NCBI GenBank assembly: GCA_943787745.1
Contig: CALSNJ010000007.1
Span: forward strand, 1-64,000
Length of the DNA stretch: 64,000 nucleotides
Source of the DNA: an uncultured Alphaproteobacteria bacterium
GTDB taxonomy: Bacteria > Pseudomonadota > Alphaproteobacteria > UBA6615
Reading direction: 5' to 3'
Shown: positions 1 to 64,000 of the stretch, piece by piece
How positions within the stretch are numbered: position 1 is the stretch's first letter
Layout of the letters: every line of letters begins with the position of its first letter
Made by a program: the position numbers and the translations under genes
The notes under the pieces: model-generated
Databases searched by the model: none
Told to the model about the DNA's origin: nothing
The model's input: the letters and a program-made list of their open reading frames with translations, nothing else

Positions 1-187
1 GAAGAGGGAAGGGGGAGGCCAGCTGGCGGGCGAAGTGATGCACCCGGAAGAAGGCGCCATCAGCACCAAGCTCTTCTGCGGCGACGGCGAGGTCGATGGA
101 CTGGAGCAACGCGTCTGCACCGGTTTGCACCTGTGATCCGTGCCCGGCTGACCAGTGGCCGAAGTTGAGGAAGCCGATTTTCTTCAT
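1..187 (-). CDS. LLM-class flavin-dependent oxidoreductase (5' part only)
   Basis: Reading leftward from an ATG at 187, 62 codons are visible before the window edge, so only the N-terminus is present. The protein opens MKKIGFLNFGHW and contains AEELGADGAFFRVHHFARQ, the first beta strand and the following strand-helix of the luciferase-like TIM barrel in which the conserved HH segment lies near the flavin site. Members are F420- or FMN-dependent monooxygenases of very varied substrate; none can be named here. The family is clear from the N-terminus, but completeness and substrate cannot be judged. A second, full-length LLM enzyme lies at 55302-56306. Confidence 0.8.
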   Translation of the reverse strand, partial: MKKIGFLNFGHWSAGHGSQVQTGADALLQSIDLAVAAEELGADGAFFRVHHFARQLASPFPL

Positions 188-339
188 TGAACAATCCGTT
201 TTTAGGCGTCTGGATCGGTGCGAGCCCGGCCAGCGCTGTCATATGATTTCATTGCGTCGTACTTGGTACACTTGGGGCGGTAAGTCCATGTCCAAGGCGA
301 GATTCTCTGTGTTTCCGAATGATCGGCGCTGAGGGAGTC

Positions 340-356
340 CGTCCGCTGAACGGACG
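340..356. other. Small hairpin downstream of the GDCC gene
   Basis: CGTCCG (340-345) and CGGACG (351-356) form a 6-bp stem with a 5-nt loop just past the stop of the 73-aa protein encoded at 366-587 (minus strand). No T-run follows on either strand, so it is at best a weak terminator or processing signal. The rest of 188-365 holds nothing recognisable. Confidence 0.3.
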
Positions 357-365
357 TATAGTCGC

Positions 366-587
366 TCAGGTGCAGCAGGCATCCCCGGCTTGAATTGGCG
401 GGCAGGCCACGGTGCCATAGGAACAATAGACGCAGCAGTCTCCGGGCTTGGGTTTCAGCACAGTGCCGCATCCCTCGCAGTCATAGAACCACTGACACGC
501 ATTCGTGGGCATGGTCTCGGTTTCCCGATGCCCGCATTCGGGGCATTGGATTTCCGATGCGGGGATTATGTTCTGGCTTGCTTCCAT
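366..587 (-). CDS. GDCC-motif heavy-metal-associated small protein
   Basis: A 73-aa cysteine-rich protein starting MEASQNIIP. It has CPECGH near residue 15, CEGCG near 35, then KPGDCCVYCSYGTVACPP and a C-terminal DACCT. The GDCCVYCSYG block is the hallmark of the small GDCCVxC-domain proteins that sit beside merF in many mercury-resistance loci, so metal binding by paired cysteines is a sound inference; the exact role is not established. It overlaps the end of merF by 22 bases in another frame, which implies translational coupling. A longer upstream reading exists but has no homology before this Met. Confidence 0.85.
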   Translation of the reverse strand: MEASQNIIPASEIQCPECGHRETETMPTNACQWFYDCEGCGTVLKPKPGDCCVYCSYGTVACPPIQAGDACCT

Positions 588-769
588 AGGGCGTAGACCG
601 TGATCAGCAGGAATAGAATGAGGGCAGGCACAAGGAACAGGTCGAGAGGCGCGGTCAGAGCGGAAAGCCCGATCAGGCCCAGAACGACAACAAGAAGGGG
701 CGTGAAACAGCATAGAGCGGCAACGACAGATCCCACGATACCGATTGAGAGTAGTTTTCGATTTTTCAC
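566..769 (-). CDS. merF: MerF-type mercuric ion transporter
   Basis: A 67-aa membrane protein with two transmembrane helices: one carries ALCCFTPLLVVVLGLIGLSA, the other is LFLVPALILFLLITVYAL. The vicinal CC inside the first helix followed by FTP is the Hg(II)-binding signature of MerF, which carries Hg(II) across the inner membrane. I start it at the GTG giving MKNRKLLSIG, matching the family's short N-terminus; an upstream GTG at 808 would add 13 residues. Family proteins are usually about 80 aa; here the C-terminal tail after the second helix is short and lacks the second CC pair, which the overlapping GDCC protein may supply. No merR, merT or merA is seen. Confidence 0.85.
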   Translation of the reverse strand: MKNRKLLSIGIVGSVVAALCCFTPLLVVVLGLIGLSALTAPLDLFLVPALILFLLITVYALWKQART

Positions 770-825
770 TGCCACCCGCCTTGTGTCATCCGGCTCCCTA
801 TAAAGCACGTAGGGCGACGAACCGT

Positions 826-2478
826 TTACACAAGCGCGTTATCCGATCCGATGTCATCGAAGTTTGCCGCAGGCATTGGGGGCTTGCCCAAGATCATGTC
901 GGCGGCTTTTTCCGCAATCATGATGGTCGATGCGTTTGTGTTGGCCGAATGGGATGTCGGGATCACAGAAGCGTCGACCACCCGAAGGCCCTCAAGGCCA
1001 TGGACCTTGAGTTCGTCGGAAACGACAGCCCCGGCATCATGGACGGGTCCCATCTTGCACGTGCCCATCAGGTGAAAAATCGTGGTGCCGTGTTCGCGGG
1101 CATAGCCGAGAAGTTCATCATCGCTTTGCAACCTGTCCCCGGGGGTGGTTTCACTTTCAAACCAGTGCGCCAGTTCAGGTGTGCGGATCATCTGCCGCGC
1201 CAGACGGGTGCTGTCCACGATCAAGCGTTGATCAGCCTCAGCCTCTAGATAGTTCGGCTGGATTTCCGGCTTGTCCCCGGTTTCGGAGCTGCGCGCACGC
1301 ACGAAGCCACGGCTTTCCGGGCGCATCGGCCAGGATCCGATGGTCATGCCCGGGAAATCATCGAGCTGGTAGGCGGCGTCTTCCTTGTAACTCGCCGGTG
1401 CGAAGATCACCTGCAGGTCGGGGTGTTCGAGGCTCGGCCGTGACTTGCAGAGAGCAAGCGCCACGCCCGGTGATTGGGCGAGCACCCCCTTGCGCGCGAT
1501 CAGGTATTTTGCGACTTCGCCGACAAGCGCAAGGCCGCGTGTGCGCTCGTTAAGGGTGCGCGCGTTGCGAACCCGGGCGGCAAGGCGAACGCCGTAATGG
1601 TCGGACAGATTCTCTCCGACGCCTTCGCGAGCCTGAATGACGGGTGCACCGATTTCGGCCAGATGGGTCGGATTGCCGATGCCCGAGACCTGTAATATCT
1701 GAGGCGAGGCGATCGCGCCTGCCGAGAGCAGGACTTCCTTGTTGGCACGTATTTCGTGAAGCGCGTTGCCGCGGCGATATTCGACGCCGACCGCGCGCTG
1801 CCCTTCAAACAGAATTCGGGTCACCTGAACCTCGGTGCGAATGTTGAGGTTCTTTCGACCCCGCGCCGGATAGAGGAATGCTCGCGCGGCACTCATGCGG
1901 CGGCCCTTGTAGATCGTTCGCTGGAAGTAGCCGACGCCTTCCTGAACGCCGCCGTTATAGTCTTCGCTGCGCGGGATCCCCATATTTACCACACCATCAA
2001 TGAAGGCGTCGCAAATCGGATCGGTGTTGTCGATATCCGTGATGGCGAGTTCCCCGTCACGACCGCGATAGGTGTCATCGCCGTCCCCGATGCGGCGTTC
2101 GCTGCGCATGAAATACGGCAGGACGTCGGCATAGCTCCAGCCACGGTTGCCCATCTGGGCCCAGGTGTCGAAGTCGAGCCGCTGTCCGCGATTGTAGATA
2201 TGCCCGTTGATCGAACTGGACCCGCCGAGTGTCTTGCCGCGTGGTGTCGCGATTTTTCGCCCTGCGGTACCAGCAGCCGGCTCGGTTTCGTAAAGCCAGT
2301 TCACCCGTGGATTGACCAATGTCTTGATGAATCCGGCCGGGATATGAATGAACGGGTTGAGGTCGCGCGGCCCGGCCTCAAGGAGGCATACCGTCGACGG
2401 GCTGTCTGACAGACGGTTTGCCAGAACCGAACCTGCCGAACCGGCCCCTATGATGATGTAGTCGAAGGCGTCTGGCAT
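826..2478 (-). CDS. GMC-family FAD oxidoreductase (choline/alcohol dehydrogenase-like)
   Basis: 550 aa, normal length for the family. GAGSAG at residues 11-16 is the FAD-binding Rossmann motif, LLEAGP follows near 32, and RGKTLGGSSSINGHIYNRG is the GMC signature. Near the C-terminus HLMGTCKMG and DASVIPTSHSANTNAST carry the conserved His and the second catalytic His/Asn region. Such enzymes oxidise primary alcohols, choline or polyethylene glycols and pass electrons to the respiratory chain or oxygen; this sequence does not fix the substrate. No betaine aldehyde dehydrogenase or choline transporter is adjacent, so a choline role is unsupported. merF begins 56 bases downstream on the same strand and could be co-transcribed. 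Confidence 0.9.
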   Translation of the reverse strand: MPDAFDYIIIGAGSAGSVLANRLSDSPSTVCLLEAGPRDLNPFIHIPAGFIKTLVNPRVNWLYETEPAAGTAGRKIATPRGKTLGGSSSINGHIYNRGQRLDFDTWAQMGNRGWSYADVLPYFMRSERRIGDGDDTYRGRDGELAITDIDNTDPICDAFIDGVVNMGIPRSEDYNGGVQEGVGYFQRTIYKGRRMSAARAFLYPARGRKNLNIRTEVQVTRILFEGQRAVGVEYRRGNALHEIRANKEVLLSAGAIASPQILQVSGIGNPTHLAEIGAPVIQAREGVGENLSDHYGVRLAARVRNARTLNERTRGLALVGEVAKYLIARKGVLAQSPGVALALCKSRPSLEHPDLQVIFAPASYKEDAAYQLDDFPGMTIGSWPMRPESRGFVRARSSETGDKPEIQPNYLEAEADQRLIVDSTRLARQMIRTPELAHWFESETTPGDRLQSDDELLGYAREHGTTIFHLMGTCKMGPVHDAGAVVSDELKVHGLEGLRVVDASVIPTSHSANTNASTIMIAEKAADMILGKPPMPAANFDDIGSDNALV

Positions 2479-2666
2479 CAGCTTCCCCAGGGATCGGCAG
2501 TGTTCCTGTTCGCTATATCAGCCGCCGGTTCGTGGCTTCAAGCCGCAGGTGTGTTCTGTGCAGCAGGATGGATCGCCGAAGGTTGCAGGATTTGAAGCAT
2601 TGGAGTGCTGATATCGTGTTGATTTTGTGCCTGATTCTCTTGTCCGGGCGGGGTTGGGGGTCAAAA

Positions 2667-2727
2667 TTGTGCACAAATGAAAAGTTACTAATCATATGTA
2701 TTAAAAAGAAAAACAGAAATGTGCACA
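2667..2727. promoter_or_regulatory. AT-rich segment with two TGTGCACA palindromes
   Basis: The palindrome TTGTGCACAA (2667-2676) and a second TGTGCACA (2720-2727) are spaced 52 bases centre to centre, close to five helical turns, in an A/T-rich patch unlike its surroundings. It lies upstream of the GMC oxidoreductase gene (start at 2478) and just outside the likely end of the IS element, so it may be an operator for the GMC gene or part of the upstream region of the disrupted cupin gene. The rest of 2479-2666 holds nothing recognisable. Confidence 0.3.
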
Positions 2728-3602
2728 CAAAATAACCGATCGGACGGCCGATGATTATGGATTAGGCAGGCGCCCCATGTCACCAGCAGCTCATGTTCTG
2801 GGCCATTCCTGATTAGAGTTTCTGGAACAGGAGGGCGCATGTTGAGGGCCTGATGTGGGCGGATGTGATTGTACTGTCTGAGCCACTGGTTGATGACGAT
2901 CTGGGCCTGCTTTGTTGTGGTGAACCATTCGGCGTTGAGCACCTCGCGGCGCAGAGTTCCGTTAAATCGTTCGTTGTATCCATTCTCCCAGGGTGACCCG
3001 GGATAGATCCGGATAGGCTTGATCCCGACCCTTGCCAACCAGTCCTGCATCGCTTCCGCGACGAACTCGGGGCCATTGTCGGAACGGATATATTCTGGAG
3101 TGCCGTGGCGCATGAGTAGCGGGTAGAGCGCCTCAAGGACATCCTCAGCTCCCATCCTGGTGCGAACCGCGACCGCTAGAGCCTGACGGGTGTACTCGTC
3201 GAGAACTGTCAGCATCTTGTAACTCCGACCGCTGTCGAGCTTGTCGTGTACAAAGTCGATGCTCCAGACGTGGTTCGGATGGGTTGGCCGCAGCCGTATG
3301 ATCGAAGCATCCTTGTGGTAGAGCCGTCGGCGCTTCTTGTGCCGTTGCGGCAGTTGAAGGCCTTCTTCGCGCCAGATCCGCTCAACCTTCTTGTGGTTCA
3401 CCTTCCAACCTTCGATGCGCAGCAGTTCGGCTATCTTGCGATAGCCGTAGCGCCCGTATTGCTTGGCCAGCCGGATCAGGGCCAATCGCAGAGCATCATC
3501 ATCTCGCCGGGCCGGTCGGTATTGCAGAGAACTGCGCGCCAGTCCGATCACCCGGCATGTCCGTCTCTCTGACGTCGCGAGCTTCTGACGCGTATGGATC
3601 AC
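2688..3602 (-). CDS. IS3-family transposase OrfB (DDE integrase core)
   Basis: 304 aa from a GTG start. An HTH_21-like region (YGRYGYRKIAELLR) is followed by the retroviral-type integrase core: WSIDFVHDK gives the first Asp, YIRSDNGPEF the second and SPWENGYNERFNG the Glu. The frame is open well upstream of the nominal start and runs into the 3' end of orfA in the -1 register, so the active product is probably an OrfAB fusion made by frameshifting. The last 30 or so residues (after LLVTWGA) read out of the likely element end into AT-rich flank, so the natural C-terminus is probably lost. Catalytic residues are intact. Confidence 0.88.
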   Translation of the reverse strand: MIHTRQKLATSERRTCRVIGLARSSLQYRPARRDDDALRLALIRLAKQYGRYGYRKIAELLRIEGWKVNHKKVERIWREEGLQLPQRHKKRRRLYHKDASIIRLRPTHPNHVWSIDFVHDKLDSGRSYKMLTVLDEYTRQALAVAVRTRMGAEDVLEALYPLLMRHGTPEYIRSDNGPEFVAEAMQDWLARVGIKPIRIYPGSPWENGYNERFNGTLRREVLNAEWFTTTKQAQIVINQWLRQYNHIRPHQALNMRPPVPETLIRNGPEHELLVTWGACLIHNHRPSDRLFCVHISVFLFNTYD

Positions 3603-3967
3603 GGCCTGACGGACCTGCTCTGTCGTCAGGCCCTGGGCTTTAGGTGGGTCAAGCTTTCCTTGAGGATCAGCTTATCGAGTTCGAGTTCCGCGACGATCTT
3701 CTTCAGCCGCACATTCTCTTTCTCAAGAGCGCGAAGTTCCGACAGTTGAGACTTCCCCATCCCGCCAAACCGCTTGCGCCAGTTGTAGTAAGTGGCATCA
3801 CTAATACCCACGCCACGACAGGCCGACGGCACGTCACTGCCAGTCGACAGCTTCACCTCAATCTCACGCAGCAGCTTGAGTATGTCCTCATCCGAATAAC
3901 GTTTCCGAGCCATCACATCCCCCTTCAGTCTCTAAAAATAGTGGCCCAGTTTTAGGGGGGAAGGACA
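2778..3967 (-). mobile_element. IS3-family insertion sequence
   Basis: About 1.2 kb carrying orfA and orfB on the minus strand. The orfA-side end, read inward from 3967, begins TGTCCTTCCCCCC and contains CTGGGCCA; the other end, read inward from 2778, begins TGTCACCAG and also contains CTGGGCCA at nearly the same distance, so these are plausible imperfect terminal repeats. The 2778 boundary is uncertain because orfB has no stop inside it. The flanking four bases (CCCA and GTTT) do not match, so no target duplication is visible, which suggests a deletion next to the element. At 3968 the reading frame of a cupin gene begins abruptly. Confidence 0.75.
3626..3916 (-). CDS. IS3-family transposase OrfA (DNA-binding)
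   Basis: 96 aa beginning MMARKRYSDEDILKLLREIE. A helix-turn-helix (VPSACRGVGISDATYYNWRK) that recognises the element ends is followed by a leucine-zipper coiled coil (LRALEKENVRLKKIVAELEL). Length and layout are typical of the IS3 family. The stop TGA lies 24 bases before the nominal orfB start, and orfB's frame is open across the junction, which fits a -1 programmed frameshift; the slip site itself is not an obvious A-run (the local sequence near the orfA end is CCTAAAG), so I do not assign it. Confidence 0.88.
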   Translation of the reverse strand: MMARKRYSDEDILKLLREIEVKLSTGSDVPSACRGVGISDATYYNWRKRFGGMGKSQLSELRALEKENVRLKKIVAELELDKLILKESLTHLKPRA

Positions 3968-4247
3968 GTTTCGCGACGGGGTTGAGCTTTATCAAATCTA
4001 TGGAACCATGGGTGCCGAAGGCCCGTCGGCCTGCATGTTGCGGTTTCAGCCAGGTGCAAAAGTGCCGCGCCATGCACATACCGGGTATGAGCACATTATC
4101 GTATTGTCTGGCAGTCAGAGAGATGATCGCGGAGAGTATGAGGCGGGCGCGATCCTTATCAGTCCGCCGGGCACCGACCATGCCATTGTGAGCGACGAGG
4201 GCTGTATCGTTCTTGCACTTTACAACGCACCGGTCTCCTTCGTCTGA
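3968..4247 (+). pseudogene. Cupin-domain protein, 5' end lost at IS3 element
   Basis: The open frame starts immediately at the IS boundary, reading FRDGVELYQIYG, then MLRFQPGAKVPRHAHTG, YEHIIVLSGSQRDDRGEY and ISPPGTDHAI, and ends at a normal stop at 4245-4247. This is the ChrR-like/anti-sigma type cupin fold with the metal-binding PRHAHTGYEHIIVL motif. About 90 residues remain; family members carry a further N-terminal segment that is not found on the far side of the element. An internal ATG at 4008 could still yield a 79-aa product, but without a clear ribosome site. BenE follows after 52 bases. Confidence 0.8.
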
Positions 4248-4299
4248 ATCTTCGTCACGGCGGTCCGCGCAGATTGGCCAAGCAGGTCGGTCTTGTTCT

Positions 4300-5508
4300 A
4301 TGAATTTTGTTCCGGGTATTGATCGGGGCAAATCAGCCATGCGCAGTTCACTCATCAGTTCCGCTCTCGTGGCGATCCTTGTTGGCTTTGGCGGGAGTAT
4401 TCCCATTGTACTGGCAGCCGCGCAGGCCGTGGGCGCGAGCCCGGCCCAGACGGCGTCATGGGTAAGTGCGCTTTGTCTCGCGGTGGCGGTTTCGACGGCC
4501 TCGATGGCGTTTGTCTATCGGATGCCAATGGTGACCGCGTGGTCGACCTCGGGCGCGGCGCTGATTGCGGCGACGTCTATCGGCGGTGTTCCGACCTATA
4601 ATATGGAATCAGCCGTCGGGGCTTTTTTGTTCGCCGGTGGTCTGGTCCTGCTCAGCGCAACCCTCAAGCCGCTGGCCGCATTGATTGCCCGTATACCCGG
4701 CCCGATCGCTTCGGCCATGCTGGCAGGGATTCTGATTGGTTTTTCGGTGGCGGTTTTTGACGCGGCCACAACAGACCCGTTGCTGGTTCTGCCGCTGCTG
4801 GCCGTTTTTCTGATTGTCCGAATGTTCAGCGCGACCTGGGCGGTGATTGCTGTCCTGGCGGCAGGAATCGGCTGGGCGATTTTGCTCGGGAAGACGACGT
4901 CCGTGGGGGCAGGATTGGCCTGGCCAGAACTTGTTCTGGTTTTGCCGCGCTTTGAAATGTCGGCACTTCTGGGCCTGGGACTGCCACTCTTTCTGGTGTC
5001 CATGGCTTCCCAGAATTTGCCGGGTTTTGCTGTGCTCAGGGCGGCCGGCTATCAGCCACCAACACGACCAGCGCTTGGGGTTACGGGGCTTGTCTCTGTG
5101 CTTACGGCTCCGCTCGGGGCACACACCACGACCATGGCGGCGATCACGGCGTCCTTGTGCACAGGGCCTGATACCCATCCCGATCCTGACCGGCGTTGGA
5201 TTGCCGGGTTGTTCTATGGCGCATTCTATCTGGTGCTGGCCGGGGTTGGTGTTTCTGTGGTGGCGGGGTTCGCAGCATTGCCGCCCGGGGTCATCATCAC
5301 GGTGGCGGGTCTCGCCCTGATCGGTCCCCTGACCGGGTCGCTCAGCGCCGCATTGGGGCCGGAAGACACACGCTTCCCGGCAGTGCTCACGCTCACCGCG
5401 ACGGCATCCGGCCTGTCGCTGTTTGGAATTGGGTCGGCTTTTTGGGGTTTGGTGCTGGGTTTGATTGCGCTGGGTGCCAGCAGGATTGCCGCGCGGTGGT
5501 GGAACTGA
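4300..5508 (+). CDS. BenE-family benzoate/H+ symporter-like transporter
   Basis: 402 aa from the ATG at 4300; an ATG at 4339 (MRSSLISSALVAILVGFGGS) fits the family start equally well. Roughly twelve hydrophobic helices are present. The N-terminal AILVGFGGSIPIVLAAAQAVGASPAQTASW and the later APLGAHTTTMAAITASLCTG are typical of BenE, which imports benzoate by proton symport. The substrate may differ: no benzoate dioxygenase is nearby, but a hydroxybenzoate-type monooxygenase lies 39 kb away. It follows the truncated cupin by 52 bases, so its original promoter may have been affected by the insertion event. Confidence 0.85.
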   Translation: MNFVPGIDRGKSAMRSSLISSALVAILVGFGGSIPIVLAAAQAVGASPAQTASWVSALCLAVAVSTASMAFVYRMPMVTAWSTSGAALIAATSIGGVPTYNMESAVGAFLFAGGLVLLSATLKPLAALIARIPGPIASAMLAGILIGFSVAVFDAATTDPLLVLPLLAVFLIVRMFSATWAVIAVLAAGIGWAILLGKTTSVGAGLAWPELVLVLPRFEMSALLGLGLPLFLVSMASQNLPGFAVLRAAGYQPPTRPALGVTGLVSVLTAPLGAHTTTMAAITASLCTGPDTHPDPDRRWIAGLFYGAFYLVLAGVGVSVVAGFAALPPGVIITVAGLALIGPLTGSLSAALGPEDTRFPAVLTLTATASGLSLFGIGSAFWGLVLGLIALGASRIAARWWN

Positions 5509-5701
5509 GCGGCCTCAACTGTCGTGGTTGGCGCATCTCTGCGTTCCGATGGTCTCGTTTTTAGTTGCTCCATCGGACCTGTGTGTGATCAATCGGGTAC
5601 CTGCTGTCGCGCATATATTGCTAACTGCATAAGGACGAATGGGACCGGTTGCCCTTGGGAAGTGCTTCCTTTGTGCGATGGCTCCATTTCGGCGTCGAAA
5701 T

Positions 5702-6859
5702 ATGGGCTTCACCCCAATTCACTTCTCAGAGGAAGATCGCATCTTCCAGGATCAGATTCGTCGCTTTGCCGAACGTGAAGTTGCACCGATCGCCGATGAG
5801 ATTGATCACAATGATCGGTTTCCGAGCGAGGTCATTCCAAAGTTTGGCGAGATGGGCCTGCTGCAATGGAGTGTGCCGGAAGCCTATGGGGGGCCTGAGG
5901 GGTCCCTCACCATGTTGTGCATCGCGCGCGAAGAACTGGCCCGTTATTCCTTGTCCTTGTCGGTGATGGTTGGGGAGAACGGGAACGGCATGGCTTTGCC
6001 GTTGTTGTTCGGCGGCACAGACGCGCAGAAGCAGAAGTATTTCCCCATGCTGGCCGAAGGCAAGACACTTGTCGCATTTGCTCTTTCGGAACCTGAAGCC
6101 GGATCAGATGCCGCAGCGTTACGCACCCGCGCGGTGCGTGATGGCGATGACTGGCGCATCACCGGGAACAAGATTTTTGTCACCTGTGGGCCGGTTGCCG
6201 ACTACGTTCTGGTGTTTGCACGCAGCAATGATGCCCCGCGCGCCAAAGGTGTCTCCGCGTTTATCGTCGACACGTCCTTGCCCGGCGTGACGCGCGGCGC
6301 GAAGAACAAGAAGATGGGCTACAACGGCGCCACACCGAATTGCGACTTCTTTTTTGAGGATGTGCGGGTGCCTGCTGACGCCATGATCGGTGGAGATGGT
6401 GAAGGTTTTGCAATCGCCATGAAATGCATGGAGTTCAACCGACCGGCCATGTCGGCTTCGGCACTGGGCATTGCGCAGGGTGCGCTTGATCAGGCTGTTT
6501 CGTTCGCCAAAGAGCGTGAACAGTTTGGCAAGCCGATCGCAGAGTTCCAGGGCCTGCAGTTCATGATGGCGGATATGGCGATGCAGATCGAAGCCGCGCG
6601 CTCACTGCTGTTCGAGGTCACCAAGCGTTACGATTCGGGTGAGATGGAAGGCTATGGTGCCTTGTCGGCGATGGTCAAAACGCTCGCCAGCGATACAGCC
6701 ATGAAGGTGACGACCGATGCGGTACAAATTCTTGGTGGTTACGGTTACATGAAAGACTTCCCGGTCGAACGCATGATGCGCGATGCAAAGGTCACCCAGA
6801 TTTTCGAAGGCACCAATCAGATCCAGCGGATGCTGATTGCCCGCGACCTGCTTAAATAG
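5702..6859 (+). CDS. Acyl-CoA dehydrogenase
   Basis: 385 aa from the ATG giving MGFTPIHFSEEDRIFQ, the start best supported by family length. An earlier ATG at 5639 has a better ribosome site (AAGGA 5 bases upstream) and would add 21 residues. The three-part ACAD fold is complete: N-terminal helices with FAEREVAPIADEID, FAD/substrate strand LSEPEAGSDAAALRT, and C-terminal helices with REQFGKPIAEFQGLQFM, LGGYGYMKDFPVERMMRD and FEGTNQIQRM, whose Glu is the expected catalytic base. It oxidises an acyl-CoA to the enoyl-CoA and hands electrons to ETF. A CoA transferase follows 18 bases downstream, suggesting a two-step activation and dehydrogenation module. Confidence 0.93.
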   Translation: MGFTPIHFSEEDRIFQDQIRRFAEREVAPIADEIDHNDRFPSEVIPKFGEMGLLQWSVPEAYGGPEGSLTMLCIAREELARYSLSLSVMVGENGNGMALPLLFGGTDAQKQKYFPMLAEGKTLVAFALSEPEAGSDAAALRTRAVRDGDDWRITGNKIFVTCGPVADYVLVFARSNDAPRAKGVSAFIVDTSLPGVTRGAKNKKMGYNGATPNCDFFFEDVRVPADAMIGGDGEGFAIAMKCMEFNRPAMSASALGIAQGALDQAVSFAKEREQFGKPIAEFQGLQFMMADMAMQIEAARSLLFEVTKRYDSGEMEGYGALSAMVKTLASDTAMKVTTDAVQILGGYGYMKDFPVERMMRDAKVTQIFEGTNQIQRMLIARDLLK

Positions 6860-6877
6860 AAAGACAGGGGATCGATC

Positions 6878-8062
6878 GTGACCATGAAAGGACTTCTCGA
6901 CGGCATCCGGGTGCTCGATTTTACGACGATGATGGCGGGGCCATACTGCACCCGGCAACTCGCTGATATGGGCGCTGAAGTCATCAAGATTGAGGCACCG
7001 GGTGGCGAACAAAACCGTCGTGCTGCGCCGATCCGGGACGGCGAGAGCGCGGTCTATGGTCATCTGAATTGCGGCAAGCACAGCATTGCCATTGATTTGA
7101 AGTCGCCCGAAGGACACCGGATCGTCCTTGATTTGGCACGACATTGTGACGTGGTGGTCGAGAATGCGCGTCCCGGCGTGATGACGCGCCTGGGGTTGGA
7201 TTACGACGCGATACGCGCAGTGAAACCCGACACGATCTATTGCTCGATTTCGGGGTTTGGCCAGACCGGACCCTCTGCCCAGAATCCGGCCTATGCCCCT
7301 GTGGTGCAGGCGGCTTCCGGTTATGAAATGACAAATCTGGAACAACAGCCTGAGATGACCCGGCCGGGTTTTGTTGGTGTGTTCATCGCCGATGTGATGG
7401 CCGCCGTGCAGGCTTTTGGGGCGATCAATGCTGCGCTCTTTGCGCGCGAGCGTTCTGGCGCTGGCCGGTTTGTCGATGTGTCTCTGATGGAAAGCATGAT
7501 CTGGCTCCTGGTCTATGAGGTGCAAACCGCACAGTTTCCCGATCAGTCACCCCGCGCCTATTACCGACCTGTGCGGGCCAGTGATGGCTTTGTCATGGTC
7601 GCGCCGGGTGGGCAGCTCACCTTTGAGAATATGGCCCGCGCGATGGGATCACCTGAATGGATCGACGATCCGCGGTTCCGCACCCATCCCGATCGGAGCC
7701 GCAACTACGCAGAGATGATGGCTCTGGTCGAATCATGGACCTCGGCCCGCGCGGCCGCGGAATGTGAACGTGTCTTAATGGAGAACAAAGTGCCCTGTGC
7801 ACGCTATCGCGAAGTACACGAACTGTTTGATGATGCCCAGCTGACCCATCGTGAGGCGTTTGCGACTGTGTCGGATGGGGCGGGAAGTTTTTTGGTGCCC
7901 AATCCGCCGTTTAATTTTGCGGATGCGCCGGTTGGCGCGCAGAACTGGATTGCGCCCTATGGCAGTTCGGCATCGACGGTGCTGGGTGAATTGCTGGGCT
8001 TTTCAGAGGCCGATGTCGCTTCGCTTTTTGCCGATGGCGTTCTGCTGCGGGACATTGTCTAA
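6878..8062 (+). CDS. CaiB/BaiF-family (class III) CoA transferase
   Basis: 394 aa from a GTG; an ATG two codons later is an alternative. The N-terminus RVLDFTTMMAGPYCTRQLADMGAEVIKIE is the CaiB/BaiF signature and GFVGVFIADVMAAVQAF contains the catalytic Asp that forms the acyl anhydride. The family moves CoA between an acyl-CoA donor and a carboxylic acid such as carnitine, oxalate or a bile or aromatic acid. Placement directly behind the acyl-CoA dehydrogenase points to a shared pathway, with the substrate undetermined. Nothing clear follows in 8063-8173 except a weak GTTCCG/CGGAAAC inverted repeat. Confidence 0.93.
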   Translation: MTMKGLLDGIRVLDFTTMMAGPYCTRQLADMGAEVIKIEAPGGEQNRRAAPIRDGESAVYGHLNCGKHSIAIDLKSPEGHRIVLDLARHCDVVVENARPGVMTRLGLDYDAIRAVKPDTIYCSISGFGQTGPSAQNPAYAPVVQAASGYEMTNLEQQPEMTRPGFVGVFIADVMAAVQAFGAINAALFARERSGAGRFVDVSLMESMIWLLVYEVQTAQFPDQSPRAYYRPVRASDGFVMVAPGGQLTFENMARAMGSPEWIDDPRFRTHPDRSRNYAEMMALVESWTSARAAAECERVLMENKVPCARYREVHELFDDAQLTHREAFATVSDGAGSFLVPNPPFNFADAPVGAQNWIAPYGSSASTVLGELLGFSEADVASLFADGVLLRDIV

Positions 8063-8173
8063 AGGCCGTTCCGAATAAACTTTGCACGGAAACGGAATTT
8101 CTCCGGCAATGTGGTGTTTGTGTTCCTGAATCGGGCGCGTGCGTCTGACCGATGTTCCGGGGAGAGCGAAACC

Positions 8174-9016
8174 ATGACCGAGACGGTGTCACAGGGGCCA
8201 CAGGCCCGTGAGGTTATCTATCGGCACAAACTGATCACCCGCATCACCCATTGGACCAATTCGATCTGCGTGGTGGTGCTTCTGATGAGTGGCCTGCAGA
8301 TCCTGAACGCCCATCCGTCCCTTTATTGGGGTCAGTTCGGAGCTGATGATGACCATGCGTTTATCGAGTTTTTTGCCACGCAGGACGGTGACGACCTGAT
8401 CGGGCACACCCGTATTGGCCCGGTCACAATGACAACAACCGGCGTGTTTGGTGTCTCTGCAGGAGATGATGGTGAAGCACGTGTGATTGCCATGCCCGCA
8501 TGGGCCACGATCCCGAGTTTCCGCGATCTTGCGACGGGACGACGCTGGCATTTCTTCTTTGCCTGGGTGTTCGTCATCAATGGCCTTCTTTATGTCGGGG
8601 CCGGGTTGTTCAACGGGCATTTTCGGCGCGACCTTCTGCCGTCACGTAAGGAAATTCGAGCAAAGCATGTTCTGCAGGACATCTGGAATCACGCCCGTCT
8701 GAAACTTCCGAAAGGCGATGAGGCCAAGCGCTACAACGTGCTCCAGAAAGTCGCTTATCTGGGCGTCACGGTTTTATTGCTGCTGATGGTGATGACGGGC
8801 CTGACCATGTCACCCGGTATGAATGCGGCCGCGCCCTGGATGATTGATGTTTTTGGCGGGCGACAATCGGCACGAACACTTCACTTTATTTCAGCCAGCC
8901 TGATTGTGACCTTCATTTTTGTCCATCTGGGGATGGTGTTGCTCGCCGGACCGTTCAATGAAATTCGCTCCATGATCACGGGCCGCTATGCCGTCCCACC
9001 GGAGGACAAGTCATGA
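8174..9016 (+). CDS. Cytochrome b561-type membrane subunit
   Basis: 280 aa; the ATG at 8174 follows GGGGAGAG. Transmembrane helices carry likely haem-ligand histidines: ITRITHWTNSICVVVLLMSG, GRRWHFFFAWVFVINGLLYV, MTGLTMSP and TLHFISASLIVTFIFVHLGM. A loop of about 100 residues with WGQFGADDDH lies between the first two helices. Such di-haem cytochromes b anchor periplasmic oxidoreductases and exchange electrons with quinone. The stop overlaps the start of the molybdoenzyme as ATGA, so the two are translationally coupled and very likely form one complex. Confidence 0.88.
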   Translation: MTETVSQGPQAREVIYRHKLITRITHWTNSICVVVLLMSGLQILNAHPSLYWGQFGADDDHAFIEFFATQDGDDLIGHTRIGPVTMTTTGVFGVSAGDDGEARVIAMPAWATIPSFRDLATGRRWHFFFAWVFVINGLLYVGAGLFNGHFRRDLLPSRKEIRAKHVLQDIWNHARLKLPKGDEAKRYNVLQKVAYLGVTVLLLLMVMTGLTMSPGMNAAAPWMIDVFGGRQSARTLHFISASLIVTFIFVHLGMVLLAGPFNEIRSMITGRYAVPPEDKS

Positions 9017-9792
9017 CCAAGAAACTGATTACCCGTCGCGGTCTGTTGACCACGGGTGCCGTCGCCGCTGTTGGTGGTGTGTCCTACGCCGCCTATCGCA
9101 CGCTGATTGCACCCAACGCCATCCGCATCCTTGAATCAGCCGAGTATGTGACTCTCAAGGCGCAGCGTCTGCTGCTTTCGGGTCAGCCTTTGGCGCGCGA
9201 GTTCAGCCCGGAGGATATGTCACCGACTTTCAAGGCCAATGGCACGACCGATCCGGACAACCCCGCTTACAACGCACTTGTGCAGAACAATTTCAACAAC
9301 TGGCGTCTGAAGATCGACGGACTGGTTGCTAACCCACTCAACTTGTCGCTTGCTGATTTGAAACGTCAGCCCCAGCGGACACAGATCACGCGGCATGATT
9401 GCGTGGAAGGCTGGAGCGCGATTGGCAAATGGACCGGTGTTCCCTTGGCGCATCTGCTTCAGAGCGCCGGGATCGCTGACAATGCGCGGTTTGTCGTGTT
9501 CCATTGTGCCGATGATTATTACCCGGCCAGCGATGGTTCGGCGCGATATTACGAAAGTATCGATCTGTTCGATGCCTTCCATCCGCAGACCATTCTGGCC
9601 CATACCATGAATGACAATGCGCTCGATGTTGCACATGGGGCGCCACTACGCCTGCGCGTGGAACGTCAGCTTGGCTACAAGCAGGCCAAATATCTGATGC
9701 GGATTGAAGTGACCGACAGCCTTGCCAAGCTCGGAATGGGCAAAGGTGGATTCTGGCCGGACCGTGGCTATGAGTGGTACGCGGGAATTTAG
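9013..9792 (+). CDS. YedY/sulfite-oxidase-type molybdopterin oxidoreductase
   Basis: 259 aa. The N-terminus TRRGLLTTGAVAAVGGVSYA is a twin-arginine signal, placing the enzyme in the periplasm with its cofactor already loaded. TRHDCVEGWSAIGKWTGVPL contains Cys130, the expected molybdenum ligand of the sulfite oxidase fold, and GAPLRLRVERQLGYKQAKY is the other conserved block. Related enzymes reduce methionine sulfoxide (MsrP) or oxidise sulfite; here the partner is a long-loop cytochrome b rather than the short MsrQ type, so the reaction is open. Start overlaps the cytochrome gene by four bases. Confidence 0.9.
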   Translation: MTKKLITRRGLLTTGAVAAVGGVSYAAYRTLIAPNAIRILESAEYVTLKAQRLLLSGQPLAREFSPEDMSPTFKANGTTDPDNPAYNALVQNNFNNWRLKIDGLVANPLNLSLADLKRQPQRTQITRHDCVEGWSAIGKWTGVPLAHLLQSAGIADNARFVVFHCADDYYPASDGSARYYESIDLFDAFHPQTILAHTMNDNALDVAHGAPLRLRVERQLGYKQAKYLMRIEVTDSLAKLGMGKGGFWPDRGYEWYAGI

Positions 9793-9917
9793 ATCGCCTG
9801 ACCCCTTCCGGCACGTGTCCAAGTGGTGCTAGAACCCCGCCGAGCGGCGCCTCGGCTGTGCATATTGGGTTGCACGGCGTTTTTCGTCGCAGGCTCGTAT
9901 GGGCCGGAACGAGAAAC

Positions 9918-12092
9918 ATGACGGAATTTCAAGGCGTCGTCCCGGCGCTCGGCAAGGCGCTGAGCGCTCGTGGCTACGACAAACTCACCCCGGTTCAGGA
10001 TGCTGTGCTGGCCGATGGCCTGGCCGGCAAGGACTTGCTTGTCTCGGCCCAGACCGGCTCCGGCAAAACGGTTGCTTTTGGCTTGGCGCTGGCGCCAACG
10101 CTGCTGGGAGAGGCAGATAAGTTTTCTTATGCGGCGACCCCGTTGGCGCTCGCAGTTGCACCGACCCGTGAACTCGCCCTGCAGGTGAAGCGCGAACTGG
10201 AATGGCTATATGCCGAGACCGGTGCGTCTGTGGCGTCCTGTGTTGGCGGCATGGATATGCGGACCGAGCGACGTGCGCTGGAACGTGGCGTCCATATCGT
10301 TGTCGGAACGCCGGGTCGCCTGCGCGATCACATCGAGCGCGGCTCCCTGAATATGAGTGACCTCAAGGCTGCTGTCCTCGATGAGGCCGATGAAATGCTG
10401 GATATGGGCTTCCGGGATGACCTGGAGTTCATTCTCGCTGCTGCGCCTGACACCCGTCAGACATTGATGTTCTCGGCAACGGTGCCGCGCGCGATCGCCT
10501 CGCTCGCGACCCGCTACCAGAATGATGCGGTTCGCATCACGACAACGGCCGAACGCGAGCAGCATCTCGATATTGAGTATCACGCCATGAACGTGGCACC
10601 GGCCGATCGCGAGAACGCCATCATCAATGTGTTGCGCTACTACAATCCGACAAATGCTCTGGTGTTCTGTGCGACCCGTGCTGCCGTCAATCGCATGCTG
10701 AGCCGCTTCACCAATCGCGGGTTCTCGGTGGTCGCGCTTTCGGGTGAGTTGAGCCAGAACGAACGCAGCCATGCTCTGCAATCTCTGCGGGATGGTCGGG
10801 CGCAGGTCTGTATTGCAACAGATGTTGCGGCGCGCGGGCTTGATTTGCCGAATTTGGAGCTGGTCATCCATGCGGAGATTCCCAAGAACCGGGAAAGTCT
10901 GCTGCATCGAAGTGGCCGGACCGGACGCGCGGGGCGTAAGGGCGTCTGCGCTCTGATTGTGCCGTACAACGAACGCCGCAAGACCGAACGCCTTCTCGAG
11001 CGTGCAAACATCAACGCCGAATGGGGGCTGCCGCCTTCGGTCGAGCAGATTCAGCAACGCGACCGTTCGCGCCTGATGGAAGATCAGCGTCTGATCGATC
11101 CGGTGAGTGATGATGAGAAAGGCTTTGTTGCAGAGATTCTGGAGCGCCATAGCCCCGAGCAGGTTGCAGCTGCGTTTCTGCGTGTGCATTCGGCCGGCCA
11201 GTCTGCGCCCGAGGAATTGATTGACCCCGGTGTTCGCGAGCCTCAGAAGCCCCGACGCGAAGATTTCAAGGATGGTGTCTGGTTCTCGCTTTCCGTCGGA
11301 CGCGATGCCAATGCTGAACCGCGCTGGCTGCTGCCGATGCTGTGTCGCGTCGGGCAGATCACCAGTCAGGAGATCGGTTCGATCAAGATCCAGCAGAACG
11401 AAACAAATTTCGAAATTGCGCCGGGCTGTGTGGATCGGTTTATGCAGGCAATCGGGCCGGACCTGATGCTCGAAAAGAACATCGCGGTGACGAAGCTCGA
11501 CAGACCTCCGACACCTTCGCCGCGGGGCGAACGCCGCGAGAGGCCATCTGCGCCGCGCGGTGATCGGAAGCCCTACGACAAGAAGCCCTATGAGAAAAAA
11601 CCGTATGAAAAGAAACCATACGGGAAGGCTGCGGAGGACAAGAAACCCTTCGAGAAAAAACCATATGAGAAGAAGCCGTATGTCCGAAAGAACGAAGACG
11701 AGGGCGCCCGCGCGCCTTCCGGCCCGCCTACAGGACGTAAGCCGACGGCATATGTAAGGAAGAGCCGGTCCGAAGATCCCGGTGTGTCGCGTTTCCAGAA
11801 GGACGGAGACGCACCCCGTAAACCCAAGCGGAAATTTGACAAGGGTGCCGACGGACCGCAGGGGAAGCGCCCGCAGCGCGAAACGCCACGCCGCGATGCG
11901 GCGCCCGCGAAACCCGCACGTGCAAGCTCGGGGCCGCCGAAGAAGCTGGAACTCGGCGCGAAACCGAAAGCCAAGCCGGCCTACAAGTATGACCAGCAGC
12001 CGGTGGCCAAACGCGGCAAGGACGGGGACTCCGAAGAGGGTGGTTTTGCCGTTCTCAAGCGGAAGAAGCCCCGGAACAAAAAGAAACGCTAG
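9918..12092 (+). CDS. DEAD-box RNA helicase with DbpA-type RNA-binding domain
   Basis: 724 aa from the ATG giving MTEFQGVVPAL. Motifs: Q-motif region near 24-28, Walker A AQTGSGKT at 44-51, PTREL near 82, DEAD at 155-158, SAT at 186-188, and HRSGRTGRAGRKG in the second RecA domain. Residues about 485-560 (DGVWFSLSVG through FEIAPGCVDRFM) form a DbpA RNA-binding domain, as in CsdA/DeaD helicases that act in ribosome assembly and cold adaptation. The last 170 residues are disordered, basic and repetitive (KKPYEKKPYEKKPYGK), a common RNA-chaperone tail. The long open frame on the opposite strand is a shadow. Confidence 0.93.
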   Translation: MTEFQGVVPALGKALSARGYDKLTPVQDAVLADGLAGKDLLVSAQTGSGKTVAFGLALAPTLLGEADKFSYAATPLALAVAPTRELALQVKRELEWLYAETGASVASCVGGMDMRTERRALERGVHIVVGTPGRLRDHIERGSLNMSDLKAAVLDEADEMLDMGFRDDLEFILAAAPDTRQTLMFSATVPRAIASLATRYQNDAVRITTTAEREQHLDIEYHAMNVAPADRENAIINVLRYYNPTNALVFCATRAAVNRMLSRFTNRGFSVVALSGELSQNERSHALQSLRDGRAQVCIATDVAARGLDLPNLELVIHAEIPKNRESLLHRSGRTGRAGRKGVCALIVPYNERRKTERLLERANINAEWGLPPSVEQIQQRDRSRLMEDQRLIDPVSDDEKGFVAEILERHSPEQVAAAFLRVHSAGQSAPEELIDPGVREPQKPRREDFKDGVWFSLSVGRDANAEPRWLLPMLCRVGQITSQEIGSIKIQQNETNFEIAPGCVDRFMQAIGPDLMLEKNIAVTKLDRPPTPSPRGERRERPSAPRGDRKPYDKKPYEKKPYEKKPYGKAAEDKKPFEKKPYEKKPYVRKNEDEGARAPSGPPTGRKPTAYVRKSRSEDPGVSRFQKDGDAPRKPKRKFDKGADGPQGKRPQRETPRRDAAPAKPARASSGPPKKLELGAKPKAKPAYKYDQQPVAKRGKDGDSEEGGFAVLKRKKPRNKKKR
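11568..11691 (+). repeat. 15-base tandem repeats coding for KKPYE
   Basis: Within the helicase gene, roughly eight imperfect copies of a 12-15-base unit encode KKPYD/KKPYE/KKPFE, split by GKAAED. The protein-level repeat is better kept than the DNA, with synonymous changes between units, which argues for selection on the basic, Lys-Pro-Tyr-rich tail rather than recent slippage. Confidence 0.8.
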
Positions 12093-12119
12093 ACCGGAAA
12101 CCGGACCAGGCAGTATCCG

Positions 12120-13292
12120 ATGGCGGAGTTTGACGTAATCATCATTGGTGGTGGGGCGGCAGGTTTGATGTGTGCCGGGCAGGCCGTCCAACGCGGCCGG
12201 CGTGTTCTGGTGATTGAAAAATCAGACCGCGTCGGGGAGAAAATTCGAATTTCAGGCGGCGGGCGTGCCAATTTCACCAACCTTTATGCATCCCCCGCAA
12301 ACTACCTCTCTGACAATCCTCGGTTTTGCGTGTCCGCACTTGCCCGCTACACCCAGCACGATTTTATTGCGCTGATTGAAAAACACGGCATCGCCTATCA
12401 CGAGCGCGATCATGGGCAATTGTTCTGTGATGAGACCGCCCAGCACATCATTGATTTGCTGCGACGCGAGGCCGACGGCGCGTCCATCCAGACATCCACC
12501 AATGTCACAGGCATCTTCAAAGAAGAACCCGGCTTTCGGGTGGACTCCGACCATGGCGCGTTCACAGCGCCCAATCTGGTGATCGCGACCGGCGGGCCGT
12601 CTATTCCAAAAATGGGTGCCAGTGGATTTGGCTATGACGTTGCCCGACAATTCGGCCTGAAGCTTGTGCCGACACGTGCCGGATTGGTGCCGTTGACCTT
12701 CGACCCGGATATGAAATCCAAATTGGATGGCCTGTCAGGGGTCTCGGTGGATGCGACGGCCAAATTGGGCAAAGTCTCATTCACTGAAGCGTTACTGTTT
12801 ACCCATCGTGGACTGAGTGGTCCGGTCATTTTGCAGATATCGTCCTACTGGAAACCCGGTGATGAAATCACACTCGATCTCCTTCCCGGTACCGATGTCT
12901 TTGCCGCGCTGAAGGCCTTTAAGGAAAACGAGCCACGCAAGGACGTTGTGACGGTTCTCGCGCAGCTTCTGCCACGCCGATTGGCGCAACGGCTGGTCGA
13001 TTGGTGCAATTGTGGTGGTCGTCTTGCCGAGACCCCAAACAAATCCCTGCAGGTGCTCGCAGACCAAATCAATTCCTGGAAGATCAAACCTAACGGGTCT
13101 GAGGGGATGAGAACGGCCGAAGTCACGTTGGGTGGGGTCGACACACGCGAGCTGTCTTCAAAGACCATGGAAGCGCGTTCCGTTCCGGGACTCTATTTTA
13201 TCGGCGAGGCTGTTGATGTCACCGGCCATCTTGGCGGTTTCAATTTCCAATGGGCCTGGGCGTCAGGGTTTGTGTGCGGGCAGGTGGTGTGA
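12120..13292 (+). CDS. BaiN/HI0933-family NAD(P)/FAD-dependent oxidoreductase
   Basis: 390 aa. The FAD-binding GGGAAGLMCAGQAVQRGRRV begins at residue 10; GEKIRISGGGRANFTN, TGGPSIPKMGASGFGYDVAR and the C-terminal LGGFNFQWAWASGFVCG are diagnostic of the HI0933/YhiN (BaiN-like) family. Homologues are flavoproteins of poorly defined function, one of which reduces a bile-acid double bond in gut bacteria; that role should not be transferred here. The gene starts 27 bases after the helicase stop and probably shares its transcript. Confidence 0.92.
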   Translation: MAEFDVIIIGGGAAGLMCAGQAVQRGRRVLVIEKSDRVGEKIRISGGGRANFTNLYASPANYLSDNPRFCVSALARYTQHDFIALIEKHGIAYHERDHGQLFCDETAQHIIDLLRREADGASIQTSTNVTGIFKEEPGFRVDSDHGAFTAPNLVIATGGPSIPKMGASGFGYDVARQFGLKLVPTRAGLVPLTFDPDMKSKLDGLSGVSVDATAKLGKVSFTEALLFTHRGLSGPVILQISSYWKPGDEITLDLLPGTDVFAALKAFKENEPRKDVVTVLAQLLPRRLAQRLVDWCNCGGRLAETPNKSLQVLADQINSWKIKPNGSEGMRTAEVTLGGVDTRELSSKTMEARSVPGLYFIGEAVDVTGHLGGFNFQWAWASGFVCGQVV

Positions 13293-13379
13293 GGGCAATC
13301 GGGTTCGCTAGTTTCCCCGGTCCGGCGTATGCTCTTGGTTCCCGCGGTCATCGCCGCATCCGTTGATAGGATTCTTCTC

Positions 13380-13580
13380 ATGACCAAGGCCCGTGCCCGC
13401 ACGCGCGCAAAGGCGAAAGCCGCGCGTGGTGCTGTAAAACGCAAAGAAGACGACACCGCAAACGCTGGCGGCAAGCCCGGCAAGTTCGACCAGGGATCGC
13501 AAACGATCAGCAAGGTGGGAAAAAGTTTCGACGGTGGTGGCTTTGCTGTCGCGGGCCGTGGTGCAGGGCGCGGTCGCTAG
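13380..13580 (+). CDS. Small basic conserved protein
   Basis: 66 aa beginning MTKARARTRAKAKAARGAVKRK, strongly basic at the N-terminus, then Gly-rich (GKPGKFDQGSQTISKVGKSF). An AGGA lies about ten bases before the ATG. Similar short Lys/Arg/Ala-rich proteins occur in other alphaproteobacteria; I know no function. The charge suggests nucleic-acid or ribosome contact. It lies 87 bases past the flavoprotein gene on the same strand. Confidence 0.6.
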   Translation: MTKARARTRAKAKAARGAVKRKEDDTANAGGKPGKFDQGSQTISKVGKSFDGGGFAVAGRGAGRGR

Positions 13581-13669
13581 CAAGACCCCCACAAGCCGAC
13601 GCATGATTGACCGGTTCTGCCGGCCATGCTTGGCTTGGTGCATGTTACAAATCCAGATGGAGAAGCGCT

Positions 13670-14200
13670 GTGAGCGTTGCCCGACACCCCCGACCGCCCG
13701 AGCTTGAAGACGCTACGCTCGAGGAGATTATGGACACCCATGTCGGACGCTATCGCGACAAGGTCCCGGATTGGGAAGCCTTTGAAGATGCCAAAATCGA
13801 GGGGTATCGGCGTGCCCAGCATCGATTTATTGGAGCCGGTGGCTCGGGCAAGCACAGCGACCCGGATGTCATCCCGGCCCGTGCGCACACGCTGAGCATC
13901 ATGTTTGTGAATCCCGGACAGGGGAATGCCGCGCACACCCATGAGGTCGAGGAGACCTTTTTTGTGCTCAAGGGATTGCTGGATGTCTTTGTCGAGGACG
14001 AGGACGGTCGTCGTCTGGAAACCCGGCTGGGTCCATGGGAATGCATCACGTGTCCCCCGGGCGTGATCCATGGGTATGACAACAACAGCCTCGAACCTGT
14101 TTGGTTCCAGGTGATGCTCGGACGCGGACAACCCGAAACGATGGGTTATGCCGACGATAAACTATTTGAACGTCGGGGTGATCATCTCAAGGATGAGTAG
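13670..14200 (+). CDS. Cupin-domain protein
   Basis: 176 aa from a GTG preceded by GGAGAA; upstream codons have no homology. A single cupin barrel is visible: NAAHTHEVEETFFVLKG supplies the His-His-Glu metal set and CPPGVIHGYDN the third His. About 70 N-terminal residues precede the barrel, including DTHVGRYRDKVPDWEAFED. Small metal cupins include dioxygenases and isomerases; the substrate is unknown. The gene converges on the decayed racemase gene, three bases away. Confidence 0.8.
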   Translation: MSVARHPRPPELEDATLEEIMDTHVGRYRDKVPDWEAFEDAKIEGYRRAQHRFIGAGGSGKHSDPDVIPARAHTLSIMFVNPGQGNAAHTHEVEETFFVLKGLLDVFVEDEDGRRLETRLGPWECITCPPGVIHGYDNNSLEPVWFQVMLGRGQPETMGYADDKLFERRGDHLKDE

Positions 14201-14203
14201 CGT

Positions 14204-14907
14204 CTAGAGCTCCAGTCGGAGCTCGCCTTTGACCTTGTCTTCGTCGATGTCACAGCCGTGACCGGGAGTATCGGGCACCAGTGCCGTCTGCCCATCCATG
14301 GGGAGTGGGGTTTTGAGGTAGTCGCCGCCAAGATGCTGCGGACCGTTGAGGTCTGCCGGGAAGTCGATGCCGTAAGCCCCGAACACATGCACCGATGTCG
14401 CAAAGCCGATAGGGGCATCCATCAGGCCGGAGCCGATAAGTTTGAGCCCGGCATTGCGCGCGAGGTCACACATCTGGCGCGCATAAAACACCCCGCCCAC
14501 TTTCTGAACCTTGCAAACCAAACCTTCGACAGCTTCGCGGCGGATCAGTTCGATCAGATAGGGCAGGCCCATCGCGGCTTCGTCGAGTGAGATGTTCATG
14601 GTCGTGGACGCAAGCAATTTGCGCATGCCGTAGACATCGGTCATCGGGATCGGTTGCTCGAAGAGTTCCACGCCGAGATTTTCAAACCCACGTGGGCACG
14701 AAGCGCGCGATCAAGGTCATAGCCCTGATTGGCTCAGGCCAACCACACCGCCGTCGGCGACTTCCATGGCCATGCGGACCTTCGCGATGTCGAGGTCGGG
14801 ATCGGTGCCGACCTTGACCTTGAAGGCCTTGAAGCCCTCGCTTTTGCCCTTCTCGACGATCTTGGCGATTTCGTCCGCGGATCGGGGCCGGACGGGTATG
14901 ATCGCAC
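14204..14907 (-). pseudogene. Mandelate racemase/enolase-superfamily gene, decayed
   Basis: The C-terminal 155 codons (14204-14671) are intact and read LGVELFEQPIP, ISLDEAAMG, CKVQKVGGV and NGPQHLGGDY, the acidic metal ligands and barrel strands of the enolase superfamily. The preceding piece is in a different frame (RPRSADEIAKIVEKGK, then SEGFKAFKVKVG with the catalytic KxK). Between them, near 14675-14740, the expected VDANQGYDLDRAL is split by at least two frameshifts, and another shift falls near 14900 (MCAIIPV). The N-terminal capping domain is missing. It cannot make a functional enzyme; the family could be a sugar-acid dehydratase or racemase. Confidence 0.85.
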
Positions 14908-15012
14908 ATGGAGATCTGGTCCAGCGCGGTTGCGTGGCGAACTTTGACCCCAAATGAGGTGATCGAAGTTGCCATGGCCCGCCACCGCGAAATTTTTGGC
15001 GAGGACGGCTAG
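14908..15012 (+). pseudogene. Possible 3' remnant of a plus-strand gene
   Basis: A 34-codon frame ends at the TAG at 15010-15012, two bases before the sugar isomerase start. It reads WSSAVAWRTLTPNEVIEVAM then ARHREIFGEDG, with high G/C at third positions, and looks like the C-terminal helices of a soluble enzyme. It starts where the racemase reading on the other strand fades out, so I read the boundary near 14900 as a rearrangement junction. The parent family is not recognised; a dehydrogenase upstream of the isomerase is one possibility. Confidence 0.4.
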
Positions 15013-15014
15013 CG

Positions 15015-15851
15015 ATGCGTGATCTTTCGGATGACAAGTCTCTGCTGTCTCTCAACACCGCGACAGTGCGCGAACAGTGGAACCTGCGCGAAATGGTTGA
15101 AGGCTGTCTGCGTCATGGCATCGGAGGCATCTCGCCCTGGCGTGACAAGGTTCAGGAGTGCGGCGTTGATGAAGCGGCGCGACTGATCGCGGATTCCGGA
15201 TTGGCTGTGAGCGGCCTTTGTCGCGGCGGCATGTTTCCTGCTGCTGATGCGGCGGGCCGTCGGGCCGCGCTGGATGACAATCGTCGTGCGGTCGATGAGG
15301 CTGTGGCGCTGGGCGCGGAATGCCTTGTGCTTGTTGTGGGCGGTTTACCGGACGGGTCCCGGGATATTGCCGGCGCCCGTCAGCAGGTCGAGGACGGGAT
15401 CGGCGCATTGCTCGAATACAGCCGCCCGGCCGGTGTGCCGCTTGCGATTGAGCCGTTACACCCGATGTACGCGGCAGACCGTGCCTGCATCAACACGATG
15501 GCGCAGGCCAATGATGTCTGCGACGTGCTGGGCGATGATGGGCTGGGGATCGCGCTGGATGTTTATCACGTCTGGTGGGATCCGGACCTCGCCGCCGAAA
15601 TCACCCGTGCCGGCAAAGAACGCATTCTGGCGTTTCATGTCTGTGACTGGCTGGTGCCGACGAATGATTTGTTGCTGGATCGCGGCATGCCCGGCGATGG
15701 CGTCATCGATATCCGCGGTATTCGCGGACTGGTGGAGGGTGTCGGCTATGACGGCCATTGCGAAGTAGAGATCCTCTCAACGCGCTGGTGGGCCGAAGAT
15801 CCGAATCTGATCATGCAAACCCTGATCGAGCGCCATCAAAGCGTCGTTTGA
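15015..15851 (+). CDS. Sugar phosphate isomerase/epimerase-family TIM barrel
   Basis: 278 aa. An AP-endonuclease-2-like TIM barrel: LRHGIGGISPWRDKVQECGV, GAECLVLVVGGLPDGS, LAIEPLHPMYAADRACINTM, ALDVYHVWWDPDL, ILAFHVCDW and EVEILSTRWW carry the His/Glu/Asp metal ligands in family order. These enzymes isomerise or epimerise keto-sugars or inositols; neighbours do not fix the substrate. Its stop TGA abuts the opposite-strand stop of the next gene as TGATCA with no spacer. Confidence 0.88.
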   Translation: MRDLSDDKSLLSLNTATVREQWNLREMVEGCLRHGIGGISPWRDKVQECGVDEAARLIADSGLAVSGLCRGGMFPAADAAGRRAALDDNRRAVDEAVALGAECLVLVVGGLPDGSRDIAGARQQVEDGIGALLEYSRPAGVPLAIEPLHPMYAADRACINTMAQANDVCDVLGDDGLGIALDVYHVWWDPDLAAEITRAGKERILAFHVCDWLVPTNDLLLDRGMPGDGVIDIRGIRGLVEGVGYDGHCEVEILSTRWWAEDPNLIMQTLIERHQSVV

Positions 15852-16202
15852 TCAGCGGGTTTGTGCCTGCGTCGTTGGCGGAAGTGTCAAATAGACCGTG
15901 CCTTCGAAAAAACCTGAAACGTATCTGCTGGCAGGGTTGTGCCCTGTGCGAGAGCAGGTGATCTGAATCCAGCCGTGACCGGTGGTCAGAACGACCTCTA
16001 CCGGTGTCGGGCGGTGCGCCTCTGTCTTGACGCCATTACGCTCAAAGGTGCAATCGGCCCCTGGCGGGTCTGTGACGATTTCCAGACCATAGGTGTCCCA
16101 GTCGCGACCATGGGTGCAAGCTGTAAGGACCGTGAGGCCAACAACGAGAATGGCAGCGCTCCAACGGGGAAACCGGAAATAATCTTTGGACGGATTGTCC
16201 AT
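15852..16202 (-). CDS. Predicted lipoprotein with PEGA-like domain
   Basis: 116 aa starting MDNPSKDYFRF; an ATG 9 codons upstream is possible but less likely. A hydrophobic signal (SAAILVVGLTVLTACTHG) ends in the lipobox LTAC, so the protein should be lipid-anchored. The mature part includes EIVTDPPGADCTFERNG and PTPVEVVLTTGHGWIQITCS, the strand pattern of PEGA-type surface repeats. Two mature cysteines may form a disulfide. Function unknown. Confidence 0.7.
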   Translation of the reverse strand: MDNPSKDYFRFPRWSAAILVVGLTVLTACTHGRDWDTYGLEIVTDPPGADCTFERNGVKTEAHRPTPVEVVLTTGHGWIQITCSRTGHNPASRYVSGFFEGTVYLTLPPTTQAQTR

Positions 16203-16237
16203 GGGGTCACCTGAGAAAGCCAAATACAAATACAGTT

Positions 16238-17185
16238 CTAGCCTGCAATGACCGGGTTAGAAAGTACTCCAATACCTTCCAGAGAAACTTCTGCGATATC
16301 TCCGGGCTTCATGAAGACCTGTGGCTTGCGCCCGGCACCAACACCAGCAGGTGTCCCGGTCGTCACGATGTCACCGGGCTCGAAGCGAAACCATTTGGAA
16401 AAATAGGACACGATCTGGGGAATGTTGAAGATCAGATCATCTGTCCGGGTGGACTGCATGACCTCCCCGTTGAGTCTGAATTCCAGTAAAAGGTTGTGGG
16501 GGTCCTCGATCTCGTCCTTGGTCGTGATCACGGGCCCCATCGGAGTGAATGTTGGGAAGAGTTTTCCCATGATGTTGCGTTCCCAGGACAGGATCGCCGG
16601 AAAGGGCTCGGTTGCCGAAAACACATCTCCAACCCAATCTCGTGCCGACACGTCGTTGGCGACCGTGTAGCCCGCAACATAGTCCATCGCTTCGGCTTCA
16701 CTGACATTGTGACAAGGTCGTCCAAAAACGAAACATAGCTCGGCTTCGTAATCGACCATGTCCGGGCATTGCGGGGGCAAGATGATGGGTTTGCCTGCGC
16801 CGTTCAGTGAGTTGACGGTCTTCATGAACGCTGACGGGTAGGGCGGTGCGGGTGTCCCTTCCATTTCGGCAAGATGCCGATGGTAGTTCAGGCCGACCGA
16901 AAGGATCAGTTTTGGACGGGGAACCGGGGCCAGCAATTCCGCTTTGTCGAGGGCTGCGAGTGCACCGGTATTGCGCAGGTTTTGTCGTGCGTCGTCCGAC
17001 AGGGCATTTAGCGCATCCAGCGCGGCCCGTACGGTGCCCATGGCCGCGTCATTCCCAAGGATACTGCACACGTCACCGGGCGAGTCGTCCGCGAGTCCCG
17101 AATCCGTAAGATCGAGAAGCTCATTATTGGGACCGAGAACGGCCGGATGTCCTGTGTCGCCCTTGTCCAGAGTTGCCAGCTTCAT
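16238..17185 (-). CDS. Fumarylacetoacetate hydrolase-family protein
   Basis: 315 aa from the ATG giving MKLATLDKGDTG; four codons further up is another ATG. LILSVGLNYHRHLAEMEG, DYEAELCFVFGRPC, YTVANDVSARDWVG and the C-terminal GDIVTTGTPAGVGAGRKP are the metal-binding and active-site blocks of the FAH fold. Members hydrolyse fumarylpyruvate, fumarylacetoacetate or related acylpyruvates, or decarboxylate or isomerise homoprotocatechuate intermediates. It is divergent from an amidase. A ring-hydroxylating monooxygenase of the gentisate type lies elsewhere in the window, so a fumarylpyruvate hydrolase role is possible but unproven. Confidence 0.9.
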   Translation of the reverse strand: MKLATLDKGDTGHPAVLGPNNELLDLTDSGLADDSPGDVCSILGNDAAMGTVRAALDALNALSDDARQNLRNTGALAALDKAELLAPVPRPKLILSVGLNYHRHLAEMEGTPAPPYPSAFMKTVNSLNGAGKPIILPPQCPDMVDYEAELCFVFGRPCHNVSEAEAMDYVAGYTVANDVSARDWVGDVFSATEPFPAILSWERNIMGKLFPTFTPMGPVITTKDEIEDPHNLLLEFRLNGEVMQSTRTDDLIFNIPQIVSYFSKWFRFEPGDIVTTGTPAGVGAGRKPQVFMKPGDIAEVSLEGIGVLSNPVIAG

Positions 17186-17205
17186 GATGGGTTCCAATAC
17201 AAAAT

Positions 17206-17218
17206 TGTTCGCTGAACA
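17206..17218. promoter_or_regulatory. TGTTC-N3-GAACA inverted repeat between divergent genes
   Basis: A 13-bp dyad, TGTTCGCTGAACA, lies 21 bases before the FAH start and 59 bases before the amidase start. It is well placed to be a shared operator for both genes. The regulator is not in the immediate neighbourhood. Confidence 0.4.
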
Positions 17219-17276
17219 TTCTGCATGTCTGGATTGTGTTGTGCTAGCGTTCGCGCGCTATTGAGGAACGAAGATC

Positions 17277-18599
17277 ATGAACAATTCTGCCGAACACTCT
17301 TACGCGGCGTCCCCGGGAAGTGTCGTTGAAATCGCAGCACGCATTCGATCGGGCGCGACCACACCCAGTGACGTCGTACAGGGCTATCTCGAACGCATCG
17401 CTGCGGTTGATGGCGCTGTGCAAGCCTGGGTCTCAGTTGATGAATCCGGTGCCCTTGCGGCGGCGAGTGAAATGACCAAAGAGGCTGCCAATGGCGCGTT
17501 TCGCGGGCCCCTTCATGGGGTTCCGGTGGCGATCAAGGATATCTGTGACGTCGCCGGATGGCCGACGCGCTGCAATAGTGCCACCCGCGCAAATGCCGAG
17601 AATGCGACGGCGGACGCGGATATTGTCGCATCGCTGCGCAATGCGGGTGCCATTGTTCTGGGCAAGACCCACACAACCGAGTTTGCCTATTACGACCCTT
17701 CGCCGGCGCGGAACCCGCACAATATCAATCACACACCCGGCGGATCGAGCAGTGGCTCGGGGGCCGCAATGGGAGCCGGCATGACACCGGCAGCGATTGG
17801 GACCCAGACCGTGGCATCGGTCAATCGGCCCGCGGCCTATTGCGGGGTGTCAGCCTTCAAGCCGTCGACACGGAGTCTGAGTGCCTATGGGGTCGCCCCG
17901 CTGGCGCCGATGTATGACACACCAGGTTTGTACGGGTGGGGTGTCGAGGATGCCGTCGCGCTCTACAATGCGGTTTGCCCACCCCATTCTCAGGCTGTTG
18001 AGTTGCGATCTGCTGACGCTCGTATTGTCGTTCTGGAGGATCCGTTTCTTGGTGAGTGCACCGAAGAGATGCTGGCCGCGCGGGACCGGGTGGCGCAGCA
18101 ATTGGTGGACGCCGGCCATAATGTTGAACGTGTGTCATCGCCGATTTCCATGGAAGCGCTGAACGACGTGCAGGGGCACACAACGGTGTATGAACTCGCC
18201 CGTGTCCATGCCGCTTTGCTGGAGTTTCCCGAGGATCAGGTGGGCAGCGTGTTGCGCCAGGCCGTCATCGATGGAGCCGAAATCACGGACGAGATTTACC
18301 GCAAGGAACGGCACGAAATCGATGCCATGCGCGCCGCTTTCTACGATGTCATCCGGCCAACCGATATAGTGCTTTGGCCCGCAGCTCCGGCGACGGCGCC
18401 CGAGGGCCTGGAATGGACCGGGGACCGGCGTTACATCGCCCCCTGGACCGCGCTTGGTGGTCCGGTGGTGTCCTTGCCCTCCGGACTGGGCGCAGGAGAC
18501 ATGCCGATCGGCATGCTGCTGGCCGGCGCGCCGGGTTATGATCGGTTCATGGCAGATACCGCACCGATCCTTGCCGAAGCTGTACCGCAATCCGAGTAG
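17277..18599 (+). CDS. Amidase-signature family hydrolase
   Basis: 440 aa. The Ser-cisSer-Lys triad is in place: Lys87 in GVPVAIKDICD, Ser in TPGGSSSGSGAAMGAG near 157-161 and nucleophile Ser181 in GTQTVASVNRPAAYCGV. The nucleophile context is atypical: ASVN replaces the usual GSV/I-R/I seen in GTQTAGSVIRPA, a Gly-to-Ala change next to the active Ser. It is about 40 residues shorter than GatA. It hydrolyses amides or carbamoyl groups of unknown small molecules. The YCII gene follows 38 bases later, then a thiolase. Confidence 0.88.
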   Translation: MNNSAEHSYAASPGSVVEIAARIRSGATTPSDVVQGYLERIAAVDGAVQAWVSVDESGALAAASEMTKEAANGAFRGPLHGVPVAIKDICDVAGWPTRCNSATRANAENATADADIVASLRNAGAIVLGKTHTTEFAYYDPSPARNPHNINHTPGGSSSGSGAAMGAGMTPAAIGTQTVASVNRPAAYCGVSAFKPSTRSLSAYGVAPLAPMYDTPGLYGWGVEDAVALYNAVCPPHSQAVELRSADARIVVLEDPFLGECTEEMLAARDRVAQQLVDAGHNVERVSSPISMEALNDVQGHTTVYELARVHAALLEFPEDQVGSVLRQAVIDGAEITDEIYRKERHEIDAMRAAFYDVIRPTDIVLWPAAPATAPEGLEWTGDRRYIAPWTALGGPVVSLPSGLGAGDMPIGMLLAGAPGYDRFMADTAPILAEAVPQSE

Positions 18600-18637
18600 C
18601 ACCGCGAAGCGGATCGATAAATCAGGAGACAGTTTGT

Positions 18638-19222
18638 ATGGAATGGATCGTAAAATGCGTGTCCAAGCCGGACATGGTCGAACGACGGGCGGCAACCTTG
18701 CAGGCCCATATCGACCACCTCGACAAGTTCAAGGTCGAGACATGGTATTCCGGACCCATGATGGTTGGCGATGGGTCAAACGCCAATGGCAGCTTCCGGG
18801 TGATTGATTTTCCGACGCGCGATCAGACAGCGACCTATATCGAAACGGACCCTTACACGACGGCAGACATCTTCAAGTCGATAGATATCGAGCGGGTGGT
18901 TCCCTACACACAATTGCGCCAGCGCGATCATGGGCAGACCGAGGGAAATTCTCAGTACATCGTGATCTCCCGCACGGACCCGATTGCGGTCGAAACCAAG
19001 CCAGCTGGGTCGATGGCTGATTTCCTGTCTGCGCATGCCGGCAGTCTGATTTTTGCCGGTATGTTGACCGATGACAGCGGCGAGACGGGCCTGGGCGCGC
19101 TTTATGTGCTTGATGTTGCGGGGCGGGATATGGCGGATAAATTCGTGGCGGAGGAGCCCTTGTCTCACGGTCCTGATGGTCGCAGTCTGACGATCGAACG
19201 CTGGCGTTTCGGTCATGTTTGA
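18638..19222 (+). CDS. Tandem YCII-domain protein
   Basis: 194 aa that divides into two ferredoxin-like YCII halves: one with RRAATLQAHIDHLDKF, WYSGPMMVGDG and GSFRVIDFPTRDQTATYI, and the other with SMADFLSAHAGSLIFAGML, LGALYVLDVAGRDMADKF and ERWRFGHV. Single YCII domains of about 95 residues are linked to catabolic dehalogenase or muconolactone-isomerase-like steps. A fused pair may make an internal dimer. It sits between amidase and thiolase genes with short gaps, so it likely belongs to their pathway. Confidence 0.82.
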   Translation: MEWIVKCVSKPDMVERRAATLQAHIDHLDKFKVETWYSGPMMVGDGSNANGSFRVIDFPTRDQTATYIETDPYTTADIFKSIDIERVVPYTQLRQRDHGQTEGNSQYIVISRTDPIAVETKPAGSMADFLSAHAGSLIFAGMLTDDSGETGLGALYVLDVAGRDMADKFVAEEPLSHGPDGRSLTIERWRFGHV

Positions 19223-19246
19223 GCCGATACAAGAGGGAGAGAATTC

Positions 19247-20428
19247 ATGAGCAGTGCCGTCATCGTATCCACCGCACGCACGCCCATTGGCAAGGCTTAT
19301 CGGGGGTCCTTCAACAACACGACACCGGCAAAGCTTGGGGGTCTGGCAATCCAGAATGCCGTGGCCCGCGCGGGTGTATCTCCTGATGAAATCGAAGACC
19401 TGATCATGGGCTGCGCGATGCCCGAGGGCGCCACGGGGCAAAATTTTGCCCGCCATGCCGCGTTGTGGGCAGGGCTACCCGTGACGACCGGCGCTGCGAC
19501 CATCAACCGGTTTTGTTCTTCGGGCCTGCAGTCGATTGCCATGGCCGCCAACCGCGTGGTGCTGGACAAGGTTCCAGTCGCTGTCGCCGGTGGGATCGAA
19601 TCCATCAGCGCCCTGCCGCCCGAACATCAGGCAGATATGCGGGTCGAGGATGACCATGTGCGTGAGATCAAGCCGGAGATTTACATGGTGATGCTCGACA
19701 CCGCGGAGACGGTTGCCAAACGATATGACGTCAGCCGCGAAGCGCAGGATGAATACGCGCTCTCCAGCCAGATGCGCGCGGCTGCGGCGCAGCAGGCAGG
19801 CAAGTTTGACGATGAGATCATCCCGGTCGAAACGACCATGATGGTGAAGAACCGGGATACGGGTGAAGTGACCGAAGAGGCCGTGACTTTGGCGCAAGAC
19901 GAATGCAATCGCCCGACCACCAACGCAGAAAGCCTGGCGTCTTTGCAGGCCGTTCGTGACGATGGTTCGATCACGCCGGGCAATGCAAGCCAACTCTCTG
20001 ACGGCGCGAGCGCCTGCGTGGTCATGGACGAAAAACTGGCCGAGCAACGCGGTCTGGAACCACTGGGCAGGTTCATGGGGCTTGCTGTCGCAGGCTGTGA
20101 GCCCGATGAAATGGGAATCGGCCCGATCTTTGCTGTTCCTCGCCTGCTCGAACGCAATGGCCTGACCGTTGACGATATTGATCTCTGGGAACTTAACGAG
20201 GCCTTTGCTGTTCAGGCGTTGTACTGCCGCGACAAGCTGGGCATCGACCCCGAAAAGTACAATGTCGATGGCGGCTCCATCTCAATTGGTCATCCTTATG
20301 GGATGAGCGGCAATCGCATGACGGGCCACGCGTTGATCGAAGGACACCGGCGCGGCGCCAGGCACGCCGTCGTCACGATGTGTGTCGGCGGCGGCATGGG
20401 CGTTGCCGGGCTGTTCGAGGTCTTCTAG
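19247..20428 (+). CDS. Thiolase-family acetyl-CoA acyltransferase
   Basis: 393 aa. Catalytic Cys90 lies in [16 protein letters not shown]; the C-terminal half has [20 protein letters not shown] and the second Cys in [14 protein letters not shown], so all thiolase residues are present. [10 protein letters not shown] is a variant of the common GHPIGASGAR. Length fits degradative thiolases that cleave 3-ketoacyl-CoA. An AGGGAGAG ribosome site precedes the ATG. The stop shares CTAG with the convergent CMD gene. Confidence 0.93.
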
Positions 20429-20979
20429 TTCTGATCGCCGAAGCTCGGGCGTTCCCCGTCGGGCGGCACAATCTCGAAGGTGTTCAGCGCCATCGCCACA
20501 CCTGTGTAGTGGCCCATGATACCCATGAGTTCGACAATACCGTCTTCGCCCAGTCGGCCTTTCACGTCGTCATAGGCGGCCTGGTCAATACGGCTGGTGT
20601 GCAGAAGCGTGCGCACAAAGCTGTAGACGGCAGCTTCGGTGTCATCGGTGAAGTTCGGGGTGTCGCCGGCTTCGAGGGCGGCCACGACATCCTCTGAGAC
20701 ACCCTCGCGAATGGCGATGGGGGCATGGGCAAACCATTCGAACTCACAGCGCCAGTGACAGCCGACCACAAGAATGGCGAGCTCACGCACATTGCCCGGC
20801 AGGATCGCGGCAAAGCGCAGGTAGTGCCCCATGCGTTCCACGCCTTCGCACACGCCCGGGTGCAAGAGAAACGCATGATAGGGCCCACGCACCTGACCGC
20901 GCGGTCCGCCAGCGATCCGGTCATATATGGTCTTCTGTTCGTCATTGAGTTTCGCTGGATCGGTTGCAGGTATGCGCAT
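20425..20979 (-). CDS. Carboxymuconolactone decarboxylase-family protein
   Basis: 184 aa. [21 protein letters not shown] is the CMD core helix, here with Cys-x3-Cys and a following His instead of the AhpD Cxx[19 protein letters not shown] and [20 protein letters not shown] complete the helical fold. Family members are decarboxylases or alkylhydroperoxidase-like reductases; the cysteines favour redox or metal chemistry over classical PcaC. It is divergent from the AI-2E gene across a 161-bp gap that contains a short CTGACAGTCAG dyad. Confidence 0.85.
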
Positions 20980-21140
20980 GGTGTGTTTCCCCGTGGTTGA
21001 AGTTTACGTGGCTAGCATATCGATTGAGAATATTGCTGTATGCCCCTAGCTGACAGTCAGAAGTGGTCATTTCCTGACTACGAGTAGCTGTTAAACATGC
21101 GATACTTGAGTTTTCCAGGTGTCGTATCGGGGATTGGTAA

Positions 21141-22241
21141 ATGGCGACAGACGAGACAGGGGAGCTGCACAAGCGCTACCGCACCGCCTTCGTGCTGATC
21201 CTTACGCTTGTCGTCTGTTTTGCGTTTGCGTCCCTGATCCGAAATTTCCTGATCGCGGTCCTGATGGCTGTTGTGTTCAGCGCCTTGCTGCATCCTGTGT
21301 ATCGCCGTGTGCGTGCACTTACCCGGGCGCGTCCGGCCGTGATCTCGGGCCTTGTGATGCTGCTGGTTCTGATTGCTGTGGGAATTCCACTGCTGGCTCT
21401 GACCACGCTCGTTGCGGCTGAGGCTCTTGCAATGAGCAAGGCAATTTCACCCTGGCTCCAGAGTCAGATTCGCGCTGATGGTGCACTGGCGTTTCAGCTG
21501 CCAGCCTGGATTCCGTTTAGTGCTGACCTGGACCCCTACAAGACCCAGATCATTGCCAAACTGGGTGAAGCCGCAGGCGGAGCGGGAAAATTCATTTTTG
21601 AGAGTATTCGTGAGGTGACCCGCGGAACCTTCGGGGTCGTGCTGAACGTGTTTGTGTTTCTTTACGCGATGTTTTTCTTCCTGATGCGTGGCCCCGAACT
21701 TCTGGATTCAGCGCTGCGCTACCTGCCGCTTGATGAAGAGGACCGGGATGCGCTGATCGAACGAGGATTGACCGTCACCAAAGCCACACTCAAGAGCATT
21801 CTCATCATTGGTGTTCTTCAGGGCGGTCTGGTTGCGTTGGCTTTCTGGGTGCTCGGCATCGAAGGTGCGGCGTTCTGGGGGGCGATGGTGCTGATCCTGT
21901 CTGCGATACCGGGCCTTGGTTCTGCCATCGTCTGGGTGCCGGCTGCCGTGTACCTGTTCATGGTGAATCAGGTCTGGTCCGGTGTTGCGCTTGTACTTTG
22001 GGGGGCGCTTGTCGTGGGGTTGGTCGACAATATTCTGCGACCACGACTGGTGGGTGAGGAGGCGCAAATCCCGGATCTTCTGATCCTGCTGTCCATTCTC
22101 GGCGGCATTGCCGGGTTTGGCGTTATGGGGATCGTCATCGGACCCATTCTTGCCGCGGTCTTCCTGACAGTTCTGGGTATCTACCGGACGGTGTTTTCGG
22201 TCTTCCTGCCCGGGTCATCGAACGAAACGGACGGCTCGTAA
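21141..22241 (+). CDS. AI-2E/PerM-family transporter
   Basis: 366 aa with about eight transmembrane segments. The N-terminal pair, a soluble middle stretch (PWLQSQIRADGALAF to RGTFG), and the C-terminal motif DNILRPRLVGEEAQIPDL followed by ILLSILGGIAGFGVMGIVIG are characteristic of the TqsA/PerM family. Members include the autoinducer-2 exporter and Na+/H+ antiporters; the substrate here is unknown, and no luxS or lsr genes are near. DUF1194 follows 57 bases downstream. Confidence 0.92.
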   Translation: MATDETGELHKRYRTAFVLILTLVVCFAFASLIRNFLIAVLMAVVFSALLHPVYRRVRALTRARPAVISGLVMLLVLIAVGIPLLALTTLVAAEALAMSKAISPWLQSQIRADGALAFQLPAWIPFSADLDPYKTQIIAKLGEAAGGAGKFIFESIREVTRGTFGVVLNVFVFLYAMFFFLMRGPELLDSALRYLPLDEEDRDALIERGLTVTKATLKSILIIGVLQGGLVALAFWVLGIEGAAFWGAMVLILSAIPGLGSAIVWVPAAVYLFMVNQVWSGVALVLWGALVVGLVDNILRPRLVGEEAQIPDLLILLSILGGIAGFGVMGIVIGPILAAVFLTVLGIYRTVFSVFLPGSSNETDGS

Positions 22242-22298
22242 AGAACCAGACCACGTGCTTTAGTTCTTACCATTCTATCGGCCGGAGGATTGAATCAG

Positions 22299-23060
22299 AT
22301 GCGCAAATGTCACCTTGTTTTGTCTGGAATTCTTTTTGTTCTAATGACGCTGGCGTCTGGTCGTTTGGCTGCGCAGGAGCGCGTTGATCTGGAGTTGGTG
22401 CTTGCGGCGGATGGGTCCGGGTCAATCGATGACGCAGAGCTTGCCCTGCAACGCGAAGGCTATGCGCGGGCCGTGCGCAACCCCCGTGTTCTCGAAGCAC
22501 TGACCGGCGGGATCTATGGGAAGAGCGTCGTCGCTTATGTGGAATGGGGCAGCGCGGAATCCCAGCATACGATTGTGGATTGGACGGTTATCGATGGGCC
22601 AGATTCCGCGGCTGCCTTCGGTGAAGCGCTCGTCGATGCACCGCGTCAGGCCTGGGGCTACAATTCGATCAGCAACGCAATCGTCTATTCGCAGGGCCTG
22701 CTTGAAGGGAACCCCTATCGCGGTCTGCGGCGCGTGATTGATATCTCGGCGGATGCCGGAAACATTGGTGGCATCCCGCTCTCATTGGCACGTGAAAATG
22801 CAGTTTCTGCGGGCATTACGATCAACGGGCTTGCGATCAGCCGGCCCGGCAGTACGCGGCCATTGCGCGCGATGACTCTCGAAGCTGAATTTCGCGAGCA
22901 GATTATCGGCGGCGCGGGTGCCTTTGTGGTGACGGTCGATGAAACGACCAGTTTTGCAGATGCTGTGCTCAAGAAGATGATTCTTGAGGTTGCCGGGCTC
23001 GCGCATGTCGATTTGGCCACGTTGCCTTCTGCGGGGCGTCTGGTTTTTGCAGAACGCTAA
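22299..23060 (+). CDS. DUF1194 von Willebrand factor A-like secreted protein
   Basis: About 253 aa from the ATG after GGAGG; a TTG three codons earlier is also possible. A Sec signal (HLVLSGILFVLMTLASGRLAAQ) precedes DLELVLAADGSGSIDDAELALQ, a variant MIDAS DxSxS of vWA domains, and ISADAGNIGGIPLSLAR fits the DUF1194 family. The protein is likely periplasmic and may bind a divalent cation. Its function is unknown; it follows the AI-2E transporter, with no evident link. Confidence 0.88.
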   Translation: MRKCHLVLSGILFVLMTLASGRLAAQERVDLELVLAADGSGSIDDAELALQREGYARAVRNPRVLEALTGGIYGKSVVAYVEWGSAESQHTIVDWTVIDGPDSAAAFGEALVDAPRQAWGYNSISNAIVYSQGLLEGNPYRGLRRVIDISADAGNIGGIPLSLARENAVSAGITINGLAISRPGSTRPLRAMTLEAEFREQIIGGAGAFVVTVDETTSFADAVLKKMILEVAGLAHVDLATLPSAGRLVFAER

Positions 23061-23176
23061 GGGCGAAGCCGCAGGGTATTGTTGGACGCGCGTTCTGGCG
23101 GTGCTTGCTGTAGATTTTTCTTGTTGTGTTTGAAGGCCTTGTCGAGAGCCGATTTTCTTTGGGAAGGATGGTTTCG

Positions 23177-23788
23177 ATGGCGAGAGATTCTGAAGAATGG
23201 GCGGCCTACTACGCCAAAACAGGCGCGCGTCCGCCGCGGCAAACGCTGCTCTTCGCGCTCGATCAGTTTGATCGTATTCGCAGCGCGCATGGCCGCCTTG
23301 CGGTCGATTTGGGCTCGGGTGGTGGTCGTGATGTGATCGAGATGTTGCGCCGCGACTGGAGCGTGATTGCAATCGATGCGGAGGCGGCGGCCGCCGCCGC
23401 GCTGACCGCGCGGGATGATCTGCCGGAGGGGGCTGTTCTGGAGACACGTGTGGCCACCTTTGAGGACGCCGTCTGGCCGGGATGTGATCTGGTCAATTCA
23501 AGTTTCGCATTGCCTCTTTGTGCCCCTGATGGCTTTGCGGCGGTCTGGGAAAAAATCAGCATAAGCCTGAAAACGGGAGGGCGTTTTTCCGGACAGCTCT
23601 ATGGCACCAGGGATAGCTGGGCCGGTCGCTCAGGAATGACTTTTCATACCCGCGCCGAAGTTGATGAAATCTTGTCAGGTTTTGACGTCGAGTTCTTTGA
23701 AGAGGAAGAGGACGATTCCGTGACGCCGCGCGGTGAATCCAAGCACTGGCATGTTTTCCATATTGTCGCCCGACGGCGCGGCGACTAG
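23177..23788 (+). CDS. Class I SAM-dependent methyltransferase
   Basis: 203 aa starting MARDSEEWAAYYAKTG; GGGAAGGA eight bases upstream fixes this start over the in-frame ATG at 23168. LAVDLGSGGGRDVIEMLRR is SAM motif I, VIAIDAEAAA the acidic loop, VNSSFALPLCAPDGF motif II-like and LKTGGRFSGQLYG the later strand. It resembles TehB-like small methyltransferases. The target is unknown. The stop shares CTAG with the convergent enoyl-CoA hydratase gene. Confidence 0.88.
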   Translation: MARDSEEWAAYYAKTGARPPRQTLLFALDQFDRIRSAHGRLAVDLGSGGGRDVIEMLRRDWSVIAIDAEAAAAAALTARDDLPEGAVLETRVATFEDAVWPGCDLVNSSFALPLCAPDGFAAVWEKISISLKTGGRFSGQLYGTRDSWAGRSGMTFHTRAEVDEILSGFDVEFFEEEEDDSVTPRGESKHWHVFHIVARRRGD

Positions 23789-24594
23789 GAGTCTCTTTCC
23801 CAATCAAAGAGTGCGGGTTCTTTGGCCAGAAAACGATCCAGCGCAGCTTTGTGATAAGCGCTCGCGTTGGCCGCGGCCTGACCATCAGCTTCCGCATCAA
23901 GTGCGTCTTCGCGTGACGATTCGAAAGCGGGCCCCATGATTTCCTTCGCAAGTCTGATCGCGTCTGGCGACGCATTTGCGAACCGGCGCGCAAAGGCCTG
24001 CGCTTGGTCGAGCAGGTTCTCATGCGCAACAATTTCGAGGACGAGGCCGTAAGACAAGGCTTCTTCCGCATCGATCATTCGTGCGGTGAGCACAAGTTCC
24101 TTGGCGCGTTGCAGTCCGACCTGTCGTGGCAGCAGGTACATCGCACCCCAGTCCGGGACCAGTCCGATTCGGCCGAACGACATCACGAATTTTGCGCGCT
24201 CGGATGCGAGGACGAAGTCACTCGCCAAAGCCAATGAGAACCCTGCGCCGGCAGCAGCTCCATTCACGGCGGCAATTGTCGGGATCGGAAGGTCGAGCCA
24301 ACGCTCGAGCGTTGCGTGTGATTCCTTCATGCGCGCGCGCATTACGTCGGGACCCTTGCCCGACATTTCGCGCAAGACATGGATGTCGCCACCCGCACAG
24401 AAGGCTTTTCCGGCACCTGTCAGGATAACTGCGGAGATCGTGTCGCCGGCGGCCTTGCCGATTTCGACCACCGCATCCGCGAATTCTTCGCGCAGAAGGC
24501 CGCCAAGGGGGTTTCGCGCCTCGGGCCGATTGAAGGTTATGGTTGCAACACCTTCATGCGTTTCAAGCATAAGTTCTTTGTATGTCGAGACCAT
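23785..24594 (-). CDS. Enoyl-CoA hydratase/isomerase
   Basis: 269 aa from the ATG giving MVSTYKELMLETHEG; upstream codons show no homology. TGAGKAFCAGGDIHVL and NGAAAGAGFSLALASDFVLA form the oxyanion hole of the crotonase fold, and FGRIGLVPDWGAMYLLPR covers the catalytic loop. The second Glu of classical hydratases sits at the Asp of PDWG, so it may be an isomerase or a hydratase of unusual specificity. OsmC is divergent from it. Confidence 0.92.
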   Translation of the reverse strand: MVSTYKELMLETHEGVATITFNRPEARNPLGGLLREEFADAVVEIGKAAGDTISAVILTGAGKAFCAGGDIHVLREMSGKGPDVMRARMKESHATLERWLDLPIPTIAAVNGAAAGAGFSLALASDFVLASERAKFVMSFGRIGLVPDWGAMYLLPRQVGLQRAKELVLTARMIDAEEALSYGLVLEIVAHENLLDQAQAFARRFANASPDAIRLAKEIMGPAFESSREDALDAEADGQAAANASAYHKAALDRFLAKEPALFDWERDS

Positions 24595-24695
24595 GTTGTG
24601 CCTGCAAATTGTGATATGACGATGGTTGGAGCCTAGAATGTGACCCCGATAAGCGCAGCGCAAGGGCGTGTTATCGGTGCGCCAAGGAGAGAAGA

Positions 24696-25190
24696 ATGAG
24701 CAACGCCGAACTTCTGGAACCGACGATTGATCCGGAAACGAAAAATCTGACTTATCGAAATGTTGTTGGACGCAATGGCGGGGGCAGCCGCACCGAGATT
24801 TCTGTCCGCGACACGCCCGGTTTTGCGACCGATGAACCCCTGAATCGTGGCGGTACCAACACAGGTGCGACACCCGTTGAGACAGTTATGGGCGGCCTGT
24901 GCGGCTGTGATGCTGTGATCACCGGGATCGTCGCGGACCTGCTGAAATTTGAGTATGGCGAAATCGAGTATGTCTGTGACGCCGAGATTGATCCGCGCGG
25001 GGTCCATGGTGTCGAGGGCTTTCGTCCGTATTTTGAGAAGGTCACCTTGAAAAAGACCATCCAGACCAATGAGCCAGCCGACCGCATTGAGAAGCTCAAG
25101 AAAAATGTTGAGCAGCGTTGCCCCGTCAGCAATCTGATCCGGGATGCGGGCGTTGATCTTCACATCGAATGGGTTGTTGTTCCGCTGTAA
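24696..25190 (+). CDS. OsmC-family protein
   Basis: 164 aa. GGLCGCDAVITGIVADLL and NVEQRCPVSNLI hold the two redox cysteines of OsmC/Ohr, which reduce organic hydroperoxides with lipoyl or thiol donors. GATPVETVMG is the conserved approach to the first Cys. It resembles the broader OsmC/YhfA type rather than Ohr. A ribosome site GGAGAGAAG precedes the ATG. It ends before a strong hairpin terminator. Confidence 0.9.
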   Translation: MSNAELLEPTIDPETKNLTYRNVVGRNGGGSRTEISVRDTPGFATDEPLNRGGTNTGATPVETVMGGLCGCDAVITGIVADLLKFEYGEIEYVCDAEIDPRGVHGVEGFRPYFEKVTLKKTIQTNEPADRIEKLKKNVEQRCPVSNLIRDAGVDLHIEWVVVPL

Positions 25191-25210
25191 GGCGCGCCCA
25201 CTGGGATTAT

Positions 25211-25245
25211 AAAAAGGGGGCCGACAAATTGTCGGTCCCTTTTCG
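25211..25245. terminator. Bidirectional rho-independent terminator
   Basis: A stem of AAAAGGG-type arm with CCGACA pairs with TGTCGG and CCCTTTT around an AAT loop, with A-run on the left and T-run on the right. It can serve both osmC and the convergent TRAP receptor gene. Confidence 0.85.
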
Positions 25246-25277
25246 TTTCTGACGCCTTTGCGACAGAAGTATTCGGG

Positions 25278-26348
25278 TTACTTGATTTCGTAACGAACCG
25301 GCCATTTGTGACCGAGGTCCTCATGAATCTGGACGGCCATTCCAACCACCTTGGAGCCCGGCAGGCCCTTGGAGTCGGCTTCTTTGGCCCGCTCGTTCGG
25401 GAAGTCGGCGAGCGACTTGGCCCAACTCAGGCGCGCCTCCTCGGAGATTTTGCGGATGTTCGCGCCATTCTGAACCATGCGTCCCAGATTGGTGGCTTCC
25501 AGCTCGTCGAGCCATGGGCCCGTGAATTCTTCGGTTTCACTGGCGGCTTCCATCATGGCGTTCTGCACTTCGGGCGGCAGGTCATTCCAGACGTCCTGGT
25601 TGATGGTCAGACCGTGGAAGGTCTTCGCACCAAAACCCGCGATCGTATAGTTCGGCGCCGGTTCGAAGAGTTTGTGGCTCCAGCCAACCGACGGGAACAG
25701 GATCACGCCGTCATAGACGCCGGTCTGCAACGACGGATAGACATCCGGCAGGGTTGTGCCGACCGGGGTTGCGCCCAGAGCTTCGACCCAGGGAAGGTTG
25801 GGCCCCGCACCTGAAAGTTTGCGGTCTTTGAGCTCGCTGACATCCGTCCACGGGAATGTGGTGTAGAGGCCGTAATTGTCAAAACCGAACAGCGAGAGAA
25901 GTGTCTGGTTGTACTTCTCTTCGAAGATGTTCCCCATCTCGGGAACTTCGTCGTAGATCTTGCGTGCAACCTGGGTGCCCAATGTGGCGTTCTGAGAGTC
26001 GAACGGCATCCAGAGGGGGTAGACGTTGAGGAACAGATTTGAAGGCTCGAAGCAGAAGCAATAGCCGCCGATATCGACGATGCCGTCCTTCACGCCTTCG
26101 AGCGTCTCGGCGACCTTCACAATTGAGCCGCCATAGGCTTCATTGAAATTTGCCGTGTGACCGAGTGCTTCCAGCTTCGCCTTCACGCGCGGAACAAACT
26201 GCTCCGACATCATGACGACATAACCGGTCTGCGGTGCATGACCAGAGGCCATTCGGAAGTTGAATGTATCGCCCTGACTTGCGCCTCCAGCCACAGCAAT
26301 AAAACCGACGGATGCAGCCGCAGCCAGTAAGGGTTGTTTGAGTTTCAT
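25278..26348 (-). CDS. TRAP transporter substrate-binding protein (DctP type)
   Basis: 356 aa. A Sec signal (LLAAAASVGFIAVAGGASQG) leads into FNFRMASGHAPQTGYVVMM, GGSIVKVAETLEGVKDGIVDIG, KDRKLSGAGPNLPWVEALGA and LQTGVYDGVILFPSVGWSHKL, all DctP-fold features. Such proteins capture carboxylates in the periplasm and deliver them to DctQM permeases. No dctQ and only a truncated dctM (other strand, 26429 on) are nearby, so this receptor is an orphan or uses permeases elsewhere. GGAGAAAACCATC supplies the ribosome site. Confidence 0.93.
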   Translation of the reverse strand: MKLKQPLLAAAASVGFIAVAGGASQGDTFNFRMASGHAPQTGYVVMMSEQFVPRVKAKLEALGHTANFNEAYGGSIVKVAETLEGVKDGIVDIGGYCFCFEPSNLFLNVYPLWMPFDSQNATLGTQVARKIYDEVPEMGNIFEEKYNQTLLSLFGFDNYGLYTTFPWTDVSELKDRKLSGAGPNLPWVEALGATPVGTTLPDVYPSLQTGVYDGVILFPSVGWSHKLFEPAPNYTIAGFGAKTFHGLTINQDVWNDLPPEVQNAMMEAASETEEFTGPWLDELEATNLGRMVQNGANIRKISEEARLSWAKSLADFPNERAKEADSKGLPGSKVVGMAVQIHEDLGHKWPVRYEIK

Positions 26349-26428
26349 GATGGTTTTCTCCTGATGACCCCAGTTAAGGGATTGTCATAATTAAAGTTAT
26401 TCTCTTTGGAATAAGTTTATTCAGGAGC

Positions 26429-26741
26429 ATGCTGCTGACAGTGCCGATCTTTGCGCCCATCGCAATGTCACTCGGGTTCGATCCGTTGGCCTATGCGTTG
26501 ATTGGAATTCTTGCCATTGCAGTGGGTATCCTGACACCGCCCTTTGGGCTCCTGGTCTATACGGTCAAGGCCGCGATACCGGACAAGAGTGATCCCGTAA
26601 CCATGATGCAGATATTCAAGGGGTCGACGCCCTATTGGATGCTGCTGGTGCTCATCGTTTTGCTCTACAACTACCCGGGGATCGTGACCTATCTGCCCGC
26701 TGTGGTTTTTCAGGGATTTGGCGGGAGACTGCAGAGCCACA
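26429..26741 (+). pseudogene. TRAP large permease (DctM) 3' remnant
   Basis: From 26429 the frame reads MLLTVPIFAPIAMSLGFDP, LIGILAIAVGILTPPFGLL and MMQIFKGSTPYWMLLVLIVL, the last helices of DctM. Only about 100 of some 430 residues remain, and homology begins abruptly at the ATG. After the natural end region the frame runs on through the terminator to a stop at 26942-26944, so the original stop is lost. It points away from the DctP gene, so deletion and inversion of a TRAP operon are likely. Confidence 0.85.
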
Positions 26742-26775
26742 CAAAAAGGGCCGGCAATGCGCCGGCCCTTTTCTT
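26742..26775. terminator. Bidirectional rho-independent terminator
   Basis: AAAAAGGGCCGGC and GCCGGCCCTTTT pair around AATGC, giving an 11-bp stem with an A-run before and T-run after. It would end the DctM remnant and the minus-strand dehydrogenase gene. Confidence 0.9.
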
Positions 26776-26789
26776 GTTCTCCGACCTGT

Positions 26790-27677
26790 CTAGCGTTTCA
26801 GTCGTGCAGATTCTTCAAGGATCGCGCAGACCGCTGCGGTGTCTTCGCTGGCGCGGCCCTGAGCCATCCCCGCTGTGTAGATGTCGGCGCAGGTGCCAAA
26901 CAGTGGTGTGGGACAATCAAGGTCTTTGGCAAAAGCCCCGATGATTCCCATGTCTTTCTGCCATGTCGATATCTTCATGGTGGCCTCGGAATAGTCATTG
27001 GCGACCATCATCGGACCGCGGACTTCGAACATGCGTGAGGTACCGGCACTGTCTGCAATCACGTCATAGATCGTCTGGGCTTCGAGACCGGATTTCATAC
27101 CGAGCACCATCGCCTCGGCGGCCGCAATATTGTGAATCGCCACCAGATGATTGGCGACATACTTCATCTTGCTGCCGCTCCCGAAGGGGCCGACATAGTA
27201 GTGCGCACGTGCGAATCCATCGATGATTTCGGTACAGGTATTTGCTGCACTTTCGTCGCCGCTCAGATAGACGGCGAGGTCCTTGTTCGCCGCCTGCGCG
27301 CCCGTGCCCGAGAGCGGTGTGTCGAGCATTGTGATGCCCGCAGCGGCCAGGGCGTCGTGATTGCGTTGCTTGTCGGCAATGGGAAGCGTTGAGCATTCCA
27401 TGACAATGAAATCTGTGGTGCCGGCACTGCTAAAGCCACCATCCCCGGTGCACACATCATTCAATGCGGCGATACTGGGCAAGAGTGTCAGCACGATATC
27501 CGACTGCGCAGCGACCTCTCCAGGTGAACCGAGGGCAGATCCGCCATTGGCGGTAAATGCGGCAACCTGTTCAGCGCTGACATCAAAGCCTGAAACATCA
27601 AACCCCGCCTTCAGGAAGTTTCCCGAAATTGCCGATCCCATAATGCCCAGCCCGATAACGCCTATTCTTTTGCTCAT
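26790..27677 (-). CDS. NAD(P)-dependent beta-hydroxyacid dehydrogenase
   Basis: 295 aa from the ATG giving MSKRIGVIGLGIMGSAISGN; codons upstream lack homology. GLGIMG near residue 9 binds NAD(P), LDTPLSGTGAQAANKDLAVY is the substrate loop, and GSGSKMKYVANHLVAIHNIA carries the catalytic Lys in the KxxxN motif. This is the 3-hydroxyisobutyrate / tartronate semialdehyde / glyoxylate-reductase family. The substrate is unknown. The MFS gene starts divergently. Confidence 0.92.
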   Translation of the reverse strand: MSKRIGVIGLGIMGSAISGNFLKAGFDVSGFDVSAEQVAAFTANGGSALGSPGEVAAQSDIVLTLLPSIAALNDVCTGDGGFSSAGTTDFIVMECSTLPIADKQRNHDALAAAGITMLDTPLSGTGAQAANKDLAVYLSGDESAANTCTEIIDGFARAHYYVGPFGSGSKMKYVANHLVAIHNIAAAEAMVLGMKSGLEAQTIYDVIADSAGTSRMFEVRGPMMVANDYSEATMKISTWQKDMGIIGAFAKDLDCPTPLFGTCADIYTAGMAQGRASEDTAAVCAILEESARLKR

Positions 27678-27828
27678 ACCCAAACTCCCCTCGAAATCAT
27701 TCTTGATGTGATGCATTGCGGCATGTTGTGCCGCCTTGTTCGGCGCGGGTTATAGCATACCGGGAGAAGGCGACGAGGCGCTCCGAACGTGCTATTTCGC
27801 AGATCTGTTCCGCTTCGCATCGGGTGTC

Positions 27829-29061
27829 ATGCAATACCTAGTATTCCTGCGTAATCACTGGCGGTTTGTCAGCTTCGGGGTGTTTCTCTCGATGCTCTCA
27901 AGCTTTGGTCAGACGTTTTATGTCGCGCTTTACGGTGCCGATATTCGTGCGGAATTCGGGTTGAGCAATGGTGGATTCGGGGCGGTGTTCTCGGTCGCCA
28001 GTATCGTGGCTGCTGGCGCTCTGGTCTGGTTGGGCAAGTATATCGACCGTATCGATGTGCGGCTCTACACCCTTGTCAGTTTGATGGCATTGTTTGCCGG
28101 ATTGGCGTGGCTCGGGTTTTCAAGTTCGATCTGGATGTTCGGGTTGGCGATCTTTGTGGTTCGTTTTTGCGGACAGGGTCTGTGTATTCATATCGCGAGC
28201 ACCAGCATGGCGCGGTACTTCCCTCAGGATCGTGGCAAAGCGTTGAGTGTCTCAGGCCTGGGACTGGCGGGCGGGGAGGCCTTTCTGCCCATTATCGTTG
28301 TACTGGTGATCTCAGTTTATGGCTGGCGGGACGCCTGGCTGATGACGGCGGGAGTGTTCGGCGTTTTGGCGTTGATGTTGATTCCCACATTTCTGAAGGG
28401 GCATGCGGATAGACACCGGGCCTATGTTGCGCGCCAGAGTGAGGCCCGACGCGATGGACAGGCCGGACGGAGCTGGACACGCCTGGAAGTGTTGGGGGAT
28501 CGCGGGTATCACGCAGCGATGATATTGCTGCTGGCCTTTCCGTATATTGCGACGGGTGTTTTCTTTCATCAGGCCTTTATTGCCGAGGCCAAGGGGTGGG
28601 AGCTTGAACGTCTCGCGCAGGGATTCATGGTGCTCGCCGTGATGAAGGTTCTGACATCTCTTCTGCTGGGGCCTCTCGTGGATCGGTTGGGCGCTTCGCG
28701 TCTTGTGCCTGCGACATCTCTGCCGATGATCGGCGCGCTTGCTGCGTTGATCCTGTCCGATAGCGAATTTGTTCCCTTTATTTATCTCGGCCTGTTCGGC
28801 GTTGGCATCGGAATGCTGCAGCCAACGCTCTCGGCAATGCTGGCGGAGCGATATGGGGTCGCCAATCTCGGCGGTATCCGGGCCATGACGACGGCGGCAA
28901 TCGTCCTGTCGGCAGCTGCGGCACCTGCCACGGTCGGGTGGATGCTGGATGCCGGGATTAGTATCGAATGGATGTCGGTCTGGTTCCTCGCTTACACGGT
29001 TCCCGCTGCGGGTTTCGCATTTGTCGTGCTGTCCCGCGAAAACCAGCCTTTGGGGGCCTGA
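27829..29061 (+). CDS. MFS transporter
   Basis: 410 aa starting MQYLVFLRNHWRFVSFGVF; a longer upstream reading has no membrane or family character. Twelve hydrophobic segments and WLGKYIDRIDVRLY after helix 2 (an MFS loop) identify the family, with similarity to monocarboxylate/oxalate-type porters. An internal hydrophilic loop after helix 6 (HADRHRAYVARQSEARRD) is typical. The substrate is unknown; the divergent hydroxyacid dehydrogenase hints at a hydroxy- or keto-acid. Confidence 0.9.
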   Translation: MQYLVFLRNHWRFVSFGVFLSMLSSFGQTFYVALYGADIRAEFGLSNGGFGAVFSVASIVAAGALVWLGKYIDRIDVRLYTLVSLMALFAGLAWLGFSSSIWMFGLAIFVVRFCGQGLCIHIASTSMARYFPQDRGKALSVSGLGLAGGEAFLPIIVVLVISVYGWRDAWLMTAGVFGVLALMLIPTFLKGHADRHRAYVARQSEARRDGQAGRSWTRLEVLGDRGYHAAMILLLAFPYIATGVFFHQAFIAEAKGWELERLAQGFMVLAVMKVLTSLLLGPLVDRLGASRLVPATSLPMIGALAALILSDSEFVPFIYLGLFGVGIGMLQPTLSAMLAERYGVANLGGIRAMTTAAIVLSAAAAPATVGWMLDAGISIEWMSVWFLAYTVPAAGFAFVVLSRENQPLGA

Positions 29062-29160
29062 ATCTCGTCCTGAACGTCGTTAACCGTTCTTCAAGTCGTC
29101 ACGTTCTACCATTCCGTTTGTTGTCAGGAGGGACTTCCCGGCAAACCGGAGTGAAACGAT

Positions 29161-30015
29161 ATGTCGTTAAACACATTTGTGGCCGCTCTACTCGGTTTTG
29201 GCCTGTTTGTTGGTGCGATTGCGCTGAGCACGGACAATTATTACGTGTTCATGAGCGGTGCGGCCATGATTCTGGTGCTGGGCGGCACGCTGGCGTCGAC
29301 CTTCATCAGCTATGAGTATCAGTATGTTCTTCATGGACTGCGCGGAATCTTGCGCGCCTTTAAGATTGATCGCCGCGGCCGAACGCGCCTGAACGCCGAG
29401 GTTGGTCGAGTCATTCGCTGGGCCTATCTCGTGCAGAAGGACGGCATTGTCAGTCTGGACGCCGAGGCCAAGAAAACACCGGGTTGGGATGGCGGTTTCC
29501 TGCGGTTTGGCGTGGAACTGATCACCACCGGTTATAGCGGAGAGAAGGTGCAGTCGATTCTCGGGAATGTCATCGAGTCCACCTTTGAGCGAAATATGGT
29601 CGGGGCGCAGGTTTTGCGAAGCATGGCAATAGCGGCGCCGGCCTTCGGCATGGTCGGAACCCTGATTGGCCTGATCATTATGCTCGACAATATGGGAGAC
29701 GACCCCGGACAGATTGGTGCGGGGCTTGCCGTTGCGCTTGTGACGACGCTTTACGGAATCATGCTCGCGCGCCTGATTTTTGCACCGGCGGCGACCAAGT
29801 TGCAGCAGCGTGAGGAGATTTTCCGGTTCCGGAACTACATGATTGTGGAAGGCCTCTCCATGCTGGCAGATGAAGCCAGTCCGCGGCACATCCAGGATCA
29901 TATGAACAGCTATCTCGATCCGACGATCCGCTACGATATTGACCGGCAACTCAAGAGCCGGGCCGGGACCTCTGGTGCGAAACCGGATGCCAAGCCTGAT
30001 CCTGTCGCGGCCTGA
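29161..30015 (+). CDS. MotA/PomA-type stator channel subunit
   Basis: 284 aa with four helices. The N-terminal pair, a cytoplasmic loop (RAFKIDRRGRTRLNAEVG to LELITTGY-like VELITTGYSGEK) and the conserved APAFGMVGTLIGLIIMLDNM and GLAVALVTTLYGIMLARLIF match MotA/PomA. It should form the ion channel with the next gene product and drive a flagellar motor or another torque-generating process. No flagellar genes are adjacent. The tail after residue 260 is Lys/Asp/Pro-rich. Confidence 0.92.
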   Translation: MSLNTFVAALLGFGLFVGAIALSTDNYYVFMSGAAMILVLGGTLASTFISYEYQYVLHGLRGILRAFKIDRRGRTRLNAEVGRVIRWAYLVQKDGIVSLDAEAKKTPGWDGGFLRFGVELITTGYSGEKVQSILGNVIESTFERNMVGAQVLRSMAIAAPAFGMVGTLIGLIIMLDNMGDDPGQIGAGLAVALVTTLYGIMLARLIFAPAATKLQQREEIFRFRNYMIVEGLSMLADEASPRHIQDHMNSYLDPTIRYDIDRQLKSRAGTSGAKPDAKPDPVAA

Positions 30016-30020
30016 TCTCG

Positions 30021-30701
30021 ATGCTGGCGCCGCGCAAATCCTTTTATCGCCCGCTCAAGAGCGAAAACAGCGAGGATGAAAGCCATGCCTGGCTGCTGAC
30101 CTTTGCCGATGCGGTGACGTTGTTGCTCGCCTTCTTTGTGATGCTGGTGAGTTTCTCGAAGATCGACATCGTAAGCTTTGAAGAGGTCAAGACCGGGATT
30201 GCGCGCGACCTGGGACAGCGCTCGATCGCGCGTCCGGCAGCACAGCTCCGTGCCGAGCTGGATACGCTGGTGGATTCTCTTGGTGTTGCTGATGCGGTGC
30301 GGATCAATATTTATGAACGCGGTATCGTTCTTGAGCTTGCGTCGAACGCTTTTTACGAACCGGGTTCAGCGAGTTTGCGACCCGAGGCGCGTCCCATCCT
30401 TGAACGGGTGGCAGAAACTCTTGATGCACCGCTCTACAGCAAATTTCGGATTGCGATTGAAGGGCACACCGATGACAGCCCGATTGCGAACGCATCCTTT
30501 GGATCGAACTGGGAGCTTTCGGCTGTGCGGGCCACAAATATTGTACGGCTGTTTGAGGCGCAAAATATTCCCGTTCGTCGGATGCGCGCTGTTGCTTTTG
30601 CGGACACTCAACCAAAGGTTCCCAACCGGGACAGCACCGGTACACCGCTTCCCGAAAATCAGGCCAAGAACCGGCGCGTACTGGTCCGAATCCACCGCTA
30701 G
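30021..30701 (+). CDS. MotB/PomB-type stator subunit with OmpA domain
   Basis: 226 aa. A single helix WLLTFADAVTLLLAFFVMLV carries the ion-binding Asp30; the phenylalanine-Ala-Asp context resembles PomB and could indicate Na+ rather than H+. The C-terminal domain holds EGHTDDSPIANASFGSNWEL then SAVRATNIV, the peptidoglycan-binding OmpA motif. It is shorter than E. coli MotB (308 aa). It starts five bases after the channel subunit and they must be co-translated. Confidence 0.92.
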   Translation: MLAPRKSFYRPLKSENSEDESHAWLLTFADAVTLLLAFFVMLVSFSKIDIVSFEEVKTGIARDLGQRSIARPAAQLRAELDTLVDSLGVADAVRINIYERGIVLELASNAFYEPGSASLRPEARPILERVAETLDAPLYSKFRIAIEGHTDDSPIANASFGSNWELSAVRATNIVRLFEAQNIPVRRMRAVAFADTQPKVPNRDSTGTPLPENQAKNRRVLVRIHR

Positions 30702-30787
30702 GGGTGCTTTTGCCGCGGTTCGGTTTGACATTTTGCGTATGCAACGTAGCTTGTCGGCCTGTCGTTTTCACCTGATGTAGAACAGTT

Positions 30788-31969
30788 ATGGAATTTCTTA
30801 GCGAACTCTGGGCGCCTTTTTCGGATTTCTGGACGATCACCAAAGACGTTCTGGATGACACGGCGTTCGGAACGAGTTTCGGTCGTATCATGCTTGCCGT
30901 CGCTGTATTCGGTGTGCTGCTGGTTGCCCGTGGCTTGTTCGCACGATTTTTCATCGGATGGCTCAAACGCATCGTCAAACGCACGCGCAATCAGGTTGAC
31001 GACCGTATGGTCGAATCCCTGCAGGCCCCGATGCGGTTTGTTCCTGTCGTGCTGGGCTTCTTTATCGCCACCGAAGTTCTTCAACTCGAAGGAACCTTTG
31101 AGACTCTTGCGCTGCGAATAACGCGTTCTTTGATCGTCCTCACATTGTTCTGGGGTGCGATCACACTGGTCGAGCCGGTTTCGTTGATGTTTGGTCAGAT
31201 GCGTGATGTCTTGTCCAAGACCATGCGTGAGTGGATCCTCAAGGCCTTGAAGATTCTGCTTGGCGTCGTTGGGGCGGCGGCAATTCTGCAGTTGTGGGGC
31301 ATTGAGATCGGACCGCTTGTGGCCGGCCTTGGTTTGTTCGGGCTGGCTGCGGCTCTGGCTGCCCAGGACCTTTTCAAAAACCTGCTCTCTGGAGTGTTGA
31401 TTATCGCTGAAAAGCGATTCGAGCCCGGCGAATGGATCAAGGTGGATGGGGTCGTCGAAGGGACGGTTGAATCTATCGGGTTTCGTTCGACCATGGTGCG
31501 CCAGTTCGATAAGGCTGTGGTGCAGGTGCCCAACGCAAAGCTTGCCGATACGGCTGTTGTCAATTTCTCCGAGATGACTCATCGCCGTATCTATTGGAAG
31601 ATCGGCGTGTTGTATGACACGACAGCGGCACAGCTTCGCGAGATACGTGACGGAATTGAAGCCTATATCCACCAGGATGAAGCCTTTGCCAGTCCCGATG
31701 ATGTTTCAACCTTCGTGCGTATCGATAGCTTCAACGACAGCAGCATCGACATCATGGTCTATTGCTTCACCAAGACGACGGTTTGGGGTGAGTGGCTCGA
31801 AGTGAAAGAAGCACTCGCCTACAAGATCAAGGAGATTGTCGAGGGCGCGGGCTCCGGCTTCGCGTTCCCGAGCCGTTCGTTGTACGTCGAAGCCTTGCCC
31901 CTGGATGCGCCTGAGGCCTTTGCGCCGCCACCGGCAGATAAATCCGCAGACAAACCCGGCGATCAGTAG
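30788..31969 (+). CDS. MscS-family mechanosensitive channel
   Basis: 393 aa. Several N-terminal helices precede the MscS pore and beta domain: GLGLFGLAAALAAQDLFKN, LLSGVLIIAEKRFEPGEWIK and FRSTMVRQFDKAVVQVPN. The pore helix has the Gly/Ala spacing that packs the channel. It protects against hypo-osmotic shock; longer homologues may be regulated. Residues after 370 (PEAFAPPPADKSADKP) are disordered. It ends overlapping recX by seven bases on the other strand. Confidence 0.93.
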   Translation: MEFLSELWAPFSDFWTITKDVLDDTAFGTSFGRIMLAVAVFGVLLVARGLFARFFIGWLKRIVKRTRNQVDDRMVESLQAPMRFVPVVLGFFIATEVLQLEGTFETLALRITRSLIVLTLFWGAITLVEPVSLMFGQMRDVLSKTMREWILKALKILLGVVGAAAILQLWGIEIGPLVAGLGLFGLAAALAAQDLFKNLLSGVLIIAEKRFEPGEWIKVDGVVEGTVESIGFRSTMVRQFDKAVVQVPNAKLADTAVVNFSEMTHRRIYWKIGVLYDTTAAQLREIRDGIEAYIHQDEAFASPDDVSTFVRIDSFNDSSIDIMVYCFTKTTVWGEWLEVKEALAYKIKEIVEGAGSGFAFPSRSLYVEALPLDAPEAFAPPPADKSADKPGDQ

Positions 31970-32547
31970 TCGCCGTCATCGACCATACGGTCAAGGGTGT
32001 CGATGTCTGGGGCGTCGATCACTTTCTGGGCCATCTGAAAACTGAATCCTGCGCGCGCCATCGCGGCCAGATCCCGATCATGGCGTCCCTCTCGCTCTTC
32101 GGGGTTTCGCCAGGGGCCAAAGCGTCGGCGACGCGCGTAGTTGCGGGCAGCGACGAACTCGGCATTGGTGTGGGATTCTTCCAGCGCATGCAGTGCGGCC
32201 TCAATATCGCTGTTTCCCACACCTTTCGATTTGAGGCTCATCGCGATCTTTCGCCTTGAGGCGCCGCCGCGATGCAAGCTGATCGCGCGTGTTTCGGCAA
32301 AGGCGCGGTCGTCGACCAGCTTGCGTGTGACGAGGTCGGCAACGATTTCGTCAATCCAGGCCTGACCTTCCTGCGTATCGGTGTCGTGAAGCCGGGCAGA
32401 CCGGGTCACGCGCCGCATCAGCACAGATTTCAGATGCTCGGTAGAAGTTGCGTAGCGGTCGATATAGTACAGCGCTGCCTTGCGAAGCCGTTCCTGGGTC
32501 GCCGGTTTTGGTTTTCGGCGTGTTTTCTCTGCGCTGTTTTCACTCAT
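31963..32547 (-). CDS. recX: Regulatory protein RecX
   Basis: 194 aa. A basic N-terminus (TRRKPKPATQERLRKAALYY) precedes three-helix repeats: RYATSTEHLKSVLMRRVTR, VADLVTRKLVDDRAFAETRA then ISLHRGGASRRKIAMSLKSK, and DRDLAAMARAGFSFQMAQKV. This is the RecX fold that binds RecA filaments and inhibits recombination. recA is not in the window; in many alphaproteobacteria recX is separate from recA. The short DDGDY tail is normal. Confidence 0.88.
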   Translation of the reverse strand: MSENSAEKTRRKPKPATQERLRKAALYYIDRYATSTEHLKSVLMRRVTRSARLHDTDTQEGQAWIDEIVADLVTRKLVDDRAFAETRAISLHRGGASRRKIAMSLKSKGVGNSDIEAALHALEESHTNAEFVAARNYARRRRFGPWRNPEEREGRHDRDLAAMARAGFSFQMAQKVIDAPDIDTLDRMVDDGDY

Positions 32548-32606
32548 GGGCCTGCGCCTTGTTCGGTGCAGGACGCGCGCTTAATGTCCCGCCGACGGAG
32601 ATTTGA

Positions 32607-33458
32607 ATGAGCGACGTGACAGAAAACCAGCACCTGAAACCCATCGACACGCCAGTCCCCGCCGTGGCACCACCGCGCGTGCGGCAGTTCGGTGCTGTCA
32701 ATTGGCGGGGTCTCTGGACGCTGTATCATCGTGAGGTCAAACGCTTCTTCAAGGTGTTTACGCAGACGCTGGCCGCTCCGGTCGTCACCACGCTTCTTTT
32801 CTACACCATCTTTACCGTTGCGCTGCAAAGTCGCGTCGGAACCGTCGGCACGGTGTCTTTCACGGTGTTCCTCGCGCCGGGTCTGATCATGATGACCATT
32901 TTACAGAACTCGTTTGCCAACACATCGTCTTCGATGATGACCTCCAAGATACAGGGCAATATTGTTGATGTGCTGATGCCACCGATCAGTCCGTTGGAGA
33001 TGCTGTGCGGGTTTCTGGGGGGAGGTTTGACGCGAGGCTTTATTGTCGGGATATCGGCAACACTGGCGATGATGGTTTTTGTCGATTTTACGTTCCACAA
33101 TCCCGCGATCATTCTGTTTTTTGCATTTACAGCGTCAACCATGATGGCCCTGCTGGGGATGATTGGCGGCATTTGGGCGGAAAAGTTTGACCATATGGCT
33201 GCGATTACAAACTTTATCGTCGTGCCGCTTTCGTTCCTTTCGGGCACCTTCTATTCGATAGATCGCCTGCCTGAGATCTGGCAAACCGTGGCGCATCTGA
33301 ACCCGTTCTTTTATGTGATTGACGGATTCCGCTACGGCTTCATCGGGCAGGGTGATGCGCCGTTCTGGCTCGGCGCGCTGGTGATGGTCACTGTGGATGT
33401 GGTGCTCTTTCTGGTCGTGCACCGGATGCTGGTCACCGGGTACAAGTTGAAATCCTGA
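32607..33458 (+). CDS. ABC-2 type transporter permease (first of pair)
   Basis: 283 aa. After an N-terminal cytoplasmic tail (VRQFGAVNWRGLWTLYHREV) six helices follow, with IQGNIVDVLMPPISPLEMLC as the ABC-2 coupling region and LSFLSGTFYSIDRLPEIWQT and VAHLNPFFYVIDGFRYGFIG as the family's C-terminal signature. This resembles YadH/NodJ-type exporters. Its neighbour is a diverged paralogue. No ATPase is encoded beside them. Confidence 0.92.
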   Translation: MSDVTENQHLKPIDTPVPAVAPPRVRQFGAVNWRGLWTLYHREVKRFFKVFTQTLAAPVVTTLLFYTIFTVALQSRVGTVGTVSFTVFLAPGLIMMTILQNSFANTSSSMMTSKIQGNIVDVLMPPISPLEMLCGFLGGGLTRGFIVGISATLAMMVFVDFTFHNPAIILFFAFTASTMMALLGMIGGIWAEKFDHMAAITNFIVVPLSFLSGTFYSIDRLPEIWQTVAHLNPFFYVIDGFRYGFIGQGDAPFWLGALVMVTVDVVLFLVVHRMLVTGYKLKS

Positions 33459-33465
33459 TGGCGCT

Positions 33466-34287
33466 ATGACGGACCGGCCTGAATTGCTGCTTGGTGGCAC
33501 CCCCGCCGCGCGCCGGTTTGGACTTCTCAACTGGCTCGGATTTGCCACGTTCTACCGACGTGAGATGGCGCGCGGTTTCAAAATCTGGAAAATTACTCTT
33601 GCTGCGCCGGCTATCCGAGCCGTTCTGTTTGCCAGTGTGTTCGGGCTCGCGATTGACCGACCTGATGTCACGATGGGCGGTATGCCATTCATGACCTTTC
33701 TGATTCCCGGACTGATTGCCGTTGCCGTTTTGGAGCGTGCCTTCGAGTCTGCTGCATTTTCCATTGTCTATGACAAAACCGAAGGCATTTTCGGTGACCT
33801 GGCTATGTTGCCGCTCACGCCAGGTGAGATCGTTTTTGGGTTCGTATCTGCGACCCTCACAGGCAGTTTGATGGTGGCGACTGTCGTGGGAGCTGCTTTG
33901 TTTCCGTTTGTTGGCCTGTTTCCGTTCGACCTTTTCGCACTGTTCTTCTTTGTTGGAATTGGCAGCCTCATGATCGGTTTCTTCAGCCAGATTGCGGGCC
34001 TTTGGGCAAAGAAGTGGGATTACATCAACTCGGTTCAGACGTTCATTTTTCTACCCTTTGTCTATTTTTCCGGGGTGTTTTTCTCTCTCGGCTCCCTGCC
34101 CGCCTTCGTTCAGCCCTTTGCCCGGGCCAATCCGGTGTTTTATGTGGTGGACGGTATCCGTTTTGCCATGACCGGTCAGTCGGAGACCGATCCGTTGTTT
34201 AGCGCCCTTGTTTGCGTCGGTGTCGTCGCTGTCTTCTGGGCCATCAGTTTTCGTCTTTTTTCAGTTGGTTATCGTTTGAAAAGCTAA
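33466..34287 (+). CDS. ABC-2 type transporter permease (second of pair)
   Basis: 273 aa, similar in plan to the preceding gene: FGLLNWLGFATFYRREMARG start, DKTEGIFGDLAMLPLTPGEI coupling region, and VYFSGVFFSLGSLPAFVQPF then FYVVDGIRFAMTG. The two C-termini end YKLKS and YRLKS. The genes are separated by seven bases and are probably an old tandem duplication whose products form a heterodimeric membrane channel. The energising ATPase must come from elsewhere. Confidence 0.92.
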   Translation: MTDRPELLLGGTPAARRFGLLNWLGFATFYRREMARGFKIWKITLAAPAIRAVLFASVFGLAIDRPDVTMGGMPFMTFLIPGLIAVAVLERAFESAAFSIVYDKTEGIFGDLAMLPLTPGEIVFGFVSATLTGSLMVATVVGAALFPFVGLFPFDLFALFFFVGIGSLMIGFFSQIAGLWAKKWDYINSVQTFIFLPFVYFSGVFFSLGSLPAFVQPFARANPVFYVVDGIRFAMTGQSETDPLFSALVCVGVVAVFWAISFRLFSVGYRLKS

Positions 34288-34388
34288 GCTGCATGCGGCG
34301 TTGACTTCCGCAGCGTCATTTTCGATAGTCACCGCCTTTTTCGCAGTGCAACAGAGTGCTGCCTCACAATGAGCTGGAGACTAGGATC

Positions 34389-35576
34389 ATGAATGCGGTG
34401 ATGCCGACATACGGTCACCCAACCGTTTCGTTCGAAAGGGGTGAAGGCGCCTACTTGTTCGACACGGAGGGGCGCCGATATCTCGACTTCGCTGCCGGGA
34501 TCGCGGTCAACTCGTTGGGACACAGCCACCCGCATCTCGTCGCGGCGTTGCAGTCACAGGCCGAGCGGCTCTGGCACGTTTCGAATTTATACAATATCCC
34601 CGATCAGGTGCGCATGGCCGAGCGGTTGTGTGATCTGTCCTTTGCGGAAGCTGTGTTTTTCTGCAATTCCGGGACCGAGGCCATGGAAGGTGCGGTCAAG
34701 GCTTCGCGGCGCTATCACGCTGTGAACGGGCATCCTGAGAAGTGGCGCTCCATCGCGCTTGAGAGTTCGTTCCATGGACGTACGCTTGCGATGCTGTCGG
34801 CGTCGAAAAACCCCAAACATCTTGATGGCTTCGGACATCCGGCGGATGGTTTCGATCTGGTCCCGGTTCACAATATGAATGCGTTGCGGGATGCAATCAC
34901 GCCTGAGACGGCCTCCATCATCGTGGAGCCAATTCAAGGCGAAGGTGGCTTGCTGCCGTTGGAAGAGAGCTACCTGAAGGAGCTTCGGGCAGCCGCAGAC
35001 GAATTCGGGCTTCTGTTGGTCTTTGATGAAGTGCAAACAGGTTTCGGACGGACCGGGCGCCTGTTCGCGCATCAATGGACCGATGTGACCCCTGACATCA
35101 TGGGCTGTGCAAAAGGCATTGCGGGTGGATTTCCCTGCGGCGCAATCCTGGCGACGGGTGCAGTAGCTGAGACCATGACAGCGGGTACACACGGCAGCAC
35201 CTTTGGCGGCAATCCGCTCGCCATGGCTGTGGCCAATGCCACGTTGGATGTGCTGACCGAAGACGGTTTTCTGGATGCCGTCCAGCAATCGAGTGCGGCC
35301 CTTATGTCGGGTCTGGATTCACTGTCGGAGAAATACGATACCGTTCTGCAGGGCGTTCGCGGAAAGGGCCTGATGATCGGGATGATCGTCAAGGAGCCTC
35401 ACACCAACGCTGCGCTGGGAGAGGCCGCACGTGAACACGGTCTGCTGACGGTTGTGGCCGGTCAGAATGTCTTGCGCATGCTGCCGCCCCTGACGATTGG
35501 CAAAACCGAAATCGATGAGGCGCTCGACGCCATGGACAAGGCGTGTGCATCGCTCGTTAGCGCGGGTCATGGCTGA
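34389..35576 (+). CDS. argD: Acetylornithine aminotransferase
   Basis: 395 aa, start MNAVMPTYGHPTVSFERGEG after an AGGA ribosome site. FFCNSGTEAMEGAVKASRRY, LVFDEVQTGFGRTGRLFAHQ and GCAKGIAGGFPCGAI (PLP Lys) place it in class III aminotransferases; the position directly before argF supports ArgD. It makes N-acetylornithine from the semialdehyde and glutamate in arginine synthesis, and may double as succinyldiaminopimelate aminotransferase. It overlaps argF by eight bases. Confidence 0.93.
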   Translation: MNAVMPTYGHPTVSFERGEGAYLFDTEGRRYLDFAAGIAVNSLGHSHPHLVAALQSQAERLWHVSNLYNIPDQVRMAERLCDLSFAEAVFFCNSGTEAMEGAVKASRRYHAVNGHPEKWRSIALESSFHGRTLAMLSASKNPKHLDGFGHPADGFDLVPVHNMNALRDAITPETASIIVEPIQGEGGLLPLEESYLKELRAAADEFGLLLVFDEVQTGFGRTGRLFAHQWTDVTPDIMGCAKGIAGGFPCGAILATGAVAETMTAGTHGSTFGGNPLAMAVANATLDVLTEDGFLDAVQQSSAALMSGLDSLSEKYDTVLQGVRGKGLMIGMIVKEPHTNAALGEAAREHGLLTVVAGQNVLRMLPPLTIGKTEIDEALDAMDKACASLVSAGHG

Positions 35577-36489
35577 GCAGCGCAATTTTCTGGATATCGA
35601 CGAGGTCGACGGCGCGACCCTGCGGGCGATGCTGGACGTCGGTGCGAGGATGAAGCGCGACGGCGGCAATGAGGTTGCGCTTGCAGGCAAAACTCTGGCG
35701 ATGGTGTTCGAGAAGCCGAGTACGCGGACACGTGTTTCCTTTGATGTCGCAATGCAGTCACTGGGCGGAAAAGTTGTGATTCTCGAGCCTGAGGGGTCTC
35801 AGCTGGGTCGGGGTGAGACGGTGGCTGATACCGCGCGCATCCTCTCGCAGTATGTCGATGTGATCATGTATCGGACCTCGTCTCAGGACAATCTGATGGA
35901 AATGGCAAGCGCGGCGAGCATTCCGGTGATCAATGGTCTGACGGACGCCTCGCATCCCTGCCAGATTATGGCCGATGTCATGACCTATGAAGAAGTTGCC
36001 GGACCGATCGCGGACCGGGTTGTGGCTTGGTGCGGAGATGCCAACAATGTCGCGAATTCCTGGATTCATGCGGCTGTGCAGTTTGGGTTCGAGTTTCGGA
36101 TTGCCTCGCCAGAGGGCTTTCGCCCGCCTGCCGATATTCTGGAATGGGCGGCTGCCAGGAACGGCAGGATTAGCGTGAGCGGTGATCCCGTTGCCGCGGT
36201 GAGGGGCGCAGATTGCGTCGTGACCGATACCTGGGTGTCGATGGGTGATGCCGAAGCCGATAAGCGGCGGGCCGCGCTCACGCCATTTCGGGTCGATGCA
36301 GCGCTGATGGCGCAGGCTGATTCGAAAGCCGTGTTTATGCATTGTCTTCCGGTTTATCGCGGTGACGAGGCGACAGCTGAAGTGGTGGATGGACCCCAGT
36401 CCGTCATCTGGACCGAGGCGGGAAATCGCCTGCATGCGCAGAAATCCATCCTGCTTTGGTGTTTGCTTGGAGATGAGGGTCTTGCCTGA
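35569..36489 (+). CDS. argF: Ornithine carbamoyltransferase
   Basis: 306 aa from ATG MAEQRNFLDIDEVDGATLRA. EKPSTRTRVSFDVAMQSLGG binds carbamoyl phosphate, DASHPCQIMADVMTYEE is the HPCQ block, CGDANNVANSWIHAA binds ornithine, and FMHCLPVYRGDEATAEVVDG is the HCLP loop. It joins carbamoyl phosphate and ornithine to citrulline. Overlaps both argD and hslO, so the three are translated as one unit. Confidence 0.95.
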   Translation: MAEQRNFLDIDEVDGATLRAMLDVGARMKRDGGNEVALAGKTLAMVFEKPSTRTRVSFDVAMQSLGGKVVILEPEGSQLGRGETVADTARILSQYVDVIMYRTSSQDNLMEMASAASIPVINGLTDASHPCQIMADVMTYEEVAGPIADRVVAWCGDANNVANSWIHAAVQFGFEFRIASPEGFRPPADILEWAAARNGRISVSGDPVAAVRGADCVVTDTWVSMGDAEADKRRAALTPFRVDAALMAQADSKAVFMHCLPVYRGDEATAEVVDGPQSVIWTEAGNRLHAQKSILLWCLLGDEGLA

Positions 36490-37474
36490 TTCCGGCCCCG
36501 TGCCTGATCGTGGACGTCCTGACCGACCTCTCGATGACCTGGTTCAGCCTTTCCAGCTTGAATCGGGTGGCAATGGCGAAGCACGCCTGACCGGTCGTCT
36601 GTCGCGGCTCGGACCGGTCGTGGATGATGTGCTGCAACGCCACGACTATCCTGACCCGGTTGCCGAGTTGCTGGGGCAGGCGATCGCCTTGAGTGCAACC
36701 CTCGCAGCGGCCTTGAAGTTTGACGGCATATTTACGTTTCAGGCACAGGGTGATGGGCCCGTCTCGCTCTTGCTGGCGGATATTCAGACGCTGGATGGCG
36801 GTGAACGTTATGTCGTGCGTGGCTATGCAAACTATGACGCAGATGCGGTGGCCGGTCGCACGGGTGCACGCGCGCTGTTGGGCAAGGGATACCTGGCTTT
36901 GACCGTCGATCAGGGAGAGCACACCGATCGCTATCAGGGGATGGTGGAATTGGTGGGCGACACGCTGGCGGAGTGTGCGCAGCACTATTTTCGACAGTCT
37001 CAGCAAATGGATGCTGCGATTATGGTGTCGGCCGGACGAAGCGGCGACGGCCCGGACGCGCCGTGGCGCGCAGGTGCGATGATGATACAGCGCATCGCGG
37101 ATGATCCAAACCAGCACCTGCCGCCCGATGATGAGGCAGACACATGGCGACGGGTCATGATGCTGATGGCGACTGGAACAGATTCCGAAATACTGGACCC
37201 CGGGTTGTCAGCAGAACGTTACCTGTTTCGGCTGTTTCACGAAGAGGGGGTGCGTGTCACACCCATGCGTCCGGTCACACGGGGCTGTCGGTGTTCGTCT
37301 GACAGGGTGTTCAATGTGCTTGAACAGCTGCCGCATGACGAGCTTCGCGATCTGGCTGATGACGGTTGGCTGGAGGTGACGTGCGAGTTCTGTAGCGAGA
37401 CCTATCGGTTTACACCTGAGGAAGTTGAGGTCCGTGCAACTGCCACGGATTCGCCTGAATCTTCGCTAGACTAG
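36473..37474 (+). CDS. hslO: Hsp33 redox-regulated chaperone
   Basis: 333 aa from the ATG at 36473, which overlaps argF by 17 bases; a TTG at 36482 after GAGGG is another start. LGQAIALSATLAAALKFDGI and GYLALTVDQGEHTDRYQGMV are the Hsp33 core. Near the C-terminus CRCSSDR and CEFCSE give the CxC...CxxC zinc switch that releases zinc on oxidation and activates the holdase. The argD-argF-hslO order is common in alphaproteobacteria. Confidence 0.93.
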   Translation: MRVLPDSGPVPDRGRPDRPLDDLVQPFQLESGGNGEARLTGRLSRLGPVVDDVLQRHDYPDPVAELLGQAIALSATLAAALKFDGIFTFQAQGDGPVSLLLADIQTLDGGERYVVRGYANYDADAVAGRTGARALLGKGYLALTVDQGEHTDRYQGMVELVGDTLAECAQHYFRQSQQMDAAIMVSAGRSGDGPDAPWRAGAMMIQRIADDPNQHLPPDDEADTWRRVMMLMATGTDSEILDPGLSAERYLFRLFHEEGVRVTPMRPVTRGCRCSSDRVFNVLEQLPHDELRDLADDGWLEVTCEFCSETYRFTPEEVEVRATATDSPESSLD

Positions 37475-37514
37475 GCAGCCTAATCCCAACGCCGAAATAC
37501 CGGGGAGCCACATT

Positions 37515-38108
37515 ATGACATTCGAAATGAACCGGCGGGGGCTGCTTGTCAGTCTGTCTGCTGCCGCGCTTGCGGCCTGCACCACGCCACCGCCAAGTCC
37601 GCGGTTTCCACAATTGACCTTCAGCCACCTCCCGCCGTTTCGGCTTGATGCGCAGACGCTCGATGTTGTGGACGGATTCCGTGCGACAAGTCGTGCAGAT
37701 GTTGCATCGGGGATGCCGGTCCCACCGGCGGTTTCCGCACGGCAATGGGCAAACGACCGTCTTGTGCCGTTGGGAAATAGCGGCTCGATCGTCTTCACCA
37801 TTACTGAGGCATCCGTCATTGAAACGAAGCTGGAGCGCGCCAAGGGGGTCCGGGGTGTGGTCACCAATGATCAGTCTGAACGGTATGACGGCAAGCTGGC
37901 GGCCAAGATATCTATTCGGGACCCGGCGCGTCAGCGCAGCGGTGAAGTTTCTGCCGAAGCGACACGCAGCCGGACCGTGCCGGAGAATTTGTCTCTGAAC
38001 GAACGGGACAAAATCTGGTTTGATATAACCGAAGCGTTGATCAATGACTTGAACAGCGAGTTGGAGAAATCAATCAATCAGTTCCTCCAGCCGTTCCTGA
38101 TCCGCTAG
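37515..38108 (+). CDS. Predicted lipoprotein, unknown function
   Basis: 197 aa. MNRRGLLVSLSAAALAACTT is a lipoprotein signal with lipobox LAAC and an arginine pair that could be Tat-like; the ATG may be four codons further in than the one used. The mature part includes PQLTFSHLPPFRLDAQTLDV and FDITEALINDLNSELEKSIN with a strand-rich middle (GSIVFTITEASVIETKL). It probably faces the periplasm. The stop shares CTAG with argE. Confidence 0.7.
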   Translation: MTFEMNRRGLLVSLSAAALAACTTPPPSPRFPQLTFSHLPPFRLDAQTLDVVDGFRATSRADVASGMPVPPAVSARQWANDRLVPLGNSGSIVFTITEASVIETKLERAKGVRGVVTNDQSERYDGKLAAKISIRDPARQRSGEVSAEATRSRTVPENLSLNERDKIWFDITEALINDLNSELEKSINQFLQPFLIR

Positions 38109-39295
38109 GGAATGGCATTTCCTGATGCAGCCCATGCCTCAAGCCGGTTAAGGAAGTCGGCGCAGGCGTCCAGTTCGCCTTGGGCGATCCATTCATCGGG
38201 CTGGTGCGCCTGCGCAATATCACCGGGTCCGCACAGGACCGTCGGGATGCCATGTTCCTGGAACTGACTGGCCTCGGCCACATAGGCAACAGTTTGGGTC
38301 GTGTTCGCCCCGGTCAGATAACGGGCCAGTCGCTCGGCGGGTGAGTCTGGGTCCGGGCGCATGGGTGGCACAGCGGCGAGCGGCCGGATGGAGACATCCG
38401 CGGCGGAATCAATGGCCTTGAGGGCGGGGCGCATGTCTTGGTCGATATAAGCGCGCACCCGGGCCTCAATGGCGTCCGCATCGGTCTCCGGCAGGGGCCG
38501 GAATTCCCAGGACACCGAGCAACGTTCCGCGATGATGTTCAGGGCTTCGCCACCCTGAATCAGACCGACATTGAACGTCGTCCAGGGCGGAACAAACGCG
38601 CTGTCCGGGTCTGCGGACTGCTCGTGTTCGGCGGCGAGCTCTTTCAAAAAGGCGATAAATGTTGCGGCGTGGCCGATGGCGTTGACGCCCTGATGTGGGG
38701 CGCTGGAATGCGCGGCGACACCGGTAAACACCGTTTCAAATCCCCGGATACCCTTATGGCCTGTCACGATCTGCATGCTGGTGGGTTCGCCGACGATCGC
38801 AATGGCGGGCATGGGGACGGCGTCTCCCAGCTTGGCGATCATGCGTCCAACGCCGCGGCAGCCGACCTCTTCGTCATAAGACAGCGCGATGTGAATGGGC
38901 GTTTTGAGCTTCGCGGCCATCAAATCGGGGACCTTGGCCAGAACGGCCGCGATGAACCCCTTCATGTCGGCTGTTCCCCGTCCGAAATGGCGTTCGGCCC
39001 CATCGACGGTTCGGGTGTCGAGCAGAAATGGGTCACTTGACCAGTCCTGCCCTGTGACCGGCACCACATCTGTATGGCCCGAAAGGACAACGCCGCCGGG
39101 AATGTCCGGCCCGATGCTGGCCAGAAGGTTGGACTTCTGACGGTCGTCGCTCTTAATTCGTTGGGACCGCACACCGTGGCGGGCGAGGTAGTCCTCAATG
39201 AAGGAAATCAGGTTGAGGTTGGAGAGGTGGGAGGTTGTGTCGAAGCCGATCAGCTGTGCGAGAATTTCCAGAGTGCGTTCGGCATGGGTGGCCAT
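38105..39295 (-). CDS. argE: Acetylornithine deacetylase (M20 family)
   Basis: 396 aa. LSGHTDVVPVTGQDWSSDPF holds the first metal His and Asp, FGRGTADMKGFIAAVLAKV the bridging Asp, and SYDEEVGCRGVGRMI the catalytic Glu pair. This is the ArgE/DapE clade; MQIVTGHKGIRGFETVFTGV and AHSSAPHQGVNAI fit ArgE. It releases ornithine from N-acetylornithine, completing the route fed by argD and argF nearby. It starts two bases after the trkH stop. Confidence 0.9.
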   Translation of the reverse strand: MATHAERTLEILAQLIGFDTTSHLSNLNLISFIEDYLARHGVRSQRIKSDDRQKSNLLASIGPDIPGGVVLSGHTDVVPVTGQDWSSDPFLLDTRTVDGAERHFGRGTADMKGFIAAVLAKVPDLMAAKLKTPIHIALSYDEEVGCRGVGRMIAKLGDAVPMPAIAIVGEPTSMQIVTGHKGIRGFETVFTGVAAHSSAPHQGVNAIGHAATFIAFLKELAAEHEQSADPDSAFVPPWTTFNVGLIQGGEALNIIAERCSVSWEFRPLPETDADAIEARVRAYIDQDMRPALKAIDSAADVSIRPLAAVPPMRPDPDSPAERLARYLTGANTTQTVAYVAEASQFQEHGIPTVLCGPGDIAQAHQPDEWIAQGELDACADFLNRLEAWAASGNAIP

Positions 39296-39297
39296 TC

Positions 39298-40785
39298 CTA
39301 GTTCCTCCAGAATGCCGGCGTGAGGATCACAAGGACGGTGAAGAGCTCAAGCCGACCCAGCAGCATGCCAGCCGACAGCATCCATTTGGCAGCATCGGGA
39401 AGATCAGCAAAGGTTCCCACCGGCCCAATGGTCGGGCCAAGGCCCGGACCGACATTGGAGATTGCGGTTGCAGCGCCAGACAAGCTGGTCAGGAAGTCCA
39501 GCCCCAGCGCGCTGAGACCAAGCGCGAGCAGGATAAAGACCAGGATGTAGAAAAACACAAAACCGAGAACCGACAGCGCGATTTCCTCGGTCACCGGGTT
39601 GCGGTTGTAGTGCGGAATAAAGACGCCATGGGGCTGGAGCAGGCGTTTGATCTGCATCGAGGCGATGGCGTAGAGCACCTGGAATCGGAACACCTTGATT
39701 CCGCAGGTTGTCGAGCCCGCGCAACCGCCAATGAACATCATCACGAAGAAGATGATCAGCGGGAAAGAGCCCCAGGTGTCGAAGGCTGCTGTGGCATAGC
39801 CGGTACCGGTGATCACCGACACGCTGTTGAAGGCCGCGGCGCGGATCGAAACGCCAAGTCCGAGTTCCTGAGACAGGTAGAGCGACAGGCTGATGATCGA
39901 AACGGCCCCGATCACGATGGCAAGGAACCAGCGGACCTGAGAATCACGCCACAGGCTTTCCGGTCGTCCGCGCGCGGCCTGCAGGTACAACACAAAGGGC
40001 AGTGAGCCGCAGATCATGAACGCAATGGCGATCGTATCGATGGTCCAGCTGTCAAAGACACCGATGCTGAGGTCGGAAGTTGAGAATCCACCCGTTGCGA
40101 TCGTCGTCATTGCATGGGCGATCGCATCAAACCCCGACATGCCGGCCAGCCAATAGCCCAGCGCGCAAACCAGCGTCAGTCCCAGATAGATCGACCCGAT
40201 CGCCGTAGAGGTCTGGGCCGCGCGGGGCAGAACTTTGTCGGATGTATCCGAGCTTTCCAGTCGGAAGATCTGCATGCCGCCGACCTGCAGCATCGGCAGC
40301 ACGGCAACCGCGGTCACGATAATACCAATCCCGCCAAGCCACTGGAGTAGGGCGCGCCACAACAGGATTCCCGGTGGTGCAGCGTCCAGCCCGATGATGA
40401 CTGTCGACCCCGTCGTGGTGATGCCGGACATGGCTTCGAAGAAGGCGTCGGCGAAGCTGAGATTGAGTCCCGCGAAAGCGAAGGGCAAGGCCGCAAACAC
40501 GGTCATGCCCAGCCAACTGGCTGTTGTCAGCACGAAAGCTTCACGAATGCCGATCTTCATATCACCACCGCGCGTGGTGAGGATAAGCGACACACCGATA
40601 AAAAGCGTCAGACCACTCGAGGCGGCAAAGACCTGCCAGTCACGATGGCCGGTCGCCACGTCGACAAGGGCGGGCAGCATCATCGCGATGGAGAGCGTCG
40701 ACAACAATATGCCGAGGATGAAGAGGATGGGTCGGAAGTCGAGCACGCAGTCGATACACGGCTTGCGCCGTGTCCAATGTTCCAT
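39298..40785 (-). CDS. trkH: TrkH-family potassium uptake protein
   Basis: 495 aa with four pore-loop repeats. FEAMSGITTTGSTVI, AMTTIATGGFSTSDLSIG, FNSVSVITGTGYATAAFDTW and the later SGAATAISNVGPGLGPTIG carry the selectivity-filter glycines. CAGSTTCGIKVFRFQVLYA is the typical loop. It moves K+ (with Na+ or H+) and needs a TrkA regulator, not found here. The N-terminal CIDCVLD is unusual but a signal for nothing I know. argE is downstream. Confidence 0.92.
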   Translation of the reverse strand: MEHWTRRKPCIDCVLDFRPILFILGILLSTLSIAMMLPALVDVATGHRDWQVFAASSGLTLFIGVSLILTTRGGDMKIGIREAFVLTTASWLGMTVFAALPFAFAGLNLSFADAFFEAMSGITTTGSTVIIGLDAAPPGILLWRALLQWLGGIGIIVTAVAVLPMLQVGGMQIFRLESSDTSDKVLPRAAQTSTAIGSIYLGLTLVCALGYWLAGMSGFDAIAHAMTTIATGGFSTSDLSIGVFDSWTIDTIAIAFMICGSLPFVLYLQAARGRPESLWRDSQVRWFLAIVIGAVSIISLSLYLSQELGLGVSIRAAAFNSVSVITGTGYATAAFDTWGSFPLIIFFVMMFIGGCAGSTTCGIKVFRFQVLYAIASMQIKRLLQPHGVFIPHYNRNPVTEEIALSVLGFVFFYILVFILLALGLSALGLDFLTSLSGAATAISNVGPGLGPTIGPVGTFADLPDAAKWMLSAGMLLGRLELFTVLVILTPAFWRN

Positions 40786-40866
40786 GGCCTGAGGAGGCGG
40801 GTTTATTTGGCTTTGTCGGCGGGATGATTGGCGAAAACGCCCCGTCTGTCCAGCCGCCTGCGTGCT

Positions 40867-41481
40867 TTAACTGCTGGCGCTGGAGGATGGGTTGCCAATA
40901 AAGGACAGGAATTCCCGGCGTGTGTCGGATCCCTGCCGGAATGCGCCGAGCATTGTGCTCGTCACCATTGAGACGCCGTGCTTGTGCACCCCACGCGTGG
41001 TCATGCACTGGTGTTCGGCTTCAATCACGACGGCAACGCCCTTTGGTTGCAGCACTTCGTTGATGCAATTGGCGATCTGGGCCGTCAGTTTTTCCTGTAT
41101 TTGCAAGCGCTTGGCATAAGCATCCGCAACCCGCGCGAGCTTGCTGATCCCGACCACGCGTGTGTCAGGCATGTAGCCGATGTGAATCTTGCCCAAAATC
41201 GGCGCAAGATGATGTTCACAGTAGGATTCCAGCCGGATATCCCGCAAAACGACCATCTCGTCATAACCCTCGACCTCTTCAAAGGTACGTTCGAGAAACT
41301 CCATCGGGTTTTCGCGATAGCCGGCAAACCATTCTTCAAAGGCGCGTGCCACGCGCGCGGGCGTGTCTGTCAGGCCTTCACGGTCGGGGTCGTCACCGGC
41401 CCAGCGCAACAGGGTGCGCACGGCGTCTTCGGCTTCGGCGCGCTCAGGGATGATGAGCTTTTTGGGACTATCTTCAGACAT
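40867..41481 (-). CDS. folE: GTP cyclohydrolase I
   Basis: 204 aa from [43 protein letters not shown] and [16 protein letters not shown] supply the zinc Cys/His ligands and the catalytic His. It opens GTP to dihydroneopterin triphosphate, the first step to folate. It differs from FolE2 in the CEHH and EHxC motifs. The tail [12 protein letters not shown] is disordered. Upstream codons up to 41550 have no homology. Confidence 0.94.
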
Positions 41482-41573
41482 GGTTTGTTCCGTGCTGGGC
41501 AGGGCTGGCGGCGGCGCCGTCAAAGTTCCTTCTACGCCGGAAACACTCAACTTGGATCAGTCCAGACCAAAAT

Positions 41574-41966
41574 CTAATTTGGCCGAACCACCTGATGCGG
41601 ACTGTCGAGCGAAAAGGCCGGAATGCCGACTTCAATCACATCGCCTTCATCGGTCTGCATTTCGTAGGAGCCGACCATGATACCTGAAGGCGCATTGAGC
41701 GGCGTGCCGCTGGTGTATTCAAAGGATTCACCCGGTTCGAGAACCGGCTGCTCGCCGACCACGCCGGCGCCACGCACTTCCTGAACCAGTCCGTTGACGT
41801 CGGTGATCCGCCAGTGACGCGAGCGCAACTGTACTGTTTCCAGGCTGTCGTTCTCAATCCGGACCTGATAGGCCCAGACATAATGATCCTCATCGGGTTC
41901 CGACTGGTCTTCGAGATATATCGGGGTGACGGTGACCGAGATGTTCTTGGTTTTTTGCGTGTACAT
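41574..41966 (-). CDS. apaG: ApaG protein
   Basis: 130 aa from [23 protein letters not shown]. The fibronectin-III-like fold has [40 protein letters not shown] and [20 protein letters not shown], with the GxGxxG region GAGVVGEQP. The role is uncertain: classical links are with Co/Mg homeostasis and the ksgA-apaH operon, and it binds nucleotides in vitro. In this genome it stands alone near tRNA-Gly. Confidence 0.92.
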
Positions 41967-42148
41967 GAACCTGTGACTTTCGCCCGCGCTCAATCGTGGC
42001 GGCGGGTGTTTGCAGGCGGATTTGGCAACAACACGACCCAAAAGTCCAGTGCGGCACATTCGAACTTTGTGAGGAGGTCAAATCACGCTCCTGCACAAGG
42101 GATTTGTTGCGTGATCCGGGGCCTTCACGATAGTAATACCCGCGCGCG

Positions 42149-42222
42149 GCGGGTGTAGCTCAATGGTAGAGCAGAAGCTTCCCAAGCTTACGACGAGGGT
42201 TCGATTCCCTTCACCCGCTCCA
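42149..42222 (+). tRNA. tRNA-Gly(CCC)
   Basis: A complete cloverleaf of 74 nt including encoded CCA. Acceptor arms GCGGGTG and CACCCGC pair fully, the D-arm is GCTCAATGGTAGAGC, the anticodon loop TTCCCAA gives anticodon CCC, and the T-arm is AGGGTTCGATTCCCT. The top pair of the anticodon stem is G-A, a mismatch. The 3' end is the attachment site type used by integrases: an imperfect copy lies at 43273-43303. Confidence 0.95.
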
Positions 42223-42627
42223 AGAAGACCAACCCGTTCTCTCGGGCGCCGATAATGTCCTCATGAGAGAGCAGCTTAAGAATCTCCGTTGGCGGCGATA
42301 ACCTTTCCCCCCGCACACGAACTTGCCCGTGAATGCGTGGCAAAGAACTTCAAAGGGTGCTGAGGGTTGGTCCGAGAAACTTCGGTCAGTTGCTGCCCGG
42401 CCCCCGCGCAGGACGGATTTGGCTTACCACGCTGCAATGTTTGCGGTGTCAGCGACGAGTCGCTCGACCTATGGCCGTTGAGTGCTGGCAGTACGCGAAT
42501 CCCGATGGGAGGCGGTTGGAGAGTATGTCAGTGCGTGGGGTAGAATAAATGACCTTTGCTTTCAATACTCAGCCCGGAATGCCCAACACACCAGCTTGTG
42601 ATTGCCTCTGTCTGCGGTGGTAAATGA

Positions 42628-42656
42628 TTGACGGGGTCGTAGTTGGCGGTTTAATT
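42628..42656 (+). promoter_or_regulatory. Sigma-70-like promoter candidate
   Basis: TTGACG (42628-42633) and TTAATT (42651-42656) are separated by 17 bases, close to the consensus spacing, 36 bases before the 113-aa ORF. The segment is AT-rich. It is the best promoter-like sequence in the segment behind the tRNA. Confidence 0.45.
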
Positions 42657-42691
42657 TTAATACAGTTTTACACCAAGAAAGAAGATCAGAT

Positions 42692-43033
42692 ATGACCATC
42701 AATCTTACCGAATTGAGAGACGAACCACTGGGAAAGCACCCCAGTCAGGCGCAGTTGTTTGTCGCTTTACTGTCGGTGCTACCGGACGACCGAGCAAGAC
42801 GTTGTGCGCCGACTGACGAGAGCTGTTTCACGTTCGACGTCGACGGCCTTAGCGACGAGGCGCTGGACCCACGCGCTCATCGAGCTCATTTTGTGCTGTC
42901 GGTGAGCGATGGTGCTGCGACTGATGCTACCACGGTGCATGACCGACGCAGCCGCAAGTGGCAGCGATTCGAAATCCCATTTGATGCACAGATAATGGCC
43001 CGGTGCGGTGCTGGTTCTCAGAACCAGTTTTGA
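42692..43033 (+). CDS. Hypothetical protein in tRNA-flanked segment
   Basis: 113 aa beginning MTINLTELRDEPLGKHPSQA. No family is recognised. It has no signal peptide or transmembrane helix; the middle is acidic (DVDGLSDEALDPRAH), the end basic (HDRRSRKWQRFEIPF). A weak AAGAAAGAAG site precedes the ATG and a promoter-like pair lies upstream. It may be a genuine orphan gene of the island or a random open frame; I favour it only modestly. Confidence 0.35.
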   Translation: MTINLTELRDEPLGKHPSQAQLFVALLSVLPDDRARRCAPTDESCFTFDVDGLSDEALDPRAHRAHFVLSVSDGAATDATTVHDRRSRKWQRFEIPFDAQIMARCGAGSQNQF

Positions 43034-43272
43034 TCCCGCCCGGGTCATGATTCCGGATAGTTTATCTAATAATTTCTGGTGCCAAATTAAGCCTTAGAGC
43101 TTTTGTTACGTACTGCCATGCCCAGATAAAGCTGCTGGTCCGTGCCGTCAGTCCGCGTAGCCCACCATGGTGCCACTGGTGCCACCTACAGACGTACTCT
43201 CGCAGCCGATTGATATCGGCTGTTTGCTCATGAAGCTGATGAGAACGTTCTATCAGGCGGGTTAGACTGACC

Positions 43273-43303
43273 GGCGAGGGTTCGATTCCTTTCACCCGCG
43301 CCA
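43273..43303 (+). repeat. Imperfect copy of tRNA-Gly 3' end (att-like)
   Basis: GCGAGGGTTCGATTCCTTTC followed by ACCCGCGCCA matches the T-arm and 3' acceptor arm of tRNA-Gly at 42193-42222 with a few substitutions (C to T in the T-arm, T to G before CCA). The 5' part of a tRNA is absent. This is what an attL/attR pair left by site-specific integration into a tRNA gene looks like. Confidence 0.65.
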
Positions 43304-43349
43304 GCTGAACTGGCCTCTTGGAAATTTGTGGATTGGTTCACTCCTGATC

Positions 43350-43379
43350 TTGTCTTTTTCAGCAGTTAATCAGTATTAT
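43350..43379 (+). promoter_or_regulatory. Promoter candidate overlapping palindrome
   Basis: TTGTCT (43350-43355) and TATTAT (43374-43379) are 18 bases apart, with the -10 element inside the 38-bp palindrome. Transcription would start about 30 bases before the monooxygenase ATG. A protein on the palindrome would block it. Confidence 0.45.
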
Positions 43380-43400
43380 GATCATAATGCTGATTAACTG
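43363..43400. promoter_or_regulatory. 38-bp near-perfect palindromic operator
   Basis: Two 19-base arms starting CAGTTAATCAG (43363-43381 and 43382-43400) are reverse complements with one mismatch (T at 43374 against G at 43389). The centre is ATGATCAT. It lies 14 bases before the monooxygenase ATG, and the MarR regulator is the next gene. Nested half-sites ATCAG and TTAAT suggest more than one dimer can bind. Confidence 0.85.
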
Positions 43401-43414
43401 GAAGGCTTCGCCCC

Positions 43415-44608
43415 ATGACCACAAAACCAATTCTCATTGCAGGGGGTGGCATTGGCGGGCTGTCGGCTGCGCTCGGGCTCGCAGGTAAGGGTTTTGACGT
43501 TGTCGTCTTTGAGAAGGCCTCGAAGTTTGGCGAGATCGGTGCGGGCATCCAGCTGGGGCCGAATGCGTTTCATGCGTTTGACTATTTGGGGGTCGGCGAT
43601 TGGGCGCGGGAAAAAGCCGTCTATGTCGATTATCTGCGGCTCATGGATGCGGTGGATGGAGAATTGATTCTCGACATTCCACTCGATGCAGCGTTTCGCG
43701 AACGTTTTGGCAATCCCTATGCGGTGGTTCATCGCGGAGATCTGCACGGGGTGCTTTTGAAGGGGTGTGAAGAAAGCCCCCACATAAAACTGCAGGTCAG
43801 CAGCGAGGTCGTTTCCTATCAACAGGATGGCGCGGGGGTTCGGGTGCAGCTCGCCAATGGAAAGACTCATGACGGGGTGGCGCTGATCGGCGCGGATGGC
43901 TTGCGCTCCCATGTGCGTGCCCAGCTTGTCGGGGACGGCGCACCGCGGGTGTCGGGACATTCCACGTTTCGGGCGGTCATCCCGACAGAGAAAATGCCGG
44001 AGGATCTGCGCTGGAACGCGGCGGCCCTCTGGGCTGGTCCGAAATGCCATATCGTCCATTACCCGCTCTCGGGCTGGAAATATTTCAATCTCGTTGTGAC
44101 CACCCATGATGATGCGCCCGAAGCGGTGACGGGACAGCCCGTGGCACGGGACGAGGTGCGGCGGCATTTCACCCATATCAGCGAGAAAATCCGCCGGGTG
44201 ATCGAAACCGGGGATGACTGGAAGCTCTGGGTTCTGTGTGACCGGGACCCGATCGACACCTGGGTCGAGGGCCATGTCGCCCTGCTTGGGGATGCTGCCC
44301 ATCCGACCCTCCAGTACTACGCTCAGGGGGCCTGCATGGCCCTGGAGGACTCGGTCTGCCTGTCCCATCTGCTCGACCGCCACCGGGATGATCTGCATGC
44401 CGGGCTGGTTGCCTATCAGGAGGCCCGTGTGGTGCGGACGGCACGGGTCCAACTGGGCTCACGTGCCATCGGCGATCACGTTAATCATCCCGAAGGGGTG
44501 CATGCGCGGGTTCGAAACGAAATCCTGCGGTCATACTCTGTCGAGGATTGTTATGACCGTATTGACTGGCTCTATGGACATCACGGCCTGTCCGGCCTGG
44601 AGGGTTGA
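43415..44608 (+). CDS. FAD-dependent monooxygenase, 3-hydroxybenzoate 6-hydroxylase type
   Basis: 397 aa. ILIAGGGIGGLSAALGLAGK binds FAD, VVHRGDLHGVLLKG is the DG/GD-type block with ALIGADGLRSHVRAQL, and GDAAHPTLQYYAQGACMALE is the flavin-ribityl motif seen in 3-hydroxybenzoate 6-monooxygenases and salicylate hydroxylases. These use NADH and O2 to hydroxylate an aromatic acid, giving gentisate in the first case. Gentisate dioxygenase is not in the window. A GGAAGG ribosome site precedes the ATG; MarR begins four bases after the stop. Confidence 0.88.
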   Translation: MTTKPILIAGGGIGGLSAALGLAGKGFDVVVFEKASKFGEIGAGIQLGPNAFHAFDYLGVGDWAREKAVYVDYLRLMDAVDGELILDIPLDAAFRERFGNPYAVVHRGDLHGVLLKGCEESPHIKLQVSSEVVSYQQDGAGVRVQLANGKTHDGVALIGADGLRSHVRAQLVGDGAPRVSGHSTFRAVIPTEKMPEDLRWNAAALWAGPKCHIVHYPLSGWKYFNLVVTTHDDAPEAVTGQPVARDEVRRHFTHISEKIRRVIETGDDWKLWVLCDRDPIDTWVEGHVALLGDAAHPTLQYYAQGACMALEDSVCLSHLLDRHRDDLHAGLVAYQEARVVRTARVQLGSRAIGDHVNHPEGVHARVRNEILRSYSVEDCYDRIDWLYGHHGLSGLEG

Positions 44609-44612
44609 GCCA

Positions 44613-45095
44613 ATGTCTCAGGCTGATGTGCCCGAACGCGGCGTCTTTGCTGACGTTCAGACGACGCCCGGCCATCTGTTGCGGCGGTTTCAGCAAATCG
44701 CGGTCTCGATGTTTCTCAAAGAATGCCGGGATCTCGACCTGACGCCTTTGCAATTTGCCACATTGGCCGCGCTTTCGGCGGCACCGCCGTTGGATCAGGC
44801 GACGCTCGGCGGGATGGTGGCCCTTGATCGCACCACCATCGGCGTGGTTGTGCGCAAACTGGAAGAACGTGGATTGGTGACGCGCACCACATCGGCTGCG
44901 GACCGGCGTGCGAAGTTGATTCAGATGACCCCTGAAGGCGCAGCTGTTCTCCAGGCGGCCGTGCCGCATGTGGCGCGTGTGCAGGACCATCTTTTGGCGC
45001 CGCTGGACGAAACCGAGCGCGCCCAGCTCGTCGCGTTGATGCGCCGGGTTGTCGTCGCCCATAACGAGGAAAGCCGCGCACCGCTTCGTGTTTGA
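44613..45095 (+). CDS. MarR-family transcriptional regulator
   Basis: 160 aa from an ATG after GGAGGG. LTPLQFATLAALSAAPPLDQ, LGGMVALDRTTIGVVVRKLE then ERGLVTRTTSAADRRAKLIQ form the winged helix, with DRRAKLIQMT the wing. Long N- and C-terminal helices dimerise. MarR proteins usually repress nearby catabolic genes and release DNA on binding an aromatic acid. The palindrome before the co-transcribed monooxygenase is the obvious target. Confidence 0.92.
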   Translation: MSQADVPERGVFADVQTTPGHLLRRFQQIAVSMFLKECRDLDLTPLQFATLAALSAAPPLDQATLGGMVALDRTTIGVVVRKLEERGLVTRTTSAADRRAKLIQMTPEGAAVLQAAVPHVARVQDHLLAPLDETERAQLVALMRRVVVAHNEESRAPLRV

Positions 45096-45144
45096 CCGAT
45101 TTGCACGCTATACTTTCGCGGCAACGACATAAAACAAGGAGAGC

Positions 45145-45726
45145 ATGATGCGCACGATCGACATTTCTCCCGAGGACATGGAAAAGCGCGTGTCGCGGTT
45201 TCAGGACCTCAAGCCGCTGCACGCGGCGGCGACCCTCGACATGCCCCAGGAAGCCAAGGACGTGATTTATTCCCGCGAACTTCTGTCCGTGATCGGACTG
45301 GAGGGTGCTGCGGACACGCCGGTCAATCAGGGTGCGCCCATTCAGGGCGCGGGCGGGATCACCATGACCCACGCCAAATGCCCACCGGGCACGGGCCCCT
45401 CTCTGCATGCCCATCAACAGACTTACGAGACCTTCACCGTCCTGCGCGGACGTTTCGAAGTGACCTGGAACGATGACGGCGCGCATCGGGTCGAACTTGA
45501 TGAGTTCGATACGATTTCGGTGCCGCCGGGTGTTTGTCGGGCATTTCGGAATATTGGGGAAGAAGAGGGTTTGCTGCAGGTCGTGATCAGTGGCGGCGTG
45601 CACGATATGACCGATATCGATTTTCCGAAGGGCACGGCCGAACAGCTCGCCGCGTTCGGTGATGATGTGGTCCGGCAATTCGAGGAACGCGGCATGACCT
45701 TTACGGCAGGCAAAGACGCCGCCTGA
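45145..45726 (+). CDS. Cupin-domain protein
   Basis: 193 aa; two adjacent ATGs at 45145 and 45148 after AAGGAGAGC. A single cupin: GPSLHAHQQTYETFTVLRG gives the His-His-Glu set and ISVPPGVCRAFRNIG replaces the usual second-motif His with Cys-Arg. The N-terminal 75 residues are helical. It follows marR by 49 bases and may act on the monooxygenase product, but gentisate dioxygenases are about twice this size, so ring cleavage is only a guess. Confidence 0.78.
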   Translation: MMRTIDISPEDMEKRVSRFQDLKPLHAAATLDMPQEAKDVIYSRELLSVIGLEGAADTPVNQGAPIQGAGGITMTHAKCPPGTGPSLHAHQQTYETFTVLRGRFEVTWNDDGAHRVELDEFDTISVPPGVCRAFRNIGEEEGLLQVVISGGVHDMTDIDFPKGTAEQLAAFGDDVVRQFEERGMTFTAGKDAA

Positions 45727-45771
45727 CGGTTTGAATGAACGATTTCGATCCGGCGGGAATGTGCCCAGAAA

Positions 45772-45785
45772 TTGACCCTGATCAA
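45772..45785. promoter_or_regulatory. FNR-type box before universal stress protein gene
   Basis: TTGACCCTGATCAA matches TTGAT-N4-ATCAA with one change (C for T in the left arm). It lies 57 bases before the stress-protein ATG, a fitting distance for activation near -41.5. An FnrL-type regulator is encoded 2.8 kb downstream. Confidence 0.65.
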
Positions 45786-45842
45786 GGCGCCTCGTGCCAA
45801 TCCATCTGATGGTTGAACCCAACCAACGGATGGAGGTCCCAA

Positions 45843-46652
45843 ATGTCCTATCAAACGATTTGTGCCGGTTTTCTTCAGGGTGATCCACGCAATCAGGCGG
45901 TGATGGATGCTGCGATCAAGATGGCGCTGGATCAGGGTGCACATCTCACGGGCGTGCATCTGGTCCCGCCATTGAATGTCCCGATCTATGTGGCGGTGCC
46001 ATTTCCTGACGACCTGATGGCGTCCTATTACGCGGATGCCGAGGCGGAAGGAGAGAAACTGCAGGCGGTCTTTGAGGCCCGATGCGAGAGCGCGGGCGTT
46101 GAATCCCGAGAATGGCATGGCGGCGCGCGAACCGTACTGACGGTGCTGGAAGAACTTGCGGCGGTCACCGACCTCTTTGTTCTCGCCCAGCATACTTCGG
46201 GGGATTATGACTGGTTGTTGGGGGAAGCGACGCTCTTGCTGGGTGTGCCGATCCTTGCGATTCCGGAAGCTGGAAATTTCGAGACCTTCGGGAAGAATGT
46301 GCTGCTCGCATGGGCCCCGCGACGGGAATGCGCCCGCGCTGTTCGGGACGCCATGCCCATCCTCCGTGAGGCCGATCAGGTTGTCGTTCTGCGCGGTGAT
46401 GTGGCTGATGATGCCCGGGACGTTGGCATCGGTGCCTATCTGTCGCGCCATGGGGTCCGGGCCAGTATCAAACATGTGACAACCGATGAGGTCGCCATCG
46501 GCGACGCTATCCTTAACGCAGTCACGGATGAGGGTTGTGACATGATCGTCATGGGGGCCTATGGCCATTCCCGGATCCGGGAAATGACCTTCGGTGGGGC
46601 GACACGCAATGTGCTAAAACACATGACCGCCCCAACAATGCTGTCGCATTAG
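45843..46652 (+). CDS. Tandem universal stress protein
   Basis: 269 aa from ATG MSYQTICAGFLQGD after GGAGG. Two UspA folds are fused: the first has HLTGVHLVPPLNVPIYVAVP and degenerate nucleotide loops, the second ends DMIVMGAYGHSRIREMTFGG then ATRNVLKHMTAP, with the ATP-binding GxxG...G(S/T) pattern MGAYGHSRIREMTFGGATRN. Tandem USPs are often induced under low oxygen or stasis, consistent with the FNR-like box. The first 10 codons of a longer frame are excluded. Confidence 0.9.
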   Translation: MSYQTICAGFLQGDPRNQAVMDAAIKMALDQGAHLTGVHLVPPLNVPIYVAVPFPDDLMASYYADAEAEGEKLQAVFEARCESAGVESREWHGGARTVLTVLEELAAVTDLFVLAQHTSGDYDWLLGEATLLLGVPILAIPEAGNFETFGKNVLLAWAPRRECARAVRDAMPILREADQVVVLRGDVADDARDVGIGAYLSRHGVRASIKHVTTDEVAIGDAILNAVTDEGCDMIVMGAYGHSRIREMTFGGATRNVLKHMTAPTMLSH

Positions 46653-46677
46653 TCGGAGCCCTCACCGCGCGCAGGAA

Positions 46678-47928
46678 ATGATGATCGCACCTGATCAGGA
46701 ACCCACTGTCAGGTTGCGCCGGACGCTCACGCTGCCGTTGCTCACACTCTATGGAGTGGGGGTGACGGTGGGGGCAGGAATCTATGTCCTGACGGGCAAG
46801 GTCATCGGGGTTGCCGGTGTTTTCGCGCCCGTGAGCTTTCTGCTGGCCGCTCTGCTTGCTGGCCTGAGCGCATTGAGTTTTGCCGAACTCGCCGTACGTA
46901 TGCCGCGTGCGGCGGGGGAAGCTCTTTATGTGCGCGAGGGGCTGGGGTCGTCGGTTCTTGCACTCGTGGTGGGGCTGGCGGTGGTGGCCGCTGGCACCAT
47001 ATCGTCCGCGGCGATCGTTCGCGGCTTTGCCGGTTATGCCCGGGTGCTGGTCGATCTGCCGACATTGCTCCTGATTGTGCTCGTTGTGACCCTGCTTTGC
47101 CTGCTCGCGATCTGGGGCATCCGGCAGGCTGTGCTGGTGGCCGCGCTGTTTACGGTGATCGAGGTTGGTGGGTTGCTCCTCATTATCTGGACGGCCCGCG
47201 GATCGTTTGCACAGCTAGATGAATGGGTTCTGGAACTGGGCTCAGAGTTTACAGTCGGGCAGTTGTCCCTTATCGGATCTGCGGCCGTGCTTTCGTTTTT
47301 TGCATTCATCGGCTTTGAAGACATGGTGAATGTCGCCGAGGAAGTCCGCGATGTGGATCGGACCATGCCGCGCGCGATCATTCTCACCATTGTTGTGACC
47401 TCGATGCTCTATGTGGCGATATCCCTGGTCGCGTTGTTGAGTGTCGAGGCGGTTGCGCTGGGCCAGAGTGAGGCCCCGCTCGCCGACCTCTACGCCAGTG
47501 TTTCGGGGCGATCATCCCTGCCGATTGTCATTATCGGGTCGCTTGCGATCATCAATGGTGCCTTGATCCAGATTATCATGGGCTCTCGTGTGCTCTATGG
47601 ACTGGCCAATCAGGGAAACATCCCGGCTGTGTTTGGCTATGTGCACCCGCGTTTCCATACCCCGGTTGTCGCCACGCTGGTAATCGGCGGGATCGTGATG
47701 CTTGGATCGGTTCTGTTGCCCCTTGAGGCGCTTGCGCGCCTGGCATCTATCGTGATCATGAGCGTTTTCGCGGTGGTCAATCTATCATTGATTGTGATCA
47801 AGCGACGTGATGGAAAACCTGAGACGTCGCAGTTTGAGGTGCCAATCTGGGTTCCCGTGACCGGTGGCCTGAGCAGTGCCGGTTTGGTTGTCTTTCAGGC
47901 TCTGGAGTTTCTCGGATTGGCCGGATAA
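46678..47928 (+). CDS. APC-family amino acid permease
   Basis: 416 aa; ATGs at 46678 and 46681, the second better spaced from AGGA. Twelve helices; TLYGVGVTVGAGIYVLTGKV is the helix-1 binding region, FAELAVRMPRAAGEALYVRE helix 3, and FFAFIGFEDMVNVAEEVRDV the helix-6 signature of the APC superfamily. A cationic or neutral amino acid is likely. Starts 25 bases after the stress protein and may share its transcript. Confidence 0.92.
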   Translation: MMIAPDQEPTVRLRRTLTLPLLTLYGVGVTVGAGIYVLTGKVIGVAGVFAPVSFLLAALLAGLSALSFAELAVRMPRAAGEALYVREGLGSSVLALVVGLAVVAAGTISSAAIVRGFAGYARVLVDLPTLLLIVLVVTLLCLLAIWGIRQAVLVAALFTVIEVGGLLLIIWTARGSFAQLDEWVLELGSEFTVGQLSLIGSAAVLSFFAFIGFEDMVNVAEEVRDVDRTMPRAIILTIVVTSMLYVAISLVALLSVEAVALGQSEAPLADLYASVSGRSSLPIVIIGSLAIINGALIQIIMGSRVLYGLANQGNIPAVFGYVHPRFHTPVVATLVIGGIVMLGSVLLPLEALARLASIVIMSVFAVVNLSLIVIKRRDGKPETSQFEVPIWVPVTGGLSSAGLVVFQALEFLGLAG

Positions 47929-47951
47929 GCGTTTTCGGCCAGCAGTCGGGA

Positions 47952-48464
47952 TCAGGGCATCGGGACGTGGAGTGTCACGACCTTATCGTCTGATGACGTG
48001 GATTCATCGGGCAGGATCCGAACGCATTCAACGGGCAGGCGGAAAATATTCCCCTCGGGATCGGACCAACGGTTCTCCAACCAGGTGCTGGAACGAGGCA
48101 GTTCTGCGCGGACGCGTGCGCAATTGTCTCGGAGGGCCACTTCAATCAATCCAGCGAGAAGTTCCTGCGCAACCAGCTCTTTTCGGGCGCGGTCCATAAT
48201 TACGATCTTCCGGGCGGAAAGCAGTCGCGAACCATCAGGCGCGTGGGTCCAGCAGAATGCGGCCATGCCGCGAACGAGGTCGTTGCGGAGTATCAGGATG
48301 ACGCCCGGTGCGCGCATTTGCGTCGGTTGTGCGGCAGCCAGAGGGATTGCAAACCGCCGCCATTCCTCAAGGGTCAGCGCGTGGTTGGCTTCCCGTGCAA
48401 GCGTATAGGCCTGATCAACATAATCATGCGTTAGCGCTTGTGTGTTTGCGTGCTTAGCATTCAA
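47952..48464 (-). CDS. Hypothetical protein, GNAT-like fold possible
   Basis: 170 aa. No named family is recognised. The order RGMAAFCWTHAPDGSRLLSA, RKIVIMDRARKELVAQELLA, GLIEVALRDNCARVRAELPR resembles the strand-helix core of GNAT acetyltransferases, without a clear QxxGxG/A loop. No signal or membrane segment. It is divergent from the FnrL-type regulator and shares with it an FNR-like box, so oxygen-dependent control is plausible. Confidence 0.6.
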   Translation of the reverse strand: MNAKHANTQALTHDYVDQAYTLAREANHALTLEEWRRFAIPLAAAQPTQMRAPGVILILRNDLVRGMAAFCWTHAPDGSRLLSARKIVIMDRARKELVAQELLAGLIEVALRDNCARVRAELPRSSTWLENRWSDPEGNIFRLPVECVRILPDESTSSDDKVVTLHVPMP

Positions 48465-48526
48465 CGCGCATCATCCCATGAACCTTTGACTTGGCAAGCA
48501 TCCTGTCGATGCTGGCGCAGGTTTCA

Positions 48527-48540
48527 TTGATGTGGCTCAA
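48527..48540. promoter_or_regulatory. FNR-type box between divergent genes
   Basis: TTGATGTGGCTCAA matches TTGAT-N4-ATCAA with one change in the right arm. It is about 80 bases before the fnr-like ATG and 63 bases before the divergent hypothetical gene, allowing autoregulation and control of both. Confidence 0.65.
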
Positions 48541-48619
48541 TGGGGCTGACTTTATATTGAAAATTGCTAATGTAGTGACAATCTGTAAGGGTTAGAAACG
48601 ACAAATCGGGTGGGGAAAC

Positions 48620-49342
48620 ATGACGGACCGTCAGAGTTACGGAAATGCTCCACATGCACATCATCGGTGTGATCAATGCGATGTACGCCATAAGGCGATG
48701 TGCGCGGCTGTAGAAGAGAAGGACAATGACCGTCTCGCCGCGATTGTCTCGCACCGGGATATTAGTCCCGGTCAGGTCATCTTCGAAGAGGGTGAGCCTG
48801 CCGAATATGCCTACAATATCTCCAGAGGTGAGGTGCGGCTTTACAAACTTCTGCCCGACGGCCGGCGTCAGATCACAGGGTTCCTCGGGGAGGGAGATTT
48901 CCTCGGTCTCGTGACAGATGACACCTATGCCTATGGCGCAGAGGCCATGACGCCTGTTGAGTTGTGCATCATGCGGCTGAGCAATCTGGAGCGCCTGATT
49001 GCCGATATACCTCCGGTGCGGGATAAACTCCTAGATATGAGCCGGGATGAACTGGCCGCCGCACAGGAGCAGATGCTTTTGCTGGGGCGCAAGACAGCGC
49101 GTGAGAAGCTTCTGTCCTTTCTGCTAAACCGGCTGGATCACAGTGATGTCAAAACATCAGAGGCCAAGATCATTTTGCCGATGTCGCGAACAGACATTGC
49201 GGATTATCTGGGGTTGACGATTGAGACGGTGAGCCGAACGTTCACCGCGCTGCGCGAAGAACGCCTGATAGAGTTGCCAGATACGCACACGGTGATGCTC
49301 CCGGATCTGGAAGCTGTGCGCGACGCATCCGAAGCGCTTTAG
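48620..49342 (+). CDS. FnrL-type Crp/Fnr transcriptional regulator
   Basis: 240 aa. N-terminal Cys17, Cys20 and Cys28 (HRCDQCDVRHKAMC) plus Cys116 (PVELCIMRLSNLE) are spaced as in [4Fe-4S] oxygen sensors of the FnrL/FixK-like group. VIFEEGEPAEYAYNISRGEV is the cyclic-nucleotide-type barrel; MSRTDIADYLGLTIETVSRT then FTALREERLIELP is the helix-turn-helix with ExxSR, which reads TTGAT half-sites. It should switch respiration genes under low oxygen. Confidence 0.92.
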   Translation: MTDRQSYGNAPHAHHRCDQCDVRHKAMCAAVEEKDNDRLAAIVSHRDISPGQVIFEEGEPAEYAYNISRGEVRLYKLLPDGRRQITGFLGEGDFLGLVTDDTYAYGAEAMTPVELCIMRLSNLERLIADIPPVRDKLLDMSRDELAAAQEQMLLLGRKTAREKLLSFLLNRLDHSDVKTSEAKIILPMSRTDIADYLGLTIETVSRTFTALREERLIELPDTHTVMLPDLEAVRDASEAL

Positions 49343-49374
49343 GAAACGATCAGGGCGCTGTCAGGCGTGATTGG

Positions 49375-50253
49375 CTAATTCGTTGACGGCTTCTTCCGGT
49401 TCTCGCGGAAGATTGAGTAGTAGTTGCCGGCAAAAATAAGTCCGGCACCTGCGAGCACGAGCAGCTCCACTGATTCACTGTAAAGCGCGAACCCGACCAG
49501 AACGATAAGCGGCAGGCGCATGAAGTCCATGGGCACCACAATGGTCTGGTCGGCCAGCGAGAGCGCTCTTGCTGTGCAGTAATGCGCCGACAAGCCGACC
49601 GCGCCGATCACCATCAGCCACAACAATTGCAGTAGGTCCGGCGTGGTCCATTCCAGCGCCGAAAGAACGATGCCAAATGGCAACTGAATCACAGACATAT
49701 AGAGCAGGATGGTGAGCGGTGAATCCGTTCGGGTCAGGAATTTTGTCAGGGTCAGTGTGATCGCGAACCCGACAGCGGCCCCCAGAACCGCGAAGGCTCC
49801 GGGTTCAATGACGGCCAAACCGGGCCGCAGGATGACAAGAATACCGGTAAAGCCCAGGACGAGCGCGACGACCCGCCCTCGATTGAGGCGCTCCCCCAGA
49901 AACAGAACCGCCAGAATGGTGGCCCAGATTGGCGTCGTGAACTCGATGGCAAAAACTTCGGCCAGCGGCAACAGGCCGATCCCTGTGATCCAGCCCAACT
50001 GCGCGCCAAAATGAACGATGTTGCGCCCGAACTGGGTCCCCAGATGCGCCGTGCGCCAGACCGATGCTCCGGCGCGGATTGCGAAGGGCAGCAGGATGAC
50101 AAGTGCTCCCAGGCTGCGGAACAACATGATCTGGAAGCTGTGGATTTCGCCGGAAATTTCGCGGACAGCAACAGCCATCAGGGAGAAGGACAGCAGCGTG
50201 CCGGTCATCCAGAAGACGGCCTGGATGACCGGCGCCACTGGCGTTTTTTTCAC
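49375..50253 (-). CDS. EamA/DMT-family transporter
   Basis: 292 aa with ten helices in two EamA repeats. SFLMAVAVREISGEIHSFQI and LFRSLGALVILLPFA open the first repeat, AIEFTTPIWATILAVLFLGE then RLNRGRVVALVLGFTGILVI close it. The family exports amino acids or other metabolites. The substrate is unknown. It starts 17 bases after the Ldh-family gene ends. Confidence 0.92.
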   Translation of the reverse strand: MKKTPVAPVIQAVFWMTGTLLSFSLMAVAVREISGEIHSFQIMLFRSLGALVILLPFAIRAGASVWRTAHLGTQFGRNIVHFGAQLGWITGIGLLPLAEVFAIEFTTPIWATILAVLFLGERLNRGRVVALVLGFTGILVILRPGLAVIEPGAFAVLGAAVGFAITLTLTKFLTRTDSPLTILLYMSVIQLPFGIVLSALEWTTPDLLQLLWLMVIGAVGLSAHYCTARALSLADQTIVVPMDFMRLPLIVLVGFALYSESVELLVLAGAGLIFAGNYYSIFRENRKKPSTN

Positions 50254-50270
50254 CTTTGGACCGGTTTGGG

Positions 50271-51338
50271 TCAGGCGAGTTCGTCCACGCCCAGATCGGC
50301 AGCGACCTTGGCCAGGTTGATCAGCAAGGGCTCGGGCAAAGGCACGCCATTTGCGGTTCGGTCGGCATAGGCCGCATGCGCGGATTCACCCGGCAAACGA
50401 ACCCGGTCAACACCACCCATGGTCGGCGAGCCGCGCATCTGTCGGATGACCTCGTCGATCTCGCGTTTGAAATCGGCCGGATCGATGAAGGCTTCGATGT
50501 TGATTGCGAGATAGAATTGTCCGGTGTTCGTGACGGAGCTCGGATCAGCATTCATGTCGACCACGTTGCGGCCAAAATTGGCACCGTTGAGAGTGCCGCC
50601 CAGAATGCCGAAGATCAGTGCCAGGCCATAGCCCTTGGGTCCGCCAATGGGCAGCAGGAAGCCCGTGTCGGACTTGCTGGCATCGGTCAGTGGGGTTCCG
50701 TCCTTGTTGATCATCCAGCCTTCGGGCATTTCCATGCCGCGCTGGGCGTAAACCTTGACCTTGCCGTAGGACGTTACGGTCGTGGCCATGTCGAGGATGA
50801 TCGCATTCTCTTCATCGCCGGGAATTGAAACAGAAATCGGGTTTGTCGAAAGCAGCATTTCCGTACCACCCCAGGGCGGCAGGTGATTGGCACTGCCGAC
50901 CGCGACATAAAGCCCGATCATGTTGTGCTCCATCGCCATGTTCGAATAGACCGATGCCGCACCCGCGTGATTGGAGTGATGCAAGCCGACCCAGCCGACA
51001 CCGGCGGTCTTGGCTTTCTCGATCGCCATGTCGGCGGCTCTTTTGACCACCAGATGGCCCATGCCATTGTCGCCATCCAACAGTGCGGTGGCCGCAAATT
51101 CGCGATCGACTTTCATGTTCGGCGTAGGATTGAAGCCGCCTGCCTTCACGCGGCCGATATAGCCGGGGAGGCGGAATATACCGTGGGAATCCTTGCCGAG
51201 CATGTCAGCTTCTGCCATCAGATGGGCGACAGTCCTGGCGTCAGTATCGGGCAGACCCACTCCTGCAAAGCACCGTGCCATGAAGGCTTCGATCTGATCG
51301 CGTGTGAACCGCTGCATAGGTGTTGCGTCTTCTGGCAT
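50271..51338 (-). CDS. Ldh-family (malate/L-lactate/ureidoglycolate) dehydrogenase
   Basis: 355 aa from the ATG giving MPEDATPMQRFTRDQIEAFM, seven bases after GGGGGAA; a TTG at 51353 would add five residues. LMAEADMLGKDSHGIFRLPG carries the catalytic His of the Ldh_2 fold, GWVGLHHSNHAGAASVYSNM binds NAD(P), and ILDMATTVTSYGKVKVYAQR is diagnostic. The family oxidises 2-hydroxyacids. The amidase is divergent. Confidence 0.92.
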   Translation of the reverse strand: MPEDATPMQRFTRDQIEAFMARCFAGVGLPDTDARTVAHLMAEADMLGKDSHGIFRLPGYIGRVKAGGFNPTPNMKVDREFAATALLDGDNGMGHLVVKRAADMAIEKAKTAGVGWVGLHHSNHAGAASVYSNMAMEHNMIGLYVAVGSANHLPPWGGTEMLLSTNPISVSIPGDEENAIILDMATTVTSYGKVKVYAQRGMEMPEGWMINKDGTPLTDASKSDTGFLLPIGGPKGYGLALIFGILGGTLNGANFGRNVVDMNADPSSVTNTGQFYLAINIEAFIDPADFKREIDEVIRQMRGSPTMGGVDRVRLPGESAHAAYADRTANGVPLPEPLLINLAKVAADLGVDELA

Positions 51339-51446
51339 TTTGTATTCCCCCAAATCAAAAAGTTCTTATGGGAGCACCATAGACGGAAAACCCGGTGCAG
51401 GGGGAGGGGGTGAACGCCTATACTGTGATGACAGGGAGGCACAGAA

Positions 51447-52856
51447 ATGACCATCAATAGTCAGACAGGTTCACTTCAGGCGATTGCCGAGGCGCTGCGT
51501 GACGGCTCTGTCTCGGCACGGGCTCTGGCTGAATCCGCGATTGAGAACCATGAGGCTCATGGCGGCAAATTGGCGGCCTACAAGACTTGGGACCCCGACC
51601 GACTGCGCGCCGAGGCTGGTGTCGCAGATGACGCGCTGGCTGCCGGAATTGATCTCGGACCGATGCAGGGCATCCCGGTTTCAGTCAAAGACCTTTACGG
51701 TGTGCGGGGATATCCGACATTTGCGGGCAGCCCACGTGAGTTGCCGCCAGAATGGCGTCATGAAGGCCCGGTGATCCGGGCGTTGCGGGGACAGCTCGCC
51801 ACCGTCTCGGGCAAAACACATACGGTGCAGTTCGCTTTCGGGGCGCTCGGCACCAACCCCCATTGGGGCACCCCGCACAATCCATGGGACGCCGATGAAC
51901 ATCGGGCGCCGGGCGGCTCGAGCGCCGGGGCCGGGGTCAGCCTGTGGGAGGGCTCTGCCTTACTGGCGCTTGGTACGGACACAGCAGGCTCGGTGCGTAT
52001 GCCGGCGAGCATGACCGGGACTGTTGGCGTGAAAACCACGGCCGGCCGCTGGTCGATCGAAGGCATTTCACCTTTGAGCCCAACTCTCGACACCCCCGGC
52101 ACCCTGACGCGCACCGTGGCCGATGCGGCGCTGGCCTTTTCCGTGATCGACCCTGCGACTGCCGCAGCCCCGGAAACTTTTCTGAATGCGGTTGAAAGTG
52201 CTGATGTGGGGGATTTCCGGATTGGCGTGTGCGAAGGATTCTTTGACGACTGTGAGCCAGGTATTGCCGAGGGCGTGCGCGCCGCTCTGGCCGAGCTTGA
52301 GGCGGCCGGCGCGCGTTTGGTCGACATCACCATCCCCCATCTTGATGAGGTCGACACGATTTTCCGCACCGGTGGATTGTCTGCCTATGAATTTGCCGGT
52401 TTTATTAGCGACGTACTGCCTGATTTCGTCGCTGATCTGGACCCGATGGTGGGATCGCGCTTTGACAAGATGACGGCGATGACCGCGAGTGACTATCTGA
52501 TCCGCCGTCGTCGGCTTGGAGTGTTGACCCAGGCTGCCCATGCCGCGATTTCTGACGTGCACGCCGTGGTTGGTCCGACCATCCCGATTACCCCGCCCCG
52601 TATCGATGATGTGCGCGAGCCTTCGCCCTATATGAAGGCCAATCTGATGGCGGCGCGGAACACCACTGCGGTCAATTTTCTGACCATGTGTGCGGTGACG
52701 ATACCGGTTGCACTGGATGCGGCCGGGATGCCCGTTGGGCTCCACATCATATGCCCGCAGGGAGAGGATGCGCGGTCGATTGCAATCGCGCGTGCCTTTG
52801 AAAAGCAGCTCGGGACGGCCCGGGAACGTCTCGGGCCACCGCCGCTCGGAGTCTAG
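51447..52856 (+). CDS. Amidase-signature family hydrolase
   Basis: 469 aa. Lys81 in GIPVSVKDLYGVRGYPT, Ser in HRAPGGSSAGAGVSLWEGS and nucleophile Ser in LGTDTAGSVRMPASMTGTVG complete the triad. It is GatA-like in length but not adjacent to gatB or gatC, so a catabolic amidase is likelier. A ribosome site GGGAGG lies upstream. Its stop shares CTAG with the convergent CitE-like gene. Confidence 0.92.
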   Translation: MTINSQTGSLQAIAEALRDGSVSARALAESAIENHEAHGGKLAAYKTWDPDRLRAEAGVADDALAAGIDLGPMQGIPVSVKDLYGVRGYPTFAGSPRELPPEWRHEGPVIRALRGQLATVSGKTHTVQFAFGALGTNPHWGTPHNPWDADEHRAPGGSSAGAGVSLWEGSALLALGTDTAGSVRMPASMTGTVGVKTTAGRWSIEGISPLSPTLDTPGTLTRTVADAALAFSVIDPATAAAPETFLNAVESADVGDFRIGVCEGFFDDCEPGIAEGVRAALAELEAAGARLVDITIPHLDEVDTIFRTGGLSAYEFAGFISDVLPDFVADLDPMVGSRFDKMTAMTASDYLIRRRRLGVLTQAAHAAISDVHAVVGPTIPITPPRIDDVREPSPYMKANLMAARNTTAVNFLTMCAVTIPVALDAAGMPVGLHIICPQGEDARSIAIARAFEKQLGTARERLGPPPLGV

Positions 52857-53698
52857 ATACGGACTGCCTTGGCCAGAATTCGTTCCATCGAGCGCAGCAC
52901 GGGCAGTTCGATCAGCTTGTTGTCGACAACGACGAGACCGGAATCCGCTTCGGCAAAGGCAGCAACCACCTTGCGGGCATAGGCGACCTGTTCGGCGCTG
53001 GGCGAGAAAATCTCGTTGATGATGCCGATTTGCTTGGGGTGGATCGAACCTTTGCCTGTGAAGCCAAGGCGTGCGCTGGCTTCGGCCTCCTGGCGCAATC
53101 CCGCTTCGTCACCCAGATCGAGCCATGGTACATCGATGACATCAATCCCGGCGCCTGCTGCGGCATGAACGACGCGCGAACGTGCGTACAGCAGTGGTTC
53201 CCAGCCGTACTCGCAGCGAAGATCGGCGGCCAGATCGACACCCCCGAACAGCAAGGCATCCACACGGTCGCTTGCCTGTGCAATCTCGTAGGCGGCTTCG
53301 AGTCCGGGATTGGTTTCGATAATGATCTGCAATCGGGTTTTGTGACCGGCAGCATCGAGCGCGTCGGCGACCCGCCGGACGTCGTCCGGCTTGTCGACCT
53401 TCGGCATCATGAGCGCAGGAGGCGGGGTTTGGGTCGCGAGTACGGCTTTGAGGTCGGCCTCACCTTCGGGTGACCCGAGCACATTGACGCGCACAATCCG
53501 TTCCACGCCGTCATCGTCCTGCGGCTCGGAGAAGATGCCCAGCATGTTTTCGCGCGCAATATCCTTGTGCTGCGGTGCCACGCCGTCTTCCAGCTCGACG
53601 CAGACGATATCGGCGCCCGACGCGAGCGCTTTTCCGAACATCGAGGGATCGGTGCCGGGTGAAAAAATGAAGCTGCGGCGGGACTGAATGACGGCCAT
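52853..53698 (-). CDS. HpcH/HpaI aldolase/CitE-like CoA-ester lyase
   Basis: 281 aa from ATG MAVIQSRRSFIFSPGTDPSM. GADIVCVELEDGVAPQHKDI, RIVRVNVLGSPEGEADLKAV, LQIIIETNPGLEAAYEIAQA and FTGKGSIHPKQIGIINEIF are the CitE/malyl-CoA lyase blocks with metal-binding Glu and Asp. These cleave or form malyl-CoA, citramalyl-CoA or similar. The substrate is unknown. The thioesterase lies upstream on the same strand. Confidence 0.92.
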   Translation of the reverse strand: MAVIQSRRSFIFSPGTDPSMFGKALASGADIVCVELEDGVAPQHKDIARENMLGIFSEPQDDDGVERIVRVNVLGSPEGEADLKAVLATQTPPPALMMPKVDKPDDVRRVADALDAAGHKTRLQIIIETNPGLEAAYEIAQASDRVDALLFGGVDLAADLRCEYGWEPLLYARSRVVHAAAGAGIDVIDVPWLDLGDEAGLRQEAEASARLGFTGKGSIHPKQIGIINEIFSPSAEQVAYARKVVAAFAEADSGLVVVDNKLIELPVLRSMERILAKAVRI

Positions 53699-53720
53699 GA
53701 TTGGATTCCTGTTTCTTGTT

Positions 53721-54146
53721 CTAGCGTGTGGCTTCAGGGGGAATTGAGTAGGTTCCCGTCGCATGCGCAACCATCTCGTCCAAGCCCTCTGAGTAAAGTG
53801 AAACCTCGATGACAGCCAGGCGTTTGCCGAGTTTGAGAACCCGGCATTCGGCAATCATGTCGACGGGTTCGGGTTTGCGCAGGAAGTTGATGTTGAGATT
53901 GGTTGTGACAGCGAGCGCGACATTGCCGATCGCGCCCAGCACTGCGGCGTACATGCCGTAGTCGGTCAGGGCCATCATTGCCGGGCCACTGATTGTTCCG
54001 CCCGGACGTGTCAGGGAGGCATTGAAGGGAAGCCGCACGCGTGCCGTCCCGTCGCCGATCTCCTCGGCGTGGCAGCCGTTCTCGGTCGCCAGCGGAAGCT
54101 CCATGCGGGTGAGCTCGTTGAATTCTTCGATGGAAATACCGGGCAT
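53721..54146 (-). CDS. PaaI-family hotdog thioesterase
   Basis: 141 aa. RVRLPFNASLTRPGGTISGP then AMMALTDYGMYAAVLGAIGN is the hotdog helix with the catalytic Asp, and TTNLNINFLRKPEPVDMIAE the following strand. It hydrolyses acyl-CoA thioesters. It lies 22 bases upstream of the CitE-like gene, which it precedes in one operon; together they suggest CoA-ester catabolism. Confidence 0.9.
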   Translation of the reverse strand: MPGISIEEFNELTRMELPLATENGCHAEEIGDGTARVRLPFNASLTRPGGTISGPAMMALTDYGMYAAVLGAIGNVALAVTTNLNINFLRKPEPVDMIAECRVLKLGKRLAVIEVSLYSEGLDEMVAHATGTYSIPPEATR

Positions 54147-54274
54147 GAATATTCTCGATGGCGACAGGGTAAATGCAATCTAGCGCGACGGGTTTGTGTC
54201 GCAAAGTCGCCATGCTAACCTTTGCTCAAGCCCGGGTCGGGCAACTCAATCAAAAAATTTGGGGAGTGTATTCG

Positions 54275-55276
54275 ATGTTGAATGTTGCCGTTGTCGGACT
54301 GGGTTGGTGGGGCGCGCATGTCGCTGGAGAACTCAAATCCAGTCGAAAAATCAATGTAATCCGTGGTGTTGAGGTCAAACCGACAGCCGCTATTCGTCGG
54401 CTGGCCAAGGACAAGGGTTTCAAGCTGCTGACCGATTATCAGGACGCACTCGATGATCCCGAAGTCGAAGGCGTGATCCTGACGACACCGCATTCCACAC
54501 ACGAAGATCTGGTGCTGCGCGCGGTGAAAGCGAACAAGCAGGTGTTCTGTGAGAAGCCACTTTCGCTGACGGCGGCCAGCGCCAAGCGCATGGTTCGTGC
54601 ATGCGAGAAAAAGGGCCTTGTTCTCGGCCTTGGGCATGAACGGCGCTACGAGACGGCGATGGAAAAGCTCCTCGAAATGGTCGCAAAGAAGCAGCTTGGT
54701 ACGGTCCTTGCCGTGGAGGCCAACTTTTCCCATGACAAGTTCAAGCCCATGAAAAAGGACAACTGGCGCGGCAATCCCAAGGATGCGCCAGCAGCTGGTT
54801 GGACTGGCATGGGCGTGCATCTGACAGATTTGTTCATCAGCATGTTCGGACCCATCCAGCAAATTCGCGCGATCTCTGATCGCCGTGTTCTGAACTTGCC
54901 CAGCGGAGACGTCGCATCCACCCAGTTCACCTTCAAGGACGGAACCATGGGGACGATTAACGTGGTTTCTGCCACGCCGTTCTACGGTCGTCTTACAGTC
55001 TTTGGTGACAAAGCCTGGGTGGACATCCACGAGATGGCACATCCCGAGAACCCGGGTGACACGCATATGTATATCGGCACGGCCGACGGCAAACGGACCA
55101 AGAAGGTCTACAAGCCACGCGACACGGTGAAGATGAACTTCGAAGCCTGGGCCGATGCGGTCTCCGGCAAGAAGCCTTATCGTTTCACCAATGAGGAGCG
55201 GATTGCCAATGTGGCCGTGCTCGAAGCTCTTGCGACTTCGACGAAAACGGGTAAGCCCGAACGCGTGCGCAACTAG
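54275..55276 (+). CDS. Gfo/Idh/MocA-family oxidoreductase
   Basis: 333 aa from ATG MLNVAVVGLGWWGAHVAGEL after GGGGAG; upstream codons lack homology. The Rossmann GLGWWG binds NAD(P), FCEKPLSLTAASAKRMVRAC is the EKP catalytic-Lys motif, and GWTGMGVHLTDLFISMFGPI the His helix. Enzymes act on sugars, inositols or dihydrodiols. An LLM flavoprotein follows 25 bases on. Confidence 0.93.
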   Translation: MLNVAVVGLGWWGAHVAGELKSSRKINVIRGVEVKPTAAIRRLAKDKGFKLLTDYQDALDDPEVEGVILTTPHSTHEDLVLRAVKANKQVFCEKPLSLTAASAKRMVRACEKKGLVLGLGHERRYETAMEKLLEMVAKKQLGTVLAVEANFSHDKFKPMKKDNWRGNPKDAPAAGWTGMGVHLTDLFISMFGPIQQIRAISDRRVLNLPSGDVASTQFTFKDGTMGTINVVSATPFYGRLTVFGDKAWVDIHEMAHPENPGDTHMYIGTADGKRTKKVYKPRDTVKMNFEAWADAVSGKKPYRFTNEERIANVAVLEALATSTKTGKPERVRN

Positions 55277-55301
55277 CGCGCTCGTGTTGGGATTGTAGAC
55301 G

Positions 55302-56306
55302 ATGAAATTCGGATTGTTTGGCGGGGCCTCCTCGCGCCGTGGCGGCGTCGCACGCGACAGCACCCAGGGGTACCGGGATTTCATCGACTACATCGTTGAG
55401 GCTGAGGATCTTGATTATCACTCGGTCTTTCTTGTGGAGCACCATTTCACCGGGTTCGGGCAGGTTTCAGCCTCGCTCAATTTGCTGACCTATCTGGCCG
55501 CGCGCACCCAGCGTATGCGTCTGGGCACAGCCGTGGTTGTCTTGCCCTGGCATAATCCGGTGCTGCTGGCTGAGCAGGCGGCCACGGTGGATTTGCTTTC
55601 GGGTGGACGGCTGGATTTTGGGGTTGGCAAAGGCTATCGCGCAAATGAGTTTCACGGCTTTAACGTGAAGGCCGACGAGGCGCAGGAGCTTTTTCTTGAG
55701 TCTCTTGATGTCATTCGCCGGGCCTGGAAGTCCGAAGAACGCTTTACCCATATTGGCAAGCACTGGACCTTTCAGGACATTGTGGTCGAGCCGCCGCCAA
55801 TCCAGCGCCCGCATCCACCGCTTTGGTTGGCTGCAGGCAGTGAAGAGGGCCTGAACTGGGCGGCACAGAATGAGTTCAACTTGTTGCTGGACCAGATCGC
55901 GTCCTTTGACACGATCCAGGAACGGTTCGCGACGTATCGTGGCGCCGTCGAGGCGGCGGGCCGGACATTCGATCCGATGAATGTGGCCGTGGCCCGCGCG
56001 TTACACATCACCCGCAACGAGACCGAACGCGAAGAGGCCCATCAGCAGCGTTCGCGTTTGCTGAGCGGAATATCGCGGCTGTCGCGTATTCGTGAGGGCG
56101 GTGGCCCGCAATCCACGATGTTGCAATACAACGACACACGGTTGGCGACCGAGGAAGGAGCCCTGATCGGCCCGCCCGAGGAAATCATCGATCGGCTGCA
56201 ACGGATGCGTGATGGCGGGATCGAATATGTGCTGCTGATCGACATCACCGGCTCACGGGATTCCCTGCGAACCTTCCGCGACGAAGTGATGCCGGCGCTG
56301 CAATAG
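55302..56306 (+). CDS. LLM-class flavin-dependent oxidoreductase
   Basis: 334 aa. YHSVFLVEHHFTGFGQVSAS is the paired-His flavin segment, TQRMRLGTAVVVLPWHNPVL the following strand, and GGRLDFGVGKGYRANEFHGF the flavin-phosphate loop of the luciferase-like barrel. An FMN- or F420-linked monooxygenase with unknown substrate. Its partial paralogue lies at the left window edge. A terminator follows. Confidence 0.93.
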   Translation: MKFGLFGGASSRRGGVARDSTQGYRDFIDYIVEAEDLDYHSVFLVEHHFTGFGQVSASLNLLTYLAARTQRMRLGTAVVVLPWHNPVLLAEQAATVDLLSGGRLDFGVGKGYRANEFHGFNVKADEAQELFLESLDVIRRAWKSEERFTHIGKHWTFQDIVVEPPPIQRPHPPLWLAAGSEEGLNWAAQNEFNLLLDQIASFDTIQERFATYRGAVEAAGRTFDPMNVAVARALHITRNETEREEAHQQRSRLLSGISRLSRIREGGGPQSTMLQYNDTRLATEEGALIGPPEEIIDRLQRMRDGGIEYVLLIDITGSRDSLRTFRDEVMPALQ

Positions 56307-56328
56307 CAGGGATGTCAGAAACACAAAA

Positions 56329-56354
56329 AAGGGCCGCACGATTGTGCGGCCCTT
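56329..56354. terminator. Bidirectional rho-independent terminator
   Basis: AAGGGCCGCAC and GTGCGGCCCTT pair around GATT, with an A-run on the left. It can end both the LLM gene and the convergent FAH gene. Confidence 0.88.
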
Positions 56355-56380
56355 ATCGTTTGTCGGTCTGAGGGTGCGGC

Positions 56381-57235
56381 TTACTTGGACTTGCCGTTCC
56401 AACTGACGACCTTGTTCTTGTGCTCGCCCAGGCCATCGATGCCCATGGTGATGACATCCCCGGGCTTGAGGAATTTCGGCTTCGGCTTCATGCCCAGCCC
56501 GACACCCGAAGGCGTACCGGAATAGATCACGTCACCGGGGTGCAGTGTGATCATGTTGCTGAGATAGCTGATGATCTCGGCGCAGGAGAAGATCATGTCC
56601 TTGGTGGTTTCTTCCTGCATGCGCTCGCCGTTGACGTCGAGCCAAACATTCAGGCGCTGCGGGTTGGGAACTTCATCCGTTGTCACCAGCCACGGACCGA
56701 GCGGACCGAAGGTGTCCGAGCTCTTGCCCTTGACCCATTGTCCGCCGCTTTCGATCTGGTACTTGCGTTCGGACACGTCATTGCCCGCGGCATAACCGGC
56801 GACATATTTCAGCGCGTCTTTCTTGCTGACATACTGCGCCTTGCGGCCCATCACGAAGCAAAGCTCGACTTCCCAGTCACCCTTCTTGGCGCCCTTCGGC
56901 AGAACGATGCGATCATTCGGGCCGGTGAGCGGGCAGGTCTTGGTGAACAGGATGGGCTCGGACGGAATCTTCATTCCGGCTTCGGCGGCGTGTTTGGCGT
57001 AGTTCAGGCCGATGGCGAAAACGCGACGTTCGACAACCGGGGAACCAATGCGCGGACGACCCTTGACCAACGGCAGACGCTTGGGGTCGCGCTTGCGGAT
57101 GGCAGCGAGGCCACGCGGCGAAAGCACGTCCGGCGTAATGTCGTCGATGACCTTGGACAGGTCGCGGATGTTTCCGTTGTCATCCAGAAGGCCCGGTTTT
57201 TCTTTACCGGCAGGTCCGTAGCGCAAAAGTTTCAT
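56381..57235 (-). CDS. Fumarylacetoacetate hydrolase-family protein
   Basis: 284 aa. VFAIGLNYAKHAAEAGMKIP, DWEVELCFVMGRKAQYVSKK, GYAAGNDVSERKYQIESGGQ and LHPGDVIYSGTPSGVGLGMK are the FAH metal and active-site blocks. This one lacks the extended N-terminal domain beyond LLRYGPAGKEKPGLLDD and resembles ureidoglycolate lyase/2-hydroxyhepta-diene isomerase types. It is distinct from the homologue at 16238-17185. DOPA-dioxygenase-like protein lies 151 bases upstream on the same strand. Confidence 0.92.
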   Translation of the reverse strand: MKLLRYGPAGKEKPGLLDDNGNIRDLSKVIDDITPDVLSPRGLAAIRKRDPKRLPLVKGRPRIGSPVVERRVFAIGLNYAKHAAEAGMKIPSEPILFTKTCPLTGPNDRIVLPKGAKKGDWEVELCFVMGRKAQYVSKKDALKYVAGYAAGNDVSERKYQIESGGQWVKGKSSDTFGPLGPWLVTTDEVPNPQRLNVWLDVNGERMQEETTKDMIFSCAEIISYLSNMITLHPGDVIYSGTPSGVGLGMKPKPKFLKPGDVITMGIDGLGEHKNKVVSWNGKSK

Positions 57236-57386
57236 GGTTCACTCTCCCAATAATTCTGATGAGCTGCACCCGAATGGGCGAGCACGTTCAATCTCGGCGC
57301 GAGTTGTAACGCGCTTGAAAGAGCTTGGAAACCGTTCCTTTGGAGCCGAAGCGACGGCCCCGGGGGTGGTGATGGACCCCGGTGGG

Positions 57387-57728
57387 CTAGCGCAGGCTGT
57401 CGAGGTTGAGTTCAACACTGTTGCCGAGCCACATCACGTGGGTGGAGTGGTCGGCAATTGCGTCGCCGGTCTCGGGGTGCAACAGAATTGTCAGGTCGCG
57501 TCGGTTGAGCGCGAGCCAGGGAACGAGGCTTGCAAAGAGGTCAGTTTCGAAGGCGACCTGATAGCTCCAGCATGGGTGTGGTCCGACCGGCTTGTCGTGC
57601 CAGCGTCCGAGAACGGTGTCGAACTGCGCATCGATTCCGGCGCGCAAGGTTTCAGCATCGGCCTTGGTCTCGGCGTCATAATAGATATGGGCGTGGTAGC
57701 CGGAAATTTCGGAGGGAGCGTTCTTCAT
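57387..57728 (-). CDS. DOPA 4,5-dioxygenase-family protein
   Basis: 113 aa. GYHAHIYYDAETKADAETLR, VGPHPCWSYQVAFETDLFAS and LLHPETGDAIADHSTHVMWL hold the conserved histidines of the family named for the betalain enzyme; bacterial members are small, and some cleave catechol-type rings extradiol. Substrate unknown. The EgtB gene diverges from it over a 255-bp gap holding nothing clear. Confidence 0.9.
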   Translation of the reverse strand: MKNAPSEISGYHAHIYYDAETKADAETLRAGIDAQFDTVLGRWHDKPVGPHPCWSYQVAFETDLFASLVPWLALNRRDLTILLHPETGDAIADHSTHVMWLGNSVELNLDSLR

Positions 57729-57983
57729 AGGGAGAAACTAGTTCCTTGTGGCCGCCCGTCAACGATCTTGAGGGCAAATTCTGCAAAATTCTCCCGAACT
57801 GCTGTTGACGGCCCGAGAACCGGCTTGGTTTACTTACGCCGACTGCTGCGTGTGGCTTTTGGGCCGGGCGTGTTTCGATCCGTGAATGTTGCTAGGTGAT
57901 TCAACCACCATTTGCTGCGCGCGCGGGGAGGCGTCCCGGAGACGCGGTCAAGCGGGATGCAGGCGCCAACAGGAGATGCCCCT

Positions 57984-59282
57984 GTGACAGTCTCTGGCCC
58001 GGAACCGGCCATTCTCGACGCGCATCCGCGCGACCGGGATCAGCTTCTAGAACACTTCAACTGGGTACGCGGTGAGACCGAGCGCCTGGCGGCACCGCTG
58101 TCGCCAGAAGATCAGGTCGTACAATCCATGCCGGATGCCAGCCCGACCAAGTGGCATCGCGCGCATATGACATGGTTTTTTGAAACCATGGTTCTCTCGC
58201 CGTTCCTGACTGACTATGAGCCGCTCGATCCGCATTATACGTTTCTGTTCAATTCCTATTACGACACGGTTGGTGCGCGACACCCGCGCCCGGACCGGGG
58301 GCTTCTGACGCGCCCAAGCGCGGATGCCGTCACGGCGTATCGCGGTTATGTCGATACCGGTATGCGGAAATTTATTGCGAATGCGGATGCCGATGTCTGG
58401 GCCGAAGCCGCCCCGCTTATTGTTTTGGGTTTGCATCACGAACAGCAGCATCAGGAACTGATCCTGATGGATATTCTGCACGCATTTTCCAGAAATAGCG
58501 TCGCACCGGCCTACCAGACCTATCGGGCTGCACCTGCGCGCAAGATGCCAGAGCTGCGCTGGCATGACCACGAGGGTGGCTTGGTCGAGATCGGACATGC
58601 GGGCAGCAATTTTGCTTTCGACAATGAAGGCCCGCGCCACAAGGTCCATTTGGAATCGTTTGCGCTGGCGTCACGGCTGGTGACAAACGGCGAGTGGAAA
58701 GAGTTTATGGCCGATGGTGGCTATCAGCATCCTGCGCATTGGCTTTCAGATGGCTGGGCGGCCGTCGGGACCGAAGGGTGGACAGCACCTCTTTACTGGC
58801 AAGATGTTGATGGTGAATGGATGACCATGTCTCTGTCGGGCTTGCAGCACATTAATGATCAGGCCCCGGTGTGCCATGTTAGCCTGTATGAGGCTGACGC
58901 CTATGCCCGCTGGGCTGGGAAACGCTTACCGCGAGAGGCGGAGTGGGAGGCATTTGCTGCACAGCAGGACGTTTCGGGAAACTTCCTCGGGTCTGGGCTT
59001 TTGCGCACAACGCCCGCAACGGATGAGGCATCCGAGCAGCCGGAACAGATGTTTGGGGATGTCTGGGAGTGGACACAGAGCCCATATGTTCCATATCCCG
59101 GGTTCAAGCCCGTTACGGGCGCCGTCGGTGAGTACAACGGAAAATTTATGGCCAATCAGTTTGTTTTACGCGGCGGTGCCTGCGTGACCCCGGAGGGTCA
59201 TGCGCGCGCGACCTATCGGAACTTCTTCTATCCACCCATGCGGTGGATGTTCGCGGGTGTACGTCTGGCAGATGACCGATGA
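57984..59282 (+). CDS. egtB: Ergothioneine biosynthesis sulfoxide synthase EgtB
   Basis: 432 aa from a GTG nine bases after AGGAG; an ATG at 57957 would add nine residues. The DinB-like N-terminus has SPTKWHRAHMTWFFETMVLS and GLHHEQQHQELILMDILHAF, the three His ligands for iron. The C-terminal FGE-sulfatase domain includes VCHVSLYEADAYARWAGKRL and FGDVWEWTQSPY. EgtB joins hercynine to a thiol donor with O2. It overlaps egtD by ATGA. Confidence 0.92.
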   Translation: MTVSGPEPAILDAHPRDRDQLLEHFNWVRGETERLAAPLSPEDQVVQSMPDASPTKWHRAHMTWFFETMVLSPFLTDYEPLDPHYTFLFNSYYDTVGARHPRPDRGLLTRPSADAVTAYRGYVDTGMRKFIANADADVWAEAAPLIVLGLHHEQQHQELILMDILHAFSRNSVAPAYQTYRAAPARKMPELRWHDHEGGLVEIGHAGSNFAFDNEGPRHKVHLESFALASRLVTNGEWKEFMADGGYQHPAHWLSDGWAAVGTEGWTAPLYWQDVDGEWMTMSLSGLQHINDQAPVCHVSLYEADAYARWAGKRLPREAEWEAFAAQQDVSGNFLGSGLLRTTPATDEASEQPEQMFGDVWEWTQSPYVPYPGFKPVTGAVGEYNGKFMANQFVLRGGACVTPEGHARATYRNFFYPPMRWMFAGVRLADDR

Positions 59283-60262
59283 GTAGCGCGACACAGGAAG
59301 CGCTGGGGCCACTCCATGATTATGTGGAGTATGACCATGCATCCGACAATTTTCGTGACGATGTTCTCCATGGTTTGCGTCAGTCGCCGAAACGATTGCC
59401 GAGCAAGTACTTCTATGACGAACGTGGTTCGCAGCTGTTTGACGATATTTGCGAGCTGCCGGAGTACTATCCAACGCGGACGGAGATGGCGCTTTTGCGC
59501 ACGATCTCTGCGGATGTTGCGGCATTGGTCGGTGAGGGTGCGACGGTCATCGAGTTCGGCAGCGGATCGAGTACGAAAATCCGGATTCTGCTTGATGCGC
59601 TCAACGCGCCGGCTGCTTATGTCCCCGTCGATATCTCACGCGAGCATCTTTTGATGTCAGCCAAGGGTCTGGCCGACAGTTATGCAGACCTGCGTGTCGT
59701 GCCGGTTTGTGCGGATTATACAAAGCCATTCGATGTTCCAGATATCGAAGGCGAGAAAGTCCGCGCAGGATTTTTCCCGGGTTCCACGATCGGCAACTTC
59801 ACCCGCAGCGAAGCGGTGTCGTTCCTGCATGCCGCGGCGTTGGATCTGGGGCACAACAATGGTCTGCTGATCGGTGTGGATTTGCGCAAGGATGAGGAGG
59901 TCCTTCGCGCGGCTTACAATGATTCAGCAGGCGTGACAGCGGCCTTTAATCTGAACCTTCTTCACCGGATCAACCGGGAGCTTGAGGGGGATTTCGATGT
60001 GGAAGCATTCTCACATGACGCACGCTGGGTCCCGGAATACGGACGGATCGAGATGCATCTGGTGAGTGCACGCACGCAGGATGTCAGGGTGGGGGAGGAG
60101 ACTTTCCACTTCGAGGCCGGTGAGAGTATCCACACCGAGGATTCCCACAAATACGATATTGAAGGGTTCAAAGCGCTCGCCGCAGAAGCTGGCTGGAACA
60201 GCATCGAGTGCTGGACCGATTCTGACGCGCTGTTTTCGATCCACCTGCTTCGGGTGGCCTAA
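59279..60262 (+). CDS. egtD: L-histidine N-alpha-methyltransferase EgtD
   Basis: 327 aa. LPSKYFYDERGSQLFDDICE and LPEYYPTRTEMALL start the family fold; VIEFGSGSSTKIRILLDAL is the SAM site, FFPGSTIGNFTRSEAVSFLH is diagnostic, and GESIHTEDSHKYDIEGFKAL the substrate region. It trimethylates histidine to hercynine for EgtB. It overlaps egtB by four bases and pyrD (convergent) by four. Confidence 0.94.
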   Translation: MSSATQEALGPLHDYVEYDHASDNFRDDVLHGLRQSPKRLPSKYFYDERGSQLFDDICELPEYYPTRTEMALLRTISADVAALVGEGATVIEFGSGSSTKIRILLDALNAPAAYVPVDISREHLLMSAKGLADSYADLRVVPVCADYTKPFDVPDIEGEKVRAGFFPGSTIGNFTRSEAVSFLHAAALDLGHNNGLLIGVDLRKDEEVLRAAYNDSAGVTAAFNLNLLHRINRELEGDFDVEAFSHDARWVPEYGRIEMHLVSARTQDVRVGEETFHFEAGESIHTEDSHKYDIEGFKALAAEAGWNSIECWTDSDALFSIHLLRVA

Positions 60263-61329
60263 CGCGCAGCGTTTAAGCTGTGTTCGGAGCCTATTGCGTC
60301 ACGCAAATGCGCATGGCCGTCTCGGGTCAGGCGTTCGGCAATGCCTCGTTTGATTTGTTGAACCAGCCCCGGGCCTTTGTAGACAAGACCGGTGTAAAGC
60401 TGGACGAGCGAGGCACCCGCCCGAATTTTTGTGTAGGCATCCTGATCGCTCATGATGCCACCGACCCCGATCAACGGGATGTCCCCGCCAGTGTGGGCAT
60501 AAACCTTTCGCAGCATCTCGTTGGCCATTTCAAACAATGGCGCGCCTGAAAGTCCGCCGCGTTGGCTGACATTTTCGCTGCGCAGAGTATCGGGCCGTGC
60601 CGTGGTTGTGTTGCACAGTGTCAGGGCATCGATCTTTGCTGTCCGTATGATTTCGAGCAACTCGTAGAGATGCGCGTCTTCAAGGTCCGGAGTAAGTTTC
60701 GCAAACATCGCGGGCTTTGCGCCGGATGCTTCACATGCGGTGTTCAATCGGGACAAAAGGTCTTCAAGTGCACGTGGCTCAAGAAAGACCTGCCCATTGG
60801 CGGAATTGGGACAGGACACATCAATCGTTAGAAAGTCTGCCGCTGGCGCGAAGTTTTCGACGAGTGAAATGAAATCGAGTGCGGGATCTTCGCTGTCGCT
60901 GTTGGCCGCCAGGTTCACACCCAGCGGTGTTGATCCGTCCCGGGCGGCACGCACGCGAGCGAGCACTGCCGCGCATCCTTCGTTGTTGAAGCCCATGCGG
61001 TTGATGGCGGCATTGTCCTCGGTCAGCCGAAAAAGCCGTGGTTTCGGGTTGCCAGCTTGCGGGTTCGGTGTGACGCCGCCGATCTCCACGAATCCGCCGC
61101 CAAGATGACGTGCGCCAGTAATCGCGACGCCGTTCTTGTCAAAGCCGGCCGAGACCGCGACCGGATTGGCGAAGTGCAGGCCGCAGATATCCTGTGCAAG
61201 GACGGGGAAGTCGTCGGCGCGTTCATGGGGACCCAGCCCGGCGGACAATCCGCGCAAAGCTATGGCGTGGCCGGTCTCAGCCGGGAGGAGGCGCAACGCA
61301 GCGCTGCCGAATTGATGAAATGTGCTCAA
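60259..61329 (-). CDS. pyrD: Class 2 quinone-dependent dihydroorotate dehydrogenase
   Basis: 356 aa. The N-terminal helix that binds membrane and quinone (RLLPAETGHAIALRGLSAGL) and FANPVAVSAGFDKNGVAI, RMGFNNEGCAAVLARV and RGGLSGAPLFEMANEMLRKV then GVGGIMSDQDAYTKIRAGAS fix class 2. The active-site loop reads DVSCPNSANGQ, whereas class 2 enzymes usually have NISSPNTPGLR with a Ser base; a Cys here is a class 1 feature. It makes orotate for pyrimidines. Confidence 0.93.
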   Translation of the reverse strand: MSTFHQFGSAALRLLPAETGHAIALRGLSAGLGPHERADDFPVLAQDICGLHFANPVAVSAGFDKNGVAITGARHLGGGFVEIGGVTPNPQAGNPKPRLFRLTEDNAAINRMGFNNEGCAAVLARVRAARDGSTPLGVNLAANSDSEDPALDFISLVENFAPAADFLTIDVSCPNSANGQVFLEPRALEDLLSRLNTACEASGAKPAMFAKLTPDLEDAHLYELLEIIRTAKIDALTLCNTTTARPDTLRSENVSQRGGLSGAPLFEMANEMLRKVYAHTGGDIPLIGVGGIMSDQDAYTKIRAGASLVQLYTGLVYKGPGLVQQIKRGIAERLTRDGHAHLRDAIGSEHSLNAAR

Positions 61330-61384
61330 GTCAAAATGAAACTAGCGCAGCAGCCTTCGCAGGCAAAGCCGCAAGTCGAAAAAG

Positions 61385-62458
61385 TCACGACTCTCCGGCA
61401 CCACGCGTCACGGTCAGCGGCTTGATCTTTGCGTTCAGGGCCTGCTCGGCGCGTTCGATTTCCTCAGGCCGCAGTCGGGAGATCAGTTCGTCTCGCAGTT
61501 CGGATGCATAGTTGTTTCCCTGGATCGCCGCGAGAGATGCAAAGATATAAGCTTCGATATAGTCACGCTCGATACCTCGACCCCGGGCAAGAGCGCGCGC
61601 GAGACGCAGCTGCGCGCGCGCGTCGGATTTTTCGCCTGCCCGCATCCACCATCGCACGGCTTCTGCGTGATCGGGCCGCCCGTTGACCCCGTAATGGAAG
61701 AGGTCGCCCAGCCGAATTTCGGCATCGACAAGACCCGTTTCTGCAGCTTTTCTGATCCAGTCATAGCCCTTGTCCGGATTGTACTCCCCAGCCAGGCCGG
61801 ACATCATCGTGTTGCCAAGAAGCAGTTGGGCGTTGGGATGGCCATTTGCCGCCGCCTGACGCAACCACTCGGCTGCCCGCTCGGGATTGGCGGTCACAAT
61901 TTCATTGGTCAGTAGAATTTTTGCACCGAGATATTGTGCATCCTCGTTTCCGTCATCGGCTGCGACGGTCAGCCACTTCAGAGCAAGGGGGCCGTCTTTG
62001 ACGGTGCCGTCACCAAAGTAGAATTGGCGACCGAGTAGATAGGCGGCATCAGCATAGCCCTGCTCGGCGGATAAACGGTAGAGAATATGCGCTTCGGTAG
62101 CATCCTGTCCGCCACCAATTCCTTCTTCAAACATTCGGCCGAGAACGGCTTGCGACGGCGGGTAATTCGAGGAGGCCGATTTTTCGAACCAATCACGGGC
62201 AAGTTCGGGGTCTTCATCGACGCCTTCGCCAAGCAGATACATCGTGCCCAGAAGCCATTGCGCGGCCGGGTTGCCACGTTGTGCATCAGGTTCGGCTGCA
62301 GCTCTTGCCGCTGTGTAATCCCGGGCTATGTATTTTTCAAAGGCATCACTAAATCCTGCTGAAGCAGAACCGGCGGCCACAATCAGCAAAATGAGAGTGG
62401 CAAAAACCAAATCGACTGCGCGCAGCAACCCTGCGTCGTGTCGGCGATACCGAAACAT
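61385..62458 (-). CDS. Sel1-repeat (TPR-like) protein
   Basis: 357 aa from ATG MFRYRRHDAGLLRA; an ATG 15 codons upstream is less likely. A signal-anchor helix (LVFATLILLIVAAGSASAG) leads to six or so Sel1 repeats such as NPAAQWLLGTMYLLGEGVDE, YADAAYLLGRQFYFGDGTVK and DAQYLGAKILL. Sel1 proteins are adaptors. It is secreted or periplasm-facing. Function unknown; lies 55 bases upstream of pyrD. Confidence 0.88.
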   Translation of the reverse strand: MFRYRRHDAGLLRAVDLVFATLILLIVAAGSASAGFSDAFEKYIARDYTAARAAAEPDAQRGNPAAQWLLGTMYLLGEGVDEDPELARDWFEKSASSNYPPSQAVLGRMFEEGIGGGQDATEAHILYRLSAEQGYADAAYLLGRQFYFGDGTVKDGPLALKWLTVAADDGNEDAQYLGAKILLTNEIVTANPERAAEWLRQAAANGHPNAQLLLGNTMMSGLAGEYNPDKGYDWIRKAAETGLVDAEIRLGDLFHYGVNGRPDHAEAVRWWMRAGEKSDARAQLRLARALARGRGIERDYIEAYIFASLAAIQGNNYASELRDELISRLRPEEIERAEQALNAKIKPLTVTRGAGES

Positions 62459-62586
62459 CAAACAGCCTCCCCAGGCCGCAGCGCATATTGCGCTGCAAAA
62501 CATACTGCGGCGAGATTACCAAATGTTTGGACGGCGTCTATCAATCTTTTGACCAGTCAACCAATTCGTGAGCGCTGATGTCTCGA

Positions 62587-63216
62587 TCATGCCGCAAGGC
62601 CGCTGACAAAGTCAGTGACAGTGCGCACAGCGAGTTCAAGATTTCCCGTCTCGGTCTGGCCGGATCGTTTTCTGGGTACAAAGGAATGATCGCCGTCGGG
62701 TATCCAGGAAATTGTCACGGGATCAGCCAGACCATATCCGGCGACATCTTCCGGGGTGCCGAATGGGTCACGATCGCCCTGGACGATCAGCGTGGGGCGC
62801 TTTGCTGCCTGTAGCGGTTCCAGTCGTGTCTTTTCAGGCTTACCGGGGGGGTGGAAGGGGTATCCCAGGCACACCACGGCACTGATGCGAGGCTGATGTT
62901 GCGTCTCGGCAGCAAGCATGGCCGCGCTGCGCCCACCCATGGATTTTCCGCCGATCAGCAGAGGGGTTTTGGTTTCACCGATTTCGTCGAGAACGTCGAG
63001 CCAGCGGTTCAGCAGGGTTGGTATGCGTTCTGGTCCCCGGCGTATTCCATCGATCCGACGTTTGGCCATATAAGCGAATTCAAACCGCACCACACGCAGT
63101 CCATCGGCGGCCAAGCCTGCTGCGATGGTGTTCATGTAGGGGGTGTCCATTGGCGCACCTGCGCCATGCGCCAGAATGATCGTCGCCCTTGAATTCTTGG
63201 GGCCGTCGATCAGCAT
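62587..63216 (-). CDS. KANL3/Tex30-like alpha/beta hydrolase
   Basis: 209 aa. ATIILAHGAGAPMDTPYMNT is the oxyanion loop, LIGGKSMGGRSAAMLAAETQ contains the nucleophile Ser (GKSMG), IVQGDRDPFGTPEDVAG carries the acid, and IPDGDHSFVPRKRSGQTE the His. Small bacterial hydrolases of this type are uncharacterised. The start is a convincing ATG; no long N-terminal signal. Confidence 0.9.
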   Translation of the reverse strand: MLIDGPKNSRATIILAHGAGAPMDTPYMNTIAAGLAADGLRVVRFEFAYMAKRRIDGIRRGPERIPTLLNRWLDVLDEIGETKTPLLIGGKSMGGRSAAMLAAETQHQPRISAVVCLGYPFHPPGKPEKTRLEPLQAAKRPTLIVQGDRDPFGTPEDVAGYGLADPVTISWIPDGDHSFVPRKRSGQTETGNLELAVRTVTDFVSGLAA

Positions 63217-63226
63217 AGCCGTTCAC

Positions 63227-63445
63227 CTAGTCGTGCGGGGTCAACTGCACCACAGAACTTTTGTTGATGAGGTGCACGGTTCCGCCTTCGTCGACAAATG
63301 GAAAGAATGGCTCGGGAGAATTCATCACGTCCTGGATACGGGACGTTGCCTCCACAAAAACCTGACCGCGAAACTGCGTCCCATCCTGCAACGAAACGTC
63401 GGCATGCACGCGCACTTTGGGAACTTTCGGAAAGCGAATGGCCAT
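63227..63445 (-). CDS. Small conserved protein (DUF6812-like)
   Basis: 72 aa: VHADVSLQDGTQFRGQVFVE, SRIQDVMNSPEPFFPFVDEG and VHLINKSSVVQLTPHD match a short conserved alphaproteobacterial pattern in which a beta-barrel fragment precedes a PFxPF-type motif; I associate it with DUF6812 but cannot verify. It lies ten bases upstream of the hydrolase gene, so both may be one transcript. Confidence 0.7.
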   Translation of the reverse strand: MAIRFPKVPKVRVHADVSLQDGTQFRGQVFVEATSRIQDVMNSPEPFFPFVDEGGTVHLINKSSVVQLTPHD

Positions 63446-63532
63446 CGATTTGTCCGTTCCAATTCATCTCTCGCGCACACAATGCGCGCGATGCTCTGCT
63501 AAGATGGGCCGCAAACGGTTTAGGAGTGGTAA

Positions 63533-64000
63533 ATGTCTTCATCAGAATTGATCTCCATGAGTGCCCGCGAGGCGGTTTCTCGCCTGAAATCGGGCGAGGT
63601 TACACCTCTGGAGCTGATTGATGCGGCCGAAGAGCGCATCGCTGTCGTCGATCCAGCCGTCAACGCGCTTCCCACGCTTTGCATGGATATGGCGCGAGCG
63701 GCAGCCAAGTCGATGACGGTGCCTGATGATCCCGGGCCGGGCTGGCTTGGCGGCCTGCCCATCGTGGTGAAAGACGTTACCGATGTGAAGGGGGTCCGCA
63801 CCACACATGGATCGCCGATCTTTGCCGAAAATATCTCCGAGCGTGATGATATTTCTGTTGAGGTGCTCAAACGCAACGGCGCTATCGTGATCGGCAAATC
63901 GAACACGCCGGAATTTGCGGCGGGCGCAAACACCTTCAACGAGGTTTTTGGCAAGACGCTGAACCCATGGAACACAGACATGACCTGCGGTGGTTCTTCG
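63533..64000 (+). CDS. Amidase-signature family protein (5' part only)
   Basis: 156 codons are visible from the ATG after AGGAG; the gene runs off the window. SAREAVSRLKSGEVTPLELI then DAAEERIAAVDPAVNALPTL, GGLPIVVKDVTDVKGVRTTH (catalytic Lys) and GKSNTPEFAAGANTFNEVFG are typical. The cis-Ser loop begins at the very end (MTCGGSS). This is the third amidase in the window and resembles GatA-like catabolic amidases. Confidence 0.88.
   Translation, partial: MSSSELISMSAREAVSRLKSGEVTPLELIDAAEERIAVVDPAVNALPTLCMDMARAAAKSMTVPDDPGPGWLGGLPIVVKDVTDVKGVRTTHGSPIFAENISERDDISVEVLKRNGAIVIGKSNTPEFAAGANTFNEVFGKTLNPWNTDMTCGGSS

Follow-up and report, generated by a model that had tools for sequence, protein, structure and literature searches.

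Within the window (the whole stretch of DNA that was analyzed, 64,000 nucleotides long), a 38-bp palindrome lies directly upstream of genes for a flavin-dependent monooxygenase, a MarR-family regulator, and a small cupin. The features considered below, in window positions, are as follows.

43350 to 43355, plus strand: -35-like hexamer TTGTCT, by consensus match, 18 nt before the -10-like hexamer
43363 to 43400, no strand: the whole palindrome, 38 bp, 18 of 19 pairs matched
43368 to 43395, no strand: conserved operator core AATCAGTATTATGATCATAATGCTGATT, identical at 27/28 positions in the same-genus genome G005
43370 to 43381, plus strand: putative left MarR site TCAGTATTATGA, a 10/12 match to TCAGTATACTGA
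43374 to 43379, plus strand: -10-like hexamer TATTAT, by consensus match, within the left arm
43382 to 43393, minus strand: putative right MarR site TCAGCATTATGA (TCATAATGCTGA on the plus strand), abutting the left site
43400 to 43405, plus strand: putative Shine-Dalgarno-like GGAAGG, recognized by reading the sequence, 9 nt before the ATG
43415 to 44608, plus strand: 3-hydroxybenzoate 6-monooxygenase-type FAD monooxygenase, 397 amino acids (NF006021 and active-site residues)
44613 to 45095, plus strand: MarR-family regulator, 160 amino acids, the proposed repressor (PF01047, 46.8 bits)
45145 to 45726, plus strand: small cupin, 193 amino acids, probably the third operon gene (PF07883, Cupin_2)

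Judged by its sequence, the monooxygenase is a member of the 3-hydroxybenzoate 6-hydroxylase (3HB6H) family, scoring 547.2 bits against NF006021 (NCBIfam equivalog cutoff, 459). Gln301 of the Rhodococcus enzyme, which we take to be an active-site residue in addition to the two that follow, aligns with Gln300. The active-site residues His213 and Tyr217 of Rhodococcus 3-hydroxybenzoate 6-hydroxylase (PMC5472690) are also kept and align as His212 and Tyr216. The regulator carries the MarR winged-helix domain (PF01047, cutoff 24.6 bits; PF12802, 46.6 bits, cutoff 27), and its nearest solved structure by sequence is PcaV (PDB entry 4fht; E value of 4.6e-21). The cupin matched no named family beyond the generic Cupin_2 profile, and its AlphaFold model, at a pLDDT of 37.6, is too poor to be of use. 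Based on its distance from the MarR gene (49 bases) and the conserved gene order, the cupin probably belongs to the operon. A cupin adjoining MarR was found in this genus only. The gene order in G005 matches that of the window operon, and the cupin is the best conserved of the operon proteins between the two (84%, versus 78% and about 68%).

The palindrome ends 14 bases before the monooxygenase ATG (43415), and four bases separate the monooxygenase stop (44608) from the MarR ATG (44613). These spacings, with the cupin next in line, agree with the original prediction, which had also described a near-perfect 38-bp palindrome with 19-base arms, one mismatch, and an embedded -10-like TATTAT; its coordinates and sequence were exact. 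The promoter-like pair TTGTCT-18-TATTAT was matched once, compared with 0.1 matches in shuffles. Downstream of the cupin, genes for a universal stress protein and an amino-acid permease (45843 to 47928) occur in an order identical to that of G005; thus, the conserved block exceeds the operon. The permease gene contains a perfect Fnr-type box, TTGATTGTGATCAA (47788 to 47801), about 0.8 kb before a gene for an FnrL/FixK-like protein; this match is possibly due to chance.

Uniqueness and conservation of the palindrome

The arms (43363 to 43381 and 43382 to 43400; CAGTTAATCAGTATTATGA/TCATAATGCTGATTAACTG) are 19 nt each and meet without a spacer, with a single mismatched pair. On a match-minus-mismatch scale, the palindrome scores 16, making it the top palindrome of the window (runner-up, 10). 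The simulated maximum was 14 across 200 Markov-1 windows and 12 with local base composition; a score of 16 was never reached.

The original prediction had suggested a genome search for further copies of the arm, with many copies beside unrelated genes pointing to a repeat family. Across the 3.27-Mb genome, a 7-contig assembly, the 11-base arm CAGTTAATCAG occurs three times, namely, in both arms of the palindrome and as one lone copy. The core pattern has no second copy with fewer than three mismatches elsewhere in the genome; thus, the palindrome is not a repeat family.

Compared with G005, the palindrome core is identical at 28/30 positions, versus 7/30 and 5/18 in the ungapped flanks; coding DNA identity between the two is about 74%. 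The flanking promoter sequence in G005 does not align, and the retained 28-bp core is a perfect palindrome there. Conservation in relatives is confined to the ∼28 bp between 43368 and 43395. The outer CAGTT/AACTG, which extends the palindrome to 38 bp, is mostly lineage specific, with the outermost five bases of each arm mostly unshared. Elsewhere in the genus and family, MarR homologues are distantly related and yielded no further operator copies.

A putative operator motif across the MarR subfamily

When this MarR was aligned with its closest relatives and the alignment was used for a scan, 80 loci were retrieved (81 with G005 added). Gentisate-pathway genes (counted as gentisate dioxygenase, maleylpyruvate isomerase, fumarylpyruvate hydrolase, or a 3HB6H-like gene) lie close to MarR in 60/81 loci, and 3HB6H-like matches are present in 36/81. 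Nitratireductor arenosus (L106) and a Rhodobiaceae MAG (L048) have the gene order monooxygenase-dioxygenase-hydrolase-MarR; in Bradyrhizobium (L059), the dioxygenase gene is divergent from isomerase-MarR-monooxygenase.

These loci share a 12-bp palindromic operator, TCAGTATACTGA, present singly or doubled at 15 bp apart. With up to two mismatches allowed, 84 occurrences were found in MarR loci versus 19 in shuffled loci, although many of the matches come from closely related Bradyrhizobium. For this reason, the test was repeated on 41 nonredundant loci; locus counts are not phylogenetically independent. Inverted half-sites were found at a span of 12 in nine of these loci (background, 0.9) and at a span of 24 in four (background, 0.2), while half-sites repeated at an offset of 15 were found in seven (background, 0.15). 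Azospirillum oryzae, which was outside the motif derivation, has two sites 15 bp apart upstream of an annotated MarR-cupin-FAH-3HB6H-maiA cluster. A clear match to the 12-bp motif was absent in front of the plasmid gentisate-type clusters of Ochrobactrum (L143) and Cupriavidus (L145).

The operon promoter of the window contains a putative copy of this subfamily operator at 43370 to 43381. The window core takes the span-24 form, with TCAGTATTATGA followed directly by TCATAATGCTGA at a 12-bp offset, and can be read as two abutting 12-bp MarR sites. The span-24 form occurs in five loci: the window, G005, an alphaproteobacterial MAG (L049) with a site equal to that of G005 over 28 bp, N. arenosus, and, more weakly, the Rhodobiaceae MAG. 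The inner half-sites fit the 12-bp motif partly, and the fit is poorer still in the latter two. The MarR proteins of all five loci fall within one 9-row clade (support, 99/97). Elsewhere in this clade, the site of Thiothrix (L055) is degenerate, L050 and L080 yielded no operator site, and the contig of L097 begins inside the monooxygenase gene. A protein-independent pattern scan of 385 sampled alphaproteobacterial genomes retrieved one exact site beyond the window, on the L049 contig beside MarR and monooxygenase genes. A two-mismatch site retrieved from genome G142 has none of the operon's genes adjacent and was treated as chance. The operator site includes a -10-like hexamer (TATTAT or CATAAT) in every one of the six promoters compared; the Thiothrix promoter reads TTGACA-17-TATTAT.

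Proposed regulation and alternative explanations

Taken together, we consider it highly probable that the palindrome serves as operator and promoter for a 3HB6H-MarR(-cupin) operon, bound by the adjacent MarR so as to block the -10 hexamer and released by an aromatic acid. The MarR encoded four bases after the monooxygenase would bind the palindrome, cover the embedded -10 region, and thereby repress its own operon; 3-hydroxybenzoate, gentisate, or a close relative would then release the protein and open the promoter. Promoter coverage coupled to ligand release is a common mode of MarR repressors in aromatic catabolism (PMC5487221). The monooxygenase is expected to convert 3-hydroxybenzoate to gentisate; ring opening of gentisate would then fall to a dioxygenase whose gene lies elsewhere in this genome, on contig C1.

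Only one gentisate dioxygenase in the genome exceeds the family cutoff, that on contig C1, and no comparable copy of the operator was found at its locus. Thus, the pathway does not appear to be under one switch, and control of the C1 dioxygenase is apparently separate from that of the 3HB6H operon. Since the operator has a single genomic copy and none at the dioxygenase locus, control is probably local to the 3HB6H operon. Local control by MarR, as originally predicted, is supported by this single site, by the retention of the core amid diverged flanks, and by an operator common to the MarR subfamily. The C1 dioxygenase gene (L135:8820-9920) adjoins TRAP-transporter-like genes, as does its counterpart in G005 (L136), and a fumarylacetoacetate-hydrolase-like gene is nearby.

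How MarR would occupy the palindrome is less certain. The length of the palindrome may reflect two back-to-back 12-bp sites whose inner halves double as -10 hexamers; either a pair of dimers or a single dimer in different registers could then occupy the operator. We tentatively propose, at somewhat less than an even chance, that one gentisate-pathway MarR clade fused two 12-bp operators into a 24- to 28-bp palindrome in this way. It is also possible, if rather doubtful, that a single MarR dimer binds the inner palindrome ATTATGATCATAAT and that the outer TCAG/CTGA merely extend its contacts. The invariance of TATG..CATAAT across the five span-24 sites favors this explanation, as does the usual binding of MarR proteins at one dimer per palindrome (PMC5487221). 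However, the outer TCAG/CTGA, which are the strongest half-sites of the subfamily, are likewise invariant, and relatives either pair them 8 bp apart in the 12-bp site or double them. The -10 role of the inner part would also account for its conservation even if MarR made no direct contact there; these bases may be retained in part for promoter function and in part as inner half-sites. An offset of 12 bp may leave little room for two MarR dimers, which counts against the two-site reading. The original prediction had taken the unusual length of the palindrome to suggest cooperative or nested binding, an idea that gains support because relatives possess single or doubled 12-bp operators and the window appears to hold two that are fused.

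Explanations that do not involve MarR are far less probable. Binding by another regulator is very unlikely: the window encodes a Crp/Fnr regulator, the FnrL/FixK-like protein at 48620 to 49342, and TTAATCAG slightly resembles half of an Fnr box, but no Fnr-box match with two or fewer mismatches falls on the palindrome and the operator tracks this MarR subfamily across species. We consider a role in RNA as a hairpin, attenuator, or terminator to be extremely unlikely. While an RNA copy of a 19-bp inverted repeat could fold on itself, the palindrome contains no terminator-like site, Rfam returned no matches beyond tRNA, and the operators of relatives are short and lack long stems. Moreover, with a -10 hexamer within the palindrome, the transcript would probably start inside it. 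The probability that the palindrome is a mobile repeat or a chance occurrence is close to nil. The 3' end of the tRNA-Gly(CCC) gene at 42149 to 42222 is repeated about 1.08 kb downstream, at 43275 to 43303 (27/29 bases matched by eye, 15 exact), which suggests entry of foreign DNA into the region. The duplication resembles what an element would leave behind after integrating at the tRNA; a 113-amino-acid open reading frame in the inserted stretch (42692 to 43033) matched nothing in Pfam or NCBIfam, and its match in PHROG was no better than chance. G005 lacks this stretch, and its tRNA gene is about 60 bp upstream of the palindrome. Nevertheless, the palindrome is kept in the insert-free G005, is not expected by chance, and has no second genomic copy.

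Regulation by MarR at the palindrome would provide a testable operator for a widespread MarR group regulating gentisate-type aromatic catabolism, and regulators of this type are of use in building hydroxybenzoate biosensors. The single site, the pair 15 bp apart, and the putative fused pair form a natural series in which co-evolution of a repressor site with a -10 hexamer could be followed. If the fusion is true, the same bases would determine repressor affinity, cooperativity, and promoter strength and thereby couple them, with single sites or pairs 15 bp apart in sister clades.

Comparison with known systems

A MarR gene beside a 3HB6H gene has been described in the nagR2-ORF2-nagI''KL cluster of Polaromonas naphthalenivorans CJ2 and in a similar Delftia cluster, whose MarR-type regulator was described as a putative negative regulator (PMC10146988). 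The window shares with these NagR2-type clusters a MarR-type gene adjoining a 3-hydroxybenzoate 6-monooxygenase gene. In the known clusters, gentisate genes adjoin the MarR/3HB6H pair (PMC10146988); the Delftia cluster includes gentisate dioxygenase, hydrolase, and isomerase genes, which the window cluster does not. In contrast to the NagR2-type arrangement, the dioxygenase of the window genome is on another contig and a small cupin gene follows marR. Furthermore, marR is divergent from the operon in Delftia, whereas it is the second gene in the window.

Other regulators show more limited resemblance. MhbR of Burkholderia xenovorans LB400, also of the MarR type, regulates gentisate-related genes and has a predicted palindromic site, ATTGTTTCACAAACTAAT (PMC3572157); this site differs in sequence from the window operator, and MhbR was proposed to control a transporter. 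PcaV of Streptomyces (PDB entry 4fht) and CouR of Rhodococcus (PMC4737184) are likewise MarR repressors of aromatic-acid catabolism, although their pathways differ. CouR recognizes a short inverted repeat, cATTGA--TCAATg, that overlaps the -35 box (PMC4737184). A layout comparable to two fused sites is found in the QacR-type double operator of the TetR family, a 28-bp palindrome on which two cooperating dimers bind overlapping sites (PMC6018408); because the protein family differs from MarR, the analogy is to operator layout only. A literature search for AGTATACTG with MarR returned nothing relevant, and no report of the operator sequence was found in the papers searched.

MarR-controlled 3HB6H/gentisate clusters of the NagR2 type are thus already known, and the window operon is best read as belonging among them. 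Its less ordinary features are an apparently fused double operator confined to a single clade and a ring-cleavage gene that lies apart from the operon.
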